Shown: one piece after another, positions 1 through 64,000 of the stretch
Position numbering within the stretch: position 1 is the first letter of the stretch
Layout: each line of letters begins with the position of its first letter
Source of the DNA: Mameliella sp. MMSF_3455
GTDB taxonomy: Bacteria > Pseudomonadota > Alphaproteobacteria > Rhodobacterales > Rhodobacteraceae
DNA: 64,000 bases
Assembly (NCBI RefSeq): GCF_030733205.1
Contig: NZ_JASHJL010000003.1
Location: forward strand, 124,001-188,000
Reading direction: 5' to 3'
Notes under the pieces: model-generated
Told to the model about the DNA's origin: nothing
The model's database searches: none
What the model saw: only the letters and a program-made list of their open reading frames with translations
Program-made: the position numbers and the translations under genes

Positions 1-327
1 AGCTGCTGCAAACTGATCCTGGATGATCGAAGGGTAGAATATCCTGAAAAGGCGGAAATCCCCGAGTTGCTGAAGTTCCTTCGCAAGGAGATCAAGATCA
101 TGCCAGATGGGATTGACGAAAGCGCCAAAGGAGCAAACGAAATCAGAGGTATCCTGACCAGCTTGGGTAATATCGCGCATTCTCTCGCTCCATTGCGGAA
201 CGCATATGGCAAGGGCCACGGCCGCGGCCGCGACTTCAAGGGGCTTCAACCACGCCATGCCCGTCTTGCGATTGGAGCCGCCAGCACATTCGTCGATTTC
301 GTTTTGGATCGCCACCTGACCCAATAG
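1..327 (+). CDS. Abi_C-domain abortive-infection-like protein, 3' fragment (5' end outside window)
   Basis: The reading frame is open from base 1, so only the last 108 residues are visible. They contain the pattern of the abortive-infection C-terminal family (Abi_C): an N-terminal 'SCCK.ILDD' segment, a central helix, then 'LAPLRNAYGKGHG' and 'RHARLAIGAASTFVDFVLD'. In this family the domain ends HEPN-like or otherwise uncharacterised proteins often found near phage-resistance genes; its biochemical activity is not established. The stop is TAG at 325-327. It is transcribed towards the DUF2971 gene (convergent, 175 bp apart). The identity of the missing N-terminus cannot be judged. Confidence 0.7.
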   Translation, partial: SCCKLILDDRRVEYPEKAEIPELLKFLRKEIKIMPDGIDESAKGANEIRGILTSLGNIAHSLAPLRNAYGKGHGRGRDFKGLQPRHARLAIGAASTFVDFVLDRHLTQ

Positions 328-502
328 TAGACCAGAGCAACCACATAAATGTCTGCCCAGATTCACCGTGCAACTAAGCCTCACCCATCCGATCAATTTG
401 CCGAAAGGGGCGGAATCCGGTCTTTCGCTGCCCCGAGGACGAACGATGGTGTGCTGCTGCCTGAACTACAACTATCCGCTCCTTGCTTGCGAGGTTTTTG
501 TT

Positions 503-1258
503 TTAGCTGTTGAAGGTGGGCGCATGCCAATCGGGGGGATCGTAGATTTTGGATCGCTTGATGTCGCCAGTGAAACCAGTGATCTCCCGCAGCCTCTCCT
601 TGTCCGCTAACCAAGTTGTTCGATCCCGGTTAGGATCGGCCATGATCTGCGTAATCATCTCATGTGGATTAACGGCATAACGGTATAACCCTTTGTCATC
701 GTAGAGATTTGCATCACCAAAATAGATCAGTCTCACCTCGCATTCATGCTTGAAAGACCGTCGCTTGAGCAGGAGGCTTTCTGCAAGCCGCGACGCGCTA
801 ATGTATAATCGGCCGCCATTCTGGACGTAGGCCTTTAGTTCTTCTTCGCGCTTATAAAGAACTTTGCCGATAAAGCAGGTGTCCTGCGGCATCTTGGGAT
901 GCTTCTGAACGAGAGCGGACAATAGCTTGCGCGGTGTCGACCGAATCCGAATAAACCGGCGGTTAGGGTCGTTCGCGTAGATGCCCCACATCGCTTCCGA
1001 CAGGTTCTCACGCGACCAACATTGGCCAACAAAATCGTCCCGGAACCCGAATTCGAAGGGTTCATTGTTCAGGATACCTCCAAGCTTGAGTTGGAAATTT
1101 TCAAACTTATCCTTCCATTTGTGGACCTGACTTAGAACATTCTCCCGGTTGGTAAAAATACTGATGACATATTCTTCAGGCATAATTCTGTAGACATGCT
1201 GATCAAGCTCGTCTTCTGATAAATTGAGCACACAACCTTCCGTCGTCGCAGGTCCCAT
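503..1258 (-). CDS. DUF2971 domain protein
   Basis: 251 residues. The sequence has the layout of DUF2971 proteins: an 'MWGIYANDPNRRFIRIR' segment (W-x-x-Y-A in this family) in the middle and a later 'KHECEVRLIYFGD' segment with the conserved E-x-R-L. The biochemical function of DUF2971 is unknown. I chose the ATG at 1256-1258 because a GGGGGAGAA Shine-Dalgarno lies just upstream; the frame extends 16 codons further but that extension overlaps the upstream gene. It starts 4 bp after the stop of the Cys-His-Asp protein gene, so the two are almost certainly co-transcribed and translationally coupled. Confidence 0.7.
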   Translation of the reverse strand: MGPATTEGCVLNLSEDELDQHVYRIMPEEYVISIFTNRENVLSQVHKWKDKFENFQLKLGGILNNEPFEFGFRDDFVGQCWSRENLSEAMWGIYANDPNRRFIRIRSTPRKLLSALVQKHPKMPQDTCFIGKVLYKREEELKAYVQNGGRLYISASRLAESLLLKRRSFKHECEVRLIYFGDANLYDDKGLYRYAVNPHEMITQIMADPNRDRTTWLADKERLREITGFTGDIKRSKIYDPPDWHAPTFNS

Positions 1259-1262
1259 GAGA

Positions 1263-2135
1263 TTAATTCTCCCCCAGCACAATATGTTCTGAAAAGGCCG
1301 GCGCAATATAATCGTTCCAAACTTGAGCCCCTGTCAGTCGGTCGCCAGCGCCGTTTATCTCCTCAAGCACCACGTCGCTAATCCGCACACCTGCGGGCAC
1401 ATATCGAAGTTTCAATTCTTCAATTCTAACCTCTCGGCTGGGGAAATTACGGCTGAATTCCTTGAGCTGTGGGACGAGCCGGTGGTGAAGCTGCATGTCG
1501 ATCCGCCCCTCTCTTTGGGCATAGGACGCTCGCAATTCGGCGCCGACGACGTCATCAATTGTTGGCCTGGTCAGAGACGTATTCTCAACCGCGACGATCG
1601 ACGGCGTATATGTGTTCATTGCGTCGCCCGGCGGATTCTGAAGCCGGATAGTAGGGTCAACAATTTCGAACGGCGGAGCGACAACCCAGGCATGTCCAAG
1701 TTCAGCACCAGCGAAGTCTGGGGTGTCGCACATGCACTGGCCTCGCCAGAGATTCTCGAACTCAACCTCCATGATCATTGAGCCCTTGAGGCCGAAGCTC
1801 CAGACCCCAAGCCGGTCGAGGATACGCTGCATCATCGACGAAGCATGAACACAACTACGATGCATATTTTCGCGTTCGAATAACTCTGCGAGGAATTCCG
1901 CTAATCGCGGAACGATTTCGCGGGCTCGTTCATCATATTCAGCCGTGCGCGGACGCGATTTCACCCATATCGCATACTGGTCTAAGAATTCACCGTTGCT
2001 ACGTTCCTCGGCCAAGAATGCCGGCTGGTCGTAGAAGCCAAACTGTGCTGTATCAATCCCAAGCCGACGCAACCTTTGATCCACCGTTGCATATTCCAGC
2101 TTTCGGGCAGCCGCCCGTCGTTTTGCCTCGCCCAA
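1263..2135 (-). CDS. Putative transglutaminase/papain-fold protein of unknown function
   Basis: 290 residues. From the chosen start I see a candidate catalytic triad: Cys95 in 'HRSCVHASSMMQRILDRLG', His148 in 'LGHAWVVAPP' and Asp160 in 'FEIVDPTIRL'. The order C...H...D with 'HAW' and 'VDPT' is typical of transglutaminase-like or NlpC/papain-like cysteine enzymes. The start is probably the TTG at 2133-2135, which gives an N-terminus MGEAKRR and has an AAGGGGAG ribosome site 6-7 bp upstream; a further upstream TTG at 2165 is possible. First gene of a two-gene unit with the DUF2971 gene. Whether it cuts, crosslinks or deamidates anything is unknown. Confidence 0.55.
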   Translation of the reverse strand: MGEAKRRAAARKLEYATVDQRLRRLGIDTAQFGFYDQPAFLAEERSNGEFLDQYAIWVKSRPRTAEYDERAREIVPRLAEFLAELFERENMHRSCVHASSMMQRILDRLGVWSFGLKGSMIMEVEFENLWRGQCMCDTPDFAGAELGHAWVVAPPFEIVDPTIRLQNPPGDAMNTYTPSIVAVENTSLTRPTIDDVVGAELRASYAQREGRIDMQLHHRLVPQLKEFSRNFPSREVRIEELKLRYVPAGVRISDVVLEEINGAGDRLTGAQVWNDYIAPAFSEHIVLGEN

Positions 2136-2602
2136 AGTCCGCTCCCCTTGGTCAGTGTTTCGCAACTAACATCTCCCGTCCCTACGTCAATATTACTCGA
2201 TTGCCAAACGGCGCATTGAATGAAAGGTCGACCGCTTACTGTGGTGACTTAGGTCGGCCACGGTAGGAGGGCGGCGACGTCGGACATGGGCCAGATCGGG
2301 CTCAAACCGGTAATTCGTTGAAGGCCTCACTAAGGTCGGCTTCGGGCCGTTCGCTAAGCTTTGGCAGTTCAGGCGCAAAGCTGCCATTCGTTGAAAGTAT
2401 CCCGAGTATAGCTCTGGGCCGAGAGGATACGGGCAGCCGCCGTCGCCCAATCGACCAAAGCAGACTCAATCACTCAACTTTCACTTCATGTCAGCGCGCT
2501 GCTTTTCTCCCAACCCGATCCTGGAAGAGATGGACAGGTTCCCTGAGACGAGCCCGACGATCTTGTCCTACCCCTGATGCGAGGTCCGCCCCGACCCGAG
2601 CC
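2136..2602. other. Non-coding stretch between two minus-strand genes
   Basis: 467 bp between the end of the STAND gene and the start of the Cys-His-Asp gene. Short open frames occur on both strands, but none has protein-like composition or a ribosome site. It must hold the promoter of the two-gene unit, but I cannot pick a convincing -35/-10 pair. No strong terminator was recognised. Confidence 0.5.
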
Positions 2603-5600
2603 TCAGCTCGGCTTGCGAGGGACGGAAGCGACCGCCTGGGCTTCGGCTGCCGCTGCGACGCGTTGCTCCAGATCATGCGCCTCGGCGACACCAACCGCCA
2701 CCAGCCGGCCCAACACCCGATCGATCCGCGTGCGCGCCGGGTGGCCAGGTTCGAGCAATCCCGGATCTTCGCCAACACACGCTTCAAACCATTGCATAAC
2801 GCGGCCGCCGACGCCCGCCGCGATCCACAGATCCGGTGACGTCGTGCGACCGAACCAAGCGTCGACTGCGTCCAACAGAAAACCAAGATGGCGCGAACGC
2901 GGCGCGACCAGCAGCAGGTTCATCGTGCAGCGCGCGACGAACACCGTTGGTCCCCCGGGCAACATCGGGCGGAGTATAGGTAGAAATGGATCAACCCGGT
3001 CGAACACGGTTGGCACCAGATAGCTGTGCGTCCCGGTGATCGGCCCATAGGTATTGAACAGCATTTGCCCGATGACGCCACCGCTATTCAGGCCGATCCG
3101 AGCTTCGCCTGGGTCGAGGATGCTCCGCCACCGGCTGAGCTTCATCAGCCGCGTGACGAGCTTTTCTCGTAGCGCCACTGGCCGTTCCGGCGCGCGGCTG
3201 GTGTGGTTGAAGTAGAGCACGTCAGCGGCGTGCTGGACCGTCTGCGCGACCTCGGCAAAAGGCGCGTCGGGCAGGTCGGTCACGAACGGCAGATCGGCGG
3301 CGAATGCCGCATCGTCTCCGTCGAGCAGCCGCTCGGCATACAACGCGTAATATTGCAAATTCCAGTCGGTAGGCTCGCGGCTGATCTCGGCGTCGGCCGC
3401 TTGGCCCAACCCATTCATGCGGCCTGTCCATTCAGCATAAGCCGAGACGATCTCCTGCCGCCAGCCGATGGCGTTCGCGGGCGCCAACTGTATGATTGCC
3501 AGCCAATGGGCCCCCGCCTGGTGATCGGCGTGAAGGATCGTTGGCGGAACGTCGATCGCCGTCTCCAGCGCGTCGTCGACATCGAACTCTTCAGGTGTGA
3601 CTGATCCCGGCACCCGCATCCGGCTGGCCCGGCGCAGATTCGGTCCCTCCTCGGGCCAAGCGGGCCAGTTCGGTTCAGCGCCGCCATCAAGCCAGGCCAG
3701 TTCGGCTGTCACCGCCGCGTCGGTCCCGGCGGCACGCTCCGCTTCGAACGCCGCCTTCGCCGCCTCGTCTTCCGGTTTGTGGCTTTTCCAACGCCACGTC
3801 ATGCTGGAAAAGGCCGCCCGCATCATCGCTTTGAAAAGACGCGGTTCGATCTCCAAGATGCGTGGGACAGCCGCCGCTACCGCGGGGGCTGCCGCCCGAT
3901 CCTTGCGTGTCGCAAGCGCGACCAGCGCATCGCGATCCGCGGTTTTACTCAGCCGGGCCCAGAGATGGATCAGTGCAAGGATCGCAATCGCCGGGCGGTT
4001 GTAGCGCAGGGTCTCGCGAGACCCGCTGCCTCGATCGGATTTCTCCTCAAGCGTGATCCCGATAACTTCCCGCACCCAGGCTTCATGTGCTGCCAGCAGC
4101 CCATCGTCGCCGTCACGCGCGACGAGCAGCGCCGTCGTGATCAGCCGCGTTGCGCGCGACTTGAGCGCGTCAGTATCGCTGCCATCGGGCACGTCGCCCT
4201 CGGCATAGGCGACTGCGTCGCGTGCGGTTTCGGCCGTAGCATACGTCCCACCGTCGACCGCCATCGAAATGCGCGCTTCCATCCCGCTCGCCTGAACCGA
4301 CACATCCCGTTTGGCTTCGAGCGCCGCGAAATGCGCGGCTTCGTCTGGGGGCGACCGATATTCGAGATTGCCGTCCTCCCGCTCGAACCAGTTCGCCAGA
4401 GTGAGGACGTTAAGCGCATAGCGGCCGGCGAACTCAGGTGCGCTCAAAGTCGCGTGCGCGGCGTAAGGTTCGAGCGTCTCGACCGCCGTAGCGAGCGCTG
4501 CTCGCAACCCGTTGCCGACTGGCTCGTCGGCCAGAAAATTCGGCAAGATGTCGATCAGCGAATAGCCGCGCGAGGGTCTTGCCTTCAGATCGGCCAAACG
4601 CACCGGACCCTTCGGCTCATCCTTCAGTCCCAGCGTATCACGCCCTGCCTCCATCTGGTCATGAATCTGCCGGGTGCGATCTTCGGCAAGGAGCTGCGGG
4701 CTCGCGAGGAACGGCGCGAGCGCTACACGCGCGACGCTGCCGTGCGACAACAACACGTCGATCGCGATGAGGAGATAGGCAGCCGCGCTGCCCTCTGGGC
4801 CCAATATATCGGCGAGCACGTCCTCGACCGGATCGCCGTCATCGAGCCGCTTCTGGCTCCACGCCTCGAGCGCGAGTAGCCCGGAAGCGACCGCATATTC
4901 GTTGCCACGGCCTCGCGACCATTCATAGGTCCAACTCCAGGGGAATAGGCGCGGCCCCTCGCCAAAGTCGACGGTGATGACGTCTTCGCCTGGCTCGCGC
5001 CCATCGGTGTGAAAAGCTATCGCTTCATCGACCAGCCCCCGGATTAACGCCAGGCCTTCGGTCGGCGCCGCGTTTAGCAAGTCGAGAAACGGCGGCTGCG
5101 CGGGCGAGGGCGGCAGATAGTCGCTATCAGCAAAGCTAAAGGCGTCCCGCATCGCGCTGTCCCTTCGAGTCCGCCCACGAGTATTCTCGATCAAGCTCGC
5201 TTGAACCATCACCGCCAGTTCGGCTGGCGCGACGGGAGCGATCACGCTCGAGAACTGGCGCAATTCCTCGATCTTGTGATGGTCGCCGTCGCCCGTGATT
5301 GCGGTGAGATAGGCCTTGAGGGCATCGGGCGCGAAGGACCCGAGCAGCATCGCCATTTGCCGGAGCTTTTTGATCGTCTGCCGCGCATCGCCTGACCAGC
5401 GCGCGCGTCCCTCAATCCCGGGGATCGTGACCGGCATGTCGCGCAGATCGAGCTGGCATAGCCAGTCGAACAGTAGCCGGGCCGTTCGCTCGGCAAGCGA
5501 CGGGAGCATCTTGAGGAAGAAGATTTGTATCTCGACCAGCTCGACCACGGCGTCGATCGCCGACATTGGCACCTCGGCGGCGTGATCAAGTATCCAGCGC

Positions 5601-7762
5601 AGCACCAGGACCGACGATCCCGTCACGTCGGTTCGAAACGAGCGCGGGAGGTTGATCTCCGATCCATCGGGCAATGTGATGATGTCGGCTGCCGCCTGCG
5701 TCTCGACCGCGACGAAAGTAGTTGACAGCTCGGTCAAGAGTGCCCCGCCCTCTGCGAGCAGCGAGGCGCTCGACTTTTCAAGCAGATCGGTCGCGACTTC
5801 GGACCTGACCAGGGTGAGGATCGCTTGTCGGCGCCAAGAGCCGTGCGCGCTCGGAGGCGACAGGTGCTCGAGCAGATCGTGCCAGGCACTTGCATCCTCG
5901 CCGGTCTCGAGCACGAGCCGCGCGGCGATCTCGATACCGCGGGCGACGCGCGGCGACACGGGCCCGCCCAGGTCGAACACTGCCAGGCGGGACGGGTCTT
6001 CGGCGAGGTAATTCCCGATCGCCCAGTCGCGCAGCACGTCGTGATTGAAATCGAGTCGGTCGGGCCGGACCTCGCGGAGCGACTGAGCACCGAGCAGATG
6101 GTTTCGCGCGGACGAATCCTCGTCGAGATCGATTCCGGCGTCGCCCTTGAGGGCGGCAGTCGCCAGTGCTCTGAGGATTCGCTGCGCTGCCCGCACTTCG
6201 GCCGTCGGCGCGCCATCGGCGCCGATCCACCAAAGCTGCGCAAGCCCGGCCTCAGTTCGGACCGACGCGGCGCTCGGTTCGCGGAGCAGTCGCGACAAAC
6301 GGTAGAGGTTGCGCGCGAGTTGCGCTGCGGGATGGCCGGCATTGAGCAGCATCCGTAGCTCGGGCGCCTGATCGGTCAGGATCGCGACTTCTTCGTCCGA
6401 CAGCGCTCCGACCTTGACCTCGTGCATACCGCCCAGTGCGGTCGAGATCTGGTCGTCGAGCCATGGGATGGCGTCGCTGGCGCCGGTCTGCCGCGCGGTT
6501 GCGATCACAGTGAAGCCGGGTATGGCGCCGGCGGCCCGCAGCAGCTCGCTGATCGTGCGCTGTCGCCCCGCATCATCGACCATGTCGATGCCGTCAATGA
6601 AGAGGTAAGCGCCACCGCTCGCCGCCAGATCGGTCAGGAAGGCATCCGCCGATCCGGGAATGCCGAGGGCGTTCGCCAAATACAACCAGCCATTAGGGGG
6701 CGTCGCCTCACGGTCGAGAACGATGATCGGGGCATTTGCGGCAACGCGCTCGGCATAGTGGCGAAGCACCCAGGATTTGCCGACGCCGGTATCGCCGCGC
6801 ACGACGATGAAGCGCTGCGTCTCTACCGCATCGTCGAGCGCTGCGACCGCGGCCAGCCGCGGCAGCGTGACGCCTGCGACGTTCGTCCCGATAGGCGAGA
6901 GCGTGTTTTGCGCGAGCTCGGCGAGCCGCGCCCGGGCCGGGCCGTATTCGCGTTCGCCGGCAAGCTTGAAATCGGCCTCGGCGAGGTTGGCTTTGAGTGC
7001 AGCGGTATCGATCTCGCCGCCCCGCGTGCCGGTCTGGATCGAGAGATCGACGAGGCGGCTCCACAGTGCCTCGGCGCGTGCGATCTGCTCGTCCGCCAGC
7101 GCCATCCGCGCGAGCGCCAAGCCGTAGGTGCGAGCGATCGGCGCGCTTGCCTCGAAATCAAATTCGAGGATCAGTATCCGGCGCAGCAGCCGCCAGATCG
7201 TCTCGTTTTCGTCGGTGACGCCGCCCGCGACAAGATGCTCGCGCGTCGTCTCGACGAACTTGCGCATGTCATCGTTCGCCACGCCCGTGGCCTTCAGACG
7301 GGTGAAAAACTCGTCCGCTGTGGCCGCGCTGCGCGCCCAGCCCAGCACGTCTTGATATGCACCCGATATCTTGCGGCTGGTCCGCTGCGTGGCAATACCG
7401 AACAGATGGCGCTCCGCCGGGACGTCCCCAATGGTGCTGCTGGCAATCTGTAGTGCGACATCCTTGTAGACCGGGTCCTTCGGCGAGAACTGGATATCGC
7501 GCTTCGACTGGATTTCGAGTAGCGTATCACCGCTGGCGCCGACGCCCGTGATGATGAGGTCGTCGAGCTTGAACCCCTGCTCGACGCCTTGGAAGCGCAC
7601 GCCCGTGACGCGCGCGGACGGCAGCCCCGGCGCCCGGTTGCAGGTCAGAAGCGCAAGCAGATACAACGCTCCGAGCTCGCCCTCAATATAGGCGCCTGCC
7701 GCGCCGCGCGATGCCGGGCTTGAGCCAGGTTCAGTGTCGGAGGTATTTTCTACTTTCGCCAT
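2603..7762 (-). CDS. Large STAND-type NTPase with N-terminal DUF4297/Cap4-like nuclease domain (Avs-like defence candidate)
   Basis: 1719 residues. Residues about 15-110 look like the DUF4297/Cap4 PD-(D/E)xK nuclease fold: 'GAYIEGELGALYLLALL', then an acidic 'KLDDLIITG' (Asp67/68) and 'LLEIQSKRD' (Glu83-x-Gln-x-Lys87). A P-loop NTPase follows, with Walker A GDTGVGKS near 323-330, Walker B 'YLFIDGIDM' near 386-394, and a downstream 'VIATARQ' sensor-like strand, the order of STAND ATPases. The remaining 1200 residues are Ala/Leu/Glu-rich and apparently helical, as expected for a sensor made of helical repeats. This nuclease-NTPase-long helical sensor layout matches antiviral STAND (Avs) proteins, but I cannot assign a type. 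The frame opens with a TTG; I chose the ATG at 7760-7762, five codons in. It stands alone in the cargo. Confidence 0.7.
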   Translation of the reverse strand: MAKVENTSDTEPGSSPASRGAAGAYIEGELGALYLLALLTCNRAPGLPSARVTGVRFQGVEQGFKLDDLIITGVGASGDTLLEIQSKRDIQFSPKDPVYKDVALQIASSTIGDVPAERHLFGIATQRTSRKISGAYQDVLGWARSAATADEFFTRLKATGVANDDMRKFVETTREHLVAGGVTDENETIWRLLRRILILEFDFEASAPIARTYGLALARMALADEQIARAEALWSRLVDLSIQTGTRGGEIDTAALKANLAEADFKLAGEREYGPARARLAELAQNTLSPIGTNVAGVTLPRLAAVAALDDAVETQRFIVVRGDTGVGKSWVLRHYAERVAANAPIIVLDREATPPNGWLYLANALGIPGSADAFLTDLAASGGAYLFIDGIDMVDDAGRQRTISELLRAAGAIPGFTVIATARQTGASDAIPWLDDQISTALGGMHEVKVGALSDEEVAILTDQAPELRMLLNAGHPAAQLARNLYRLSRLLREPSAASVRTEAGLAQLWWIGADGAPTAEVRAAQRILRALATAALKGDAGIDLDEDSSARNHLLGAQSLREVRPDRLDFNHDVLRDWAIGNYLAEDPSRLAVFDLGGPVSPRVARGIEIAARLVLETGEDASAWHDLLEHLSPPSAHGSWRRQAILTLVRSEVATDLLEKSSASLLAEGGALLTELSTTFVAVETQAAADIITLPDGSEINLPRSFRTDVTGSSVLVLRWILDHAAEVPMSAIDAVVELVEIQIFFLKMLPSLAERTARLLFDWLCQLDLRDMPVTIPGIEGRARWSGDARQTIKKLRQMAMLLGSFAPDALKAYLTAITGDGDHHKIEELRQFSSVIAPVAPAELAVMVQASLIENTRGRTRRDSAMRDAFSFADSDYLPPSPAQPPFLDLLNAAPTEGLALIRGLVDEAIAFHTDGREPGEDVITVDFGEGPRLFPWSWTYEWSRGRGNEYAVASGLLALEAWSQKRLDDGDPVEDVLADILGPEGSAAAYLLIAIDVLLSHGSVARVALAPFLASPQLLAEDRTRQIHDQMEAGRDTLGLKDEPKGPVRLADLKARPSRGYSLIDILPNFLADEPVGNGLRAALATAVETLEPYAAHATLSAPEFAGRYALNVLTLANWFEREDGNLEYRSPPDEAAHFAALEAKRDVSVQASGMEARISMAVDGGTYATAETARDAVAYAEGDVPDGSDTDALKSRATRLITTALLVARDGDDGLLAAHEAWVREVIGITLEEKSDRGSGSRETLRYNRPAIAILALIHLWARLSKTADRDALVALATRKDRAAAPAVAAAVPRILEIEPRLFKAMMRAAFSSMTWRWKSHKPEDEAAKAAFEAERAAGTDAAVTAELAWLDGGAEPNWPAWPEEGPNLRRASRMRVPGSVTPEEFDVDDALETAIDVPPTILHADHQAGAHWLAIIQLAPANAIGWRQEIVSAYAEWTGRMNGLGQAADAEISREPTDWNLQYYALYAERLLDGDDAAFAADLPFVTDLPDAPFAEVAQTVQHAADVLYFNHTSRAPERPVALREKLVTRLMKLSRWRSILDPGEARIGLNSGGVIGQMLFNTYGPITGTHSYLVPTVFDRVDPFLPILRPMLPGGPTVFVARCTMNLLLVAPRSRHLGFLLDAVDAWFGRTTSPDLWIAAGVGGRVMQWFEACVGEDPGLLEPGHPARTRIDRVLGRLVAVGVAEAHDLEQRVAAAAEAQAVASVPRKPS

Positions 7763-7990
7763 TACATTGATGTGCAAACGATCGCACGCGTGGTCAAGCG
7801 AAACGGGCGTCCGCGGGGACTTAATTGAATTGATGCGGACCGATTTCTGATTTGCCGTCCTTCTATCTCAATTCATGCTGGCGCGACCAGGCGTCGTCAA
7901 CTTCGATGTTCTTACACCCAAAGTGGCGCTGCCAATAGCAGTCGGTGACCGGGCTGGTTCGAAGCTGATGTCGATCTCTTATGCCTTCGT

Positions 7991-8386
7991 TCAGGAATCA
8001 TGAGGGGAATGGGGGTCTTCGACGCTTAGATCGATATCCGCTGGGATGCGTCCCCTCGCCTTCGCAAAAGCATCTCCGAATGCATCTTCGCTATCGATTT
8101 CTTTGTCCGAGATAAGAAGTGCCAGATGACCCCCGCATGCATCAACGTAGCGCTCGATCGACTGGAGGCTCGGCACCGGCCCGGTCAGGGCTTCCAACCT
8201 TGCAATCATGGATTGCGTCATTCCTGCCGCCGCAGCCACTTCATCCTGGGTCAGTCCCCTTGCATCTCGCAGAGCGCGTAGCCTGACGGCAATCCCGCGC
8301 TTGCGGGCGTTCTTGGCTTGATGCTCCGCGAGCTTTGGATGCGCACGCTGAAGCGCGTTTCGGAGGGATCTGTGACTCTCAACCAT
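7991..8386 (-). CDS. XRE-family HTH regulator, HigA-like, no visible toxin partner
   Basis: 131 residues from the chosen start. A classic XRE helix-turn-helix covers about residues 30-85: 'IAVRLRALRDARGLTQDEVA' then 'MTQSMIARLEAL' and 'PSLQSIERYVDACGG', followed by 'HLALLISD' as in HigA-type antitoxins. I favour the ATG at 8384-8386 because GGAG lies 9 bp upstream; the ATG at 8401 is an alternative. A perfect 16-bp palindrome sits 30 bp upstream, as expected for autoregulation. HigA antitoxins normally follow a HigB toxin gene, but no toxin-like frame exists upstream or downstream, so it may be a stand-alone controller of nearby cargo. Confidence 0.75.
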   Translation of the reverse strand: MVESHRSLRNALQRAHPKLAEHQAKNARKRGIAVRLRALRDARGLTQDEVAAAAGMTQSMIARLEALTGPVPSLQSIERYVDACGGHLALLISDKEIDSEDAFGDAFAKARGRIPADIDLSVEDPHSPHDS

Positions 8387-8415
8387 GATCAGGAACTCCA
8401 TCTTGGAGCCGTAGT

Positions 8416-8431
8416 ATAGCACACTTGCTAT
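8416..8431. promoter_or_regulatory. Palindromic operator candidate upstream of XRE gene
   Basis: ATAGCA-CACT-TGCTAT, a perfect inverted repeat with 6-bp arms and a 4-bp spacer. It lies 30 bp upstream of the chosen start (15 bp upstream of the alternative ATG at 8401). The position and symmetry fit an autoregulatory site for the XRE protein. This is inference from position; no binding motif is known to me for this protein. Confidence 0.45.
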
Positions 8432-8845
8432 GCTCTTCGGAGGGGCATGATGCTGACACTGACTACTGGATGTTGCGAGCATCACTTCAGCATGGAGCAG
8501 CTGCGCCGCCAGGGGTTGCCGCTCCGGGCGGCCTCAAAGCGCAAAGTATTCCCTGATTTCAGCCGACGGCACGCCCCTCTAAGCGAATCGCCTCGGGTCT
8601 CCTTCACTGAACGCTCATTTCTTCGAATAGACCTATAGGGCTAAATTTTGTGTTCAAACTTGGGCAACCACCAAACGGAAACTTCCCGAGATCCCTGCCT
8701 TCTCGTCAACGTGCAGAAAAAAGATCCAATTAAATACAGCTACTTGTGATTTTTTCGGGCGGCAAACGGCTGGCGGATTTTTCGTCGCCACGGGGTCGCC
8801 CCACTATTCTCGCAGACAATAATGGCCCCAAAAAAGGTCTAAAGG
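8432..8845. other. Non-coding stretch between XRE gene and tnsA
   Basis: 414 bp between divergent genes, so it holds the tnsABC-tniQ promoter. I see no protein-like frame. An AAAGG ribosome site precedes the tnsA ATG. A GCCC-N9-CGCA stretch at about 8798-8814 faintly resembles the reverse complement of the right-end repeats, but only one copy is present and the match is partial, so I do not call a transposon end here. Confidence 0.4.
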
Positions 8846-9556
8846 ATGCAGCTCGAAAACAACATTGCCGATAATCCCGCTCGCACGATTTACAAGCGAG
8901 GTCTGCAAAAGAAGGTGAACCGTCAGGCCTGCCGCAAGGCGATGGGCATTATTGACACGGAGAGCCTCGGTGAATCCATCATCGTCGTGGCAGCTGAGGT
9001 CGACCCGAGGGTTCGCCGGGTCTTTCCCCAACCCACGACTTTTGACCTGCACACTGGCGAAGCCTACCCGACCAAGACCGCTCTGACCGAGGCGGTGCAC
9101 GGGACGCGTTACAAGCCTTGGGTCTACACGCCTGACTTCCTGTTCGAGCTTGTAAATGGACAGACCGTCTTCGTCGAAGGAAAGCATAGTCGCTGGCTTC
9201 GCAGCAACCCAGAGTTCAGCCGTTTGGTCGCGGCCATGGAGCAACTCGGTCATCGACTTACTCTGGTCACGGAAAAAATGTTCACTCGTGCGGACCATCG
9301 GAATCTCCGTATTCTCCGGGCCCTCCCGAACCGCAGTCTGGAACCTGCAATACGTGAGTTGATCGAGACGCAGTTCCCGCGCAGCGTATCATTTGGAGAA
9401 GCCCAACGGTCCTTTGGCCTGACGCGAGCGGAAGTCTATGCGGCCCTTTTCCAAGGGCTTCTCGCGACCGACCTCTCACGCGCCCCTTTCAGCGATCGGA
9501 CGAAGCTTCTCCGCGTAGGCGGTGATGTATCGCACCTCGAGGTTTTGCCGCTATGA
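8846..9556 (+). CDS. tnsA: TnsA-like transposon endonuclease
   Basis: 236 residues. TnsA is the restriction-enzyme-like nuclease that cuts the 5' ends of a Tn7-type element and allows cut-and-paste movement. The PD-(D/E)xK core is visible: Glu43 in 'LGESIIVVAAEVD', Asp97 in 'WVYTPDFLFEL', and Glu111-Gly-Lys113 in 'TVFVEGKHSRW'. These correspond in order to E63, D114, Q130 and K132 of Tn7 TnsA. The C-terminal 70 residues look like the winged-helix part that contacts TnsC. ATG with AAAGG upstream. The stop overlaps the tnsB start (ATGA). Confidence 0.9.
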   Translation: MQLENNIADNPARTIYKRGLQKKVNRQACRKAMGIIDTESLGESIIVVAAEVDPRVRRVFPQPTTFDLHTGEAYPTKTALTEAVHGTRYKPWVYTPDFLFELVNGQTVFVEGKHSRWLRSNPEFSRLVAAMEQLGHRLTLVTEKMFTRADHRNLRILRALPNRSLEPAIRELIETQFPRSVSFGEAQRSFGLTRAEVYAALFQGLLATDLSRAPFSDRTKLLRVGGDVSHLEVLPL

Positions 9557-11487
9557 ACCAGCTACAAGCATATGATGGTCGCCATCTTCGGAACGGAGAG
9601 ATCCTATACCGTGTGATCGGACGCGTCCAAGATAAGCCGTCCGTCGTTCTCGATCTTAATGGAATGAGGACTGAGATCACCCTGGAGGAATTTCATCGGC
9701 AGATTGCCCTCGGAAATGTCTCCGAGGGCCAAGAGCCGGTATTCTGCGACCGTATCATGAGCGACGATGAGATTTCGGAGGCAGCCTTCCGCAAGCGCGT
9801 CCTTGAACTCGCCGACCGCTACCAGGAGTTGGGCCTCAAGTGGGACGAGGTAATGGACGCGATCCGTATCAAGTTGCAAAATGATCCGCGTTTTGCTTCG
9901 CGCGCGTCCAAGCTCCCGGCTGTCCGGACAATCCAAAAGTATCGAAAAGATTATTGCGCAATGGGTCAGCTTGGCCTGGTTGATAAGCGAGACCAGTCCG
10001 GAAATTATACCGTTCGCTATGATGAAATTTTCCGCGAGGTCGTCCTCGATCTTCTCGAGAGTTCTTACCTAACCTCAGACCGCATGAACATGACAGAGCT
10101 GGTTCGTGAGTCGAGGCTCCAATATCTGAAGCGCTTCTCCGAACAGCGACCGGAAGGAAAACCGGGAAATCACGGCGAAAAAGCTATAAAATCGATAATC
10201 GATAGCTACATCCCTCATTCTGATGTCATCAAGCGGCGGCTGGGAAAGAAGGCCGCGCGAAAAGCGCTGCTCCAAGCTGGCAGCTTTCAGATGATCGAAC
10301 ATGCCTACGATCGGCTCGAAGTCGATTCTACACAGGCAGACATCTTCGTAATCTATGATGGTAAGCTGATCAGGCCATGGGTCACGCTGGCGGTGGATGC
10401 GGCGTCCGGTTTCATCGTAGGGCTCGTTGTTTCCCTGGAGAACCCCACTGGACTGACCACTGTAACCGCGCTCTACGAGGCGATGAGAGGCAACGACGAA
10501 GAATTTTTCGATCGGTTCGGCATCGAGAACCGGGTGCATGTGGCAGGCCTTCCTCTCACGGTGGTAGCGGACCAAGGGTCTGAAAACTCCGGTAGCATAC
10601 TCAATCGCCTGCTATCGACGACCGCCATCGAGCTGCAAAAGAACATCCCTGGGCATCCAGAGAAGAAACCGTTTGTCGAGCGCGCCATGTCGACTTTCAA
10701 GAACTTCGTAACGAGGCTCGACGGCGCCACGCAGACCCGCGAGTTGTCCTCCAAAGAACGTTATGAACGGGCAAAGGCAGAGGCATGCTGGACCTTTGAT
10801 GAGTTCGTTCAAAAGGTGCAGGTGTGGCGCTACGACGTGTATGGCGTCATTCCGCGTCGGCGTGTGCAGTCGCCGCTGAAGCGCCGCGAGAGCCCCATTG
10901 AGAGCTGGCGTCGCCTGTCCACCGAATACTACGTGCCGGAGCCGCCCCGTAAACAGCAGCTCGCACAGATGTTCTTCCATTATGCGGAGAGGAGGATCGT
11001 CCACCGCTACGGCATCGAGGTTGGATACGTTCAGTATTCCTCTAAAGAGCTGCGACATTTGAAGAAAAACACGAAAGAAAAGCTCGAAGTTGATATCCGC
11101 ATTAACCCGGCCGACATCCGGGAGATAATCGTTTCTCATCCGAAATCTGGCGAAGCATTCTACGTGCCTTGCAAAGATCCCGACTTGCCCGCGATTTCTG
11201 TCGCGGAAAGGGATCGCATCATCGCGCTAAATCGGCGTGACCCGGACGACTATCTCTGTGCTGCGGAGGTCCTCGCGGCCCTCGCAGAGGGTAAGCATCA
11301 TAAGCCGTCTAAAGCGACGACCAAAGGGCGCAAGGAACAACATGCTGCCCGGCGCAAGCGGCGAGATGATGAAATCATAAACCGCAGCAATGGCCCCAAT
11401 AGCTCAATGCCTTCTGGCAATGTCTCCCACCCGACGATGCCGGTGCTCGCCCCGAAGCAGCGTAACCGGATCTCCGCACGAGGATAA
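9553..11487 (+). CDS. tnsB: TnsB-like DDE transposase
   Basis: 644 residues. This is the Mu/Tn7-type DDE recombinase that binds the element ends and joins 3' ends to the target. The catalytic triad is visible: Asp258 in 'LEVDSTQADIF', Asp340 in 'LTVVADQGSENSG' and Glu376 in 'KPFVERAMSTFKNF'. An N-terminal helix-rich region (about 60-250) would hold the end-binding HTH domains, and a C-terminal beta-barrel region (about 430-540) plus a basic tail complete the family layout. The last 60 residues are rich in Lys/Arg/Ser, as in the TnsC-contacting tail. It overlaps tnsA by 4 bp and ends 5 bp before tnsC. Confidence 0.93.
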   Translation: MNQLQAYDGRHLRNGEILYRVIGRVQDKPSVVLDLNGMRTEITLEEFHRQIALGNVSEGQEPVFCDRIMSDDEISEAAFRKRVLELADRYQELGLKWDEVMDAIRIKLQNDPRFASRASKLPAVRTIQKYRKDYCAMGQLGLVDKRDQSGNYTVRYDEIFREVVLDLLESSYLTSDRMNMTELVRESRLQYLKRFSEQRPEGKPGNHGEKAIKSIIDSYIPHSDVIKRRLGKKAARKALLQAGSFQMIEHAYDRLEVDSTQADIFVIYDGKLIRPWVTLAVDAASGFIVGLVVSLENPTGLTTVTALYEAMRGNDEEFFDRFGIENRVHVAGLPLTVVADQGSENSGSILNRLLSTTAIELQKNIPGHPEKKPFVERAMSTFKNFVTRLDGATQTRELSSKERYERAKAEACWTFDEFVQKVQVWRYDVYGVIPRRRVQSPLKRRESPIESWRRLSTEYYVPEPPRKQQLAQMFFHYAERRIVHRYGIEVGYVQYSSKELRHLKKNTKEKLEVDIRINPADIREIIVSHPKSGEAFYVPCKDPDLPAISVAERDRIIALNRRDPDDYLCAAEVLAALAEGKHHKPSKATTKGRKEQHAARRKRRDDEIINRSNGPNSSMPSGNVSHPTMPVLAPKQRNRISARG

Positions 11488-11492
11488 TTAAC

Positions 11493-12479
11493 GTGACCGA
11501 ACTTTCCCTGAAGGGCTTACGGATTTCGCATTCCCGTTACGACATTGCACTGAACCAGATGCTCGAGGCAATCGAGTTGGCTGGCTCGGATGGGGTATGC
11601 ATTCCCTTTCTTGGCCCGTCCCGCGTCGGTAAATCCGACCTCCTGTTAGCGGTCGAAAGCAAGGTTTCTAAGCTTCGGTCCGGCCCAGGATACATGATCC
11701 CATCGCCGGACTTTCTGTCCGGCGAAATCTCTCCCAAGCCGAATGATTCGGAGATCTACGCATCGATCATTCGGACGATGGGGCGGGCTGGGGCTAATCC
11801 CAAGCTCGCCCTCCTGAAAGATCGGATGTATGATCTTCTGGAACAACGCGATGTTCGGATTGTGGCCCTCGATGAGTGCAGCCATTGCGCCGAACCCGGC
11901 GCGAACCTCACTCGCCGTGCAGCTGCGGACCATTTCAAGACCATCGTGGATCGCTCGGGTGTCATACTCATCCTTATGGGGTTGCCGAAGTTCCAACGCT
12001 TGATTGATGAGAACGAGCAATTCGCGGCGCGGTCCATGGCCACGATCGAGCTCCAACCTTATCGCTGGACGAACCCGAACGACCGGAACGAATTCACAAC
12101 AGTAATCTACAGTATCTTTGAATACCTTGAGGAGCGCGGTATCTCGCTCGAATTCGACTGGATAGACATGACACGGCGCCTTTTCGCTGCGTCTGGCGGT
12201 CGCGTCGGCATGGTGATCGAGCTGCTCGAGGTCGCTGTCCGAAAGTCTGCGCGGACCAAGGCCTTGGCCTTGTCGGATATGGGGAAAGCCGCCAGCGTAA
12301 GACTTCAAGGGTTATCTCGTCTCGCGCCGATCTTCGACCCCGAACCACCACAGGATGACGTTCTTCTGCGGTCCTACGCGAAGGTCATGAGGGACGCAGG
12401 ACTAAAGCTCCCTGATCCGAATTCGTCGCTTGAGCTCGACGCTTTTCGGCAGGCGGACGAAGGGGCGTTGACGGAATGA
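11493..12479 (+). CDS. tnsC: TnsC-like AAA+ ATPase, transposition regulator
   Basis: 328 residues. TnsC couples target-site proteins (TniQ/TnsD) to the TnsAB transposase and senses target immunity. The Walker A motif GPSRVGKS is at 41-48 and Walker B 'VRIVALDECSHC' has Asp127-Glu128. A sensor-type 'VILILMGLPKF' strand follows. The start is GTG at 11493-11495 with GAGG upstream. The gene overlaps tniQ by 4 bp (ATGA), so the four genes form one operon. Confidence 0.9.
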   Translation: MTELSLKGLRISHSRYDIALNQMLEAIELAGSDGVCIPFLGPSRVGKSDLLLAVESKVSKLRSGPGYMIPSPDFLSGEISPKPNDSEIYASIIRTMGRAGANPKLALLKDRMYDLLEQRDVRIVALDECSHCAEPGANLTRRAAADHFKTIVDRSGVILILMGLPKFQRLIDENEQFAARSMATIELQPYRWTNPNDRNEFTTVIYSIFEYLEERGISLEFDWIDMTRRLFAASGGRVGMVIELLEVAVRKSARTKALALSDMGKAASVRLQGLSRLAPIFDPEPPQDDVLLRSYAKVMRDAGLKLPDPNSSLELDAFRQADEGALTE

Positions 12480-14257
12480 TCCCTTACACTGACGAAAGCC
12501 TTCTCGGCTACATCAAGCGGCGCTCTGATGCGGAAGGTTTTCCCGAGGCCAGGGGCTTCCTGACGACGCTCGGGCAGACCTACGGGCGCGCTACAGTCGA
12601 GGAGCCAGAGCGGCTGGCTTTGGAGCTCGGACTCGACTTGGCCACGATGGAGCAGATCCTGCCTGCCAAGCAGCCGATGGACGCCGCCCTCGACTGGTCG
12701 TTCCATCGGATGCACCGCGACCCGGTTTGCCCCGCCTGTATTGCCGCGCGCCAGCCCCGGCGGAAAGAGTGGCGACACGCCTTGGTCACGGCATGTGCCG
12801 AGCATGAATGCCAGCTAATCGATCAGTGTCCTGGTTGCGGTGACGATCTCACCCTGCTCGGCGATGGGTATGCGGCCTGCCTGTGCGGCACTTCCTATGG
12901 CGACGCGAATGCTGTGCCCGCCGGCCCTTTCGAGACTGAGTTCGCAAAGTTAATCGCGGGACACTCGGCCCACATGGGCGGCATAGACCTCGGTTCAGAG
13001 GAAGGCCTGCACGCGGCCCGCACCGTGTGGTTTCTCTGTGCGAATATGGCTCGCGCGCGGACCGGTAAGGAAGGCAAGGCAACTTATCCTAAGTCCGTCG
13101 AAGAGTCTCGCGTTCGACTTGCACGCATCGAACCGCTGCTCATCGATTGGCCGAAGGCATTCGACGATCATGTAATCGAGCGATGGAATACCCAGGGTGC
13201 AAAAGGACTAACGGCCGCCACACGTTTGGGCCCATGGTATCGTGGCCTTCTTAGCCAGAAAGGTGCACTGGCCGAGGCATTGCTGTCCCGCTGCCTCATT
13301 GTCGTCAGCACAGTGTGTGGCGACGCATACAAAACCCGTCGACATCAGGATGGCGCGGCATGGATGAGCGCGGCCCACGCAGGAGATATCTTGGGCATAC
13401 GCAGCGAGAGGATTGTCGAGGCAGTCCGTGCTGGGGTCATGGAGGGATCGCAGGGACGATCAGGCACGGGCCACCTTCATACGATCGTCAGAACGCAGGG
13501 CATAGAAGAGGTCCGTGAGCAACGGGCGCGATCTGCGACCAAGGAAAAGGTTCGGAACATGCTTGGGGTTTCGAGGAAACAGTTCGAACTCATGGAAGAG
13601 GCAAGGTTCTTCGGTGCCGAGTGCAGAGTGTCAACTCATCCCTGCGTCGATGGAAATTTCGACCTCAAAAACATCTGCACTGCGGTAGATGGAATCCGGC
13701 AAGTGGCCCGGGTTGAAAGTGCCGGAGCCGATGAGATGGTGGCCTTTCGCGAGATCAACCTGCGCAGGACGACGGATCGGAACGCGATTCTGAAGATTTA
13801 TCGCCTCATAGCGGACAAAAAGCTTCGAGCGGTCAAGTTCGCTGAGGGTGATAATCTCGGCGATGCGCTCTTCGACGCAGCGGAGATCGACCGCCTTCTT
13901 CAAGTTCATGGCGGCGCGCGGTCATGGACTGCTGGAGACGTTGCCGAGTTCTCGGGATGGAAACCCGAATGCGTCACCGGATGGTGCGAGCAGGGTTTGC
14001 TTCAGGCGACCAAAGGGAAGCGAGGCTCGTTCCACGTCTGGCAGATTACTGAGGAAGCGCTTTCGCAGTTCTATCGGGAATTTCATGTGGTCTCGGACCT
14101 GGCGAAGGAAGGCAAGACGACCTCGCGAAAGCTGCTCGCATCTCTCGCAGATCGCGGGATCTCTTCAGTCGGGTCGCAACCGGTAGGGACATCATCCCGT
14201 GGACATCTGATCCGAACCCGTGACATTGCCCGAATTATCGCGTTTCCCCCCTCCTAA
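12476..14257 (+). CDS. tniQ: TniQ/TnsD-family target-site selector
   Basis: 593 residues, longer than short TniQ proteins and closer in size to TnsD. The N-terminal TniQ domain begins 'MIPYTDESLLGYIKRRSDAEG' style. It carries a zinc-finger set: C-x2-C in 'DPVCPACIAARQ', then 'RHALVTACAEHECQL' and 'QCPGCGDDL', with further Cys in 'ACLCGTSY'. The C-terminal 400 residues include several HTH-like segments, for example 'VRNMLGVSRKQFELMEEA' and 'WTAGDVAEFSGW'. TnsD-type proteins bind a fixed chromosomal site, so this one may direct the element to the adjacent photolyase region; that is inference. No Cas genes are present, so this is not a CRISPR-guided transposon as far as the window shows. Confidence 0.88.
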   Translation: MIPYTDESLLGYIKRRSDAEGFPEARGFLTTLGQTYGRATVEEPERLALELGLDLATMEQILPAKQPMDAALDWSFHRMHRDPVCPACIAARQPRRKEWRHALVTACAEHECQLIDQCPGCGDDLTLLGDGYAACLCGTSYGDANAVPAGPFETEFAKLIAGHSAHMGGIDLGSEEGLHAARTVWFLCANMARARTGKEGKATYPKSVEESRVRLARIEPLLIDWPKAFDDHVIERWNTQGAKGLTAATRLGPWYRGLLSQKGALAEALLSRCLIVVSTVCGDAYKTRRHQDGAAWMSAAHAGDILGIRSERIVEAVRAGVMEGSQGRSGTGHLHTIVRTQGIEEVREQRARSATKEKVRNMLGVSRKQFELMEEARFFGAECRVSTHPCVDGNFDLKNICTAVDGIRQVARVESAGADEMVAFREINLRRTTDRNAILKIYRLIADKKLRAVKFAEGDNLGDALFDAAEIDRLLQVHGGARSWTAGDVAEFSGWKPECVTGWCEQGLLQATKGKRGSFHVWQITEEALSQFYREFHVVSDLAKEGKTTSRKLLASLADRGISSVGSQPVGTSSRGHLIRTRDIARIIAFPPS

Positions 14258-14287
14258 CCGACACGCCTCCTCGCGCACTATATGTAT

Positions 14288-14314
14288 GCCGCCAAGGAAT
14301 GCCTTGGCGGCTTT
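14288..14314 (+). terminator. Rho-independent terminator after tniQ
   Basis: Perfect hairpin GCCGCCAAGG / CCTTGGCGGC with an AATG loop, followed by a short TTT run. It lies 31 bp after the tniQ stop and ends the tnsABC-tniQ transcript before the element end. Confidence 0.8.
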
Positions 14315-14397
14315 CGGCATTTCTGGATGCTGGACTGCCGTCCGGATTCGTCGTATCAAAATGTCAGTCGGTCGCTGACTGCGAGCGGCACGCGGTA

Positions 14398-14458
14398 TGC
14401 GCAACATTATGGGCAAATCGCGCAAGACTTTGGGCGGATAGTGCGCAAACTATTGGGC
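14398..14458 (+). repeat. Three direct 17-bp repeats, putative TnsB-binding sites of the right end
   Basis: Copies are TGCGCAACATTATGGGC (14398-14414), CGCGCAAGACTTTGGGC (14419-14435) and TGCGCAAACTATTGGGC (14442-14458). The shared core is GCGCAA-N6-TGGGC or close to it, with start-to-start spacing of 21 and 23 bp. Two-turn spacing of about 20-bp sites is the signature of Tn7-type transposon ends. They lie 140-200 bp after tniQ. The orientation is the same in all three copies. Confidence 0.75.
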
Positions 14459-14515
14459 CTGAACCGACGATTTTCTTCAATGATCTAAGGCAGAGTACGT
14501 ACGGTTACGCGGTGT

Positions 14516-14532
14516 CCTACAGTTTTTGTAGG
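14516..14532. repeat. CCTACA / TGTAGG inverted repeat, possible element terminus with 5-bp spacer
   Basis: CCTACA-GTTTT-TGTAGG. Tn7-family elements end in ...ACA on this side and duplicate 5 bp of target. The left arm could be the element terminus, followed by a 5-bp target duplication. The right arm would then be either chance symmetry or the TGT end of a second element. It lies 57 bp beyond the last TnsB-like repeat. Confidence 0.35.
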
Positions 14533-14540
14533 CATAGTGG

Positions 14541-14571
14541 CTCACGGTGCGCATCGTTTTCGCACCGTGAG
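14541..14571. repeat. Strong hairpin near transposon/chromosome junction
   Basis: CTCACGGTGCG and CGCACCGTGAG form a perfect 11-bp stem with a 9-nt loop. Outer TAGTG (14535-14539) and CACTA (14576-14580) could extend it with an internal bulge. There is no T-run on either side, so it is not a typical intrinsic terminator, although it could stop photolyase-gene read-through from neither strand convincingly. A role in attachment or end structure is possible but unproven. Confidence 0.4.
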
Positions 14572-14740
14572 GATGCACTAACACGGGTTTTGTCAATTCC
14601 GACGGTGCCTTGTGCGTACTGGCCACTATGGTGTGAGCGCTGTCACCCGTGGTCCCTGGCGGACCCACCTTGGCACAGCAGATGCCTTGCTACACCATCG
14701 AAGTTATTTCGACGAACAAAGCGCAGGTTCTGTGCCAGCA

Positions 14741-16264
14741 TCAGACGCGTTCACCCGCTTCCATGCGGTCCAAGAAGGATTGCGCCTCTCGCAGCACGGT
14801 TTCGCGCTTGTCAGGATCCATCCTGTCGAAGGTACGGTACATCTGGGCCATGCGGGGATTGCTTTCGAACCGGTCTCGGTGTCTGTCCATGAAATGCCAG
14901 TAGAGGAGGTTGAAGGGGCAGGCAGTCTTGCCGGTCTTGGCGGTCACCGAATAGGCGCAGGGCTTGCAGTGGTCCGACATCTTGTTGATGTAATTTCCCG
15001 AGGAAACATAAGGCTTTGAGGCGATGATGCCACCATCGGCAAACTGGCTCATTCCTACCGTGTTGGGCGCCTCGACCCATTCAAAGGCGTCGATGTAGAC
15101 GCTCAGATACCACTCGTGCAGCGCGTGTGGATCGACCCCCGCAAGCAACCCGAAATTGCCCGTCACCATCAGGCGCTGGATGTGGTGGGCATAGGCTTCG
15201 TCCCGCGTCTGCTCCACAGCCTTGGCGACGCAGCGCATGTCGGTCTCGGCACTCCAGTAGAACCAAGGCAATTTCCGGGTGTGATCCAATACGTTGCGCT
15301 CAGGATACTCCGACCCTTCGCGGAAATAGATCCCACGGACATATTCCCGCCAGCCGATGATCTGCCGAATAAAGCCTTCGGCGGCGTTGATCGGGACATC
15401 GCCGTTTTCAAACGCCTTTTCGACAGCCCGGCAGACATCCAGCGGGTCGAGAAGCCCGATGTTCATGTAGCCCGACAATAGCGAGTGATAGAGAAAGCGG
15501 TTCTCGTCGAGGATTGCATCCTGGTAGTCGCCGAACCGGGGCAGCGCATGATCGATGAAATGCGCCAGTGCCTGCTGGGCCTCCGCCCGGTCGGTGGCAA
15601 AGCCGAAGGGTCGCAACACACCGAAATTGTTCGGGAACCTTGCCTCGACCAGATCCAGAACCTCCTCCGTGACAGCATCGGGTTCGAACCATATCGGCTT
15701 GTGCGTGACAGTATCAGGCGCCGGTTTGCGGTTGTCATGGTCAAAGTTCCACTGCCCCCCGGCGGGGTCGTCGCCTTCCATCAGAAGGCCCGTCTTGCGC
15801 CGCATCTCGCGATAGAAATACTCCATCCGCAGGGCTTTGCGGCCTTCGGCCCATTGGTCGAACATCGCGTGCGAGGCGATGAAACGGTCATCTTCCAACA
15901 GGCGCACCTTGAGCGGGCAATGCTGCAAGGTATTGATAAGGCGCCATTCTCCGGGTTCCGTAGCGAGCACTTCGGAGGCATCCGTCTCTTCGGCCCGCCG
16001 CAGCAACTCTCCACAGATCGACCCGGCATTCTGCGTGTCGTCCAGCTCGGTGTAGCGCACCTCCCAGCCGTCCTCGCGCAGGCGCGCGGCGAACTTGCGC
16101 ATCGCCGCAAAGATGAACGCGATCTTCTTGGGGTGATGCGGCACGTAGTCGGTTTCGTCCACGACCTCGGCCATGATCACCACGTCACGCGCCTTGTCCG
16201 CGGCTTTCAGCGCCGCGACGCCCTCGCTCAACTGGTCGCCCAGTACCAGGACCAGCCGGCTCAC
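14741..16264 (-). CDS. FeS-cluster cryptochrome/photolyase (PhrB-type, (6-4) photolyase family)
   Basis: 507 residues of the deoxyribodipyrimidine photolyase-related (FeS-BCP) family, which repairs UV photoproducts with FAD, a lumazine-type antenna and a 4Fe-4S cluster. The N-terminus 'LVLVLGDQLS' is the family signature. The four cluster cysteines are Cys345, Cys433, Cys436 and Cys449 ('DHCKPC' and 'GKTACPFN'), which match the spacing of C350, C438, C441 and C454 in Agrobacterium PhrB exactly. The start is GTG at 16264, overlapping the stop of the SDR gene (GTGA). It is the last gene of that transcript and the transposon lies at its 3' side. Confidence 0.9.
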   Translation of the reverse strand: MSRLVLVLGDQLSEGVAALKAADKARDVVIMAEVVDETDYVPHHPKKIAFIFAAMRKFAARLREDGWEVRYTELDDTQNAGSICGELLRRAEETDASEVLATEPGEWRLINTLQHCPLKVRLLEDDRFIASHAMFDQWAEGRKALRMEYFYREMRRKTGLLMEGDDPAGGQWNFDHDNRKPAPDTVTHKPIWFEPDAVTEEVLDLVEARFPNNFGVLRPFGFATDRAEAQQALAHFIDHALPRFGDYQDAILDENRFLYHSLLSGYMNIGLLDPLDVCRAVEKAFENGDVPINAAEGFIRQIIGWREYVRGIYFREGSEYPERNVLDHTRKLPWFYWSAETDMRCVAKAVEQTRDEAYAHHIQRLMVTGNFGLLAGVDPHALHEWYLSVYIDAFEWVEAPNTVGMSQFADGGIIASKPYVSSGNYINKMSDHCKPCAYSVTAKTGKTACPFNLLYWHFMDRHRDRFESNPRMAQMYRTFDRMDPDKRETVLREAQSFLDRMEAGERV

Positions 16265-16926
16265 CAGGGAATCTCCCGGCCCGCGTAGTCAAGGAATTTC
16301 CCGGTATCCTCGGGGCTTAGCCCCTTCATGACCTTGACCAGGCGCTCGGCTGCATGGGTCGGCGTGACCGTGGGATAGCGATTGGCGTACTTGGCGGTAA
16401 ACGCCGTTTCGACCGTTCCGGGATGCAGGCAGACGCAGGCCAGTTGCCGGTGCGAACGCGCAAGTTCAACAGCCGCCGTGTGGATCAACTGGTTCACGCC
16501 GGCCTTTGCCGCGCGATAGCTGTACCATCCACCCAACCCGTTGTCCCCGATCGACCCCACGCGCGCCGAAAGCACGGCAAAGACCGCCCGTTCGCGGCGC
16601 GGCAAGAGGGGCAAGGCATGTTTCAGGACCAGCGTCGGGCCGATGGCATTCAGCAGATACTGGTCCATCAAGGTTTTGGCATCCAGTGCTTTCAGTGTCT
16701 TCTCCGGCTCTGCCCCGGCGATTTCCAGCGCCCCGGTTGCCACGAAGACCAGATCGAAGGGCCCCTGCAGCGCGCGCAGTATGGTGCGCAGACTGTCCTC
16801 ATCCGTCACGTCCAGTCCGTCGCGCGACCGCGACAGACCGGCGACGGACATGCCGTGGTCGCGCAGATGCGCCGCCACCGCCCCGCCGATGCCGCCGCTG
16901 TCCCCGATGATCAATGCGTTTTCCAT
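16261..16926 (-). CDS. Short-chain dehydrogenase/reductase, CsgA/C-factor-like
   Basis: 221 residues. The Rossmann start is 'NALIIGDSGGIGGAVAAHL' (a G-x3-GIG type nucleotide motif), and the catalytic pair is in 'GWYSYRAAKAGVNQL' (Tyr-x3-Lys) with Ser in 'FAVLSARVGSIGD'. The substrate is unknown. I chose the ATG at 16924-16926 because the upstream extension reads poorly and lacks the motif. Its stop overlaps the photolyase start, suggesting coupled expression. This pair is commonly adjacent in this bacterial group, from general knowledge. Confidence 0.8.
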   Translation of the reverse strand: MENALIIGDSGGIGGAVAAHLRDHGMSVAGLSRSRDGLDVTDEDSLRTILRALQGPFDLVFVATGALEIAGAEPEKTLKALDAKTLMDQYLLNAIGPTLVLKHALPLLPRRERAVFAVLSARVGSIGDNGLGGWYSYRAAKAGVNQLIHTAAVELARSHRQLACVCLHPGTVETAFTAKYANRYPTVTPTHAAERLVKVMKGLSPEDTGKFLDYAGREIPW

Positions 16927-16957
16927 GCAGCGCCAGTTAGCGGGGGCGGGCATGGGT

Positions 16958-18031
16958 TCAAGCGGTGCCAACATCCTCACGCGCGATTGCCACCGTCTTG
17001 ACCACGGCGAAACAGTCTACTCCGGGCGCCAGGCCCAGCTTCTCCGCCGACCGCCGCGTGACCCGCGCCAGAACCCGCCCCGCCGCTGTATCCAGCGAGA
17101 CAAGCGCCCCCGGACCATCTCCCTCTCGGATGGAATCCACCTTGCCCGCCAATATGTTGAGCGCCGAAAGCCCCTCGGGCCGTTGCCGCGCCAGGATGAC
17201 CTCCTGCGCCGCGATCCGGATCCGCAAAGGCGCGCCCACGGCCTGCGGAACACGCGGCAGGTACAGCGGCACGCCCCCGGCATCCAGTTCGGTCAGGCCG
17301 TCATCATGGTGGGCGGCCACCCGCACCTCTAGAACGGCGCCCACGGCGCGGATGCCCGCGGGTGTCACGGCGGGGTCGCTCAGCACCTCTGCGGCGGTGC
17401 CCTGCCTCACAACACGCCCGTCTTGGAGGACAACCACGGTTGTCGCCAGCCGGGCGACCTCTCCTGCGGAATGGCTGACATAGAGGATCGGACAACGGGC
17501 CTCGTCCCGGAGCCGTTCGAAATAGGGCAGGATCTCGCGCTTGCGGGCCTCGTCCAGTGCGGCCAAAGGTTCATCGGCCAGGATCAGGCCGGGATCGGCC
17601 AACAGGGCGCGCCCGATGGCAACGCGTTGTTTTTCCCCGCCTGACAGGGCACCGGGGCGGCGGGTCAGCAGGGGGCCAAGGCCCAGCATTTCCACCACCG
17701 GGTCCAGCGGCAAAAGCGACCCGGCGAACCAGCGCCCGTACAGCAGATTTTGCCGGACCGACAGGTGTGGGAACAACCGGCCTTCCTGGAAAATATAGCC
17801 CAGGCGGCGCTTGTGCGGCGGCAGCCAGATCCCTTGCGACGTGTCGCCCAAGACACGCTCACCAACCCGCACGCGCCCCTCATCGGGCCGCATCAGACCG
17901 GCGACGGCATTGATGACGCTGGTCTTTCCAGACCCGGAGCGGCCAAAAAGCACACAAAGTCCCGGCGGTGCCTCGAACGCGGCCTCCAGCGTGAAGGCCC
18001 CCAGCCGGTGGCGCACGGCAACCTCCAGCAT
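16958..18031 (-). CDS. modC: Molybdate ABC transporter ATP-binding protein
   Basis: 357 residues. ABC ATPase with Walker A 'FGRSGSGKTSVINAV', signature 'LSGGEKQRVAIGRALL' and Walker B 'LILADEPLAALD'. The C-terminal third is a TOBE (molybdate-binding) domain, which is what separates ModC from general ABC ATPases. The ATG at 18029-18031 overlaps the modB stop (ATGA). The frame upstream of this ATG is only the wrong-phase shadow of modB. Confidence 0.93.
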   Translation of the reverse strand: MLEVAVRHRLGAFTLEAAFEAPPGLCVLFGRSGSGKTSVINAVAGLMRPDEGRVRVGERVLGDTSQGIWLPPHKRRLGYIFQEGRLFPHLSVRQNLLYGRWFAGSLLPLDPVVEMLGLGPLLTRRPGALSGGEKQRVAIGRALLADPGLILADEPLAALDEARKREILPYFERLRDEARCPILYVSHSAGEVARLATTVVVLQDGRVVRQGTAAEVLSDPAVTPAGIRAVGAVLEVRVAAHHDDGLTELDAGGVPLYLPRVPQAVGAPLRIRIAAQEVILARQRPEGLSALNILAGKVDSIREGDGPGALVSLDTAAGRVLARVTRRSAEKLGLAPGVDCFAVVKTVAIAREDVGTA

Positions 18032-18723
18032 CACGCGCCCCCCACCCGCGCCGCCACCCGGCGCGAAATCCACTCCGACAGAAGCAGCGCCAGCATCGCC
18101 ACGGCAACCGCCACGGCGACAAGCCGCAGGGCAGAGGCCTCTCCGCCAGGCACCTGCAGAAAGGCATAGATCGCGGAGGGCAGCGTCTGTGTCTGGCCCG
18201 GGATGTTCGAGACGAAGGTGATCGTGGCGCCGAACTCTCCCATCGCTTTGGCAAAGCCCAGGATGGCGCCCGCCAGGACACCCGGCAGCACCATCGGCAA
18301 GGTCACGGTGGCAAAAACCCAGGTACGCGAGGCGCCCAGCGTGGCAGCCGCCTGTTCCAGTTTCGGATCCACCGCCTCGATCGACAGACGCATGGCACGC
18401 ACCATCAGAGGAAAGCCCATGATCCCTGCGGCCAGCGCCGCGCCCGTCCAGTTGAAGGCAAAGCTGATCCCGATGGATTTCAGGAAGCCCCCCACCGGCG
18501 CGCGCGGGCTGAGGGTGATCAGCAGCAGGTAACCGGTGACGACCGGCGGCAGGATCAACGGCAGGTGGACCAGCCCGTTGAGGATCTGCTTGCCGGGAAA
18601 CCGCCAGCGGGCCAGCGCGTAGGCAATGAACAACCCGAAGGGCAGTGCCGCAACGGTGGCCCAGAACGACACCCGGAGGGACAATCTGACCGCCTCCCAC
18701 TCTGCCGGGCTGAGCCAATCCAT
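18031..18723 (-). CDS. modB: Molybdate ABC transporter permease
   Basis: 230 residues with about five membrane spans. It has the inner-membrane permease signature: 'FWATVAALPFGLFIAYALA' as the first span and the EAA-type loop 'EQAAATLGASRTWVFATVTLP'. The ATG at 18721-18723 begins 4 bp after the modA stop; an earlier start at 18762 would overlap modA and is less likely. It passes molybdate or tungstate from ModA across the membrane with energy from ModC. Confidence 0.92.
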   Translation of the reverse strand: MDWLSPAEWEAVRLSLRVSFWATVAALPFGLFIAYALARWRFPGKQILNGLVHLPLILPPVVTGYLLLITLSPRAPVGGFLKSIGISFAFNWTGAALAAGIMGFPLMVRAMRLSIEAVDPKLEQAAATLGASRTWVFATVTLPMVLPGVLAGAILGFAKAMGEFGATITFVSNIPGQTQTLPSAIYAFLQVPGGEASALRLVAVAVAVAMLALLLSEWISRRVAARVGGA

Positions 18724-18727
18724 CGCG

Positions 18728-19471
18728 TCAGTTGTCCAGGACGGCGAAACCCTGAGCGACAAAAAGTGCCGCCGCCTCGGGCGTTTGCAGGAAGGTCAGG
18801 AAAGGAGCCGCCGCGTCGGCGCGATTTTCGACGGCGGCAACCGGGTAGCGGATCGGTGGGTGGCTGTCCTTGGGGAAGAGGCCGAGGGCATCGACCGCCG
18901 GATCGGCGGCGGCGTCGGTGGCATAGACCACGCCCAGCGGCACCTGACCCAATGAGACCAGCGCCAGCGCTGCGCGCACGTTGTCCGCCTGGGCCACGCG
19001 GGGCGCCACGGCCTCCCACAAGCCCAGCGAGTCCAGCGCGGCCTTGCCGTAGATGCCCGCCGGAACCGCCTCGACCAGCGCCATCGCCAGACGCCCGTCG
19101 CCCAGCATCGCGGCCAAGTCCAGGTCCGGTCCGATCTCGACCGGGTCCGCGCCCGCCGGACCGGCCAGCACCAACCGGTTGCCCAGCAGTTCGGTGCGCG
19201 TTCCCGGGGCGATCAGCCCGTCACGTTCCAGCACGTCCATCCAGTCTGTGTTGGCCAGAAAGACGATGTCGGCGGGTGCCCCCTGCTGAACTTGCCGCGC
19301 CAGCGCCGATGACCCGGCGTAGGACAGAACAAGGTTGCCGTCATAGGCCTTGGCGACCTCGTCCAGCGCGGTCTTGAGACTTGCCGCGGCGAACACGGTC
19401 ACTGCCTCTTCCCCGGCCGCGGGCCGGGCAAGCACAAGGGCGAAACACAGGCAGGCAAAGAGTTTTCTCAT
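18728..19471 (-). CDS. modA: Molybdate-binding periplasmic protein
   Basis: 247 residues. A Sec signal peptide 'MRKLFACLCFALVLARPAAG' is followed by 'EEAVTVFAAASLKTALDEVA', the family's ligand-binding Ser signature, and 'LSYAGSSALARQVQQGAPAD'. It captures molybdate or tungstate in the periplasm. First gene of modABC; the SDR and photolyase genes follow 31 bp after modC and may share the transcript. I saw no clear ModE box upstream. Confidence 0.93.
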   Translation of the reverse strand: MRKLFACLCFALVLARPAAGEEAVTVFAAASLKTALDEVAKAYDGNLVLSYAGSSALARQVQQGAPADIVFLANTDWMDVLERDGLIAPGTRTELLGNRLVLAGPAGADPVEIGPDLDLAAMLGDGRLAMALVEAVPAGIYGKAALDSLGLWEAVAPRVAQADNVRAALALVSLGQVPLGVVYATDAAADPAVDALGLFPKDSHPPIRYPVAAVENRADAAAPFLTFLQTPEAAALFVAQGFAVLDN

Positions 19472-19562
19472 GGCAGGGACGGTTCTGGCACGCGCCGCCG
19501 CGGCTGTCACCACAGAAACTGGAAACCGCCGCCGCAAAAGGCGCTCTGCTAGGCCGTGCCGG

Positions 19563-20309
19563 TCAGCTGCGGGACAGACCCTTGCGCAGCGCCACAAGGT
19601 CCAGATCCTGCGCGATGAACGCCACGCCGGCGTCGATCGCCTTCTGTCCGAACGCGGGGTCGGTGATCAACGTGCCCGCAGGTTTGCCGGCCGCCCTGAT
19701 CCGTTTGATTCCGTCAATCACTGCCGCCTGAACCTCAGGGTGGGCCGGTTTGCCCGGAAAGCCCATCGAGGCCGCCAGATCCGCCGGCCCGACAAAGATG
19801 CCGTCGATGCCGGGCACGGTGGCGATGGCCTCGATCTGGCCCATCGCCTCGACCGTTTCGACCTGAACGATCAGGCAAAGCTCGTCGCGTGAGGTGGCGT
19901 GGTAATCGGCGATCCGGCCAAATTTGCTGGCCCGCGTCATCCCGGCGACCCCCCGGATACCCGCGGGCGGATAGGCGACGGCAGCCGCAGCTTCGGCGGC
20001 CTCTTCGGCGTTCTGCACATAGGGAATGATCAGCGTCTGTGCCCCGATATCCAGAAGGCGTTTCATCTCGGGGGCGTTCAGCGAGGCGGGCCGCGCGAGG
20101 GCCGATACCGGATAGGGTGCCACCGCCTGCAGCATCGGCAGCACGCGGATCGGGTCCATCGGCGAATGCTCGCAATCGAAGAGCATCCAATCGTATCCGC
20201 AGGCTGCCATCATCTCTGCGGCCAGCGGATCTGTCATGCAACACCAGATGCCGTGCTGCAGACGACCTTCCTGCAAGCCTGCCTTGAAGGTGTTTTTCTT
20301 CAGTTCCAT
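19563..20309 (-). CDS. HpcH/HpaI-type class II aldolase
   Basis: 248 residues of the HpcH/HpaI metal-dependent aldolase family (2-keto-3-deoxy-L-rhamnonate or 4-hydroxy-2-oxoheptanedioate aldolase type). Signatures are 'GYDWMLFDCEHSPMD' near residue 40, the metal-binding Glu in 'CLIVQVETVEAM' and 'VPGIDGIFVGPADLAASMG'. It likely cleaves a 2-keto-3-deoxy acid to pyruvate and an aldehyde; the true substrate cannot be read from sequence. A single gene, divergent from the epimerase gene, about 90 bp upstream of modA. Confidence 0.88.
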   Translation of the reverse strand: MELKKNTFKAGLQEGRLQHGIWCCMTDPLAAEMMAACGYDWMLFDCEHSPMDPIRVLPMLQAVAPYPVSALARPASLNAPEMKRLLDIGAQTLIIPYVQNAEEAAEAAAAVAYPPAGIRGVAGMTRASKFGRIADYHATSRDELCLIVQVETVEAMGQIEAIATVPGIDGIFVGPADLAASMGFPGKPAHPEVQAAVIDGIKRIRAAGKPAGTLITDPAFGQKAIDAGVAFIAQDLDLVALRKGLSRS

Positions 20310-20406
20310 CGTCGACCTCTATGCATTTGCGCAAACACTAGACGCATCGTCGGGGATCAGGCAAACGAGTCCCCGTAACTGGCACGAATTCTCAGGACCC
20401 TGCGCC

Positions 20407-21435
20407 ATGCCCACCGTTCTTGTCACCGGCTCCGCCGGCTTCATCGGTTATCATTGCTGCGCGCGTCTTTTGGCTGAAGGCTGGCGCGTGATCGGGCTGG
20501 ATGCGCTGACCGATTATTACGAGGTCTCGCTGAAGGAAGATCGACACGCCCGGTTGGCGCCGTTGGGCGATTTCGTGCCCGAGATCGGCCGGGTCGAGGA
20601 TCCGGGGCGCATGGCGGAACTCTTTGCGCGGGAAAAGCCCGACGTGGTGATCCATCTCGCCGCGCAGGCCGGGGTGCGTTATTCGATCGAAAACCCGCGG
20701 TCCTACCTGGAATCGAATATCATCGGCACCTTCGAGATACTCGAGGCCGCCCGCGCGCATCCTCCGCGCCACCTGCTGTTGGCTTCGACTTCGTCAGCCT
20801 ATGGCGCGAACACCGAAATGCCCTATCGGGAGACCGACCGGGCCGACTACCAGATGTCCTTTTACGCGGCGACGAAGAAATCCACTGAATCCATGGCGCA
20901 CAGCTATGCGCATCTGTTCAACGTTCCGACGACCATGTTCCGCTTCTTCACGGTCTACGGGCCCTGGGGCCGGCCCGACATGGCGCTGTTCAAGTTCACA
21001 AAGGCCATCCTTCAGAACAGGCCGATCGACGTCTACAACTTCGGCGACATGCAGCGCGATTTCACCTATGTCGACGACCTCGTCGAGGGCATCCGCCTGC
21101 TGATGGACGCGGCACCGGAACGGCCCGCCGACGGCATCGTGCCCGAGGGCGACAGCCTGTCGCCGGTGGCGCCCTTCCGCGTCGTGAACATCGGCAATTC
21201 CAAACCGGTACAGCTGACCGATTTCATCGAGGCGATCGAAGAGGCCACGGGCCTCGACGCGACGCGAAACCTGATGCCGATGCAGCCCGGCGACGTGCCC
21301 GCGACCTGGGCGGATGCCACGTTGATGCAGACCCTGACCGGCTACAGCCCCCGTACATCGGTGCGCGAGGGCGTGGCAAAATTCGTAGCGTGGTATCGTG
21401 ACTACTACTTGCGCAACAGCACCGGCTCCGCCTGA
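20407..21435 (+). CDS. UDP-glucuronate 4-epimerase-like NAD-dependent epimerase
   Basis: 342 residues of the extended SDR family. It has an NAD motif 'VLVTGSAGFIGYHCCARLL', Ser-Ser in 'LLASTSSAYGANTEMPY' and the catalytic 'SFYAATKKSTE' (Tyr-x3-Lys). The segment 'RFFTVYGPWGRPDMA' is typical of UDP-glucuronate 4-epimerases (LspL/CapI type), which make UDP-galacturonate for surface polysaccharide. The ATG at 20407 follows a promoter-proximal leader; the upstream in-frame extension is not protein-like. Confidence 0.85.
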   Translation: MPTVLVTGSAGFIGYHCCARLLAEGWRVIGLDALTDYYEVSLKEDRHARLAPLGDFVPEIGRVEDPGRMAELFAREKPDVVIHLAAQAGVRYSIENPRSYLESNIIGTFEILEAARAHPPRHLLLASTSSAYGANTEMPYRETDRADYQMSFYAATKKSTESMAHSYAHLFNVPTTMFRFFTVYGPWGRPDMALFKFTKAILQNRPIDVYNFGDMQRDFTYVDDLVEGIRLLMDAAPERPADGIVPEGDSLSPVAPFRVVNIGNSKPVQLTDFIEAIEEATGLDATRNLMPMQPGDVPATWADATLMQTLTGYSPRTSVREGVAKFVAWYRDYYLRNSTGSA

Positions 21436-21816
21436 CACGGAATGCCCAGGGGCGGCCCGCATCCCGGTCGCAAGCCGGAAACATGATGGAAATCGTCATC
21501 TTTGACCTTGCACCGGACCGATCTTGTCCCACAATAAGGGTCTGGAACCGCCACGGGCGGCAGACATGGGGGATGGGCCGCAGAGTGCCAAAACACGGGA
21601 TCAGATCGAACAACGGCCTCTCTTGGGGGGTGTCGAGGTTGTTCCGCTTCTGTCCTTGCGGCCTGCGTGATCCGTGGTGCCCCGTCTCCGGCCTCTGAGG
21701 CCGCGCCGACCCCGATCTGTATCCGCGGCAATGGTTCCTTTTTCTGGAATAATCATTGCAATCTTCGCGGTCTTTTCGGAAAAAAACGTCAATTTCCTGA
21801 CCCTGCGGAGACGCGA
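21436..21816. other. Non-coding stretch upstream of the Mrp operon
   Basis: 381 bp between the epimerase gene and mrpA. It should contain the Mrp operon promoter. I see AT-richer sequence at 21735-21795 directly before the gene, but no -35/-10 pair I can defend. The open frame running in-phase into mrpA before 21817 lacks protein-like composition. Confidence 0.4.
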
Positions 21817-24681
21817 ATGACCACCCAGAGCAGTCTTCTGCCCATCATCGCGCTGCTGCCCTTCCTGGGCGCTCTTGTGCCCGGCATCATGATCCGGGCC
21901 GGCCGAACCGCCACCGCAACCTTTACCGCCGTGCCGACCGTGCTTGCGCTGGTCATGCTGGGCACGCTGGCCCCGGGCGTTATGGACGGCACGGTCTATA
22001 CCATGTCGATCCCATGGCTTCCCCAGATGGGGCTAGAGGTTGCCTTTTTCCTCGACGGTCTGGGCCTGATGTTCGCCTGCATGATCCTGGGCGTCGGCCT
22101 GCTGATCACGCTTTACGCGCGCTACTACCTGTCCGGAGAGGATCCGGTGGGGCAGTTCTATACCTATCTGCTGCTGTTCCAGGGCGCGATGCTGGGCATC
22201 GTGATTTCGGACAACATCCTGCTTTTGCTGATCTTCTGGGAGCTGACATCGCTGTCGTCCTTCCTCTTGATCGGCTACTGGAAACACCTGCCCGAAGGCC
22301 GCCAGGGCGCGCGCATGGCACTGACAGTGACCGGGGCCGGGGGGCTGGCGATGATTGGCGGGATGCTGATCCTGGGCAACGTCGCGGGCAGCTACAACCT
22401 GACCGACATTCTGGCCGCCGGGGATGCGATCAAGGCCTCTGACTGGTATACCCCGGCCGTCATTCTGATCCTGCTGGGCGCCTTCACAAAGTCGGCGCAG
22501 TTCCCCTTCCACTTCTGGTTGCCGCACGCGATGGCCGCACCGACGCCGGTCTCGGCCTACCTGCACTCGGCCACGATGGTGAAGGCTGGGGTTTTCCTCA
22601 TGGCCCGCATGTGGCCCGCGCTGTCGGGGACGGAACTGTGGTTCTACGCCGTGGCAACCACCGGCCTGGTCACGATGGTCATCGCCGCGGTGATCGCGCT
22701 GTTCAAGGACGACCTCAAGGGCCTGCTGGCCTTTTCGACCGTGTCTCACCTGGGCCTGCTGACCATGCTGCTGGGCTTTGGCACAGAGGCGGCGGCGATT
22801 GCGGCTGTCTTTCACATTCTCAACCACCTGACCTTCAAGGCCGCCCTCTTCATGACCGCCGGCATCATCGACCACGAGGCGCACACCCGCGACATCAAGC
22901 GGCTGGGGGGGCTTGCGAAACTGATGCCGATCACCGCCGTCATCGGCACCGTCGCCGCCCTGTCGATGGCCGGTATCCCGCTGTTCAACGGCTTCCTGTC
23001 AAAGGAAATGATGCTGGAGGAGGCAAGCCACACCTACTGGTGGGAAAATCCGTGGATCGTGCCCGCGTTGGCCACCTTCGGGGCGCTCTTCTCTGTCGCC
23101 TACAGCCTGCGGTTCATCTTTCACGTCTTCGGCGGCCCGGTGCGCGACGATTATCCGTCGAAACCGCATGATCCGCCCGCCGGCATGTGGCTGTCACCCG
23201 CCTTTCTGTGCATCTTCGTGGTGCTGATCGGCGTCGCACCCTTCCTGGCGGAGGACGTGGTGAACATGGCCGCGACCGCCGTCACCGGCCATGAAACCCA
23301 TGCCCATCTCAAGATCTGGCACGGGGTGACACCGGCGCTTTACATGTCGATTGCCGCCGTTGCCGGGGGCGCGGTGCTGCTGCTGCTGCACCGCCCGCTG
23401 GACGCCGCCTGGATCAAGGCCGGGCCCTTCTACGCCAAGGCCGTCTTTGACGCGGTGATCGCGGGCTGCGTGCGCTTGTCGCGTGCCATCTCTGACACGT
23501 TGCACGACGGCTCGATCAGCCGTTACCTGGCGATCTTCACAGCGGCCACGGTGGCCGTTGGCTACGTCGCCTTCATGCGGGGAGAGATCGCCCCGCCAAC
23601 CCGTGACCTTCTGCCGATCCCGCCGGTTGTCGCGGTGGGCTGGGTCCTTCTGGTCTGCGCCACGGCAGTCATCGTCCTGCAGCATCACATGCGCTACCGC
23701 GCGCTGGTGGTTCTGGGGGTCATCGGTCTGATGATCTCGGCCGGGTTCATCTATATCTCTGCCCCCGACCTTGCGCTGACGCAGATCTCGGTCGAGACGG
23801 TGACGATCATGCTGTTGCTACTTGCGCTGCACTTTCTGCCCAAGACCACGCCGCAGGAAAACACCGCCGGACGCCGTGCGCTGGACGGGGTGATCGCCGT
23901 TGCCGCCGGTGTCGGGGTGGCCGCGCTGTCCTTTGCCTTCATGACACGGGACTTCAGCTCGATCTCGGATTTCCACCTTGCGAATTCCTACAAGGGCGGC
24001 GGCGGCACCAACGTCGTCAACGTGATCCTTGTGGATTTCCGGGGCTACGATACCTACGGCGAGATCATCGTGCTGGGCATCGCAGGCCTGGTGATCTTTG
24101 CCCTGATGGAGGCCCTGTTGAGCGGCCCGGCGGGCGCAAGGCTGCGCAACTCGGGCTACAACTTCGACCGGTCGCATGACCGTCACCCGCTGATGATGGT
24201 GATTGCAACCCGCGTGATGATGCCCATTGCGCTGATGGTCGGCGTCTACATCTTCCTGCGCGGCCACAACCAGCCGGGGGGCGGCTTTGTCGCCGGGCTG
24301 GTGTTCTCCATCGCGCTCTTGATGCAGTACATGGCGTCGGGCTTTGGCTGGACCTCGCGACGGCAACAGTTCGAATATCACGCGATGATCGGCTGGGGCG
24401 TGGTGATTGCGGGGCTGACCGGCATGGGCGCCTGGCTGTCGGGGACACCCTTCCTGACCTCGGCCTTCGGCTATGTCCACCTGCCCCCGATCGAGGAGTT
24501 CGAACTGGCCACCGCCGCGCTCTTTGACCTTGGCGTGTTCCTCTGCGTGCTGGGGGCCGTGATGCTGATGCTCTACAGCCTCAGCCGGATGGCGCGCCAC
24601 GCGGGCGAAACCGTCAATACCGAACCAATGGACTATGACCCATCGCGCCCGCGCAAGATGGTCGAGAAAGGAAAGGCGTGA
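21817..24681 (+). CDS. mrpA: Mrp Na+/H+ antiporter subunit A fused to subunit B
   Basis: 954 residues. The N-terminal part is the NuoL-like proton/Na+ channel subunit MrpA; key ionisable residues are visible in 'LIFWELTSLSSFLLIGYW' (Glu) and 'FTKSAQFPFHFWLPHAM' (Lys). The C-terminal part, from about residue 800, carries 'RHPLMMVIATRVMMPIALMV' and 'FLRGHNQPGGGFVAGLVFS', the MrpB/MnhB signature, so A and B are one polypeptide. I chose the ATG at 21817-21819 after a purine-rich GCGGAG. It heads a six-gene operon ABCDEFG (AB fused), a multi-subunit secondary antiporter that exports Na+ for pH and salt homeostasis. Confidence 0.92.
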   Translation: MTTQSSLLPIIALLPFLGALVPGIMIRAGRTATATFTAVPTVLALVMLGTLAPGVMDGTVYTMSIPWLPQMGLEVAFFLDGLGLMFACMILGVGLLITLYARYYLSGEDPVGQFYTYLLLFQGAMLGIVISDNILLLLIFWELTSLSSFLLIGYWKHLPEGRQGARMALTVTGAGGLAMIGGMLILGNVAGSYNLTDILAAGDAIKASDWYTPAVILILLGAFTKSAQFPFHFWLPHAMAAPTPVSAYLHSATMVKAGVFLMARMWPALSGTELWFYAVATTGLVTMVIAAVIALFKDDLKGLLAFSTVSHLGLLTMLLGFGTEAAAIAAVFHILNHLTFKAALFMTAGIIDHEAHTRDIKRLGGLAKLMPITAVIGTVAALSMAGIPLFNGFLSKEMMLEEASHTYWWENPWIVPALATFGALFSVAYSLRFIFHVFGGPVRDDYPSKPHDPPAGMWLSPAFLCIFVVLIGVAPFLAEDVVNMAATAVTGHETHAHLKIWHGVTPALYMSIAAVAGGAVLLLLHRPLDAAWIKAGPFYAKAVFDAVIAGCVRLSRAISDTLHDGSISRYLAIFTAATVAVGYVAFMRGEIAPPTRDLLPIPPVVAVGWVLLVCATAVIVLQHHMRYRALVVLGVIGLMISAGFIYISAPDLALTQISVETVTIMLLLLALHFLPKTTPQENTAGRRALDGVIAVAAGVGVAALSFAFMTRDFSSISDFHLANSYKGGGGTNVVNVILVDFRGYDTYGEIIVLGIAGLVIFALMEALLSGPAGARLRNSGYNFDRSHDRHPLMMVIATRVMMPIALMVGVYIFLRGHNQPGGGFVAGLVFSIALLMQYMASGFGWTSRRQQFEYHAMIGWGVVIAGLTGMGAWLSGTPFLTSAFGYVHLPPIEEFELATAALFDLGVFLCVLGAVMLMLYSLSRMARHAGETVNTEPMDYDPSRPRKMVEKGKA

Positions 24682-24682
24682 C

Positions 24683-25033
24683 ATGGAATTGCTTGTCGCA
24701 AGCGCCATCGGCGTGCTGACGGCGGGCGGGGTCTACCTGATCCTGCGGCTGCGCGCCTTCCCGGTGATCCTCGGGCTGTCCCTGCTCAGCTACGCGGTCA
24801 ACATATTCCTGGTCTCGACCGGGCGGCTGGCGATCAACGCGCCGCCGATCCTGAACAAATACGCGGACGTCCCCTATACGGATCCGCTGCCCCAGGCGCT
24901 GGTGCTGACCGCGATCGTGATCTCGTTCGGGATGACGGCGGTTCTGGTGATGTTCGCCCTCGGCGCCTACCTGGAGGCCGGGGATGACAGCATCGACATG
25001 AAAGAGGCCGAAGAGAAGGACGACGCGGCATGA
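24683..25033 (+). CDS. mrpC: Mrp antiporter subunit C (NuoK-like)
   Basis: 116 residues with three membrane spans, the NuoK-like layout: 'AIGVLTAGGVYLILRLRAFP', 'VILGLSLLSYAVNIFLVSTG' and 'ALVLTAIVISFGMTAVLVMF'. The stretch 'DPLPQALVLTAIVI' is the usual MrpC/MnhC signature. It starts 1 bp after the mrpA stop. The acidic tail is short. The stop overlaps the mrpD start (ATGA). Confidence 0.92.
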   Translation: MELLVASAIGVLTAGGVYLILRLRAFPVILGLSLLSYAVNIFLVSTGRLAINAPPILNKYADVPYTDPLPQALVLTAIVISFGMTAVLVMFALGAYLEAGDDSIDMKEAEEKDDAA

Positions 25034-26637
25034 GTCACTGGATCATCGCCCCCGTCGTGCTGCCTGCCATGATGGCGCCGCTCATCGGTTACGTCATGCG
25101 GCACGACATCGTGCTGGCCCGGGTCGCCTCGGCGGCCTCGACCGTGGCGCTCTTTGCCATCGCCCTTGGGCTGGCGTTCTGGGCCGCAGATGGCGGCACC
25201 CATGTCTATCGCCTTGGCGACTGGCCCGCGCCATTCGGGATCGTCCTGGTGCTGGACCGGCTGTCGGCCATGATGGTGCTTCTGACCGCCTCGCTGGCGC
25301 TGATCGTGCTCTGGCACGCGATCGCGACGGGGTGGGACGCGAAGGGGCGCCATTTCCACGCGCTGTACCAGTTCCAGCTCATGGGCATCTGCGGCGCCTT
25401 CCTGACCGGCGACGCCTTCAACCTGTTCGTCTTCTTCGAGGTGCTGCTGATCGCCTCCTATGGCCTTATGGTGCATTCCGGCGGCAAGGTGCGGATGCAG
25501 GCGGGTCTGCAATACGTGGTCATGAACCTCGCCGGCTCGACACTGTTCCTGTTCGCGCTGGGCACAATGTATGCCACGACCGGCACGCTCAACATGGCGG
25601 ATCTTGCGGTCAAGGTGCCGCAGATCGCGGCCGAGGATTCGGGCATGGTGCGCGTGGCGGCGGTGTTGTTGCTGATCGTCTTCATGATCAAGGCGGCGCT
25701 CTTCCCGGTGCAGTTCTGGCTGCCGGGCACCTATTCCAACGCCCCTGCACCGGTCGCGGCGCTGTTCGCGATCATGACCAAGGTCGGCGCCTATGCCATC
25801 ATCCGCCTGCATACCCTGGCGTTCCATCCCGGGGCAGAGCCGACCAAGGACGTGGTGACGACCTGGCTTTTCCCGGCAGCGATGGTCACCCTGACGCTGG
25901 GCGCGCTGGGCGTGCTGGCGGCGCGGCGGCTGATGCCCTTGCTGTCCTTTTCGGTGATCGGGTCGATGGGGACGATGATGCTGGCCGTGGCTCCGGTCGA
26001 TGCCTACGCCACGGAAACCGCGCTGTATTACCTCGTGCATTCCACCTTCTCGGCGGCGGCCCTGTTCCTTCTGGCGGACCTGGTTGTCAGCCGACGGGGG
26101 TCCGATGTGCTGGATGCGCGCCCGCCGGTTCTGCAGAACGGGCTGTTTGCCGCGCTCTTCTTTGCGGCCGCGATTGCGATGGCGGGGATGCCGCCCCTCT
26201 CGGGCTTCCTGGGCAAGCTCCTGATCCTCGACGCGCTGCGCGGACCGGAATTGATGCCCTGGGCCTGGACCGGCATCCTGGTCGGGTCCCTGGTGACAAT
26301 CGTCGGCTTTGCCCGCGCCGGCAGCATGATCTTCTGGAAGTCGACCTCGCTGAAGGTGCCTGAGGGAACGGAGGCGATCCAGTCCGATCCGCCGCCTGCC
26401 CCCGCCAAGGGAGCGGAAGTGGCCCCCACCATGATGCTGCTGGCACTGCTGGCGGGTCTGGCGGTCCTGGCCGGTCCGGCCACGGGCTACATGCGCGCCG
26501 CGGCCAACCAGCTGTTCCAGCCCACGGGCTATATCGATGCCGTGCTGGCTCCGGTCGAAGCACCGGAGAAGGCCGAGAAACCCGAGGCCGACCCCGAACA
26601 CGACGTCGCTGACCCGCTTGCGGAAGAGGAGCATTAA
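25030..26637 (+). CDS. mrpD: Mrp antiporter subunit D (NuoM/N-like)
   Basis: 535 residues, about 14 membrane spans. The conserved proton-path residues are in 'NLFVFFEVLLIASYGLMVH' (Glu) and 'IKAALFPVQFWLPGTYSNAP' (Lys). Subunit D is homologous to the ion-pumping subunits of complex I. A charged C-terminal tail of about 40 residues, rich in Glu and Pro, is longer than usual. Overlaps mrpC by 4 bp and is followed 3 bp later by mrpE. Confidence 0.92.
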   Translation: MSHWIIAPVVLPAMMAPLIGYVMRHDIVLARVASAASTVALFAIALGLAFWAADGGTHVYRLGDWPAPFGIVLVLDRLSAMMVLLTASLALIVLWHAIATGWDAKGRHFHALYQFQLMGICGAFLTGDAFNLFVFFEVLLIASYGLMVHSGGKVRMQAGLQYVVMNLAGSTLFLFALGTMYATTGTLNMADLAVKVPQIAAEDSGMVRVAAVLLLIVFMIKAALFPVQFWLPGTYSNAPAPVAALFAIMTKVGAYAIIRLHTLAFHPGAEPTKDVVTTWLFPAAMVTLTLGALGVLAARRLMPLLSFSVIGSMGTMMLAVAPVDAYATETALYYLVHSTFSAAALFLLADLVVSRRGSDVLDARPPVLQNGLFAALFFAAAIAMAGMPPLSGFLGKLLILDALRGPELMPWAWTGILVGSLVTIVGFARAGSMIFWKSTSLKVPEGTEAIQSDPPPAPAKGAEVAPTMMLLALLAGLAVLAGPATGYMRAAANQLFQPTGYIDAVLAPVEAPEKAEKPEADPEHDVADPLAEEEH

Positions 26638-26640
26638 GCC

Positions 26641-27132
26641 ATGCTGAAACGCATCTTTCCGCACCCTCTGCTGAGCATGACCCTGCTTCTGGTCTGGCTG
26701 ATGCTGGTCAACAAGGTCACGCCGGGCAACGTCCTGCTGGGTGGTTTCCTCGGGATCGTCGTGCCGATCCTGACCTCGCCCTACTGGCCCGGCCGGCCGC
26801 GTCTGAAACGGCCTCTGATGGCGGTGCCTTACGTCCTTCTGGTGATCTGGGACATCATCGTTGCCAATATCCAGGTGGCCATGATCATCCTGTTCAAGCC
26901 GCGCGCTCGGATCCATTCCAAGTGGGTCGTCGTCCCGCTGGATCTGACATCGGCCGAGGCGATTACCGTGCTTGCCGGGACCATCACCATGACGCCCGGC
27001 ACCGTGTCCGCCCTGCTGTCCGCAGACGGGACGTCCTTGCTGGTGCATTGCCTGCACACGGATGATCCGGACAGCGTCCGCGACGAGATCAAGACCCGCT
27101 ACGAAGCCCGGCTGAAGGAGATTTTCGGATGA
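26641..27132 (+). CDS. mrpE: Mrp antiporter subunit E
   Basis: 163 residues. Two to three N-terminal spans ('PLLSMTLLLVWLMLVNKVTP') followed by a soluble domain with 'VPLDLTSAEAITVLAGTITM' and 'TPGTVSALLSADGTSLLVHC', the MrpE/MnhE signature. Subunit E helps assemble or stabilise the complex. ATG 3 bp after mrpD; overlaps mrpF by 4 bp. Confidence 0.92.
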   Translation: MLKRIFPHPLLSMTLLLVWLMLVNKVTPGNVLLGGFLGIVVPILTSPYWPGRPRLKRPLMAVPYVLLVIWDIIVANIQVAMIILFKPRARIHSKWVVVPLDLTSAEAITVLAGTITMTPGTVSALLSADGTSLLVHCLHTDDPDSVRDEIKTRYEARLKEIFG

Positions 27133-27398
27133 TCACCTACGCTTTGTATTTCGCGATCGGCTGTTTCGGCCTCGGGCTTTTGTTCAACCTCTGGCGTATC
27201 GTGACCGGGCCGGGTCAGGCCGACCGGGTGCTTGCCCTGGACACGATGGTGATCAACATCATCGCGCTGCTTGTCCTCTACGGGATCCTGCAAGGCACAG
27301 CGATCTATTTCGAAGCCTCGATGCTGGTCGCGATGGTCGGTTTCGTGTCCACCGTCGCCTATTGCCGCTTTCTTCTTCGCGGCGACATCATCGAATAA
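27129..27398 (+). CDS. mrpF: Mrp antiporter subunit F
   Basis: 89 residues, three spans. The family pattern 'RIVTGPGQADRVLALDTMVI' after the first span is clear, followed by 'NIIALLVLYGILQGTAIYFE' and a third helix. Small integral subunit of the Mrp complex. ATGA overlap with mrpE. Confidence 0.92.
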   Translation: MITYALYFAIGCFGLGLLFNLWRIVTGPGQADRVLALDTMVINIIALLVLYGILQGTAIYFEASMLVAMVGFVSTVAYCRFLLRGDIIE

Positions 27399-27410
27399 GG
27401 GAGGACGATC

Positions 27411-27791
27411 ATGTTTGCAGAAATCCTTGTGTCGGCCTTCCTCATTATCGCAGGGATCTTCGGCCTTGTCGGGTCTCTGGGCCTGTTGAAGCTGGACGAT
27501 ACGATGCAGCGCCTGCACGCGCCCACCAAGGCCACGACCCTGGGCGTGGGCGGGGTATTGATCGCCTCGATGCTGTATTTCCTGCTGGTCAAGGACAAGC
27601 TGTCCTTTCACGAATTGCTCATTACCCTGTTCCTGTTCCTGACCGCACCGGTCACGGCCCTGTTCATCGCGCAAACGCATATCCTGATGGGGCTGCGGCG
27701 GCGCGACCTGCCCCCAACCGGGGGAGAACACGACTGGTCGATCTACGACGATCCGCCAGAGCAGGAGCCCCGGGAAGCAGACCAGACCTAG
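27411..27791 (+). CDS. mrpG: Mrp antiporter subunit G
   Basis: 126 residues with three spans. 'FGLVGSLGLLKLDDTMQRLH' and 'APTKATTLGVGGVLIASMLY' are the MrpG/MnhG signature. A 30-residue acidic tail is longer than minimal homologues. GGAGG lies 8 bp before the ATG. Last gene of the operon; a strong bidirectional terminator follows. Confidence 0.92.
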   Translation: MFAEILVSAFLIIAGIFGLVGSLGLLKLDDTMQRLHAPTKATTLGVGGVLIASMLYFLLVKDKLSFHELLITLFLFLTAPVTALFIAQTHILMGLRRRDLPPTGGEHDWSIYDDPPEQEPREADQT

Positions 27792-27814
27792 TCCTGAACT
27801 GCACCACGGAACGA

Positions 27815-27848
27815 AAAACGCCCGCCGGATCGCTCCGGCGGGCGTTTT
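27815..27848. terminator. Bidirectional terminator between mrpG and icd
   Basis: Perfect 15-bp stem AAAACGCCCGCCGGA / TCCGGCGGGCGTTTT with a 4-nt loop; A-run on one side and T-run on the other, so it can end both convergent transcripts. Confidence 0.92.
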
Positions 27849-27866
27849 CCTTTTTATGTCAGGAAA

Positions 27867-30068
27867 TTACGAGATGATTGCGTTCAACGTCGCCGAGGGG
27901 CGCATCACGGATGCCGTCTTGTCCGCGTCCCCGTGGTAGTAGCCACCGAGGTCTGCAGGGCTGCCCTGTGCCGCCGCCAGTTCGCCGGTGATCGCTGCTT
28001 CGCCGTCGGCCAGGGCCTTGGCGATCGGCGCGAAATGCGCGGCCAGTTCGGCATCATCGCTTTGCGCGGCCAGCGCCTCGGCCCAGTAGCGCGCGAACCA
28101 GTAGTGGCTGTCGCGGTTGTCGGGCTCACCCACCTTGCGGCTGGGGCTGCGGTCATTGTCGAGGATCCCCTGGGTCGCGGTTTCCACCGCCTCGCCCAGC
28201 ACCCGCGCCTTGGCGTTGTCGCGCGCATCCGCCAGGAACTTGAAGCTTTCACCCAGCGCACAGAACTCGCCAAGGCTGTCCCAACGCAGGTGGTTTTCCG
28301 CCTGCAACTGCTGGACGTGCTTGGGGGCAGAACCGCCGGCGCCCGTCTCGAACAGCCCGCCGCCATTCATCAGCTTGACGATGGACAGCATCTTGGCGCT
28401 CGTCGCCAGTTCGAGGATCGGGAAGAGGTCGGTCAGGTAGTCGCGCAGGACGTTGCCCGTGATGGCAATCGTGTTCTCGCCCTTGGTGATGGTTTCGAGG
28501 CTGGCACGGGTTGCCGCGCGCGGCGCCATGATCTCGAACTTGTCGGCCACGCCCTTCGCTTCGAGAATCGGTTTGACGTAGGCGATCAGCTGCGCGTCGT
28601 GGGCGCGGTTTTCGTCCAGCCAGAAGATCGCGCGATAGCCGGTGGCCTTCTGGCGTTCGATGGCCAGGTTCACCCAGTCCTCGATCGGCGCCTTGCGGGC
28701 CGAGGCCGACCGCCAGATGTCCCCCGCCTTGACCGCATGCGAATGCAGCACGGTGCCGTCTTCGAGGATCATCTTGACGGTGCCATCTTCCGGGATCTCG
28801 AAGGTGGTCGGGTGGCTGCCGTATTCCTCGGCCTTCTGTGCCATCAGACCTAGGTTCTGAACGGTGCCCGCGGTGGCCGGGTTCAGTTTGCCGTTGGCTT
28901 TGAAGAACTCGATGGTTTCGTCATAGACCGGCGCATAGCAGTTGTCCGGGATCACGCAGGTCGTGTCGTGCTCCTTGCCGTCCGGGCCCCAGCCCTTGCC
29001 GCCGGCGCGGATCAGCGCGGGCATCGAAGCGTCGATGATGACGTCGGACGGAACGTGCAGGTTGGTGATGCCCTTGTCGCTGTCGACCATATACATCGGC
29101 GGACGCTCGGCGCGGACCTCTTCGATCGCGGCCATGATTTCGGCATTGTCCTTCACGCGCTCCAGCAGGTCACCCATGCCGGCGTTCGGATTCACGCCTG
29201 CCGCCTTCATCTCATCGCCGAACTTCTCGAATACCGGCGCCAGCCATGCTTTGACCGCATGGCCAAAGATGATCGGGTCCGAGACCTTCATCATCGTCGC
29301 CTTCATGTGGAGCGAGAACAGCGTGCCGTCCGCTTTCACCTTCTCGATTTCCTCGGCCAGGAACTGGTCCAGCACGGCGGCCGACATGAAGGTCGCGTCG
29401 ACGACGGTGCCCTCGGGGTAGGACACGCCCTCTTTCAGGACGGTCTCGCCACCGGCGGTTTCCAGCACGATCTTGGCGGTCGCGGCCTTCGGCAGGGTGG
29501 CCGACACCTCGTTGGCGAAGAAATCATTGCCGGGCATGGAGGCGACGCGTGTCTTGCTGTCGGCTGTCCACTCGCCCATGCGGTGCGGGTTGTTCTGCGC
29601 GAATTTCTTGACGGCGGCGGCGGCGCGACGATCCGAGTTGCCTTCGCGCAGCACCGGGTTCACCGCCGACCCCTTGATGGTGTCGTACTTGGCGCGCACG
29701 GCCTTTTCCTCGTCGGTCGACGGGGAATAGGGGTAATCGGGCAGCGCGTAGCCCTGAGACTGCAGTTCCTTGACGGCGGCGACAAGCTGCGGTTCGGAGG
29801 CCGAGATGTTCGGCAGCTTGATGACGTTGGCCTCCGGCTTTTTCACCAGTTCACCCAGCGCTGCCAGGTCGTCGGACTGGCGCTGTTCCTCGGTCAGGAC
29901 CTCGGGGAAGGTGGCGATGATCCGGCCTGCAAGGCTGATGTCCTTGGTGCCCACCGACACGCCAGCGGCGGCGGCGAATTTCTGGATGATCGGAAGCAGA
30001 GAGGCCGAGGCCAGCTCGGGTGCTTCGTCGACCTTGGTGTAGATGATGTCGGGAGTGGAATCAGACAT
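27867..30068 (-). CDS. icd: Monomeric NADP-dependent isocitrate dehydrogenase
   Basis: 733 residues, the usual length for the monomeric (type II) enzyme and unrelated in layout to the dimeric one. It converts isocitrate to 2-oxoglutarate in the TCA cycle and makes NADPH. Characteristic segments are '[20 protein letters not shown]', '[14 protein letters not shown]', '[19 protein letters not shown]', '[20 protein letters not shown]' and '[17 protein letters not shown]'. I chose ATG at 30066-30068 ('[10 protein letters not shown]'); the 41-codon upstream extension is not protein-like. Monocistronic. Confidence 0.95.
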
Positions 30069-30463
30069 GTGTCCGGCCTTTCTCAGCAGAGGTGACGGTT
30101 GGCCCCTCCATAGGCCAAGCAGAGGGTCACGTCTACAGTATGCAGCCGTATACAGTGTCGCAATTGCGGGAAAGGCCGCGCCTGCGGCCATCTGTCAGAC
30201 CTTGGATCAGTGCGATTGGTCCTTTGGCCTTGAACTTCACGGGCGCGACCCAAATCATATAGGCAAACATGGATATGTCAGAACCGGCAAGATCCGGCAC
30301 GCATCCTTTACCGGACCCGCCATAAAGTCTCCCATCCTGAACTTCGGCATTTGGACCCGCAGCAGTGGCCACATCAAGGCGTACGACTATCGCTCTGCGG
30401 TAAATCTTCCCCGAGGATGGGCGGCCCACCTGCAAGGTAGGCTGCCCTGTCTGTTGAAGCGGT
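30069..30463. other. Non-coding stretch upstream of icd
   Basis: 395 bp between the ABC permease gene and icd, both on the minus strand. Open frames on both strands cross it but show no domain or ribosome site and run over real genes in another phase. Apart from the possible icd promoter I see no terminator or repeat here. Confidence 0.5.
30135..30163 (-). promoter_or_regulatory. Possible icd promoter
   Basis: On the minus strand, TTGCGA (30163-30158) and TACTGT (30140-30135) are separated by 17 bp and would start transcription about 60 bp before the icd ATG. The -35 is a good sigma-70 match; the -10 is weak. Confidence 0.3.
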
Positions 30464-31234
30464 TCAGGCCGTCTCGGACGAGACATGCCAGGCTGAGAAG
30501 CTATGCCGCAGACGCCCGATCAGGGTGTAGAGCAGCAGGCCGACCATCGCCAGGACGACGATCACGGCAAATAGCTCTGGGACGGCGAGGTTCTGCAGGT
30601 GTGCCACCGCCAGGTAGCCCAGCCCCTCGTTCCCGCCGATGAACTCACCAACGATGGCGCCGATCATGGCCAGTACCACGGCGACCTCTGTCCCGGTGAG
30701 GATCACCGGCAGGGCAGAGGGCACGTCGAGCAGGTAGAAGCGTTGCACGGGGTTCGCCTGCAGGATCGTGAACACGTCCTTGTCCCCCGGTTCGACCGAC
30801 TTGAAGGCCTGCAAGGCGTTGGAGAAGACGGGGAAAAAGGCCAGCGCCGCCGCGATGACGATCTTGGATTCCAGACCGAACCCGAACCACAGGATGAACA
30901 GCGGCGCGAGCGCGATCTTGGGGATCAGTTGCAACAGGACGATAAATGGCTTGGCGGCCCATTCGACCGGCGGAATTCGCGCCATGATGAACCCCAGGCT
31001 GATGCCCAGACCAACGGCGATCAAAAAGCCCGAAACCGCCTCTGTCACGGTCACAAGCGTATGGTCCCAAAGCTCGCGCGTCTGCACCATTTCGATCAGC
31101 GCCACGAGAATCGCCTCTGGCGGGGGCAGGACAAAGGCCGACACCTCTGCGGTGCGAACGTAAAAGGACCAGCCAACCAGAAAGAGGCAGACGGAAATCG
31201 CGGGTAGCGCGATCTTGAGCGTGCGTTCCGACAT
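30464..31234 (-). CDS. ABC transporter permease (SsuC/TauC-like)
   Basis: 256 residues, about six spans. The permease EAA loop is visible at 'VFSNALQAFKSVEPGD' and the segment 'IGAIVGEFIGGNEGLGYL' is typical of the TauC/SsuC/NrtB family. It pairs with the ATPase gene, whose stop it overlaps or abuts (31234), and with the Tat-exported binding protein upstream. Substrate is unknown; family members take up sulfonates, nitrate, pyrimidines or thiamine precursors. Confidence 0.85.
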   Translation of the reverse strand: MSERTLKIALPAISVCLFLVGWSFYVRTAEVSAFVLPPPEAILVALIEMVQTRELWDHTLVTVTEAVSGFLIAVGLGISLGFIMARIPPVEWAAKPFIVLLQLIPKIALAPLFILWFGFGLESKIVIAAALAFFPVFSNALQAFKSVEPGDKDVFTILQANPVQRFYLLDVPSALPVILTGTEVAVVLAMIGAIVGEFIGGNEGLGYLAVAHLQNLAVPELFAVIVVLAMVGLLLYTLIGRLRHSFSAWHVSSETA

Positions 31235-32010
31235 TATTCGCCCTCGCTCAGCTTGTGGCGCAACTCGCCGACCATCTTCTGGAACGACATGGATTGTTGC
31301 AGGTCCAACCCACGGGGCCGGTCGAACGGCATGTCGATCATCGCGGTGATCCGTGCCGGGCGCGGGGCCAGAACGACAACCCGGTCCGACAGGAAGGCAG
31401 CCTCGGAGATCGAATGCGTCACGAGAATCGTCGTCACGTTGGCGCGGGCGCAGACGTCCATCAACTCGATGTTGAGCGCGTCACGCGTCATGGCATCCAG
31501 AGCGCCGAAAGGTTCGTCCAGCAAGAGCAATTGGGGGTCGGTCACCAGCGCACGCGCCAAAGAGGCCCGCTGCCGCATCCCGCCGGACAGCGCATTGGGC
31601 CGGTGGTGGAGAAATTCCTTCAGTCCCACGGTCTCGCAGATCGCGGTGGCACGCTCGGTCCGCTCCTTGCGGCCAACGCCGGCGACCCGTAAGGGCAGGG
31701 CCACGTTGTCGACCACGGTGAACCAGGGGAAAAGGCGCGCCTCCTGGAACATCATCGACACGGGTCGCGTCGCGGCGGCAGATCGGCGCGTGCCGTTCCA
31801 GACTGCATTGCCGCGGATTTCGACGGTGCCCTTGGTCGGCGCTTCCAGCCCTGCGACGATGCGCAAGAGCGTGGTCTTGCCACAGCCTGACGGCCCGAGA
31901 AGCGAGACGAACTCGCCCCGCTCCATCGTCAGGTCAGCGTCCTTGATGGCGGTGACGGCACCGGGGCCGTCACCGAACACCTTGGTCAGACCGGAAACAT
32001 TGATTTCCAT
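31234..32010 (-). CDS. ABC transporter ATP-binding protein (TauB/SsuB-like)
   Basis: 258 residues. Walker A 'LLGPSGCGKTTLLRIVAG', signature 'LSGGMRQRASLARALV', Walker B 'LLLLDEPFGALD'. I chose the ATG at 32008-32010 because AGGACAGG precedes it; an ATG at 32037 overlapping the upstream stop is also possible and would add nine residues. Middle gene of the binding protein / ATPase / permease operon. Confidence 0.85.
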   Translation of the reverse strand: MEINVSGLTKVFGDGPGAVTAIKDADLTMERGEFVSLLGPSGCGKTTLLRIVAGLEAPTKGTVEIRGNAVWNGTRRSAAATRPVSMMFQEARLFPWFTVVDNVALPLRVAGVGRKERTERATAICETVGLKEFLHHRPNALSGGMRQRASLARALVTDPQLLLLDEPFGALDAMTRDALNIELMDVCARANVTTILVTHSISEAAFLSDRVVVLAPRPARITAMIDMPFDRPRGLDLQQSMSFQKMVGELRHKLSEGE

Positions 32011-32036
32011 CCTGTCCTGTCTCGCGTCAAAGGGCA

Positions 32037-33050
32037 TCACCCGATAGCCTTGTCGAGCGCCGCATTCGTGTAAAGCGACTTGGGATCGGGGGTGCCCTCG
32101 ATCATGCCTGCAGAGCTGAGAAGATTGACGGCGTTTTCCCAGACCTCGGGAATGTTGCGCAGCAGGTTTTCCTCGCCCTTGGCGACCCAGTTCCGGGCGT
32201 TTGTGGCAAGGTCCAGCTTGGCAACCTCGACGTCGTCAAGGCCGCGGACACTGTGCGTGTCCCCGATGGCCTTGAGGATCGGTTCAAGATCATCGGACTG
32301 GGCGATTTCCAGCGCGGCGCGGTGCGTCGCCTTCAGAAAGGCCGCGTATTTGTCGATATTGGCCTCGACGTCGTCGGGGCGGCCAACATAGACCTGTCCG
32401 GGCATACCGTCGTCCATCGGGATCGCCACGACGTTGTCGCGCGCGGCCTTGGCCTTGATCATCGAAGACGTGTTGCCGATGAAGGCACCGGCCCGTCCGG
32501 CCTCGATCAGCGCAAAAGACGCTGCGGTGTCGGCCACCTTGACCTTCTCGACCGTATCCGGTGAGGCGCCGCCGCTGAGCATGAGCAGATCAAGCGTGCC
32601 CTCCATCGACCCGCCGAGCGAGGCCATCCCCACAGTCCGACCCGTCAGGTCGGTGACGGCATTGACGGGGTTTTCCGACGAGGAGATCAGGAAAAAGGGC
32701 GAAAGTTGTGCGATGGTCGCGATCGAAATCAGCGGCGCGCCGTTGTTCACGCGCGACAGGATATAGTTCGTGCCGCCGGTGCGACCGGTATCCATCTGAT
32801 CCGCGAGCACCATCTGGGCCGCCATCGCGGCGCCCTTGCCCGCCTGGATCTGCATGTCCAGACCTTCATCGGCATAGTAGCCCGCTGCATCTCCGTACAG
32901 CACCGAGGCGAAGGACAAGGAGAAGCTGAAAGGCGTGATGAAGCGGAAGGTCCGGTCCTGGGCCGCTGCCGGTCCCCCGGCCGACAGATAGGCCATGCCG
33001 GCTGCGGATGCCCCCAGGAATGTGCGGCGGTTGAACTGTGAACGGGTCAT
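32037..33050 (-). CDS. Tat-exported ABC substrate-binding protein, NMT1/TauA-like
   Basis: 337 residues. A twin-arginine signal 'NRRTFLGASAAGMAYLSAGG' is followed by an NMT1/SsuA-type ligand-binding domain ('FASVLYGDAAGYYADEGLDM' is the usual opening). It captures an unknown small organic or inorganic anion for the following ATPase and permease. A perfect 16-bp palindrome lies 76 bp upstream. Confidence 0.85.
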   Translation of the reverse strand: MTRSQFNRRTFLGASAAGMAYLSAGGPAAAQDRTFRFITPFSFSLSFASVLYGDAAGYYADEGLDMQIQAGKGAAMAAQMVLADQMDTGRTGGTNYILSRVNNGAPLISIATIAQLSPFFLISSSENPVNAVTDLTGRTVGMASLGGSMEGTLDLLMLSGGASPDTVEKVKVADTAASFALIEAGRAGAFIGNTSSMIKAKAARDNVVAIPMDDGMPGQVYVGRPDDVEANIDKYAAFLKATHRAALEIAQSDDLEPILKAIGDTHSVRGLDDVEVAKLDLATNARNWVAKGEENLLRNIPEVWENAVNLLSSAGMIEGTPDPKSLYTNAALDKAIG

Positions 33051-33125
33051 TGCGTGGCTCTCCTGTGCGGATCTGCATTGTGATCCCGGTCACGGTAAAG
33101 ATGCACCGTTGCCCCACAATTAGTT

Positions 33126-33141
33126 GTTTTACAGGTAAAAC
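33126..33141. promoter_or_regulatory. Perfect palindrome upstream of the ABC uptake operon
   Basis: GTTTTAC-AG-GTAAAAC, 7-bp arms with a 2-bp centre, 76 bp upstream of the binding-protein ATG in a 274-bp gap. It looks like an operator for a dimeric repressor controlling the uptake operon. I do not recognise the regulator. Confidence 0.45.
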
Positions 33142-33290
33142 GCCCCGACTCTGTGACTGCCAACCCGCAAGATGAGGAACTTGGCGCCTGAAAGGTCAGT
33201 CTTCTTTGATCGTCAAGTTGTCTTTGAGCCGTTCGGCTTTGAAAACAATTGCAGTGCCTAGGTCAAACCGCGTTGACGAACGGATGTGCC

Positions 33291-33309
33291 GCCGCCCGTG
33301 ACGGGCGGC
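33291..33309 (-). terminator. Possible terminator hairpin after the DsrE gene
   Basis: GCCGCCCG-TGA-CGGGCGGC, an 8-bp perfect stem 16 bp after the DsrE-family stop. It lacks a T-run, so it may act weakly or only as a pause/stability structure. Confidence 0.45.
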
Positions 33310-33324
33310 GCCGGGCCCGGTCAA

Positions 33325-33783
33325 TCAGGGCTTGATGTAGGTGAAACCCTGCTGTTGCAGCTTGGACAGTTCGGCCACGCCCGAGGGCACGATATCATCT
33401 TCCCAGACATCGTAGAGATCGTTCGAATAGTCGATGTCGCGGCCTCTCAGCGTGTTGTTGCAGACGTGGAATGCCACGTTCTGGCCTTTGAGGCTGGCCA
33501 CTGTGGTTTTCATCGTGTCGTCGCCATTGGCAGCCGCCAGCAGCCCAACGCCGTTCCCGTGCAGGACCACCTTGATCTCCACGTTCTCGGCGCCGACCGC
33601 GTTGATATGGTTCTGAATGTTGCGCATCGCGCCCTTGTAGGCCTTGTTTCCATCGCCTCCGACGTAGTTGACGTGATAGACGACCTTCTGCTTGCCGTAA
33701 CCTTCGGCCTGTGCGGCGCCGGTCATGGCAAAGGCGGTCAGGGCGAGGCCCAGGATCGCGATCAGGCGGGTGAAATGGGTCAT
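33325..33783 (-). CDS. Exported DsrE/DsrF-like protein
   Basis: 152 residues with a Sec signal 'MTHFTRLIAILGLALTAFAM' and a DsrE/DsrF-like fold: 'KVVYHVNYVGGDGNKAYKGA' and a single conserved Cys in 'VAFHVCNNTLRGRDI'. Cytoplasmic DsrE proteins carry sulfur on such a cysteine; exported homologues occur in sulfur-oxidising Rhodobacterales, so a role in periplasmic sulfur chemistry is a reasonable guess. The ATG at 33783 is followed directly by the signal. It follows the PhnD-LuxR receptor gene on the same strand. Confidence 0.75.
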   Translation of the reverse strand: MTHFTRLIAILGLALTAFAMTGAAQAEGYGKQKVVYHVNYVGGDGNKAYKGAMRNIQNHINAVGAENVEIKVVLHGNGVGLLAAANGDDTMKTTVASLKGQNVAFHVCNNTLRGRDIDYSNDLYDVWEDDIVPSGVAELSKLQQQGFTYIKP

Positions 33784-33909
33784 TGTCTTTGTCTCCTCCC
33801 TTGGGGGCGGTCTGGTCCGCCCCGGTCTGGTCAGAATGATGCAGGGAGAAGGCATCCGCACACCCGGCGGATTCCCGTGATTCCTGCGGGTATTGACCCC
33901 GGGAAAACC

Positions 33910-35217
33910 CTAGGTTTCGGTATCGGGGGGCGAAACTTGCTGCCCGGCACGGGCAATCAGCTGGGCCGAGCTGCGCACCTCGAACTTGCGCAGAAGGTTG
34001 GCGCGGTGGAACTCGACCGTCTTGGGGCTGATGCCCAGCGCGGCGGCAATCTCCTTGGTGGAGTGGCCCTGGCCGATCTGCGTCAGCACCTGCTGTTCGC
34101 GCCGGGTCAGGGGGACATCTTCTGTCGGGGCAGCGGCGGGGGACGGAACCGGCCTGCGGTGGCGCTGGGCGACGACGGCCAGCGCTGCGGCCAGGGCCAG
34201 CGCGGCGAGGGTGAGCGCGATGGTGCCCAGCGGACTGCGGGCGGGCGGTTCTGCCCCGGGTGCCCGCGCGGCAAAGGCCGCCACCAGGGCGCGGGCCGCG
34301 CCATAGCTGACCGGGGCGCCCCACTGGTCGACCAGGTCGCTGTCGCCCGTCTGCAAGAGCGCCAGCGCCACCGCGTCGCGCAGGTCCGGATCGGTGCCGG
34401 ACAGTGCCAGGAAAGGCCACTCCGGGTAGAGCCGCGTGCTGATCGCCTCGGGGTGGGTGTAGGTGACATTGGCATTGAGCGCGCGCAGTGAGCCGTCGGG
34501 CACGCGTCCCTCATCGACGAGGTGCTCCAGCAGCCCGCTGCGGACGATCCCCGCATCCAGCCGCCCGTTCAGAACAGCGGCGGCGATGTCATCCTGCGGA
34601 AATCCCAGGAAGACCTGTTCGGCCGGGTCCTCGAACAGGTCGACGCCCTGGGAAAGGGCTTCGAACCAGGCGATCTGGAAACCGCCGAAGGCCTGTTGCG
34701 CCACGGCGCCCAGCCGGGCGCCGCGCAGATCGCCCAATGTGGTCAGGCCGCTGTCGGCGCGGACCAGCACCGTCGATCCGAATTGGCGGATGTGGGTTCC
34801 ATCGGGCAGGGCCCGCTTGCGCGTGGCCAGAACGCTCATCGGATAGAGATCGGCAAGCTGGATGTAGTGGCCGGGGTTCGTCACCAGAAAGTCGAGCCCG
34901 CCGGCATTGATGAGCGGACCGGCCGAGGTCAGCGTCACCGGCACGAAGCGCACGACATGGTCGGGAAGCTGCTTGGCGAGGTAGCGTTCCAGCGCCGTCC
35001 ACCGGGTTTCGCCCGCGTTCCAGCCACGATGGGCCAGGATGCCGATGCGCAGGATGGACGTGTCCGGCCCGCCCTGAGCTTGGCCGGAGGTGGCGACCCC
35101 GCAAACCAGCAGCAACGCCATGAGAAAGAGACGCAGACGCCTCGTGCCTCCAGCAGGGAAGAGCGACCGCCGAACGCGGGGCAGGGCAAGGAAGGGGCGC
35201 GGTCGCCCGGCGATCAA
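33910..35217 (-). CDS. One-component membrane receptor: PhnD-like periplasmic sensor, one TM, LuxR HTH
   Basis: 435 residues. After an N-terminal signal/anchor ('LRLFLMALLLVCGVATSGQA') comes a PhnD/SsuA-like substrate-binding domain ('ILRIGILAHRGWNAGETRW', 'DFLVTNPGHYIQLADLY', 'LDAGIVRSGLLEHLVDEGR'), then a TM helix near residues 330-350, then a LuxR-type HTH from about 370 ('LTRREQQVLTQIGQGHSTKE', 'TVEFHRANLLRKFEV'). This is the layout of the TtrS sensor domain, but with a DNA-binding domain in place of a kinase. The start is TTG at 35217, overlapping the MORN stop (TTGA); ATG at 35121 is an alternative. It may sense a sulfur oxyanion and control the DsrE gene; that is inference. Confidence 0.7.
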   Translation of the reverse strand: MIAGRPRPFLALPRVRRSLFPAGGTRRLRLFLMALLLVCGVATSGQAQGGPDTSILRIGILAHRGWNAGETRWTALERYLAKQLPDHVVRFVPVTLTSAGPLINAGGLDFLVTNPGHYIQLADLYPMSVLATRKRALPDGTHIRQFGSTVLVRADSGLTTLGDLRGARLGAVAQQAFGGFQIAWFEALSQGVDLFEDPAEQVFLGFPQDDIAAAVLNGRLDAGIVRSGLLEHLVDEGRVPDGSLRALNANVTYTHPEAISTRLYPEWPFLALSGTDPDLRDAVALALLQTGDSDLVDQWGAPVSYGAARALVAAFAARAPGAEPPARSPLGTIALTLAALALAAALAVVAQRHRRPVPSPAAAPTEDVPLTRREQQVLTQIGQGHSTKEIAAALGISPKTVEFHRANLLRKFEVRSSAQLIARAGQQVSPPDTET

Positions 35218-36653
35218 TTGTCGGCCGGCTGCTCCGCCGGGTCAGGTGCGGGGGCGGGGTCCGGCGTGGATTTCAGCGCGCCGCCGATCCATTCGCCGCT
35301 GGCCTCTTCGCCGCTGGCATATTTCATCGTGCCTTGGCCCTGGCGCTTGCCGTCCTTGAACTCGCCTTCGTAGACGTCGCCGTTGGCATAGACCGCGACG
35401 CCCTGGCCGTTGATCTCTCCGCGGACCCAATCACCTTCGTAGCGAAAGCCCGAGGCCATGACGATGGTGCCCTTGCCATGGCGTTGGCCTTCGCGGAACT
35501 GGCCTTCGTAGACGGTGCCGTCGGGGTAGGTGGCCTTGCCCTCGCCGTGGCGTTGGCCGTCTTTCCACTGGCCCTCATACCGGTAGCCGTCGGGGTAGGT
35601 CATCACGCCGAAGCCATCGTTGCGGGCATTGTCGAAGCTGCCCTCATAGACGAGGCCGTTGGGATAGACTGCGCGGCCCTTGCCCTGGATCACGCCATCG
35701 ACCCAGTCGCCCTCGTAGGTGGCGCCGTCGGGGTAGGTGATCTTGCCCTTGCCGTTGGCGAGGTCGCCCTTGAACTGGCCCTCGTAGACAGAGCCGTCGG
35801 GGTAGGTGACCTTGCCCTTGCCCTCGATCTGGCCGGTGATCCAGTTGCCCTCGTAGCGGTAGCCGTCCTTGCCGATGAAAGTGCCGATGCCGTGGCGCTG
35901 GTCGTTGTTGAAGGCGCCTTCGTAGATGTCGCCATTCTCGTAGATGACCTTGCCCTGGCCCTCGCGCCGGCCATCGACAAGCTGGCCCTCGTAGACGTCG
36001 CCGTTCGGCTGGATCAGCTTGCCTTCGCCGTCGATCTGGCCTTCGCGCCAGGTGCCTTCGTAGATCAGCCCGTCGGGCATGGTCAGCTTGCCGAAACCGT
36101 CGCGTTCGCCATCGGCGACGCGGCCTTCGTAGACCGACTTGTCGGGATAGGTGATCTTGGCGGTGCCTTCCTTGACGCCGTTCACCCACTGGCCGTCGTA
36201 GACATATCCGTTGGGCGCGGTCATCACGCCCTTGCCATGATGCAGGGCGTTGCGGAACGAGCCTTCATACCGGACGCCGTTGGCATAGATCGCGACGCCG
36301 GCCCCGGTGATCTTGCCGTCGAGCCACTGGCCCTCGTAGGTGCCGCCGTCTGCAAAGACGATCTTGCCCTTGCCCTCGGGCTTGCCCTTGGCGAACTGGC
36401 CTTCGTAGACCGAGCCGTTGGGAAAGCGGGCCACGCCCTCGCCCTTGATTTCGCCCTCGACCCATTCGCCGGTGTATTCATAGCCGTTGGGCAGGCGGTA
36501 GGTGCCGGTCCCGTGCTGCAATCCGTCCTGGAAGGTCCCTTCGTAGACGCCGCCGTCGTCGTACTGCTTTGTCACCTTTTCTTCGTCCTGCGCCAGCGCG
36601 GCGCCAGCCAGGGCAAAGGGGATGACAAGAAGGAAACTGCCTGCGGATTTCAT
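35214..36653 (-). CDS. Exported MORN-repeat protein 1
   Basis: 479 residues: a Sec signal 'MKSAGSFLLVIPFALAGAAL' followed by 18 complete 23-residue MORN repeats and one partial repeat, each 'YEGxWxxGxxxGxGxxxYPxG'-like. There is nothing else except a short Pro/Ala-rich tail. MORN arrays bind membranes or other proteins and form long beta-sheets; a role in the cell envelope is possible. It is a paralogue of the next gene and overlaps the receptor gene by 4 bp (TTGA). Confidence 0.85.
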   Translation of the reverse strand: MKSAGSFLLVIPFALAGAALAQDEEKVTKQYDDGGVYEGTFQDGLQHGTGTYRLPNGYEYTGEWVEGEIKGEGVARFPNGSVYEGQFAKGKPEGKGKIVFADGGTYEGQWLDGKITGAGVAIYANGVRYEGSFRNALHHGKGVMTAPNGYVYDGQWVNGVKEGTAKITYPDKSVYEGRVADGERDGFGKLTMPDGLIYEGTWREGQIDGEGKLIQPNGDVYEGQLVDGRREGQGKVIYENGDIYEGAFNNDQRHGIGTFIGKDGYRYEGNWITGQIEGKGKVTYPDGSVYEGQFKGDLANGKGKITYPDGATYEGDWVDGVIQGKGRAVYPNGLVYEGSFDNARNDGFGVMTYPDGYRYEGQWKDGQRHGEGKATYPDGTVYEGQFREGQRHGKGTIVMASGFRYEGDWVRGEINGQGVAVYANGDVYEGEFKDGKRQGQGTMKYASGEEASGEWIGGALKSTPDPAPAPDPAEQPADN

Positions 36654-36800
36654 GCGTTTGCCCGTTTTTTGTCCCTGGGTGTCCGTACCCTGCGAAAACT
36701 AAAGGAGGCCGGGGCCGGGGGCAATGCATTTCGCCCCGGCGGGCGTGGCCCCGCCGGGTGGGGCCGCCGCCGGATCAGGGTAACTTGCGTGGGCACGGGA

Positions 36801-38324
36801 TCAGGGCCTCGAGTCCAGCGACAGGCTGCTGCCTTCCTCTGGCGCGATCCGTTTCGTGGGCAGGGTGCCCGCGATGCCGCCAACGGTCACGTTGCGGCCC
36901 TCTGGCAGGTCCGGTTCCGGCGGCAGGCCGGCGGCGTTGCCGTCGAGTGTGCCATTGCGCCAGATCCCTTCGCGCACCGTGCCGTCGGTATAGAGCAACC
37001 GGCCCTGCCCATGGCGCTTGCCGTTGAGGAACTCGCCGGAATAGGCGTCACCGCTGGTGTAGGTTGCGATGCCCCGGCCGGTGATCTCTCCGTTTTCCCA
37101 GGCGCCCTGGTACTGGAACCCATCGGACATGACGATCCGCCCGTGCCCGTGGCGTTTCCCCGACACATAGGCACCTTCGTAGATTGCGCCGTCCGGGTAG
37201 GTGGCCTTGCCGCGCCCGTGGCGCTGCCCGTCCTTCCACTGGCCCTCGTAGCGATAGCCGTCCAGGTAGGTCATGACCCCGTAGCCGTGGCTGCGTGCGT
37301 TGGCGAAATTGCCCTCGTAGACCTGCCCGTCGGCATAGACGGCCTTGCCCTCACCGTGGATCACCCCGTCGCGCCACTGGCCCTCGTAGGCGGCGCCGTC
37401 GGTGTAGGTGACCTTGCCGATGCCATTGGCAAGGTCGCCCCGGAACCGGCCTTCGTAGACTGCGCCATCAGGGTAGGTGACACGGCCCTTGCCCTCGATG
37501 CTGCCGTCCTTCCACTGTCCATCGTAGCGATAGCCGTCGGTGCCGGTAAAGATGCCCTGGCCGTTGCGCTTGTCGTTGCGGAAGTCCCCGATGTAGATGT
37601 CGCCGTTGGCGTAGTTCACCGTGCCACGACCGTGGCGTTCGCCGTTGACAAGCGCGCCGGTGTAGATGTCACCGTTCGGCTGGACCAGCTTGCCCTGGCC
37701 GTTGATCTGGCCCTTGGACCAGCCGCCTTCGTAGACCAGCCCGTCCGGCATGGTGATCTTGCCGTAGCCGTCGCGCTCTCCGTTCCTGACCTGGCCCTCG
37801 TAGATGGCGTTTTCGGGATAGGTGATCCGGGCCTGGCCGTGCTTGACCCCGTTTTGCCACTGGCCGTCGTAGACATAGCCCTTGCCGTTGCGCATGATGC
37901 CGCGGCCGTGGTGCTGGGCATCGAGGAAGTTGCCCTCGTAGGTAACGCCGTTGGCATAACGCGCCTTGCCCTGGCCGGTGATCTTGCCGTTCAGCCAGGC
38001 GCCCTCGTAGTGACCGCCGTCGGGATAGTCGATGCGGCCGGTGCCGTTCGGGCGGCCGCGCTTGAACTCTCCGACGTAGATGGCGCCGTTGGGAAAACGG
38101 GCGCGCCCCTTGCCCTGGATCTCTCCCATGACCCAGTTGCCGCTGTATTCATATCCGTTGGGCATCCGGTATGTGCCTTGTCCGTGCTGGACGCCGTCCA
38201 CCAGTTGCCCGCTGTAGGTGCTGCCGTCGCTATAGGTCCGGGTCTGGATGTCCTGCGCCGCCGCGATCTGGGGGAGGGACAAAAGCGCAAGCGCGAGGAT
38301 CGGCGACGGACGGGTCAGGGTCAT
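36801..38324 (-). CDS. Exported MORN-repeat protein 2, paralogue
   Basis: 507 residues: Sec signal 'MTLTRPSPILALALLSLPQI', 18 complete 23-residue MORN repeats and a partial one, then a Pro-rich tail of about 50 residues. The repeats match MORN protein 1 in order and in idiosyncratic features (for example an 'HHG.G' repeat 5, a 'DQRHG/DKRNG' repeat 10 and an 'NAR..G.GVMTY' repeat 14), so the whole gene was duplicated after the array formed. ATG at 38322-38324. Confidence 0.85.
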   Translation of the reverse strand: MTLTRPSPILALALLSLPQIAAAQDIQTRTYSDGSTYSGQLVDGVQHGQGTYRMPNGYEYSGNWVMGEIQGKGRARFPNGAIYVGEFKRGRPNGTGRIDYPDGGHYEGAWLNGKITGQGKARYANGVTYEGNFLDAQHHGRGIMRNGKGYVYDGQWQNGVKHGQARITYPENAIYEGQVRNGERDGYGKITMPDGLVYEGGWSKGQINGQGKLVQPNGDIYTGALVNGERHGRGTVNYANGDIYIGDFRNDKRNGQGIFTGTDGYRYDGQWKDGSIEGKGRVTYPDGAVYEGRFRGDLANGIGKVTYTDGAAYEGQWRDGVIHGEGKAVYADGQVYEGNFANARSHGYGVMTYLDGYRYEGQWKDGQRHGRGKATYPDGAIYEGAYVSGKRHGHGRIVMSDGFQYQGAWENGEITGRGIATYTSGDAYSGEFLNGKRHGQGRLLYTDGTVREGIWRNGTLDGNAAGLPPEPDLPEGRNVTVGGIAGTLPTKRIAPEEGSSLSLDSRP

Positions 38325-38466
38325 GCGGTCTTGGGCCTCTTGGCGATGGAAATTCGTTCGGGAGCCTAGGTCAGGCGGGCGCGCGGGGCAACGCCGGGCG
38401 CCGGGTGGCTTCCCCTCAGGCGTGGGTCTGCTATGTGGGCGAGAGGACTTGGGAAAGGGCAGCGCG

Positions 38467-40125
38467 ATGAGCGATCGGTTTCGCGTGACACTGGCACAGT
38501 TGAACCCCGTGGTGGGTGACCTCGCGGGCAACGCGGCAAAGGCGAAGGCGGCCTGGGAAGAGGGCCGCGCGCAGGGCGCCGACCTTGTGGCCCTGCCCGA
38601 GATGTTCATTGCCGGGTACAACGCGCAGGACCTGGTGATCAAAAAGGCTTTTCACATCGCGGCGATGGAAGCGGTCGACAAGCTGGCCGCAGATTGCGCA
38701 GACGGCCCGGCGCTGGCCATCGGCGGCCCCTATGTCGAGGGGACGGAACTGTTCAACGCCTATTTCATCTGCAACGGCGGCAAGGTCGTGACGCGGGTGC
38801 TGAAACACGAACTTCCCAACGAAAAGGTGTTCGACGAGGTCCGCATCTACGACAGCGGCCCCATCGGCGGGCCCTATGCGGTGGGCAATACGCGGATCGG
38901 GTCGCCGATCTGCGAGGATGCCTGGCACCCCGACGTGGCCGAGACGCTGGCCGAGACCGGGGCCGAGTTCCTGCTGGTGCCCAACGGCTCGCCCTACTAC
39001 CGCAACAAGTACGAGACCCGGCTGAACCACATGGTCGCGCGGGTCGTCGAGACTGGCTTGCCGCTGATCTATCTCAACATGGTGGGCGGACAGGACGACC
39101 AGGTCTTTGACGGAGGCTCCTTCGTGCTGAACCCGCATGGCGGGATCGCGGTGCAATTGCCGGTCTTCGAGGAATGCGTGGTGCCGGTGGACATGGTGCG
39201 CGGCCCAGAGGGCTGGCGCTGCGAGGACGGCCCGTTCGAGGTGCATCCCGACGACTGGGAGCAGGATTACCGCGTCATGGTCGAGGCGGTGCGCGACTAC
39301 CTGCGCAAGGCCGGGTTCGCCAAGGTGCTGCTGGGCCTGTCTGGTGGCGTGGATTCGGCGCTGGTGGCGGCGATCGCGGTGGATGCGCTGGGTGCGGACA
39401 ACGTGCGCTGTGTCATGCTGCCTTCGGAATACACCTCGTCACATTCGCTGGAGGACGCCGAGGCCTGCGCCAAGGCGCTGGGCTGCCGCTATGACTATGT
39501 GCCGATCAAGGGGCCGCGCGACGCGGTGACAGAAACGCTAGCGCCCTTGTTCGAGGGGCGGGAACCGGACCTGACAGAGGAAAACATCCAGTCGCGTCTG
39601 CGTGGTTTGCTGTTGATGGCGCTGTCGAACAAGTTCGGCGAGATGCTGCTGACCACCGGCAACAAGTCCGAGGTCGCGGTGGGCTATGCCACGATCTACG
39701 GCGACATGGCCGGCGGCTACAACCCGATCAAGGATCTGTACAAGACTCGGGTGTTTCAGACCTGCCGTTGGCGCAACGCCAACCACCGGTCCTGGATGAA
39801 TGGCCCCGAGGGTGAGGTCATTCCCGAACGCATCATCACCAAGCCGCCCAGTGCGGAATTGCGCGAGGACCAGAAGGACAGCGACTCTCTGCCCGATTAC
39901 CCGGTGCTGGACGCGATCCTGACGATTCTTGTGGATGATGACGGGTCCATCGCCGACTGCGTGGCGGCGGGCTATTCCCGCGAGGACGCCAAGAAAGTGG
40001 AGCACCTGCTGTACATCAGCGAGTATAAGCGGTTCCAGTCCGCCCCCGGCGCACGGCTGACGAAACGGGCCTTCTGGCTGGACCGCCGCTATCCCATCGT
40101 CAACCGCTGGCGCGACCCGAGCTGA
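38467..40125 (+). CDS. nadE: Glutamine-dependent NAD+ synthetase
   Basis: 552 residues. An N-terminal nitrilase-like glutaminase (catalytic Glu in 'LVALPEMFIAGYN', Lys in 'VLKHELPNEKVFDE', Cys in 'GSPICEDAWHP') is joined to a C-terminal synthetase with the P-loop 'LLGLSGGVDSALVAAIA'. It amidates deamido-NAD+ with ammonia from glutamine, the last step of NAD+ synthesis. The ATG at 38467 follows GGGAAAGGGCAGCG. The upstream frame extension overlaps the MORN gene promoter and is discarded. Confidence 0.95.
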   Translation: MSDRFRVTLAQLNPVVGDLAGNAAKAKAAWEEGRAQGADLVALPEMFIAGYNAQDLVIKKAFHIAAMEAVDKLAADCADGPALAIGGPYVEGTELFNAYFICNGGKVVTRVLKHELPNEKVFDEVRIYDSGPIGGPYAVGNTRIGSPICEDAWHPDVAETLAETGAEFLLVPNGSPYYRNKYETRLNHMVARVVETGLPLIYLNMVGGQDDQVFDGGSFVLNPHGGIAVQLPVFEECVVPVDMVRGPEGWRCEDGPFEVHPDDWEQDYRVMVEAVRDYLRKAGFAKVLLGLSGGVDSALVAAIAVDALGADNVRCVMLPSEYTSSHSLEDAEACAKALGCRYDYVPIKGPRDAVTETLAPLFEGREPDLTEENIQSRLRGLLLMALSNKFGEMLLTTGNKSEVAVGYATIYGDMAGGYNPIKDLYKTRVFQTCRWRNANHRSWMNGPEGEVIPERIITKPPSAELREDQKDSDSLPDYPVLDAILTILVDDDGSIADCVAAGYSREDAKKVEHLLYISEYKRFQSAPGARLTKRAFWLDRRYPIVNRWRDPS

Positions 40126-40176
40126 TTTGCCGGGGCAGCGCGGGAACCTTTGACGACCGCGCGCAATTGGCGGCCA

Positions 40177-40863
40177 TCACTGGCGCGGTGCGATCTGCAC
40201 GTCGTCGATCTTGTAGGTCCGCGCGCCGCCCAGCGCCCAGATCAGGTCTCCCTGGATAGTCGGCGCGGTCTGGATCCTGAGAGAGATCGCATTGTCGCCA
40301 TTCGTGATGGCGGAGAGAGGCACAGCGCGACCGTCGATCTTGAGGCCAGTTGCCCCGACCGGAATCCGCAAGACCTGATCACCCCGCACCGGCAGTTCTC
40401 CGGAAGCGGAGGCGATTGGCTGGCCATCCTTCATCCACTGGTACGGCAAGGTGCCGCTCTTTGGGAGTCCGCCTATCAGCTCGGGGGTGATGGTCACGAT
40501 ATCGGACCCGTAGGTCACGGTTGCCGGAACGGTATCCGCAAAAGCCGGCGTGGCGAAAAAGGTGATTACGGCGGTCTGGTTGCTTTGCTGTGGCGTGGTC
40601 TGGTCGATCTCCTGGAACCCGGACAGAACGTTCGTGACGATGGCCGGGGCAGCGATGCCTGCGGCGATGGCGGCCCGCAGGTTCTCGCGTCCGAACGCCA
40701 GAGAGACGATCCCGCCCAGTGCGGCAAATATGGCGAGGGCGATGAACACACCTGCCTCTGGTGGTGGTGCCGAATGATTGGCGGAATATACCCCGCCGAG
40801 TTTGGCCAATGTCGGGCAGATGCCGCCGAGGCCGCCTAAGAACATAGCTTCGTACCAGCGCAT
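40177..40863 (-). CDS. Uncharacterised membrane protein
   Basis: 228 residues. Three hydrophobic stretches occupy the first 100 residues ('MFLGGLGGICPTLAKLGG', 'GVFIALAIFAALGGIVSLAF', 'AAIAAGIAAPAIVTNVLSGF'), followed by about 130 residues of polar sequence with a beta-like 'ALGGARTYKIDDVQIAP' ending. I do not recognise a domain. The ATG at 40863 has GAGGAA just upstream. The promoter region at 40864-40959 is markedly AT-richer than its neighbours, which may mark recent arrival. Confidence 0.6.
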   Translation of the reverse strand: MRWYEAMFLGGLGGICPTLAKLGGVYSANHSAPPPEAGVFIALAIFAALGGIVSLAFGRENLRAAIAAGIAAPAIVTNVLSGFQEIDQTTPQQSNQTAVITFFATPAFADTVPATVTYGSDIVTITPELIGGLPKSGTLPYQWMKDGQPIASASGELPVRGDQVLRIPVGATGLKIDGRAVPLSAITNGDNAISLRIQTAPTIQGDLIWALGGARTYKIDDVQIAPRQ

Positions 40864-40959
40864 GTGAAAATTCCTCGTTTTTAAATTGACGTAAGGTAAA
40901 TTTAACACAGCCATTGCGGTGGCCAAAGTAAGGAAAAACCCGCCTAAGGTGACGGCCTT

Positions 40960-41343
40960 CTATTCCCACCACCGGTCTATGGCGGCGATGTCACCGTCGG
41001 ACCAGCCGAAGTGATGCGCGAATTCATGCACGGTGACATGGGCGATCAGGTCGTCCAGCTCGACATCGCCGCGCGCGCGCCACTCGTCGAGGATCGGTTC
41101 GCGGAACAGCCAGACCGTGTCGGGAAAGGGCGCCGGGTCGGCAAAGCTTTTCTCCGTCATGGGGATGCCGTCATAAAGACCGGTCAGATCGCGGGGGTCG
41201 TCGATCTGCATTTCGTCCAGAATGTCTTGCGGCGGCCAGTCGACCACCTGCAGGACGACCGCGCGGGCGCCCTTGCGGAACGGGTCGGGGAAGGTCTCGA
41301 TTGTGCGTTCCGCCACCGCGTAGAAATGCTGGGTATCGCTCAT
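40960..41343 (-). CDS. Minimal zincin-like metallopeptidase family protein
   Basis: 127 residues with the zinc motif 'HVTVHEFAHHFGWSDGDI' (H-E-x2-H-H) near the C-terminus, as in the DUF1025/minimal zincin family. No signal peptide. The first half has 'VVLQVVDWPPQDILDEMQI', which is typical of the family. Substrate unknown. It precedes thpR by 10 bp on the other side and could share its transcript. Confidence 0.85.
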   Translation of the reverse strand: MSDTQHFYAVAERTIETFPDPFRKGARAVVLQVVDWPPQDILDEMQIDDPRDLTGLYDGIPMTEKSFADPAPFPDTVWLFREPILDEWRARGDVELDDLIAHVTVHEFAHHFGWSDGDIAAIDRWWE

Positions 41344-41353
41344 GTCGCCGAAC

Positions 41354-41887
41354 TCAATGGGGTGGGTTCAGCGGGTAGCGGGCCAGTTCCTCGTGCAGGG
41401 CGCCGTCCTGATGAAGGGTCGAGGCAAAGAGGCTGAAGCTGCTGCAGGCAAAGGGGCCGATGTTGGCACTGGCCAGCACGGCCAGCAGCGGAGAGGCATC
41501 GGCCTGCCCCTTCAGCCGGGCGAGCGTGACATGAGGGCGGAACCGGCGCCGTTCGGGCGCGACGCCGACGCTGCGCAGCCGGGCCAGAACGCGGTCGCGC
41601 AATTCGTTCAGAGGCGCGTTGCCGTCGGCCTCCAGCGCGACGGCCTGCCCGTGACGCCCGCCAAAGATCGAGGCGCCGGTCAGCGTCAGGTCCAGTGCGG
41701 GCGCCCGCAGGGTTTGCAGCGCGTCATGCACCGCCTCTGTCGTCTCTTCGTCCTGTTCGCCCAGAAAGGCGAGCGTCAGGTGCAGGTTCTCGTAGGGCGT
41801 GGGACGACCGCTCGGAAAACGCGATTGCAGGTCGTCCAGCGCGTCGCGGGCCTCTTCGGGCAGGGAGAGGGCGATGAAGAGACGCAT
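41354..41887 (-). CDS. thpR: RNA 2',3'-cyclic phosphodiesterase (LigT/ThpR)
   Basis: 177 residues of the 2H phosphoesterase family. The two catalytic H-x-T/S-x motifs are present: 'NLHLTLAFLGEQ' and 'FRPHVTLARLKG'. It opens 2',3'-cyclic phosphates at RNA ends. ATG at 41887 overlaps the stop of the sugar-kinase gene (ATGA), so the pair is co-translated. Confidence 0.9.
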   Translation of the reverse strand: MRLFIALSLPEEARDALDDLQSRFPSGRPTPYENLHLTLAFLGEQDEETTEAVHDALQTLRAPALDLTLTGASIFGGRHGQAVALEADGNAPLNELRDRVLARLRSVGVAPERRRFRPHVTLARLKGQADASPLLAVLASANIGPFACSSFSLFASTLHQDGALHEELARYPLNPPH

Positions 41888-42828
41888 CAGAGCGCGATCA
41901 GGTCTGTACGGGGCAGGGTTTCGGCGAAATCCCCGGGCAGGCAAAGCTGGGTGCCGGGAGATATGACCGCGGCGGCGGCGGCGGCCGCGCCGTGGCGCAG
42001 GGCCTCGGGATGGTCCAGCCCGTCGGCCAATGCCTTGACGAAACCGCCGACGAAACTGTCGCCGGCGCCAATGGCGCTGACCACGGTTTGGTTGGCGGCT
42101 GTGACATGCCAGAGGCCCTTGTCCGTTGCCATGACCGATCCGTCCGCGCCGCGCGCGATGATGACGATTTCGGCGGCACCTCGCGCCCTCAAGGCCTCGG
42201 CAAATCCAGCGCTGTCGGAACGGGTTTCCAGATCACGGCCCGAGAGTTCGCGTGCCTCGGCGCTGTCCATGCGCAGGACAAATGGCGCCGGCCCGGGAGC
42301 CGCGGCCTGATGGTGCAGATGCGCGCCGGAGGTATCGACGACGACGCGCCGTCCGACCAGGCGGTCACAGGCGCGGGTGATCCAACCCGGTGCACAGCCC
42401 GGCGGCATGCTGCCCGAGAGCACGATATAGTCTCCGTCTCCGGCCTCGGCGGCGAGCCTGTCCAGCACGGCGTCAAGCTGGGCCTCGCTCCATTCGGGAC
42501 CCGACAGGACGAAACGGTACTGGCCGCCGGTCGACTCGTCGGTGACGGAAAAGCTGTGCCGCGTCTGGCCCGGGGCCTCGACCCGGACCAGGTCCAGTCC
42601 GCGTTCCTGCAAGAGACGCTCCAACGCCGCGCCATTGGCACCGCCCAGGGCCACCAGCGCGCGGGCATGGCCGCCCAGTTGCACCACCGCACGGGCCACG
42701 TTGACGCCGCCTCCGCCGGGTTCCGCCGTTTCCGGCCCACAGCGCAGCTTTGGCCCCGGCGAGACGCTGGGACAGGAGGTGGCGAGGTCAAGCGCGGGGT
42801 TCAAGGTGACGGTGAGAATCTCTGTCAT
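41887..42828 (-). CDS. PfkB-family hexose kinase (1-phosphofructokinase-like)
   Basis: 313 residues of the ribokinase/PfkB family. Signatures are 'PGGGGVNVARAVVQLGG' near residue 40 and the catalytic 'SAIGAGDSFVGGFVKALADG' near 255 (GAGDS). The size and motifs fit 1-phosphofructokinase or tagatose/6-phosphofructokinase type enzymes, but no PTS genes are nearby. Divergent from gltX by 162 bp. Confidence 0.85.
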   Translation of the reverse strand: MTEILTVTLNPALDLATSCPSVSPGPKLRCGPETAEPGGGGVNVARAVVQLGGHARALVALGGANGAALERLLQERGLDLVRVEAPGQTRHSFSVTDESTGGQYRFVLSGPEWSEAQLDAVLDRLAAEAGDGDYIVLSGSMPPGCAPGWITRACDRLVGRRVVVDTSGAHLHHQAAAPGPAPFVLRMDSAEARELSGRDLETRSDSAGFAEALRARGAAEIVIIARGADGSVMATDKGLWHVTAANQTVVSAIGAGDSFVGGFVKALADGLDHPEALRHGAAAAAAAVISPGTQLCLPGDFAETLPRTDLIAL

Positions 42829-42990
42829 GGGCGCGGTTCCTTTGGCGGCGCGTTCGGGGCCACGGACCCCTTGCCTAGCATCGAGGCGGAATGCGGACCA
42901 GCATCACCGCGCATCGCGCCGTGACATGCGCGGGAACTGGACAAATCCCGCGCCTTGTGAAAACACGCCGCCCTGACAGGAGGCCACGTC

Positions 42991-44325
42991 ATGACCGTCA
43001 CCCGCTTTGCGCCCTCGCCCACCGGATATATCCATGTCGGGAACCTGCGCACCGCGCTTTTCAACTACCTGATCGCCCGCAAGAGCGGCGGTGAGTTCGT
43101 GCTGCGCATCGACGACACCGACCCGGAGCGGTCGAAAGAGGAATACGTCGACGCAATCAAGCAGGACCTGGAATGGCTGGGTCTGACCTGGGACCGGATC
43201 GAGCGCCAGTCGCAGCGGCTGGACCGCTACGAAGCCGCGGCGGAGAAGTTGCGCGAGATGGGCCGGTTCTACGAGGCTTGGGAAACCCCGACCGAACTGG
43301 ACCTCAAGCGCAAGAAGCAGCTGAACATGGGCAAGCCGCCGGTCTATGACCGCGCGGCGCTGGGTCTGTCCGATGAGGAAAAAGCCGCGCTGCGCACCGA
43401 GCGCGGGGACGGCGTCTGGCGGTTCAAGCTCGATCATGAGCGCATCACCTGGGAGGACGGTATCCTGGGCGAGGTCTCGATCGACGCGGCCAGCGTGTCG
43501 GACCCGGTGCTGATCCGCGCCGACGGGCAGTTCCTCTATACCCTGGCCTCGGTCGTCGACGACATGGAAATGGGCATCACGAACGTGGTGCGCGGCAATG
43601 ACCACGTCACCAATACCGCGACGCAGATCCAGATGATCCGCGCGCTGGGCGGCGAGCCGCCCGCCTTTGCCCATCATTCGCTGCTGACCGGGCCGCAGGG
43701 GGAATCGTTGTCGAAACGGTTGGGTACGCTGGCCCTGCGCGACCTGCGCGAGAACGGGGTCGAACCCGAGGCGCTGCTGAGTCTGATGGCACGGCTGGGC
43801 TCGTCGCAGCCCGTCGAGTTGCGGCTTTCCCTTGACGAGATCGCCGATGGATTCGAGCTGGAACAGTTCGGCTCGGCCCCGACCAAGTTCGACGTCGAGG
43901 ACCTGTACCCGCTGACCGCGAAAAAGCTGCATGGTCTGGAGCTGGAGGCGGTGGCCGACGAAGTCCGCGCGCTGGGCGTGCCGGACGACAAGGCGGCGGC
44001 CTTCTGGAACGTGGTGCGCGAGAACATCACCACCCGCAAGGAGATGGCGGGATGGTGGGCACTGTTCCGTGATGGGGCAGAGCCGCTGGTGGACGAGGAA
44101 GACCGCGAGTTCGTGGCCCAAGCCTTTGGCATGTTGGGCGAGCCGCCCTATGACGCGGAAACCTGGGGCAACTGGACCACGGCGGTAAAGGAGGCCACGG
44201 GGCGCAAAGGCAAGAAACTGTTCATGCCGCTGCGCAAGGCGGTGACGGGCCTGCAGCGCGGGCCGGAAATGGCCGAGGTGATGCCGCTGATGCAGGTCAA
44301 GCCGGGCGGCAAACCCGGGGCGTAA
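42991..44325 (+). CDS. gltX: Glutamyl-tRNA synthetase
   Basis: 444 residues, the short type common in alphaproteobacteria, which often carry two copies. The class I signature is 'APSPTGYIHVGNLRTALFNY' (HIGH variant HVGN) and the second is 'GESLSKRLGTLALRDL' (KMSKS variant). 'RIDDTDPERSKEEY' is the usual glutamate-binding segment. It attaches glutamate to tRNA, probably also tRNA-Gln if no GlnRS exists. ATG with GGAGG at -11. Confidence 0.93.
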   Translation: MTVTRFAPSPTGYIHVGNLRTALFNYLIARKSGGEFVLRIDDTDPERSKEEYVDAIKQDLEWLGLTWDRIERQSQRLDRYEAAAEKLREMGRFYEAWETPTELDLKRKKQLNMGKPPVYDRAALGLSDEEKAALRTERGDGVWRFKLDHERITWEDGILGEVSIDAASVSDPVLIRADGQFLYTLASVVDDMEMGITNVVRGNDHVTNTATQIQMIRALGGEPPAFAHHSLLTGPQGESLSKRLGTLALRDLRENGVEPEALLSLMARLGSSQPVELRLSLDEIADGFELEQFGSAPTKFDVEDLYPLTAKKLHGLELEAVADEVRALGVPDDKAAAFWNVVRENITTRKEMAGWWALFRDGAEPLVDEEDREFVAQAFGMLGEPPYDAETWGNWTTAVKEATGRKGKKLFMPLRKAVTGLQRGPEMAEVMPLMQVKPGGKPGA

Positions 44326-44354
44326 GACCCGCCCGCGCTTTCTTGGAGCGGTTG

Positions 44355-44414
44355 GAGGGGGCGCTGCCCCCGCGCCTTCGGCGCCCCTCGGAGGTATTTT
44401 CAGCCCAAAGAAGA
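44355..44414. repeat. GC-rich palindromic intergenic element, copy 1
   Basis: Starts with a GC-rich palindrome (GAGGGGGCGC...GCGCCCCTC) and ends with 'CGGAGGTATTTTCAGCCCAA' plus AGAAGA. The same plan recurs between gcvH and gcvP. I recognise this as a dispersed element common between genes of Rhodobacterales, from general familiarity. Here it lies in the gap after gltX. Confidence 0.65.
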
Positions 44415-44435
44415 CAGTCCGGGTCCGCCTCAGGC

Positions 44436-45002
44436 TCAGGCGGCGGCGATGATTCGGCTACCGAGGGCGTCGAGGCCCGCATCCGTCAGGGTGCGGATTT
44501 CGTCCGTCAGGGGACGGGCGCGGGCATAGCGCGGCGCGGCGCGGTCGTCGAGGATCGGCGCCTGCCAGCCCAGGGTTGACCCGAAGAACTGTGCCGGGCC
44601 GCCGGGGCCGTATTCCGCGAGGTAGCCGGCAACCACCACGTCGAGATAGCTGAGCAGGATCGGGTTCTCCGGGCCCGGATCGCTGTGGCGGTCAGGGTCG
44701 ATCGCATAGACGACGACGGCACGCGCGTCGCTGCCATGGGTCAGGCTTTGGGTGGCGTCGTGACGATCGTAGGCGCCTTCGCGACGGTCGAGTTCGGCCC
44801 AGCTGTCGCCGGGCACCGGGGCGATCAGGCCGTCGATATGGGCGTCCGGGTCGCGGACGGCGGTCAGATAGCACAGCGCCCGATCGGGTACCGCGCGCCA
44901 GGCGCGGCGCCAGCCGTGCAGGCGGGCGCGGTGTGCGGGGGAGTGTTCATGGGTCGTGCGGTTTACCAGCGACCCGTAGCCAAAGAAATATACATGCTCC
45001 AT
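44436..45002 (-). CDS. Gamma-glutamylcyclotransferase-like (AIG2 fold) protein
   Basis: 188 residues. The N-terminus 'VYFFGYGSLVNRTTHEHSP' has the Y-G-S-L motif that defines the GGCT/AIG2 fold, and 'ELDRREGAYDRHDAT' carries the catalytic Glu. Family members act on gamma-glutamyl peptides such as glutathione fragments; the substrate here is unknown. ATG at 45002. Divergent from the Rrf2 regulator with an FNR-type box between. Confidence 0.8.
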   Translation of the reverse strand: MEHVYFFGYGSLVNRTTHEHSPAHRARLHGWRRAWRAVPDRALCYLTAVRDPDAHIDGLIAPVPGDSWAELDRREGAYDRHDATQSLTHGSDARAVVVYAIDPDRHSDPGPENPILLSYLDVVVAGYLAEYGPGGPAQFFGSTLGWQAPILDDRAAPRYARARPLTDEIRTLTDAGLDALGSRIIAAA

Positions 45003-45022
45003 GTGCGAAATATTCGCCGGTT

Positions 45023-45036
45023 TTGACGCATGTCAA
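45023..45036. promoter_or_regulatory. FNR/CRP-family palindrome between GGCT-like gene and Rrf2 gene
   Basis: TTGAC-GCAT-GTCAA, a perfect 14-bp palindrome of the FNR-type class (TTGAT-N4-ATCAA). It is 20 bp from the GGCT-like start and 59 bp from the Rrf2 start, so it could control both. In this group the sites bind FnrL, Dnr or Nnr type regulators. Confidence 0.6.
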
Positions 45037-45095
45037 ACCCGGAAGCCCCGCATCGTGCCAAATAGGTGTCTGATCAATGTATTTTGGAGATCCGC

Positions 45096-45572
45096 ATGCG
45101 GGTGACGAAAAGAACCAATATCGCGATGCGCGTGCTGATGTATTGCGCCGCGAACCCGGGGCGGCTTGTTACCAAGCACGAGATCGCCCAACGCTGCAAC
45201 GCCTCGGAAAATCACCTTGCGCAGGTCATCAACCAGTTGGCGCAGATGGGATTCCTGCACACGCAGCGGGGGCGCAACGGCGGGTTGGAACTGGGCCGAC
45301 CGGCAAAGGACATCGTCATCGGCGAGATTTTCCGCGCGCTGGAACAGCCGGTCCCGCTGGCCGAGTGTTTTGCCGACGTGGACAACACCTGTCCGTTGAT
45401 TGATGCCTGCCGGTTGCGCAGCGCGCTGACCCGTGCCGCCAATGCGTTTTACGAGACTCTGGACCCGATCACGCTGGATTCGCTGGTCTGTGACAACGCT
45501 GCGCTGATGAACATCATCTCGGGCGATGGATGCGGCGCGGGGCGGCTTGTAAACGCGGGGCCGATGGACTAG
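45096..45572 (+). CDS. Rrf2-family FeS-cluster repressor, NsrR-like
   Basis: 158 residues. Winged HTH in the first 80 residues ('MRVTKRTNIAMRVLMYCA', 'NASENHLAQVINQLAQMGFL', 'QRGRNGGLELGRPAKDI'). Cluster-ligand cysteines Cys91, Cys99 and Cys105 (C-x7-C-x5-C), a spacing found in Bacillus NsrR and in rhizobial RirA. The DNA-reading region is closer to NsrR. NsrR senses nitric oxide; RirA senses iron. ATG at 45096 chosen over the upstream in-frame ATG at 45066 because GGAG lies 8 bp before it. Confidence 0.8.
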   Translation: MRVTKRTNIAMRVLMYCAANPGRLVTKHEIAQRCNASENHLAQVINQLAQMGFLHTQRGRNGGLELGRPAKDIVIGEIFRALEQPVPLAECFADVDNTCPLIDACRLRSALTRAANAFYETLDPITLDSLVCDNAALMNIISGDGCGAGRLVNAGPMD

Positions 45573-45587
45573 CGTCTGCTCATCTTC

Positions 45588-45755
45588 GACGGGAGAACCG
45601 GGGAGGGCCCAGGCCCGGAGCCGGTGCCGAAGGCGCAACCGCCCCGGAAACGCTCAGGCCGCATGGACCGCGAAGAGGCAAGACTCTGGAGAGAGGCGTC
45701 GGATTGGCGTCCGCCGAAGGGATAACGATCTCAGGCCAAAGGACAGAGGGGGCAG
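45588..45755 (+). ncRNA. Tandem glycine riboswitch upstream of gcvT
   Basis: Two aptamers in series. First: 'GGGAGAACC', 'GCCGAAGGCGCAACC', 'CCCGGAAACGCTCAGGC', 'GGACCGCGAAGAGGC'. Second: 'ACTCTGGAGAG', 'CCGCCGAAGGGATAACG', 'ATCTCAGGCCAAAGGACAGA'. The repeated CCGAAGG...CTCAGGC...AAAGGAC pattern is the glycine riboswitch. It lies in the gcv leader, 70 bp before gcvT, and would turn the cleavage operon on when glycine is abundant. Confidence 0.92.
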
Positions 45756-45824
45756 TGGGGCTGCGGAATTGGTCCGCGGCGGAACTGCCCGGACGCCGTG
45801 CGCGTCATGGGCGAAGGGGAGCGC

Positions 45825-46955
45825 ATGACGGACGAGCCGACCGAGCTGAAGACAACCGTTCTGAACGAGCTGCACCACGCGCGCGGCGCGAAGATGGTGG
45901 GATTCGCCGGCTACGAGATGCCGGTACAGTACAAGCTGGGCGTTCTGAAAGAGCATCTGCACACTCGGAACAAGGCCGGGTTGTTCGACGTCAGCCACAT
46001 GGGGCAGGTGATCCTGCGCGGGCCGAACCTGGCCGAAGCGCTGGAACGGCTGGTGCCGGTGGATGTGGCGGGACTGGCCGAGGGACGTCAGAGATATGCC
46101 TTCTTTACCAATGACGCGGGAGGGATCGAGGACGATCTGATGATTGCCAACCGCGGCGATCATCTGTTCGTGGTGGTCAACGCCGCCTGCAAGGAAGCCG
46201 ATGTGGCGCGGATGCGCGCGGCGCTGGAGCCGGGCGGCATCACCGTGAAACTGCTGGAAAATCGTGCGCTTGTCGCGCTACAGGGGCCCGAGGCCGAGGA
46301 TGTGCTGGCCGAGCATTGCCCCGCCGTGCGTGACATGCGTTTCATGGATGTCGAGACGTTGCCCATCGCGGGCGCGGAATGCTGGGTCTCGCGGTCGGGC
46401 TATACCGGCGAGGATGGCTTTGAGATCTCGGTGCCAAACGTGGCGGCCGTGGATCTGGTGAAATCGCTGCTGTCGGATGCCCGGGTGGAACCCATCGGGC
46501 TGGGCGCGCGCGACAGCCTGCGGCTGGAAGCGGGTCTGTGCCTGTACGGGCAGGACCTGGACCCGGGAACCTCGCCGGTCGAGGCGGGTCTGACATGGGC
46601 GATCCAGAAGGTCCGCCGCGCGGATGGCGCGCGCGCAGGCGGTTATCCGGGCGCGGAACGTGTGGAGCGGGAGATCGCCGAGGGTCCGGCGCGCAAGCGC
46701 GTGGGCCTGCGCCCCGAGGGCCGGGCGCCGATGCGCGCGGGCGTGGTCCTGTATGATGCCGAGGAGGGCGGGGCCGAGGTCGGCGCCGTGACCTCGGGTG
46801 GCTTCGGCCCCTCGGTCGAGGGGCCGGTGGCCATGGGATATGTGTCCGCGCGATGCGCAACAGAGGGCACGGCCCTCTGGGGCGAGCTGCGCGGCAAGAG
46901 GGTTCCGGTGCGGGTGGCAAAGCTGCCCTTCGTACCGGCTGGGTTCAAACGGTGA
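45825..46955 (+). CDS. gcvT: Glycine cleavage system T protein (aminomethyltransferase)
   Basis: 376 residues. Signatures 'GFAGYEMPVQYKLGVLKEHL' and 'KAGLFDVSHMGQVILRG' are typical of GcvT; a folate-linked 'GLGARDSLRLEAGLCLYGQD' segment follows, and a C-terminal barrel with 'GYVSARCATEGT'. It transfers the methylene group from the H-protein to tetrahydrofolate and releases ammonia. ATG at 45825 with GAAGGGGAG upstream; a possible earlier ATG at 45798 lies in the riboswitch platform. First gene of gcvTHP. Confidence 0.95.
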   Translation: MTDEPTELKTTVLNELHHARGAKMVGFAGYEMPVQYKLGVLKEHLHTRNKAGLFDVSHMGQVILRGPNLAEALERLVPVDVAGLAEGRQRYAFFTNDAGGIEDDLMIANRGDHLFVVVNAACKEADVARMRAALEPGGITVKLLENRALVALQGPEAEDVLAEHCPAVRDMRFMDVETLPIAGAECWVSRSGYTGEDGFEISVPNVAAVDLVKSLLSDARVEPIGLGARDSLRLEAGLCLYGQDLDPGTSPVEAGLTWAIQKVRRADGARAGGYPGAERVEREIAEGPARKRVGLRPEGRAPMRAGVVLYDAEEGGAEVGAVTSGGFGPSVEGPVAMGYVSARCATEGTALWGELRGKRVPVRVAKLPFVPAGFKR

Positions 46956-46970
46956 AACAGGGAGACTTAC

Positions 46971-47330
46971 ATGAAATTCACCGAGGAACATGAATGGCTG
47001 CTGGTCGAGGGTGACCTGGTCGTCGTGGGCATCACCAATCACGCGGCGGAACAGTTGGGCGATATCGTCTTTGTCGAACTGCCCGATGAAGGCCGCGAGG
47101 TCACCAAGGACGAGGAAGTCGTGGTGATCGAATCGGTCAAGGCCGCCTCTGACATCCTGGCACCGCTGGACGGCGAGATCGTCGAGGTGAACGAACCCAT
47201 CGTCGAGGAGCCGGGCAAGATCAACGAGGACCCCGAGGGCGAGGCCTGGTTCTTCAAGATGAAGGTCGAGGACCTGTCGGCGCTGGACGACCTGATGGAC
47301 GAGAAGGCCTACAAGGACTTCATTTCGTGA
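46971..47330 (+). CDS. gcvH: Glycine cleavage system H protein
   Basis: 119 residues. The lipoylated Lys is in 'VVVIESVKAASDILAPLDGE' (E-S-V-K-A). The frame 'TEEHEWLLVEGDLVVVGITN' is the usual N-terminus. It shuttles the aminomethyl group between the P and T proteins. 15 bp after gcvT, with AGGGAG upstream. Confidence 0.96.
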   Translation: MKFTEEHEWLLVEGDLVVVGITNHAAEQLGDIVFVELPDEGREVTKDEEVVVIESVKAASDILAPLDGEIVEVNEPIVEEPGKINEDPEGEAWFFKMKVEDLSALDDLMDEKAYKDFIS

Positions 47331-47390
47331 GCGCGGCGGCGGGGTAAAACCCGCCCTGTGCCATCGCCTGCCGTGTCGCGGGCGACACCC

Positions 47391-47460
47391 GGGGCAGGGG
47401 GCGCCGCCCCCTCCTGGCCGGACGGCCGATTCACCCCCCGGGAGTATTTTTGCCAAGAAG
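47391..47460. repeat. GC-rich palindromic intergenic element, copy 2
   Basis: GGGGCAGGGGGCGCCGCCCC is followed by a second palindrome (GGCCGGACGGCC) and the tail CCCGGGAGTATTTTTGCC plus AAGAAG. The tail matches copy 1 after gltX. It sits between gcvH and gcvP inside the operon, so it may affect relative amounts of the P protein. Confidence 0.65.
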
Positions 47461-47477
47461 TAGCCCGGGAGCGGTGC

Positions 47478-50324
47478 ATGACCTACGAGCCCATCGACTA
47501 TCTTCCCTATGATTTTGCCAACCGGCGCCACATCGGCCCCTCGCCCGAGGAAATGGCGAGCATGTTCAACGTGCTGGGTGTTTCGGGGCTGGATCAACTG
47601 GTGGACGAAACGGTGCCCAAGGCGATCCGGCAGGAAACGCCGCTGGATTTCGGCAAGCCGCTGTCCGAGCGCGAGCTGATCTACCGGATGCGCGAGGTTG
47701 CCTCCAAGAACAGGGTGCTGACCTCGCTCATCGGGCAGGGTTATCACGGCACGGTGACGCCGCCGGCGATTCAGCGCAACATCCTGGAAAACCCCGCCTG
47801 GTACACCGCCTATACGCCCTACCAGCCCGAGATCAGCCAGGGCCGGCTAGAGGCGCTGTTGAACTTCCAGACCATGATCTGCGACCTGACGGGGCTGGAG
47901 ATCGCCAATGCCTCGTTGCTGGACGAGGCGACCGCCTGCGCCGAGGCGATGACCATGGCGCAGCGGGTGGCGAAATCCAAGGCCAACGCCTTTTTCGTCG
48001 ACGAGAACTGTCACCCGCAGAACATCGCGGTGATGAAGACCCGCGCCGAACCGCTGGGGATCGAGGTGATCGTCGGTGCGCCAGAGGCGTTGGAGGCTGA
48101 CAAGGTGTTCGGTGCAATCTTCCAGTATCCCGGCACCTACGGTCACTTGCGGGACTTCACCGCAGAGATGGAGGCCTTGCATGGCGCCAAGGCGGTGGGG
48201 ATCGTCAGCGCCGATCCACTGTCGCTTTGCCTGCTGAAGGAACCGGGCGCGATGGGGGCGGATATTGCCGTCGGTTCGACCCAGCGTTTTGGCGTGCCCG
48301 TGGGCTATGGCGGGCCGCATGCGGCCTACATGGCCTGCAAGGACGCGATGAAACGCTCGATGCCGGGGCGGATCGTCGGTGTTTCTGTCGACAGCCACGG
48401 CAACCGCGCCTACCGGCTGTCGTTGCAGACCCGCGAACAGCACATCCGGCGCGAAAAGGCGACATCGAACGTCTGCACGGCGCAGGCGCTGCTGGCGGTC
48501 ATGGCCGGATTCTACGCGGTGTTCCACGGGCCCAAGGGGCTGCGCGCCATTGCGCAGCGTATCCACCGCAAGACCGTGCGCCTTGCCAAGGGGCTTGAGG
48601 CGGCGGGCTTCAAGGTGGAACCGACCGAGTTCTTCGACACGATCACCGTGGACGTGGGCCTGTTGCAGCGCGGTGTCCTGCAGGCCGCCGTTCAGCAGGG
48701 GCTGAACCTGCGCCGCGTGGGCAAGACCCGTGTCGGCATCACGCTGGACGAACGCACCCGGCCCTCGACCATCGAGGCGGTCTGGCGCGCCTTCGGTCTG
48801 GTGAAAAAGGATGATCCGGCGGAGTCCGAGTACCGCCTGCCCGAGGCGCTGATCCGGCAGAGCACCTACCTGGAACATGACGTGTTCCACATGAACCGGG
48901 CCGAGACCGAGATGATGCGCTACATGCGTCGCCTGGCCGACCGTGACCTGGCGCTGGACCGGGCGATGATCCCGCTGGGGTCCTGCACGATGAAGCTGAA
49001 CTCGGCCGCCGAGATGATGCCGGTCAGCTGGCGCGAGTTCTCGATGATTCACCCCTATGCGCCCAAGGACCAGGCGCGGGGGTATGCCGAACTGATCGAG
49101 AACCTGAACACCAAGCTGTGCCAGATCACCGGCTATGACGCGATTTCCATGCAGCCCAATTCCGGCGCGCAGGGGGAATACGCGGGCCTGCTGACGATCC
49201 GGCGCTGGCAGATGGATCGGGGGGAGGGGCAGCGCAACGTCTGCCTGATCCCGGTCAACGCGCATGGCACCAACCCGGCCTCGGCGCAGATGGTCGGCTG
49301 GAAGGTCGTGGCGGTGAAATGCGACGCTTTGGGGTCTATCGACGTGGAGGATTTCCGCGCCAAGGCCGAGAAGCATTCGGATGCGCTGGCGGCCTGCATG
49401 ATCACCTATCCGTCCACGCATGGCGTGTTCGAGGAGACGGTGAAAGAGGTCTGCGCGATCACCCACGAACACGGTGGGCAGGTCTATATCGACGGGGCCA
49501 ACATGAATGCGATGGTGGGCCTGTCGCGTCCGGGCGATCTGGGCGGGGACGTCAGTCACCTGAACCTGCACAAGACGTTCTGCATTCCGCACGGCGGCGG
49601 CGGCCCCGGCATGGGGCCGATCGGGGTCAAGGAACACCTTGTCCCGCATCTGCCCGGCAACCCGCTGGAGGCAGAGGGCGGGGCGGTCAGCGCGGCGTCT
49701 TTCGGGTCTCCGTCCCTGTTGCCGATCAGCTGGGCCTACTGCCTGATGATGGGCGGCAGCGGGCTGACGCAGGCGACTCGAGTGGCGATCCTGAACGCCA
49801 ACTACATCGCCAAGCGGCTGGAAGGAGCCTATGATGTGCTTTACCGCGGGTCGAACGGCTGGGTGGCGCATGAATGCATCATCGACACGCGGCCTTTCGA
49901 GAAATCGGCGGGCGTGACGGTCGAAGACATCGCCAAACGGTTGATGGATGCCGGGTTCCACGCGCCGACCATGAGCTGGCCGGTGGCGGGCACGCTGATG
50001 GTGGAGCCGACGGAGAGCGAGACCAAGGCCGAGCTGGACCGCTTCTGCGATGCGATGCTGGCTATCCGCGAGGAAATCCGGGCCATCGAGAATGGCGACA
50101 TGGACCGGGAACAGAACCCGCTGAAGCTGGCGCCGCACACGATGGAGGATCTCGTGCGTGACTGGGATCGTCCCTATAGCCGCGAGCAGGGCTGTTTCCC
50201 GCCGGGTGCCTTCCGTGTCGACAAGTACTGGCCGCCGGTGAACCGGGTCGACAACGTCTATGGTGACCGTCACCTGATCTGCACTTGCCCGCCGATGAGC
50301 GACTACGCCGAGGCCGCGGAATAG
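47478..50324 (+). CDS. gcvP: Glycine cleavage system P protein (glycine dehydrogenase, decarboxylating)
   Basis: 948 residues, the full-length form with both halves fused. '[20 protein letters not shown]' is the family N-terminus. The PLP lysine is in the '[20 protein letters not shown]' motif near residue 700. It decarboxylates glycine with PLP and passes the aminomethyl group to GcvH. The ATG at 47478 has GGGAGCGGTGC upstream. Followed by a bidirectional terminator. Confidence 0.96.
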
Positions 50325-50348
50325 GCGGGGCGAGCCGTTGCACGAAAG

Positions 50349-50378
50349 AATGCCCTCGCAGGGGACTGCGAGGGCATT
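50349..50378. terminator. Bidirectional terminator between gcvP and GST gene
   Basis: AATGCCCTCGCA / TGCGAGGGCATT, a perfect 12-bp stem with a 6-nt loop between convergent genes. Short A/T tracts at both ends. Confidence 0.85.
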
Positions 50379-50390
50379 GTCGTTTGTGGA

Positions 50391-50999
50391 TTAGACTATC
50401 AAGTCCGCGCTTTCACGCTCCGCCACCATCTTCAACGCGGGGCGATTGGCACAGCGATCCAGCCACGCTGTGACGGCGGGGTTGTCGGGCGCGGCGTCGG
50501 GCAGCCATTGAAAGGGGCTGGACAGCAGTAGGTCCACCGCCGAATAATCCTCGCCCAAGAGGTAGGGCTGGCCGTCCAGTGCCTCTGCCAGCCGCGCCAC
50601 AACGGTTTTCATGTCGCGGAAGGTCGTCTGCACGATGGGATGGTCGATCCCGGCCCAGTCGAGGACAAGCAGCGGCTCCATCACGCCCTGGTAGTAGAAC
50701 AACCAGCTGAGGAAGGCCCCGCGCTGGGGATGTCCGACGGGGCGACCAAGACCGGCATCGGGAAACCTGTCGGTCAGGTAGGCGATGATGGCGCCGCGTT
50801 CGCGCACGCTGTCCGTGCCGTCTGTCAGGTAAGGCACCTTCTTTTCGGGGTGGCGGTTCTGCGGGTCCGGTGCGCCGCTGCCATCGCCGCGGGCGACAGT
50901 GACCTCGATAACTTCAACCTGGTCGGCGATGCCCATCTCCTCGATCAGCGCCATGATGGAGGTCGAGCGGGAATGCGGGGCGTGGAAAAGCTTGAGCAT
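50391..50999 (-). CDS. Glutathione S-transferase family protein
   Basis: 202 residues. N-terminal thioredoxin fold with 'KLFHAPHSRSTSIMALIEEM' (catalytic Ser type) and 'EKKVPYLTDGTDSVRERGAI' (the cis-Pro and Glu-Ser type turn), then an all-alpha domain with 'YLLGEDYSAVDLLLSSPFQW'. Substrate unknown. Divergent from a WYL regulator with a palindrome between. Confidence 0.88.
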   Translation of the reverse strand: MLKLFHAPHSRSTSIMALIEEMGIADQVEVIEVTVARGDGSGAPDPQNRHPEKKVPYLTDGTDSVRERGAIIAYLTDRFPDAGLGRPVGHPQRGAFLSWLFYYQGVMEPLLVLDWAGIDHPIVQTTFRDMKTVVARLAEALDGQPYLLGEDYSAVDLLLSSPFQWLPDAAPDNPAVTAWLDRCANRPALKMVAERESADLIV

Positions 51000-51045
51000 G
51001 GGTTTCTCCTGTTACTCGGGAATGCCTTGCCTTAACGGCCGCCTC

Positions 51046-51062
51046 CTGACAGATGCTGTCAG
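51046..51062. promoter_or_regulatory. Palindrome in the GST / WYL-regulator divergent promoter
   Basis: CTGACA-GATGC-TGTCAG, 6-bp arms with a 5-bp spacer, ending 1 bp before the WYL start codon. Its position in the only gap between two divergent genes suggests it is the WYL protein's own operator and the control site of the GST gene. Confidence 0.6.
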
Positions 51063-51063
51063 C

Positions 51064-51753
51064 ATGGCCCGGACCGATCGCCTCTTTCGTCTGATGGACA
51101 CCCTGCGCCGTCTGCCTGCGCCGGTGACCGCTGACCGGTTGGCAGTCGAGACGGGCGTTTCACGGCGTCAGCTGTATCGGGACATTGCCACGTTGCGCGC
51201 GGGGGGCGCTCTGATCGATGGCGAGGCAGGGGTGGGCTATCGGCTGACCGAGGATCCGGCCCTGCCGCCGCAGAGCTTTTCCCGGCTGGAGATCGAGGCG
51301 CTGGTGCTTGCCGTCGGAGAATTGCGCCAGACCGGCGACGCCGCGCTGGAGGCGGCGGGCCAATCTGCCCTGGCGCGGATCATCGCCACGCTCACCGACG
51401 GGCAGTCGCGGCTGGCCATGCACACGGTCCTGCGCAGCTTTCGCCCGCCACCCAGGCCGGTCGAGGCTACCGTGGACATGGCGCTGTTGCGGCAGGCCTG
51501 CTGGGAAGAACTGGCCTTGGATGTCCGCTATCGCGATCTCAAGGGGCAGGTGACCGACCGAGAGGTCTGGCCGTTGGGGATCAGCTATTCGGAGGGCACC
51601 TTGATGGTGCTGGTCTGGTGCTGCCTGCGCCAGGACTGGCGCCTGTTCCACACCAAGGGGATCGAAAGCGCCTGTCTGAACTGGCGCAGCTTTCGCCCCA
51701 GGCGTGTGCCCTTGCTTCGCGACTACGCGGCGCGCTGCGCGGGCACGGCCTAG
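51064..51753 (+). CDS. WYL-domain HTH regulator (YafY type)
   Basis: 229 residues. N-terminal winged HTH ('RTDRLFRLMDTLRRLPAPVT', 'ETGVSRRQLYRDIATLRAGG'), then a helical linker and a C-terminal WYL domain with 'LAMHTVLRSFRPPPRPVE' and 'VWPLGISYSEGTLMVLVWCC'. Ligand unknown. ATG at 51064 chosen because the longer frame before it overlaps the operator and the GST gene. Ends 9 bp from the convergent phosphatase gene. Confidence 0.85.
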   Translation: MARTDRLFRLMDTLRRLPAPVTADRLAVETGVSRRQLYRDIATLRAGGALIDGEAGVGYRLTEDPALPPQSFSRLEIEALVLAVGELRQTGDAALEAAGQSALARIIATLTDGQSRLAMHTVLRSFRPPPRPVEATVDMALLRQACWEELALDVRYRDLKGQVTDREVWPLGISYSEGTLMVLVWCCLRQDWRLFHTKGIESACLNWRSFRPRRVPLLRDYAARCAGTA

Positions 51754-51762
51754 GGAGTGGCC

Positions 51763-52707
51763 TCAGGCGTCGCTGTCGACGGCCAATTCGCCTGGATAGG
51801 TATTTCTCTCGGGCGCCGGGGTCGGATCGACCGCCGGAGCGTCCATCAGGAAGGCAAAGGCGTCGCGCACCTTGTCCCAAGTTGCCTTGTCACTGGCCGC
51901 CAGCAGGTAGCCCGAGGTCGTGTCGCCGGCGTATTCCGACCCGTCCAGCATGGCCACATGGCCACCCGCCTGCCGGGTTACGACGACGCCCGCGGGCTGG
52001 TCCCACGCGGTCAGCTTGGCGAACAGCACGAAATCGACCTCGCCCTGTGCCAACGTGCGGAATTCATGGCAGGCACAGCGCAGCGACCAGACCCGCTCGA
52101 ATTTCGGCAGGGTGGCAGCGGCTTCGGCGCGCTTGTCCTCGGGGATCAGGAACAGCGGCACGAACCCGTTGAGCTGGTCCAGCGGCTTGTTCTGGTCGTG
52201 GTCGGTATTGACGAAACGGCTGTCGCGGCGCGGCAGCTGCATCTGGGCGGGATGCTCTGTGTCGGCCCAGACGATGTCGTTCAGTACCGGATCGTAAAGC
52301 AGGCCGAAGACCGGGCGGCCAAAGCGCAGCACGGAAACCATGACCCCGAAGAGCGGCAGGCCCTTCGCGAAGTTCCAGGTGCCGTCCACCGGGTCGATGG
52401 TAAAGCAGAGCTCGGCCTCGGGGATCTTCTTGACCAGATCGGGGTTCGACGAGGCCGCCTCTTCGCCGACGATCACGGCAGAGGGAAAGAACCGTTGCAG
52501 GCCACGGGTGATCATCGCCTCGGCGCTGGTGTCTGCCTCTGTCACCAGGTCCTGCGGGCCGGTCTTTTCGCCGATCTGATGGGTGCCAAGCTTGCGGAAA
52601 CGCGGCATGATCTCGGCCTTGGCGGCGCGACGGACAAGGTTGAACAGCTGCGTGCGCTGGGCAGAGGTCAGCGGCGCCGTGACCGGCATCGGCAGGGAAT
52701 CACTCAT
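51763..52707 (-). CDS. Inositol monophosphatase-family phosphatase (histidinol-phosphatase-like)
   Basis: 314 residues. Metal-binding motifs of the family are present: 'VIVGEEAAS' (Glu), 'CFTIDPVDGTWNFAKGLPLF' (D-P-x-D-G-T) and 'LTAWDQPAGVVVTRQAGGHV' (W-D-x-x-A-G). Close relatives act on inositol phosphates, histidinol phosphate or PAP. ATG at 52705-52707 ('MSDSLPMPV') preferred over an upstream ATG. Confidence 0.85.
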   Translation of the reverse strand: MSDSLPMPVTAPLTSAQRTQLFNLVRRAAKAEIMPRFRKLGTHQIGEKTGPQDLVTEADTSAEAMITRGLQRFFPSAVIVGEEAASSNPDLVKKIPEAELCFTIDPVDGTWNFAKGLPLFGVMVSVLRFGRPVFGLLYDPVLNDIVWADTEHPAQMQLPRRDSRFVNTDHDQNKPLDQLNGFVPLFLIPEDKRAEAAATLPKFERVWSLRCACHEFRTLAQGEVDFVLFAKLTAWDQPAGVVVTRQAGGHVAMLDGSEYAGDTTSGYLLAASDKATWDKVRDAFAFLMDAPAVDPTPAPERNTYPGELAVDSDA

Positions 52708-52791
52708 GGGACAGATCCGGCGATGGTTTCGGTTATCCACGGTGGTGCCAGTCCGGCGCGAGGGATGCAACGTGACAGCCTGTCCGAATCG

Positions 52792-55308
52792 TCACTCCCG
52801 CGCGCGAAGTATCCCCGCGGGCCGTGTTGCAAGCGGGCGCCAGGCAAAGCCCAGCCCGGCCAGCAGCGTGGCCAGTACGCCGCCGGTGACGATTCCGATG
52901 GCCGAGGGCCAGATCACCGCGAAATCGGTTTCCATCACGAAGGTCATGACGGCCCAGGCCCCGGCGATACCGGCGCCCAACGCGACCGCGCCCGCCGCAC
53001 CGCCCAGAAGGGCAGAGCGCAGGGCAAAGCTTTGCAGGATGCGGGTGCGGGTGGCGCCGAGGGTCTTCAGCACGGCCGCCTCGTAGGTGCGCGCACCTTC
53101 GCCCGCCGCCGCCGCGCCGATCAGCACCAGAAAGCCGGTCAGCAGTGTCGCCGCCGCGCCCCAGCGCACCGCTTGGCCGATACCGTCCAACAGGTCGCTG
53201 ACCCGGTCGATGGCGTCGCGGACGCGGATGGCGGTGATGTTGGGATATTGACCGGCGAGGTCGCGGAGGATCTGCGCCTCGGCCGATTCCTCGGCGTAGA
53301 CGGTCGAGATGAAGGTATGCGGTGCAGCCTGCAGCGCGGCGGGGTTCATCGTCATGACAAAGCCGATGCCGGCGGTCGAGAAATCGACTTCGCGGAACGA
53401 GGTGATGGTCGCGGTGATGTCGCGCCCCAGGATGTTGACGGTCAGCGTGTCGCCCAGCTTGAGGCCCATTTCCTGCGCCTCTTCAGCGGCAAAGCTGACC
53501 TGCGGCGGGCCGTTGTAGTCCTTTGACCACCATTCGCCGGCGGTCACGGTGGTGCGGGCGCCGGGTGTTTCGGCATAGGTCACGCCCCGGTCACCGCGCA
53601 GAACCCAGTGGCCGCCCACCGCCTCTGTCGCCGGTTGACCATTGATGCGGGTGATGATGCCGCGCAGCATGGGCGCGCTGTCGATGCGGCTGACGGCGGG
53701 GTCGTTTTCCAGCCGCTCGAGGTAGCCGGGCATCTGGTCTTTCTGGATGTCCACAAAGAAATACGAGGGCGCGACCTGCCAGAGGTCGCGCTGGATCGCG
53801 CTTTGCAGATTGCCGTCGATCTGGCCGATGGAGGCCAGCACCGTCAGGCCAAGACCCAGCGACAGCACAACGGACCCGGCACTTTCGCGCGGTCCTCCGA
53901 TGGCGCCCAGCGCCCAGCGCCATGCGGGTCTGCCGCGTGCGGCGGGTGTGGCGAGGCGGGCCATCCAGCGGATCGCCCAGGCGGCCCCCAGCAGCACCAG
54001 CAGTGCCCCCGCGATGCCGCCCGCGATCCAGAGCGTCAGGCCGGGCCGCCCGGCGAACAGCGTGGCACTACCGACCAGCAGGGCGACCAGCACCAGCGTT
54101 GCCAGCACATAGCGCCAGGCGGGCAGCAGCCGTGCGCTGTCCAGCGCATCGCGGAACAGGGTCGCGGCGCGCACCTCTTCGGCCCGGGCCAGGGGCCAGA
54201 GCGTGAACAGCAGGGCAGTCAGCACGCCGTAGAGCGCCGCCTCTGCCAATGCGCCGGGGTATAGGGTAAAGACCGTGGGTACCGGCAAAGCGCCCGCGAT
54301 GAGCGGGGCAAAGAGGATCGGCACCAGCGCGCCAAGGATCAGGCCCAGCGTGATGCCGACAAGGCTGAGCACACCAATCTGGATGAAATAGGTCTGGAAG
54401 ATGGTGCTGCGCGTGGCGCCCAGCGTGCGCAGCGTGGCGATCACGCTAGTCTTGCGCGCAAGATAGGCGCGCACCGCCGCCGACACGCCGATCCCGCCCA
54501 CGGCCAGACCGGACAGCCCGACGAGGACGAGGAAACTGCCCAGCCTCTCGACGAACCGTGCGATGCCGGGGGCACCGTTGCGCGCGTCGCGCCAGCTCAG
54601 GCCCTTGTCCTCGAACCGCTCCAGCGCCTCGGCGCGGGCGGTATCGAGGTCGGTGCCCGGGGGCAGGAGCATCCGGTATTCCGTTTCGAACAGAGAGCCT
54701 TCGCTGAGCAGGCCCGAACCTTGCAGATCTGCGGTTCGGACGATGGTGCGCGGGCCGAGGCCGAAGCCGTCCCCGGCGTCGTCCGGTTCCACGGCTATGG
54801 TTGCCCGCAGGGTGAACTCCTGCGTGCCAAGGCGGAATGTTTCGCCGGGCAACAGCGCCAGCCGGTCGGCAAGGATCGGGGCCATGATGGCGCCCTGATC
54901 CCGCAGAGCCTCGGCCAAGGGCATCGGCGGGTCCAGCACGACCTCACCCAGCAGGGGGTAGGCGGCGTCCACGGATTTCACCTGCGTCAGACCGCGTTCG
55001 GTGGTGCCGTCGCGTGTTACCGTGGCCATCGAACGGAAATCCGTCACCTCGGAGACAGAAGTGGCGGTCTCCTGCATCCACGCGCGCTCATCCTCGGCGG
55101 CAAAGCGGTAGGTGAATTCGGCCAGGGCGTCGCCGCCCAGCAGGACGGCGCCCTGATCCTCTAGCCCCGTCTGGATCGCCGAGCGGACAGAGCCGACGCC
55201 GGCAATGGCGGCCACACCCAGGGCAAGGCAGGCCAGGAAAATGCGGAAGCCGCGCAAGCCGCCGCGCAACTCGCGCCGGGCAAAGCGCGCCGAGGTGGCA
55301 AGGCTCAT
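52792..55308 (-). CDS. FtsX-like ABC transporter permease (YbbP type)
   Basis: 838 residues with two FtsX-like repeats: a signal/TM at the start ('FRIFLACLALGVAAIAGVGS'), a large periplasmic region, three spans around 260-420, then a second set near 690-830 with 'LLTGFLVLIGAAAAGEGART'. The permease partner of the ATPase encoded just upstream (4-bp overlap). In E. coli the same pair sits divergent to tesA; function there is not well defined, perhaps lipid or lipoprotein handling. Confidence 0.88.
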   Translation of the reverse strand: MSLATSARFARRELRGGLRGFRIFLACLALGVAAIAGVGSVRSAIQTGLEDQGAVLLGGDALAEFTYRFAAEDERAWMQETATSVSEVTDFRSMATVTRDGTTERGLTQVKSVDAAYPLLGEVVLDPPMPLAEALRDQGAIMAPILADRLALLPGETFRLGTQEFTLRATIAVEPDDAGDGFGLGPRTIVRTADLQGSGLLSEGSLFETEYRMLLPPGTDLDTARAEALERFEDKGLSWRDARNGAPGIARFVERLGSFLVLVGLSGLAVGGIGVSAAVRAYLARKTSVIATLRTLGATRSTIFQTYFIQIGVLSLVGITLGLILGALVPILFAPLIAGALPVPTVFTLYPGALAEAALYGVLTALLFTLWPLARAEEVRAATLFRDALDSARLLPAWRYVLATLVLVALLVGSATLFAGRPGLTLWIAGGIAGALLVLLGAAWAIRWMARLATPAARGRPAWRWALGAIGGPRESAGSVVLSLGLGLTVLASIGQIDGNLQSAIQRDLWQVAPSYFFVDIQKDQMPGYLERLENDPAVSRIDSAPMLRGIITRINGQPATEAVGGHWVLRGDRGVTYAETPGARTTVTAGEWWSKDYNGPPQVSFAAEEAQEMGLKLGDTLTVNILGRDITATITSFREVDFSTAGIGFVMTMNPAALQAAPHTFISTVYAEESAEAQILRDLAGQYPNITAIRVRDAIDRVSDLLDGIGQAVRWGAAATLLTGFLVLIGAAAAGEGARTYEAAVLKTLGATRTRILQSFALRSALLGGAAGAVALGAGIAGAWAVMTFVMETDFAVIWPSAIGIVTGGVLATLLAGLGFAWRPLATRPAGILRARE

Positions 55309-55997
55309 TCCGCGGCCCTCAATTCGGTCGAGGCGACGCGGCCATCGTCCAGGTGCACAACCCGGTCGCAGCGCGCTGCGAGGTCCGGTGCATGGGTGAC
55401 GAGCACCAGCGTCGCGCCATGTTCCTGCGACAGCCCGAACAGAAGGTCGACGATGGCGGCACCATTCGCCCCGTCGAGGTTGCCCGTGGGTTCATCGGCC
55501 AAAAGAATGTCTGGTTCCGGCGCCAGCGCGCGGGCCAGCGCAACGCGCTGTTGTTCCCCGCCCGACATCTGCGCCGGGTAGTGATCGGCGCGGGCGGCCA
55601 GCCCGACCTTGTCCAGCATCGCCCGCGCCCGGTCGAATGCCCGGCGGTCGCCCGCAAGTTCCAGCGGCGTTGCGACGTTTTCCAGCGCGGTCATGGTCGG
55701 GATCAGGTGGAAGGATTGGAACACAACGCCCATGTGGTCGCGACGAAAACGCGCCAGGGCATCCTCGCTCATCGTCGTCAGGTCATGGTCCAGCGCGTGC
55801 ACCTGCCCGGTGCTGGCCCGTTCCAACCCGCCCATGATCATCAGCAGAGAGGACTTGCCTGATCCCGACGGCCCGACAAGGCCCAGCGTCTCTCCCCGGG
55901 TCACGTCGAGCGAGATTCCATGCAGGATTTCCACCAATCCGGCATTGCCCCTGAGGCTGAGGGTGACATTTTGGAGCGAGAGAACGGCATCGGACAC
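55305..55997 (-). CDS. ABC transporter ATP-binding protein (YbbA/LolD type)
   Basis: 230 residues. Walker A '[20 protein letters not shown]', signature '[18 protein letters not shown]', Walker B '[14 protein letters not shown]'. I chose the GTG at 55995-55997 ('[15 protein letters not shown]'), since the upstream frame is not protein-like and would overlap tesA. It overlaps the permease by 4 bp. Confidence 0.88.
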
Positions 55998-56012
55998 GGG
56001 GGGCCTCGGAAC

Positions 56013-56684
56013 ATGTTGCACTGGGTCAGATATGGGCTGTTGGGCTTGCGCAACAAGGCACTGGTGATGGTCTTGCTGCTGGTGGCGACGGGTGCCGCGG
56101 CAGAGCGGGTGCATATCCTGGCGCTGGGCGACAGCCTGACGCAGGGCTATGGGCTGATCGAACGGGAAGGGTTCGTGCCGCAACTGCGGAGCTGGCTGAC
56201 TGAGCGCGGCCATGATGTACGGATCGTCAACGCCGGGGTGTCGGGGGATACCACGGCGGGTGGGCTGGCGCGGGTGGACTGGTCGCTGACCCCCGAAATC
56301 CAGGCGATGATCGTGGCGCTTGGCGGGAATGACCTGTTGCGAGGCATAGATCCGGCGGCGGCGCGTGCCAATATCGAGGGCATCCTGAAGGTCGCCGAGG
56401 CGCGCGGGCTGGAGGTGCTATTGATCGGGATGTCGGCGCCGGGCAACTACGGCCCCGACTACAAGGCACAGTTCGATGCAATCTACCCGGAACTGGCAGA
56501 GGCCTATGACACTTTGTATCTGGAGAGCTTCTTTGCAGGTCTGATGCAAGACGGCGAGATGCCCGATGATCCGGGGCGTTACATGCAGCCCGATGGCATC
56601 CATCCCAATGCGACCGGCGTGGCGCGCATCGTCGAGGCGGTCGGGCCGAAGGTCGAAGCGCTGATCGCTCAGGTCGACCGCTGA
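56013..56684 (+). CDS. tesA: Arylesterase/lysophospholipase TesA, SGNH hydrolase
   Basis: 223 residues. Signal-anchor '[20 protein letters not shown]' then the four SGNH blocks: '[14 protein letters not shown]' (Ser), '[12 protein letters not shown]' (Gly), '[11 protein letters not shown]' (Asn) and '[10 protein letters not shown]' (Asp-x2-His). It hydrolyses short esters or lysolipids in the periplasm. Divergent from the ABC pair with only a 15-bp gap between starts, the conserved tesA-ybbAP arrangement. Confidence 0.9.
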
Positions 56685-56687
56685 GGG

Positions 56688-56975
56688 TCAGGCGTCGACC
56701 TCGGTGCATTCGTGACCGAGCATATGCAGGGTGGATAGGATCAAGGTCATGCCAACCATCAGACTGACGCTGAGATACAGGCCGAAGGCAGCGAGGATCG
56801 ACATGTCGAAGCCGAGCCACCCGACAACCGCGCAGACCAGACCGATCATGCAGCCAATAAGGAAATAAAAGATAGCCACTATGCCCTCCATCTGCTTGGA
56901 AGGTAGGTGGCCAGACCCTAACAGAACCTTAAGACCCGATGCCCGGTGCAGGGCATAATCTTTAAGATTCTTCAT
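56688..56975 (-). CDS. Small two-TM protein in the flavoprotein operon
   Basis: 95 residues with two predicted spans: 'IVAIFYFLIGCMIGLVCAVV' and 'ILAAFGLYLSVSLMVGMTLI'. No recognised domain. Its start overlaps the stop of the geranylgeranyl-reductase-like gene (ATGA), which supports the choice of ATG at 56975. Ends 3 bp from tesA on the other strand. Unknown function; an accessory membrane subunit of the flavoprotein is possible. Confidence 0.6.
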   Translation of the reverse strand: MKNLKDYALHRASGLKVLLGSGHLPSKQMEGIVAIFYFLIGCMIGLVCAVVGWLGFDMSILAAFGLYLSVSLMVGMTLILSTLHMLGHECTEVDA

Positions 56976-58138
56976 GTTCCGCTGACAGCGCGCCAGGCAA
57001 AGCCCGGCAGCCTCGCGGCCATTTTCTGCATCAGGGGGCCATAGTCCGTCTCTCCGGCCATCATGCGCAGGTATTCGCCGCGCAGGGTGCGAGAGCCGCG
57101 GAAACTGCGGATGAAGGCAGGGCGCAGCGTTTCGCGGAACATCAGGTTGCGCAACAGCCGGGCATGGCGCAATCCGCGATGGATCGGGCGCAACGCTCTT
57201 GTATAAGCGGCCAAGGCATTGTCCGGGGTTCCCTGTTCAAGCGCGCGCCGCGCGGCCTCGGCCGCAAGGGCGCCGCTGTCCAGCGCGTGGGCAATGCCCT
57301 CGCCGGTGATTGTATCAACAAGTCCGGCGGCATCCCCTGCCAGCAGGATGCGTCCCTTGCCCGGGACGGTTCGGAAATCGCCAAAGGGCAGGAACTGCCC
57401 TTTGACCGGCAGCGTGTCCGGCAGGCCGAGTTGGTCGAGATAGTGGTACAGCGCGGATTTCATGTCAGCGTTGCGGGACAACACGCCGCCGAGGCCCACG
57501 GTGGTGCCCAGCGGCTTGGGGAACTGCCAGCCATAGCCCCAGTCCGCGGCGCCGAAATCGATACGCAGCGGGCGGTCGGGATCGGCGCCGGGGTGCTCGA
57601 CCTCCAGCGCAAACCCGATCCGGGCCCTGTCGAAGGCGGTGCCAAAGAGTGTCCTCGCGGTGTTGCTGTTGACACCGTCAGCGGCGATCAGCAGCGGGGC
57701 CTCGATCCGGCCGCCGGGCAGATCCAGGGCCGGACCATCGAGATCCAGCCTGCCGCTCTGCCCGGTGAAGTCCACCACGCCGGCCGCAAGCGCCTGTTCG
57801 ACCAAGGCTGCATCCAGCTCGTATCGCATGCCCAGGTACAAGGGCGGGGCATCACGGCTGTCGCCAAGTGGCTGACCGAAAGCATGAAAGGTGAACCTGT
57901 CCCGCCGCTCGAGCGGAACAGGCGGCAACGTCCCGCCAAAGGTCCGGCCATAGCGGGCAATGGCGCGGCCGGTCAGGCCGCCGCCGCACAGTTTGTTCCG
58001 AGGGAATCGCGCCTTGTCGACCATGGCGACGCGCAGACCGGCCCGAACTGCGTTCATGGCAGCGGCGGACCCGGCGGGTCCGGCCCCAAGAACGATCAGA
58101 TCGAAGCGCCCGGATGCCTGCGCGCTCTTCTGCGTCAC
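56972..58138 (-). CDS. Geranylgeranyl reductase-family FAD oxidoreductase
   Basis: 388 residues. The FAD-binding start 'LIVLGAGPAGSAAAMNAVRA' and the mid 'LLAGDAAGLVDTITGEGIAH' motif (G-D-A-A-G) mark the GGR/chlorophyll-reductase-like family; 'FPRNKLCGGGLTGRAI' is a family Cys-Gly motif. Family members saturate isoprenoid side chains (BchP, archaeal lipids) or oxidise other polyprenyl substrates. No photosynthesis genes are nearby. Start is GTG at 58138, overlapping the transpeptidase stop (GTGA). Confidence 0.8.
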   Translation of the reverse strand: MTQKSAQASGRFDLIVLGAGPAGSAAAMNAVRAGLRVAMVDKARFPRNKLCGGGLTGRAIARYGRTFGGTLPPVPLERRDRFTFHAFGQPLGDSRDAPPLYLGMRYELDAALVEQALAAGVVDFTGQSGRLDLDGPALDLPGGRIEAPLLIAADGVNSNTARTLFGTAFDRARIGFALEVEHPGADPDRPLRIDFGAADWGYGWQFPKPLGTTVGLGGVLSRNADMKSALYHYLDQLGLPDTLPVKGQFLPFGDFRTVPGKGRILLAGDAAGLVDTITGEGIAHALDSGALAAEAARRALEQGTPDNALAAYTRALRPIHRGLRHARLLRNLMFRETLRPAFIRSFRGSRTLRGEYLRMMAGETDYGPLMQKMAARLPGFAWRAVSGT

Positions 58139-58689
58139 AGAACGGTGACTTTGGCGCCGGGTTGAACGCGTTCGTAGAGGTCGATCACATGGTCATTGAT
58201 CATCCGGACGCAGCCGTTTGAGACCGAACGACCGATCGACCGGGGGGCCGTCGTGCCGTGGATCGCGTTGAAGGTGTAGCGCCCGTTGCGATACAGATAC
58301 AGTGCGCGAGCGCCCAGTGGGTTGCCGGGGCCACCGGGCTGGACATAGTCGTTGTCGATAAACTTTTCATAGGCGCTCGGGTTGCGCTTGATCATCGCGT
58401 CGGTCGGACGCCACGTCGGCCACTTCTTCTTGCCGCCGACGTCGTAGGTGCCCGAAATCGCCTGCCCCGCGGTGCCAAGTCCGACACCATAGCGACGCGC
58501 CTGTCCCGGTGCCTCGACCAAATAAAGGAAATGCGCCTTGGACAGGATCAGGATCTGTCCGGGAGCCAGGTCCGGCTTGATCGAGACGACCTGCGGCTTG
58601 AATTTCGTGTCCACCGAATAGGCGAGCGCGGGCATCGGGAATGCCGCGGCGGTGGCCGAGGCGGCAAGGAAAGTACGGCGGTTCAACAT
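58135..58689 (-). CDS. L,D-transpeptidase (YkuD domain)
   Basis: 184 residues. Tat-like signal 'MLNRRTFLAASATAAAFPMP', then a YkuD domain with the catalytic 'SNGCVRMINDHVIDLYERV' (S-x-G-C-x-R) and an earlier His in 'NAIHGTTAPRSIG'. It makes or edits 3-3 crosslinks in peptidoglycan or attaches proteins to it. ATG at 58689. First gene of a three-gene overlap operon. Confidence 0.9.
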   Translation of the reverse strand: MLNRRTFLAASATAAAFPMPALAYSVDTKFKPQVVSIKPDLAPGQILILSKAHFLYLVEAPGQARRYGVGLGTAGQAISGTYDVGGKKKWPTWRPTDAMIKRNPSAYEKFIDNDYVQPGGPGNPLGARALYLYRNGRYTFNAIHGTTAPRSIGRSVSNGCVRMINDHVIDLYERVQPGAKVTVL

Positions 58690-58839
58690 GGCAGCCTCTG
58701 CGAATTTATCCGGAGTGCGGCATGGTATTTGGCCCAAGACGGTCCGAAAAGCAATCCCGCGAGCGCCCAAGGGGTGTCACGTTGCCGTGCACCTGCACTT
58801 CTCGTGGCACGCACACGCGGTAAATCGCTCCTTCGCGGG

Positions 58840-59511
58840 TCATTCCTTGGGAACATCCGCGTTGCGCCCGGCCAGGACCACGCTGACCAGATAGGCGGAC
58901 TGCGGGGTCATCCCGGCCATGATCGCGGCGGCGGCATCGGGGCGCATTCGGGCAAGGAAACCTGCGGCGAACTGGGGGTCCATCTCCTCGAAGAGGGCGG
59001 CGGCCTGCTTGGGTTTCATGTTGGCGTAGACGTCGGTCAGCTTTTCGACATCGTCCGAGGCAGCAGTCCTTGCCAGAGCGAGCGTCTGTTTCAAGCTGGC
59101 CTCGGCCGCTGCCAGGGCTTGCATCTTGCGTTCGATTTCCGCTTCGGCGACGGCCAGCGCCTGCATGCGCACGTCAATAGCCGCTTCGCGCTTGCGCAGT
59201 CGGGCCTCGCGCGCATCCAGCGCCTCCAGCAGGGGCTTGATGTCGGCCTCTGCCACCACGCGCGGAGCAGGTTGACCGGCGGCGGGCCCGGCCTTGGCCA
59301 CATCTGCCGCAAGGGCCGCCTCCAGTTGGGGTTTCGGCCCTGTGTCGCCTTCGCGGGCAAATGCCTCGCTTGCGCCCACGGCCAACCGCAACAGGCCGGA
59401 TGTCACCAGCAGGGCGCAGATCGCCGCCAGAGCGCCGCGCGGCTTGCGCTTGGGCGTCTTGCGCGCGGATCTTGCGGCGCCGGGGCGCGCGGAAACCTTG
59501 GCTTTGGCCAT
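58840..59511 (-). CDS. MotE-like flagellar protein (MgtE_N-type C-terminus)
   Basis: 223 residues. A basic N-terminus with one TM ('ALAAICALLVTSGLLRLAVG'), a coiled coil (about residues 90-145, 'REARLRKREAAIDVRMQALA') and a C-terminal MgtE_N-like domain with 'MKPKQAAALFEEMDPQFAAG' and 'FLARMRPDAAAAIMAGM'. This is the layout of MotE, the MotC chaperone in rhizobial flagella. Downstream of fliL, minus strand. ATG at 59511 over a TTG at 59517. Confidence 0.75.
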   Translation of the reverse strand: MAKAKVSARPGAARSARKTPKRKPRGALAAICALLVTSGLLRLAVGASEAFAREGDTGPKPQLEAALAADVAKAGPAAGQPAPRVVAEADIKPLLEALDAREARLRKREAAIDVRMQALAVAEAEIERKMQALAAAEASLKQTLALARTAASDDVEKLTDVYANMKPKQAAALFEEMDPQFAAGFLARMRPDAAAAIMAGMTPQSAYLVSVVLAGRNADVPKE

Positions 59512-59543
59512 GTTCAACCCTCGTGTTGCGTGGCGATGCGCGT

Positions 59544-59891
59544 TCAGTTGCGCGAGTGACGCAGGAAAACCGGATCCTTGGCGTCCTGCTGTGGCGGTGC
59601 GCTGTTCTGCGGCAGGTCATGCATCGAGGCCACCAGCAGTTCCAGGCGGCGGGCGACGTCCTCGGCCCGGTCGGTCAGTTCGCCCAGCGACTTGTTCGAT
59701 TCGCCGGCGCTTTTCTGGGCATTGCCCAGGGTCCTGGTCAGGTCGTCGACCTGTGCCGACAGCACCGCGACGGCGCCACCGACGCCGTTTTCCAGGTCGG
59801 TAAAGCGCGACAGCCGACGCGCCAAGATAAAACAGTAGAAACCGGCGCCCAACGCACCCGCCACCAGCAGGATATCTGCAATTGCTTCCAT
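59544..59891 (-). CDS. Small membrane protein in the flagellar cluster
   Basis: 115 residues. One N-terminal span ('MEAIADILLVAGALGAGFYC' onwards) and a coiled-coil-like middle ('AQVDDLTRTLGNAQKSAGE'). I recognise it as a DUF6468-type flagellar-associated protein only tentatively. Start ATG at 59891 chosen because GAGGGAG lies 6 bp upstream; ATG at 59897 sits on that ribosome site. Between fliL and the motE-like gene, so probably part of the same unit. Confidence 0.6.
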   Translation of the reverse strand: MEAIADILLVAGALGAGFYCFILARRLSRFTDLENGVGGAVAVLSAQVDDLTRTLGNAQKSAGESNKSLGELTDRAEDVARRLELLVASMHDLPQNSAPPQQDAKDPVFLRHSRN

Positions 59892-59902
59892 TCCCATCTC
59901 CC

Positions 59903-60415
59903 TCAATTCAGGACAAATTCAAGCACGAGGAGGTCGCGCACCCGGCCTTCGCCGGCCACCAGCTTGATTCGGCGCAGCATCTGCCCGCGCAGCCGTACAA
60001 GGGCGCCCTGCGCCTCGATGTCCTGCGCTTCGAGCGCGCGGAGGTAGCTGTTGAGCACGTCCTGGATGCGCGGCAAGATCTTTTCGACCTCGCTCTTGTA
60101 TTCCGACGGCACCTCGAGGCTGGCGCGAAATCGCAGGTGGCTCGCATGGGCGTTTGGTCCCAGCGAAATCAGCACCGGCGGCACTTCGATGAAACTGACG
60201 TCGGGCAAGGCCTTTGTTGCCACATGCGGTTCGCCGTGATCCGCCGGGGCATGTGTTACCGCCGTCTTGCCTCCGCCGAGGCCAAGCAGACCCGACTGCA
60301 CCGCGTAAAACCCGCCACCGCCGCCAACAAGCGCAAGCACCAGGCCAATGATCAGCGGCAGTTTTGACGGCTTCTTGCCGGCAATCTCGTCTCCATCAAC
60401 GGTGGCGTCAGACAT
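59903..60415 (-). CDS. fliL: Flagellar basal-body-associated protein FliL
   Basis: 170 residues: one N-terminal TM ('LPLIIGLVLALVGGGGGFYA') and a periplasmic FliL domain with 'VSFIEVPPVLISLGPNAHAS' and 'VLNSYLRALEAQDIEAQGAL'. FliL sits around the stator and tunes motor torque. It is divergent from fliF. Confidence 0.9.
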   Translation of the reverse strand: MSDATVDGDEIAGKKPSKLPLIIGLVLALVGGGGGFYAVQSGLLGLGGGKTAVTHAPADHGEPHVATKALPDVSFIEVPPVLISLGPNAHASHLRFRASLEVPSEYKSEVEKILPRIQDVLNSYLRALEAQDIEAQGALVRLRGQMLRRIKLVAGEGRVRDLLVLEFVLN

Positions 60416-60531
60416 TCTTTACCTCTTCGTCGGCGATGGGCCCGTTGTAACGAAAAGGGGCTAACTGATTGTTAAGGCGAATAGGTCAACCTCGGCACAA
60501 CCGAACAGAATGTTTGGAGCGGAGGTCGGTC

Positions 60532-62151
60532 TTGAATCAGGTACTGTCGAGCTGGAATGCCCTTGCCGGGCGTCAACGCATGATCGTCATTGGTGCCACG
60601 GTGGTGGTGATGCTGGCGGTTCTTGGCCTGACGCGTCTGGCGTCGGCGCCCAACATGGCCCTGCTTTATGCGGGTCTGGAAAACGATGCTGCGGGTGACG
60701 TCGTCAAGGCGCTGGAGGCCCGCGGGGTTCAGTATGACGTGCGCGCCGGGGCGATTTTCGTCCCCGAGGCAGAGCGCGATGCGCTGCGACTCACTCTTGC
60801 CAGCGAAGGACTGCCGGCAAATAGCGGCCAAGGTTACGAGTTGCTGGACGGGCTATCCGGTTTCGGGACCACCAGCCAGATGTTCGACGCCGCCTACTGG
60901 CGCGCCAAAGAGGGTGAATTGGCGCGCACGATCGTCTCGAACCCCCAGATTGCAAGCGCCCGCGTCCATATCGCCAACTCCAGCGCGAATCCCTTTCAGC
61001 GTGACGTGACGCCCACGGCCTCGATTTCCGTGACGACGACCGGCGCGGTGCTGAACGCGGCGCAGGCGCGGGCGCTGAAATTCCTTGTCGCCTCGGCCGT
61101 TCCTGGCCTGGTTCCTGAAAATGTTGCGGTGATCGACGGCAAGGGTGGGCTGATCGGCGCCGAGGACAAGACCGGCGGCGGCGTGACCGCAGATGACAAG
61201 GCCGCCATGCTGCGCGATCGCGTCCAGCGCCTGATGGAGGCCCGCGTCGGATCCGGCAACGCGGTGGTCGAGGTCAGCGTCGATACGGTCACGGAACTGG
61301 AACTGATCCGTCAGCACAGTTTCGATCCCGACGGCCGCGTGATCGTCTCGACCGATACCGAGGAGCGCACCGATAAGTCGGAAAACCTGGGCGGGGGAGG
61401 CGATGTCACCGTGGCGTCGAACCTGCCCGATGGCGGCGCCGGGGGCGGACCGGACCAGTCGACCACGGCCAAGTCCGAAACGCGGGAGCGAATCAACTAC
61501 GAGATCTCCGAAACCACCCGCGAGATCACCCGCCAGCCTGGCGCGATCAAGCGGTTGACCGTCGCTGTCCTGGTCAACGGCAGTTTTGAGCCGGCAGCCG
61601 ATGGCACCCAGACATTTGTTCCCCTTCCCGAAACCGAGCTGGAAGCGCTGCGTGACCTCGTAGCCTCGGCCGTTGGTTTCGACGAGGAACGCGGCGACCA
61701 GATCACCCTTCGGTCGATGCCTTTCGAACGGCCGGACGGGCTGGGCACCGGCCCGCTGGAACCCGGCCTGTTCTCGGGTTCTCTCGACATGATGCGGCTG
61801 ATCCAGATGGGGGTTCTTGCGGTGGTGGCTCTGATCCTCGGACTTTTTGTTCTGCGTCCCATCCTGTCGCGGGGTGAGACGGTGACGGCCAGCGCCGGGG
61901 CGTTGCCCGCTCCCGGCCTCCCCACTGAAGGCGAGGCACTGGAAGGCGAGATCGAAACCAACGACAGTTTCGACAACCTGCCCGTTTTGGCGGACGGCCC
62001 GGATTTCAGCTCCATGGGCATGGTCGATTTCGATGCCCCCGCCGAAGAGGATCCCGTGGAGCGCCTGCGCAATCTGATCGAGGCGCGCAAGACGGAAACC
62101 GTCGAGATCCTGCGCAGCTGGCTTGAGGAAGACAAGGAAGACGCGACATGA
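60532..62151 (+). CDS. fliF: Flagellar MS-ring protein FliF
   Basis: 539 residues. TM near the start ('RMIVIGATVVVMLAVLGLTR'), ring-building motifs in the periplasmic half ('YAGLENDAAGDVVKALEARG', 'AGAIFVPEAERDALRLTLA'), then a second TM ('RLIQMGVLAVVALILGLFVL') and a C-terminal FliG-binding tail. Start TTG at 60532 with GGAGG 6 bp upstream; an ATG before it is out of frame. First gene of the plus-strand run, overlapping the next. Confidence 0.92.
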   Translation: MNQVLSSWNALAGRQRMIVIGATVVVMLAVLGLTRLASAPNMALLYAGLENDAAGDVVKALEARGVQYDVRAGAIFVPEAERDALRLTLASEGLPANSGQGYELLDGLSGFGTTSQMFDAAYWRAKEGELARTIVSNPQIASARVHIANSSANPFQRDVTPTASISVTTTGAVLNAAQARALKFLVASAVPGLVPENVAVIDGKGGLIGAEDKTGGGVTADDKAAMLRDRVQRLMEARVGSGNAVVEVSVDTVTELELIRQHSFDPDGRVIVSTDTEERTDKSENLGGGGDVTVASNLPDGGAGGGPDQSTTAKSETRERINYEISETTREITRQPGAIKRLTVAVLVNGSFEPAADGTQTFVPLPETELEALRDLVASAVGFDEERGDQITLRSMPFERPDGLGTGPLEPGLFSGSLDMMRLIQMGVLAVVALILGLFVLRPILSRGETVTASAGALPAPGLPTEGEALEGEIETNDSFDNLPVLADGPDFSSMGMVDFDAPAEEDPVERLRNLIEARKTETVEILRSWLEEDKEDAT

Positions 62152-62771
62152 GCGCGATTGCGGAGCTTCTCGAGGATTTCGGCGCCAAGGCCAAGGCGGC
62201 AGCGCCCGCCGCGCCGCAGGAATCAACCGAACCGCAGATCACCGAAGCCGAGATCGAAGGGCAGAAACTCGAAGCTTTCGAGAAAGGTTATCGCGCTGGC
62301 TGGGACGATTCGGTCAAGGCGCAGTCCGACGACCGCACGCGGATATCCAGCGCCCTGGGCCAGCATCTCCAGGACCTGAGTTTCACGTATCATGAGGCCT
62401 ATACCCAGGTCATGAACGCGGTGACGCCGCTGCTGGACGAGATGGTGCGCTCGCTTTTGCCGGAAATGGCCCGGCAGACACTGGGCCATCATATCGTCCA
62501 GCAACTGCAAGCCATGAGCCTCGAGATTGGCAGGATGGATGTCGAGATCGCGGTGCACCCGGATCGGGTCGAGGCGGTCAAGCCGCTGCTCGATCAGGAC
62601 TTCGGGTTTCCGATCCGCCTGAGCCCGGACGATTCGCTGGCCGAGGAACAGGCCGACATCCGTTTTGGCGCAACCGAACGCCAGATCGACCTGAGCGATC
62701 TTGCCGCCTCGCTGGCCGAGGCCGTGGCGGGTTTTGCACATGACAACCAGAGGAAAATGAAACATGGATAG
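62148..62771 (+). CDS. FliH-like flagellar assembly protein
   Basis: 207 residues. Ala/Glu-rich N-terminus ('MSAIAELLEDFGAKAKAAAP'), a 'GYRAGWDDSVKAQSDDRTR' segment and a C-terminal helical domain, the layout of FliH, which regulates the FliI ATPase of the flagellar export apparatus. Divergent alphaproteobacterial FliH proteins are often annotated only as hypothetical; context supports the call. ATGA overlap with fliF and a short overlap with fliN. Confidence 0.7.
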   Translation: MSAIAELLEDFGAKAKAAAPAAPQESTEPQITEAEIEGQKLEAFEKGYRAGWDDSVKAQSDDRTRISSALGQHLQDLSFTYHEAYTQVMNAVTPLLDEMVRSLLPEMARQTLGHHIVQQLQAMSLEIGRMDVEIAVHPDRVEAVKPLLDQDFGFPIRLSPDDSLAEEQADIRFGATERQIDLSDLAASLAEAVAGFAHDNQRKMKHG

Positions 62772-63051
62772 CGCGCAGACCGCCGCCCGCAGCGATCAGG
62801 GCACGCCCTTTACCTCGGTCCCGATCGAGATCACGGTTTCCGTGGGTCGCGCGCGCCCGCTGGTGCGCGAACTCCTGCAACTGAACGAAGGCTCCGTTCT
62901 GACGCTGGACAAGCAGCTCGACGATCCGGTCGAACTCTATGTCGGGGAAAAGCTGATCGCCATCGGCGTGCTTGAGGTCGTCGACGGCGATGGATCCGGC
63001 CAGTTGGCGGTTCGGATCACCGAAGTGGTCGACCTTCAGTCGCCGGCCTGA
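62764..63051 (+). CDS. fliN: Flagellar motor switch protein FliN
   Basis: 95 residues. The C-ring SpoA-type domain is visible: 'VPIEITVSVGRARPLVRELL', 'LNEGSVLTLDKQLDDPVELY' and 'VGEKLIAIGVLEVVDG'. Lower part of the switch and CheY target. Overlaps the fliH-like gene, 3 bp before fliP. Confidence 0.92.
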   Translation: MDSAQTAARSDQGTPFTSVPIEITVSVGRARPLVRELLQLNEGSVLTLDKQLDDPVELYVGEKLIAIGVLEVVDGDGSGQLAVRITEVVDLQSPA

Positions 63052-63054
63052 GCG

Positions 63055-63780
63055 ATGCGTATCCTCCTGCCGGTGCTGGCGCTTTGCCTGTTGTGGCCGG
63101 GCATGGCCAGCGCCCAGTCCATCGCAATCGACATGGGCGATGGCGGGTCGGTCACGGCCACGTCGATCCAGCTGATCGCACTGATCACCCTGCTGAGCCT
63201 GGCGCCGGGCCTTGCCATCATGGTGACCTGCTTTCCCTTCATGGTGACGGTCCTAGCGATTCTGCGTCAGGCCGTGGGTCTGCAGCAATCACCACCCAAC
63301 ATGCTGATCGTCAGCCTGGCGCTGTTCCTGACCTATTTCGTGATGGAACCAGTCTTCAAAGAAGCTTGGGAAACGGGCGTCCAGCCCTTGCTGGAGGAAC
63401 AGATAGAGGTCGAGGAGGCCGCGGTTCTGGCCATTGAACCCTTCCGCGACTTCATGGCAGGCCGCGCCGATCCGGATACCTATCGTGCAATGGCCGACCT
63501 TCGCCCGGACGCGGTCGAGACCGCCCTTTCGCCCGAGGCACCCCTGTCCGTTCTGGTGCCAAGTTTCATGCTCTCCGAGGTGGCGCGGGCATTCCAGGTG
63601 GGCTTCCTGATCTTCCTGCCGTTCCTGATCATCGACCTCGTCGTTGCCGCCGTATTGATGTCGATGGGCATGATGATGGTGCCGCCAGCCATCGTGTCGC
63701 TGCCTTTCAAGCTGGCCTTCTTCGTCTTGGCGGATGGTTGGGCGCTGCTCGCCGGAAGCCTGGTTCGCGGATATTTTTAG
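63055..63780 (+). CDS. fliP: Flagellar export gate protein FliP
   Basis: 241 residues. Signal peptide 'MRILLPVLALCLLWPGMASA', then four spans with the family motifs 'LSLAPGLAIMVTCFPFMVTV', 'LRQAVGLQQSPPNMLIVSLA' and 'VLVPSFMLSEVARAFQVGFL'. Part of the FliPQR gate of the flagellar type III export machine. ATG 3 bp after fliN. Rest of the operon is beyond the window or on the other side of 63790. Confidence 0.95.
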   Translation: MRILLPVLALCLLWPGMASAQSIAIDMGDGGSVTATSIQLIALITLLSLAPGLAIMVTCFPFMVTVLAILRQAVGLQQSPPNMLIVSLALFLTYFVMEPVFKEAWETGVQPLLEEQIEVEEAAVLAIEPFRDFMAGRADPDTYRAMADLRPDAVETALSPEAPLSVLVPSFMLSEVARAFQVGFLIFLPFLIIDLVVAAVLMSMGMMMVPPAIVSLPFKLAFFVLADGWALLAGSLVRGYF

Positions 63781-63810
63781 GCGTCATTTAGGTTAACGGG
63801 ATTAAGGTTA

Positions 63811-63990
63811 ATGCGGCCAAGGTTGGTGAAGCAGTGGCTGATCATGGCTGGCGCGATGAGGGCCGGTCGAAGGGCAGATGAGCCGTCGGCGGGCGGCGGC
63901 GACACCGGCATGCGGGAAGTCGCAGCAATGCTCGGCTGGCCGCAAGACGATCCCCGCCGCCGTTCCATGCTGCCCAAGCCGCAGGTCTAG
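63811..63990 (+). CDS. Possible small protein after fliP
   Basis: 59 residues starting 30 bp after fliP, too small to be sure of. The end 'MREVAAMLGWPQDDPRRRSM' has a plausible helix and a basic cluster. A purine-rich AAGG lies 5 bp before the ATG. It could be a small hypothetical gene of the flagellar run or chance. No family recognised. Confidence 0.3.
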   Translation: MRPRLVKQWLIMAGAMRAGRRADEPSAGGGDTGMREVAAMLGWPQDDPRRRSMLPKPQV

Positions 63991-64000
63991 AGGACAAAAG

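Follow-up and report, generated by a model that had tools for sequence, protein, structure and literature searches.

The protein of 1719 residues encoded at 2603..7762 on the minus strand of the window (the whole 64,000-nucleotide stretch of DNA analysed here) is best explained as a single-protein Avs4-type antiphage receptor, in which a putative portal-recognising sensor, a STAND NTPase and a predicted N-terminal PD-(D/E)xK-type nuclease are carried on one chain. We place the probability of this reading at roughly 0.7. It agrees with the original prediction in its general plan, since the Avs-type order of effector, STAND NTPase and sensor proposed there is supported by what follows.

On the strength of the homology to Avs4, we infer a course of events that leads from portal sensing through NTPase oligomerisation and nuclease activation to abortive infection. 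Recognition would fall to the C-terminal helical solenoid (approximately residues 640–1719), whose most likely target among conserved phage proteins is the portal. The STAND NTPase, with its Walker A and B motifs and HD motif, would then bind ATP and oligomerise, probably as in Avs4, and oligomerisation would bring together and activate the N-terminal PD-(D/E)xK-type nuclease (D68, Q85, K87). Cleavage of DNA by the nuclease would stop the infection, probably via cell death. Antiphage activity, oligomerisation, the nuclease fold and DNA as the substrate are all things that we infer. According to two published accounts, Avs1–4 have nuclease effectors that cleave the DNA of both phage and host, and they sense the terminase or the portal (PMC12931631), with the portal being sensed by Avs4 and the terminase being used by Avs1–3 (PMC12724215). 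From the homology, the phage portal is a somewhat better than even candidate for the trigger of the window protein.

The gene itself appears intact. The 1719-residue open reading frame of the original prediction, for which no strand had been stated, is confirmed as one unbroken, full-length frame that opens with an ATG at 7762 and runs to 2603 on the minus strand; the plus-strand frame over 2603–7762 is interrupted by stops. The aligned ATG start is present in the five closest relatives, and the whole gene aligns with its relatives in a 22-sequence alignment. Against six relatives, dN/dS is 0.14–0.29 over the whole gene and at most 0.43 in single regions; the gene is under purifying selection and has therefore been maintained as a working protein. 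A decayed gene is ruled out by these values together with the motifs conserved in the 22-row alignment. Nothing in the analysis suggests a housekeeping role for the protein. The 22-row alignment omits L001 (the window gene), L010 (the same as L003), L008 (a gene split between two open frames) and the rows that are short or partial, L016, L019, L026, L027, L029 and L031–L033, with L002, L015, L018, L023–L025 and L028 swapped for longer versions of the same genes (L044–L050); the distant alignment comprises nine rows (L041–L049), L050 being used only in the tree. Some analyses took subsets of the 22 rows (19, 17, 14 and 19), L012 and L059 were counted as one locus on account of an identical integrase, and L075, which matches PDC-M54A but contains an inner stop, was excluded.

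The central part of the protein is recognisably a STAND NTPase with intact Walker A and B motifs and an HD motif homologous to that of Avs4. Its core, approximately residues 296–460 (6383..6877, minus strand), contains Walker A as G323DTGVGKS330, Walker B as LFIDGID up to D390, and R424, and is followed by an NTPase-associated helical or winged-helix-like part, approximately residues 461–640 (5843..6382, minus strand), with H574-D575, an HD motif common to five aligned Avs4-type proteins. G323, G326, G328, K329, S330, D390, R424, H574 and D575 are invariant in 22 sequences, which bears out the earlier placement of Walker A near residue 325 and Walker B near 390. The single sequence matches the Pfam models AAA_16 (E 8.8e-7) and nSTAND_NTPase5 (6.2e-4), both below Pfam's cut-off. 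In profile alignment with hhalign, residues 291–640 match Avs4 with a probability of 99.5 and an E of 2.7e-23, against 0.2 for a reversed control. Residues 1–660 and 640–1719 were modelled separately (AlphaFold, eight sequences each), at a medium level of confidence with mean pLDDT of 64.5 and 69.5. With the 1–660 model, Foldseek places Avs4 first at E 4.1e-11, with Avs3 next at 1.5e-7, and VIA, too, ranks 8dgf highest, at a Z of 13.7 with an rmsd of 13.7, a narrow lead over an archaeal ATPase at 12.7.

The remainder of the protein is likewise related to Avs4. The original prediction had described helix-rich sequence here, and in the model the residues after about 640 are helix-rich, those of the 640–1719 model being almost entirely so. 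On profile alignment and predicted structure, this sensor (residues 641–1719; 2606..5842, minus strand) is homologous to the portal sensor of Avs4 over its full length. Against the PDB, VIA-align pairs the 640–1719 model with 8dgf_A, Avs4 with portal, at a Z of 18.6 and an rmsd of 6.4 over 920 aligned residues; the alignment extends to the last residue of Avs4 (1587), and the next chain is transportin 3 at Z 11.0. Foldseek likewise returns 8dgf at E 7.6e-13 with a query-normalised TM of 0.60, the first other entry having an E of 1.9e-5 and a TM of 0.16 and the remaining entries of the 50 listed rows staying at or below 0.21. With hhalign profiles built from 31 sequences of the family and its distant kin and from six Avs4-type sequences (one partial), query residues 276–1717 align with positions 156–1548 of the 1552 of the Avs4 profile at a probability of 100 and an E of 2.7e-50 over 1328 columns, and the reversed Avs4 profile gives 0.1. 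We assign the sensor to the Avs4 type because of these structural matches to 8dgf and this profile alignment. The same VIA, Foldseek and hhalign matches lead us to reject a sensor unrelated to known Avs types, and they do not support the earlier suggestion that the sensor could not be matched to Avs1–5 and that the trigger might be new.

Likeness to Avs4 is thinner at the level of single sequences and toward the C-terminus. Residues 900–1719 match Avs4 with a probability of 99.3 (reversed, 0.2), and residues 1061–1719 alone with a probability of 97.2 and an E of 3.3e-11 (reversed, 0.0). When the 22 closer sequences are used alone, the match of residues 1061–1719 is not significant (probability 14), nor is that of the C-terminal part with 14 sequences (probability 3), and the likeness of the C-terminal third thus reaches significance only once distant kin are added or structures are compared. 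The best PDB chain for the family profile is 8dgf (E 1.9e-11), with a main stretch at 284–769 and a weak second one at 851–1041; the single 1719-residue protein has no match in a PDB sequence search at E up to 1. The PADLOC Avs4 model matches the single sequence at 3.1e-4 and 14 of the 22 family members, at best at 2.5e-21. The NCBIfam equivalog for Avs4 (NF041815) matches at 5.7e-6 with 23.8 bits against a cut-off of 1500 bits, which places the protein outside Avs4 in the strict sense. A quick tree built on the NTPase together with the middle sensor gathers 19 family rows in one starred clade apart from five Avs4-type rows; the tree has 34 rows and 797 columns, is rooted on the Avs4 rows, and includes some long branches and rows that differ in letter make-up.

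A rival reading is an Avs4-type receptor whose sensor surface has diverged too far from Avs4 and which senses another conserved phage protein, such as the large terminase, another component of the packaging machinery or the capsid. Conservation is lowest at the C-terminus, mean identity falling for close, middle and far relatives from 0.91/0.60/0.43 in residues 1–140 to 0.81/0.47/0.30 in residues 1421–1719, the C-terminal profile of the family alone is not significantly Avs4-like by sequence, and the terminase has precedent in Avs1–3 (PMC12724215). Since the sensor fold is collinear with that of Avs4 to its end, and profiles that include distant kin do align there, we regard this alternative as unlikely, if the most serious one, and retain the portal-sensing receptor as the preferred reading.

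The N-terminus would supply the effector. A putative nuclease core, approximately residues 20–145 (7328..7705, minus strand), carries E27, D67, D68, Q85 and K87, and is followed by a helical linker, approximately residues 146–290 (6893..7327, minus strand), which is delimited by the secondary structure of the model and lies within the PDC-M54A match to residues 20–284 of the N-terminal piece. The acidic and E-x-Q-x-K motifs that had been noticed in the first 100 residues are present, as E27, D67/D68 and E83-x-Q85-x-K87. Among the 22 full-length sequences, E27, Q58, D67, D68, Q85, K87 and R88 are invariant and E83 is kept in at least 90%; all of the 27 N-termini compared, those of distant kin and a Hymenobacter protein included, share D67, D68, Q85, K87 and F152, down to approximately 20% identity. 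Lys87, which the original prediction had singled out for mutation, is an apt choice because it is invariant in both the 22-row alignment and the 27 N-termini. The PD-(D/E)xK pattern consists of conserved acids followed by (E/Q)xK, with elements in the order helix-strand-strand-strand-helix. The N-terminal model has a helix at 28–39, strands at 51–58, 68–74 and 80–84 and a helix at 97–108, all at low confidence (pLDDT mostly 40–60 over residues 21–140). Motif order and modelled elements thus suggest a PD-(D/E)xK-like domain, whose fold, because of the low confidence of the model, is predicted rather than proven.

Searches with the N-terminus point to defence candidates. The window protein matches PDC-M54A at E 3.3e-10, with residues 21–393 on positions 18–395 of the 1621-position model, and its N-terminus alone has a PADLOC match only to PDC-M54A (1.1e-4); PDLC04700, a PDC-M54A model, matches 17 of the 22 family members. 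With an E threshold of 0.1, DUF626_VIII (PDLC02918) matches 14 of the 27 family N-termini, the best at 1.2e-21; it matches a paralogue in the same genome at 2.1e-12 and does not match the window N-terminus at E up to 1. None of the Pfam nuclease models matches the 27 N-termini at E up to 1. A profile of those N-termini has three matches among PDB chains, with a best E of 0.06 and none a nuclease by name, which we take as chance. The 50 rows listed for the 1–660 model contain no nuclease folds; they cover the NTPase side and are uninformative on the N-terminus. Against the Avs4 profile, whose N-terminal part rests mainly on two E. coli Avs4 proteins, residues 1–290/300 score a probability of 0.1–0.3 in hhalign.

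The same N-terminal type recurs on differing bodies, and on sequence grounds the module is portable. In a Hymenobacter aerilatus plasmid protein (L106:3095-8134), an N-terminus of the window type, matching PDC-M54A at 1.7e-13 over 43–385 with its motifs aligned, is joined to an Avs4-type body that matches Avs4 with 382 bits (best stretch 299–1144); this pairing suggests effector exchange. A 560-residue protein of the Agrobacterium plasmid pAt (L116:4917-6599) has the same N-terminal domain and no Pfam domain, and lies downstream of two trypsin-like protease genes. An 806-residue protein with the same N-terminal type was found by PADLOC scan (E 8.7e-38) in another proteobacterium (L118:1872-4292). 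These occurrences bear on a quite different proposal, namely that the window gene encodes a STAND protein for transcription or stress signalling whose N-terminus is degenerate and non-catalytic. Such a protein could explain why no Pfam nuclease is matched and why the fold is of low confidence; it would hardly be expected to keep D67, D68, Q85 and K87 in every one of the N-termini compared, or to share its N-terminus with other bodies, one of them beside trypsin-like protease genes. We consider this proposal very improbable and continue with the nuclease-bearing receptor.

The family is widely but thinly spread. We aligned 21 full-length relatives with 26–90% identity, scattered over Proteobacteria, several of them plasmid-borne and one on a predicted-virus contig, and tblastn and genome searches revealed a paralogue at 29% identity in the window's own genome; this second Avs4-like STAND protein of 1733 residues (L044:335-5533, G000:C83) combines a nuclease of the same type with a sensor that has diverged. 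Within the same family, 8 of the 295 genomes searched contain a match, as do 3 of 385 in the class and 13 of 398 in the phylum, counts that include the own genome, come from overlapping draws and contain some partial matches. One scan of genome contigs gave seven loci, with Monaibacterium among the matches. Relatives or pieces of them are found in 25 of 72,556 plasmid records (8 covering at least 80% of the query), and none of 50,697 phage records matches the 1719-residue protein. Four scans of viral contigs, three of them made with sub-alignments, returned one and the same contig each time, on which an integrase frame is present and phage-type regulator genes can be read from the sequence. 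This patchy distribution is consistent with a mobile defence gene.

The neighbourhoods of the relatives are varied. Some relatives lie near mobile or defence-like genes: that on Sinorhizobium pSymA has IS21, a type I restriction gene and a gene of the caspase family nearby, and that on a Polymorphobacter plasmid has two integrases and IS110. Another adjoins sugar-transport genes; transposase or integrase genes lie near several relatives. A tblastn search of 33 relatives' loci with the window's four Tns proteins, in which many flanks are short and other Tns types would escape detection, gave as its only match a 22% TnsB-like one in L054. Such associations, the plasmid records and the transposon that carries the window gene would fit a STAND protein that guards against other mobile DNA, such as plasmids or rival elements, instead of phages. 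A sensor homologous to one for portals would, on the other hand, have no obvious use against plasmids, and antiphage genes are themselves usually carried on mobile elements. We therefore judge this alternative to be improbable, and favour phage as the target.

The transposon in question extends from −1120 to 14521 (15,642 bp), its left end lying outside the window, and the STAND gene is part of its cargo. The Tn7-like setting given in the original prediction stands: TnsB-, TniB- and TniQ-type domains, both ends and a 5-bp duplication are found. On the plus strand lie a putative tnsA (8846..9556), assigned by position and size and matching no Pfam model at E up to 0.01, tnsB (9553..11487; Mu-transpos_C), tnsC (11493..12479; TniB) and a tnsD/TniQ-family target selector (12476..14257). 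The inverted ends read TGTAGGA.../...TCCTACA and have repeated internal sites; at the right end (14399..14521) the repeated sites at 14399–14458 match the left end inverted, with the terminus ...CCTACA at 14521. The target duplication GTTTT occupies 14522..14526 and −1125..−1121, its left copy directly after the stop of a gene that, from a reading of its sequence, is gyrB. With TnsB, TnsC and TniQ genes, inverted ends that start with TGT and a 5-bp duplication, the element is a Tn7-like transposon. Part of the joined flanks is matched in 25 of 61 family genomes, the own genome counted; other genomes of the family have the gyrB flank by itself, and no relative with the complete empty site was found. 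The word gyrB is absent from the main text of two Tn7 surveys.

At least two other defence-type genes accompany the STAND gene, as had been noted before. One matches the defence candidate PDC-S31 (503..1306, minus strand; PADLOC E 1.9e-65), and the other carries an AbiJ_NTD3 domain, its 3' end at 1..327 on the plus strand, its frame starting at −1082 and its Pfam match (E 6.3e-56) falling on the part outside the window (L097:18918-20000). A 36% relative of the PDC-S31 gene is located in L058, downstream of another family member and on the opposite strand. The cargo also includes a gene for a 300-residue protein (1263–2165), for which neither Pfam nor PADLOC gives a match at E up to 0.01, and an HTH regulator-like gene (7991..8485, minus strand; HTH_31, E 2.7e-12), which lies just upstream of the STAND gene in the same orientation and is possibly its regulator.

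More broadly, we tentatively propose, at slightly less than even odds, that the family is a large, unnamed sister clade of Avs4 in Proteobacteria, in which a portal-sensing body is combined with a different, portable nuclease, one toxin cassette being placed on several unrelated triggers. This proposal draws on the occurrence of the N-terminal module in an Avs4-type body on a Bacteroidota plasmid, in DUF626_VIII and in the protein beside trypsin-like proteases. If it holds, sensing of the phage portal would be far more ancient and widespread than present Avs4 annotation shows, the curated Avs4 cut-off would miss a whole clade whose receptors share the sensor fold, and effectors would be exchanged on a fixed sensor, here for a nuclease type without a Pfam nuclease match. 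The clade would also allow one to test directly whether the portal remains the trigger once identity has fallen to approximately 10%. In the literature searched, mostly without subscription papers, we found neither a description of an Avs4-like clade with this N-terminus nor the name PDC-M54.

Among known systems, Avs5 (9nc9 and 9jap) has an NTPase core like that of the window protein, with a Z of about 12, and the cores of Avs2 (9o4e, E 0.0027 with the family profile) and Avs3 (8dgc, by Foldseek) are alike as well, each ranking below Avs4 for the NTPase half; Avs5, Avs2 and Avs3 do not appear in the 50 listed sensor rows, although they may match further down. Cap4/DUF4297 (PF14130) has its motif residues in a similar order, acidic residues and then QxK. 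The original label of a DUF4297-like nuclease is not supported by profile searches, in which PF14130 matches none of 22 whole proteins or 9 distant ones (E up to 0.1), none of 27 N-termini (E up to 1) and nothing in the own genome (E up to 0.001), and hhalign of the N-terminus against three Cap4 proteins, a weak three-sequence profile, gives a probability of 0.1. DUF626_VIII, which we take to be the type VIII retron effector, has an N-terminal domain like the family's in a model of 474 residues. PDC-M54A (PDLC04700/04702) aligns through both the N-terminal nuclease and the NTPase region, in a stretch of the window protein that is the only one below an E of 0.01 and ends at residue 393. The closest system is Avs4 (8DGF, NF041815). 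Its N-terminus has no detectable similarity to that of the window protein, a remote tie being possible given the few reference sequences, and the window family differs in lying far under the NCBIfam cut-off and in a separate starred clade. From approximately residue 276 to the C-terminus, at some 9–15% identity in alignments, the two have in common the STAND NTPase, the HD motif and the whole helical sensor.
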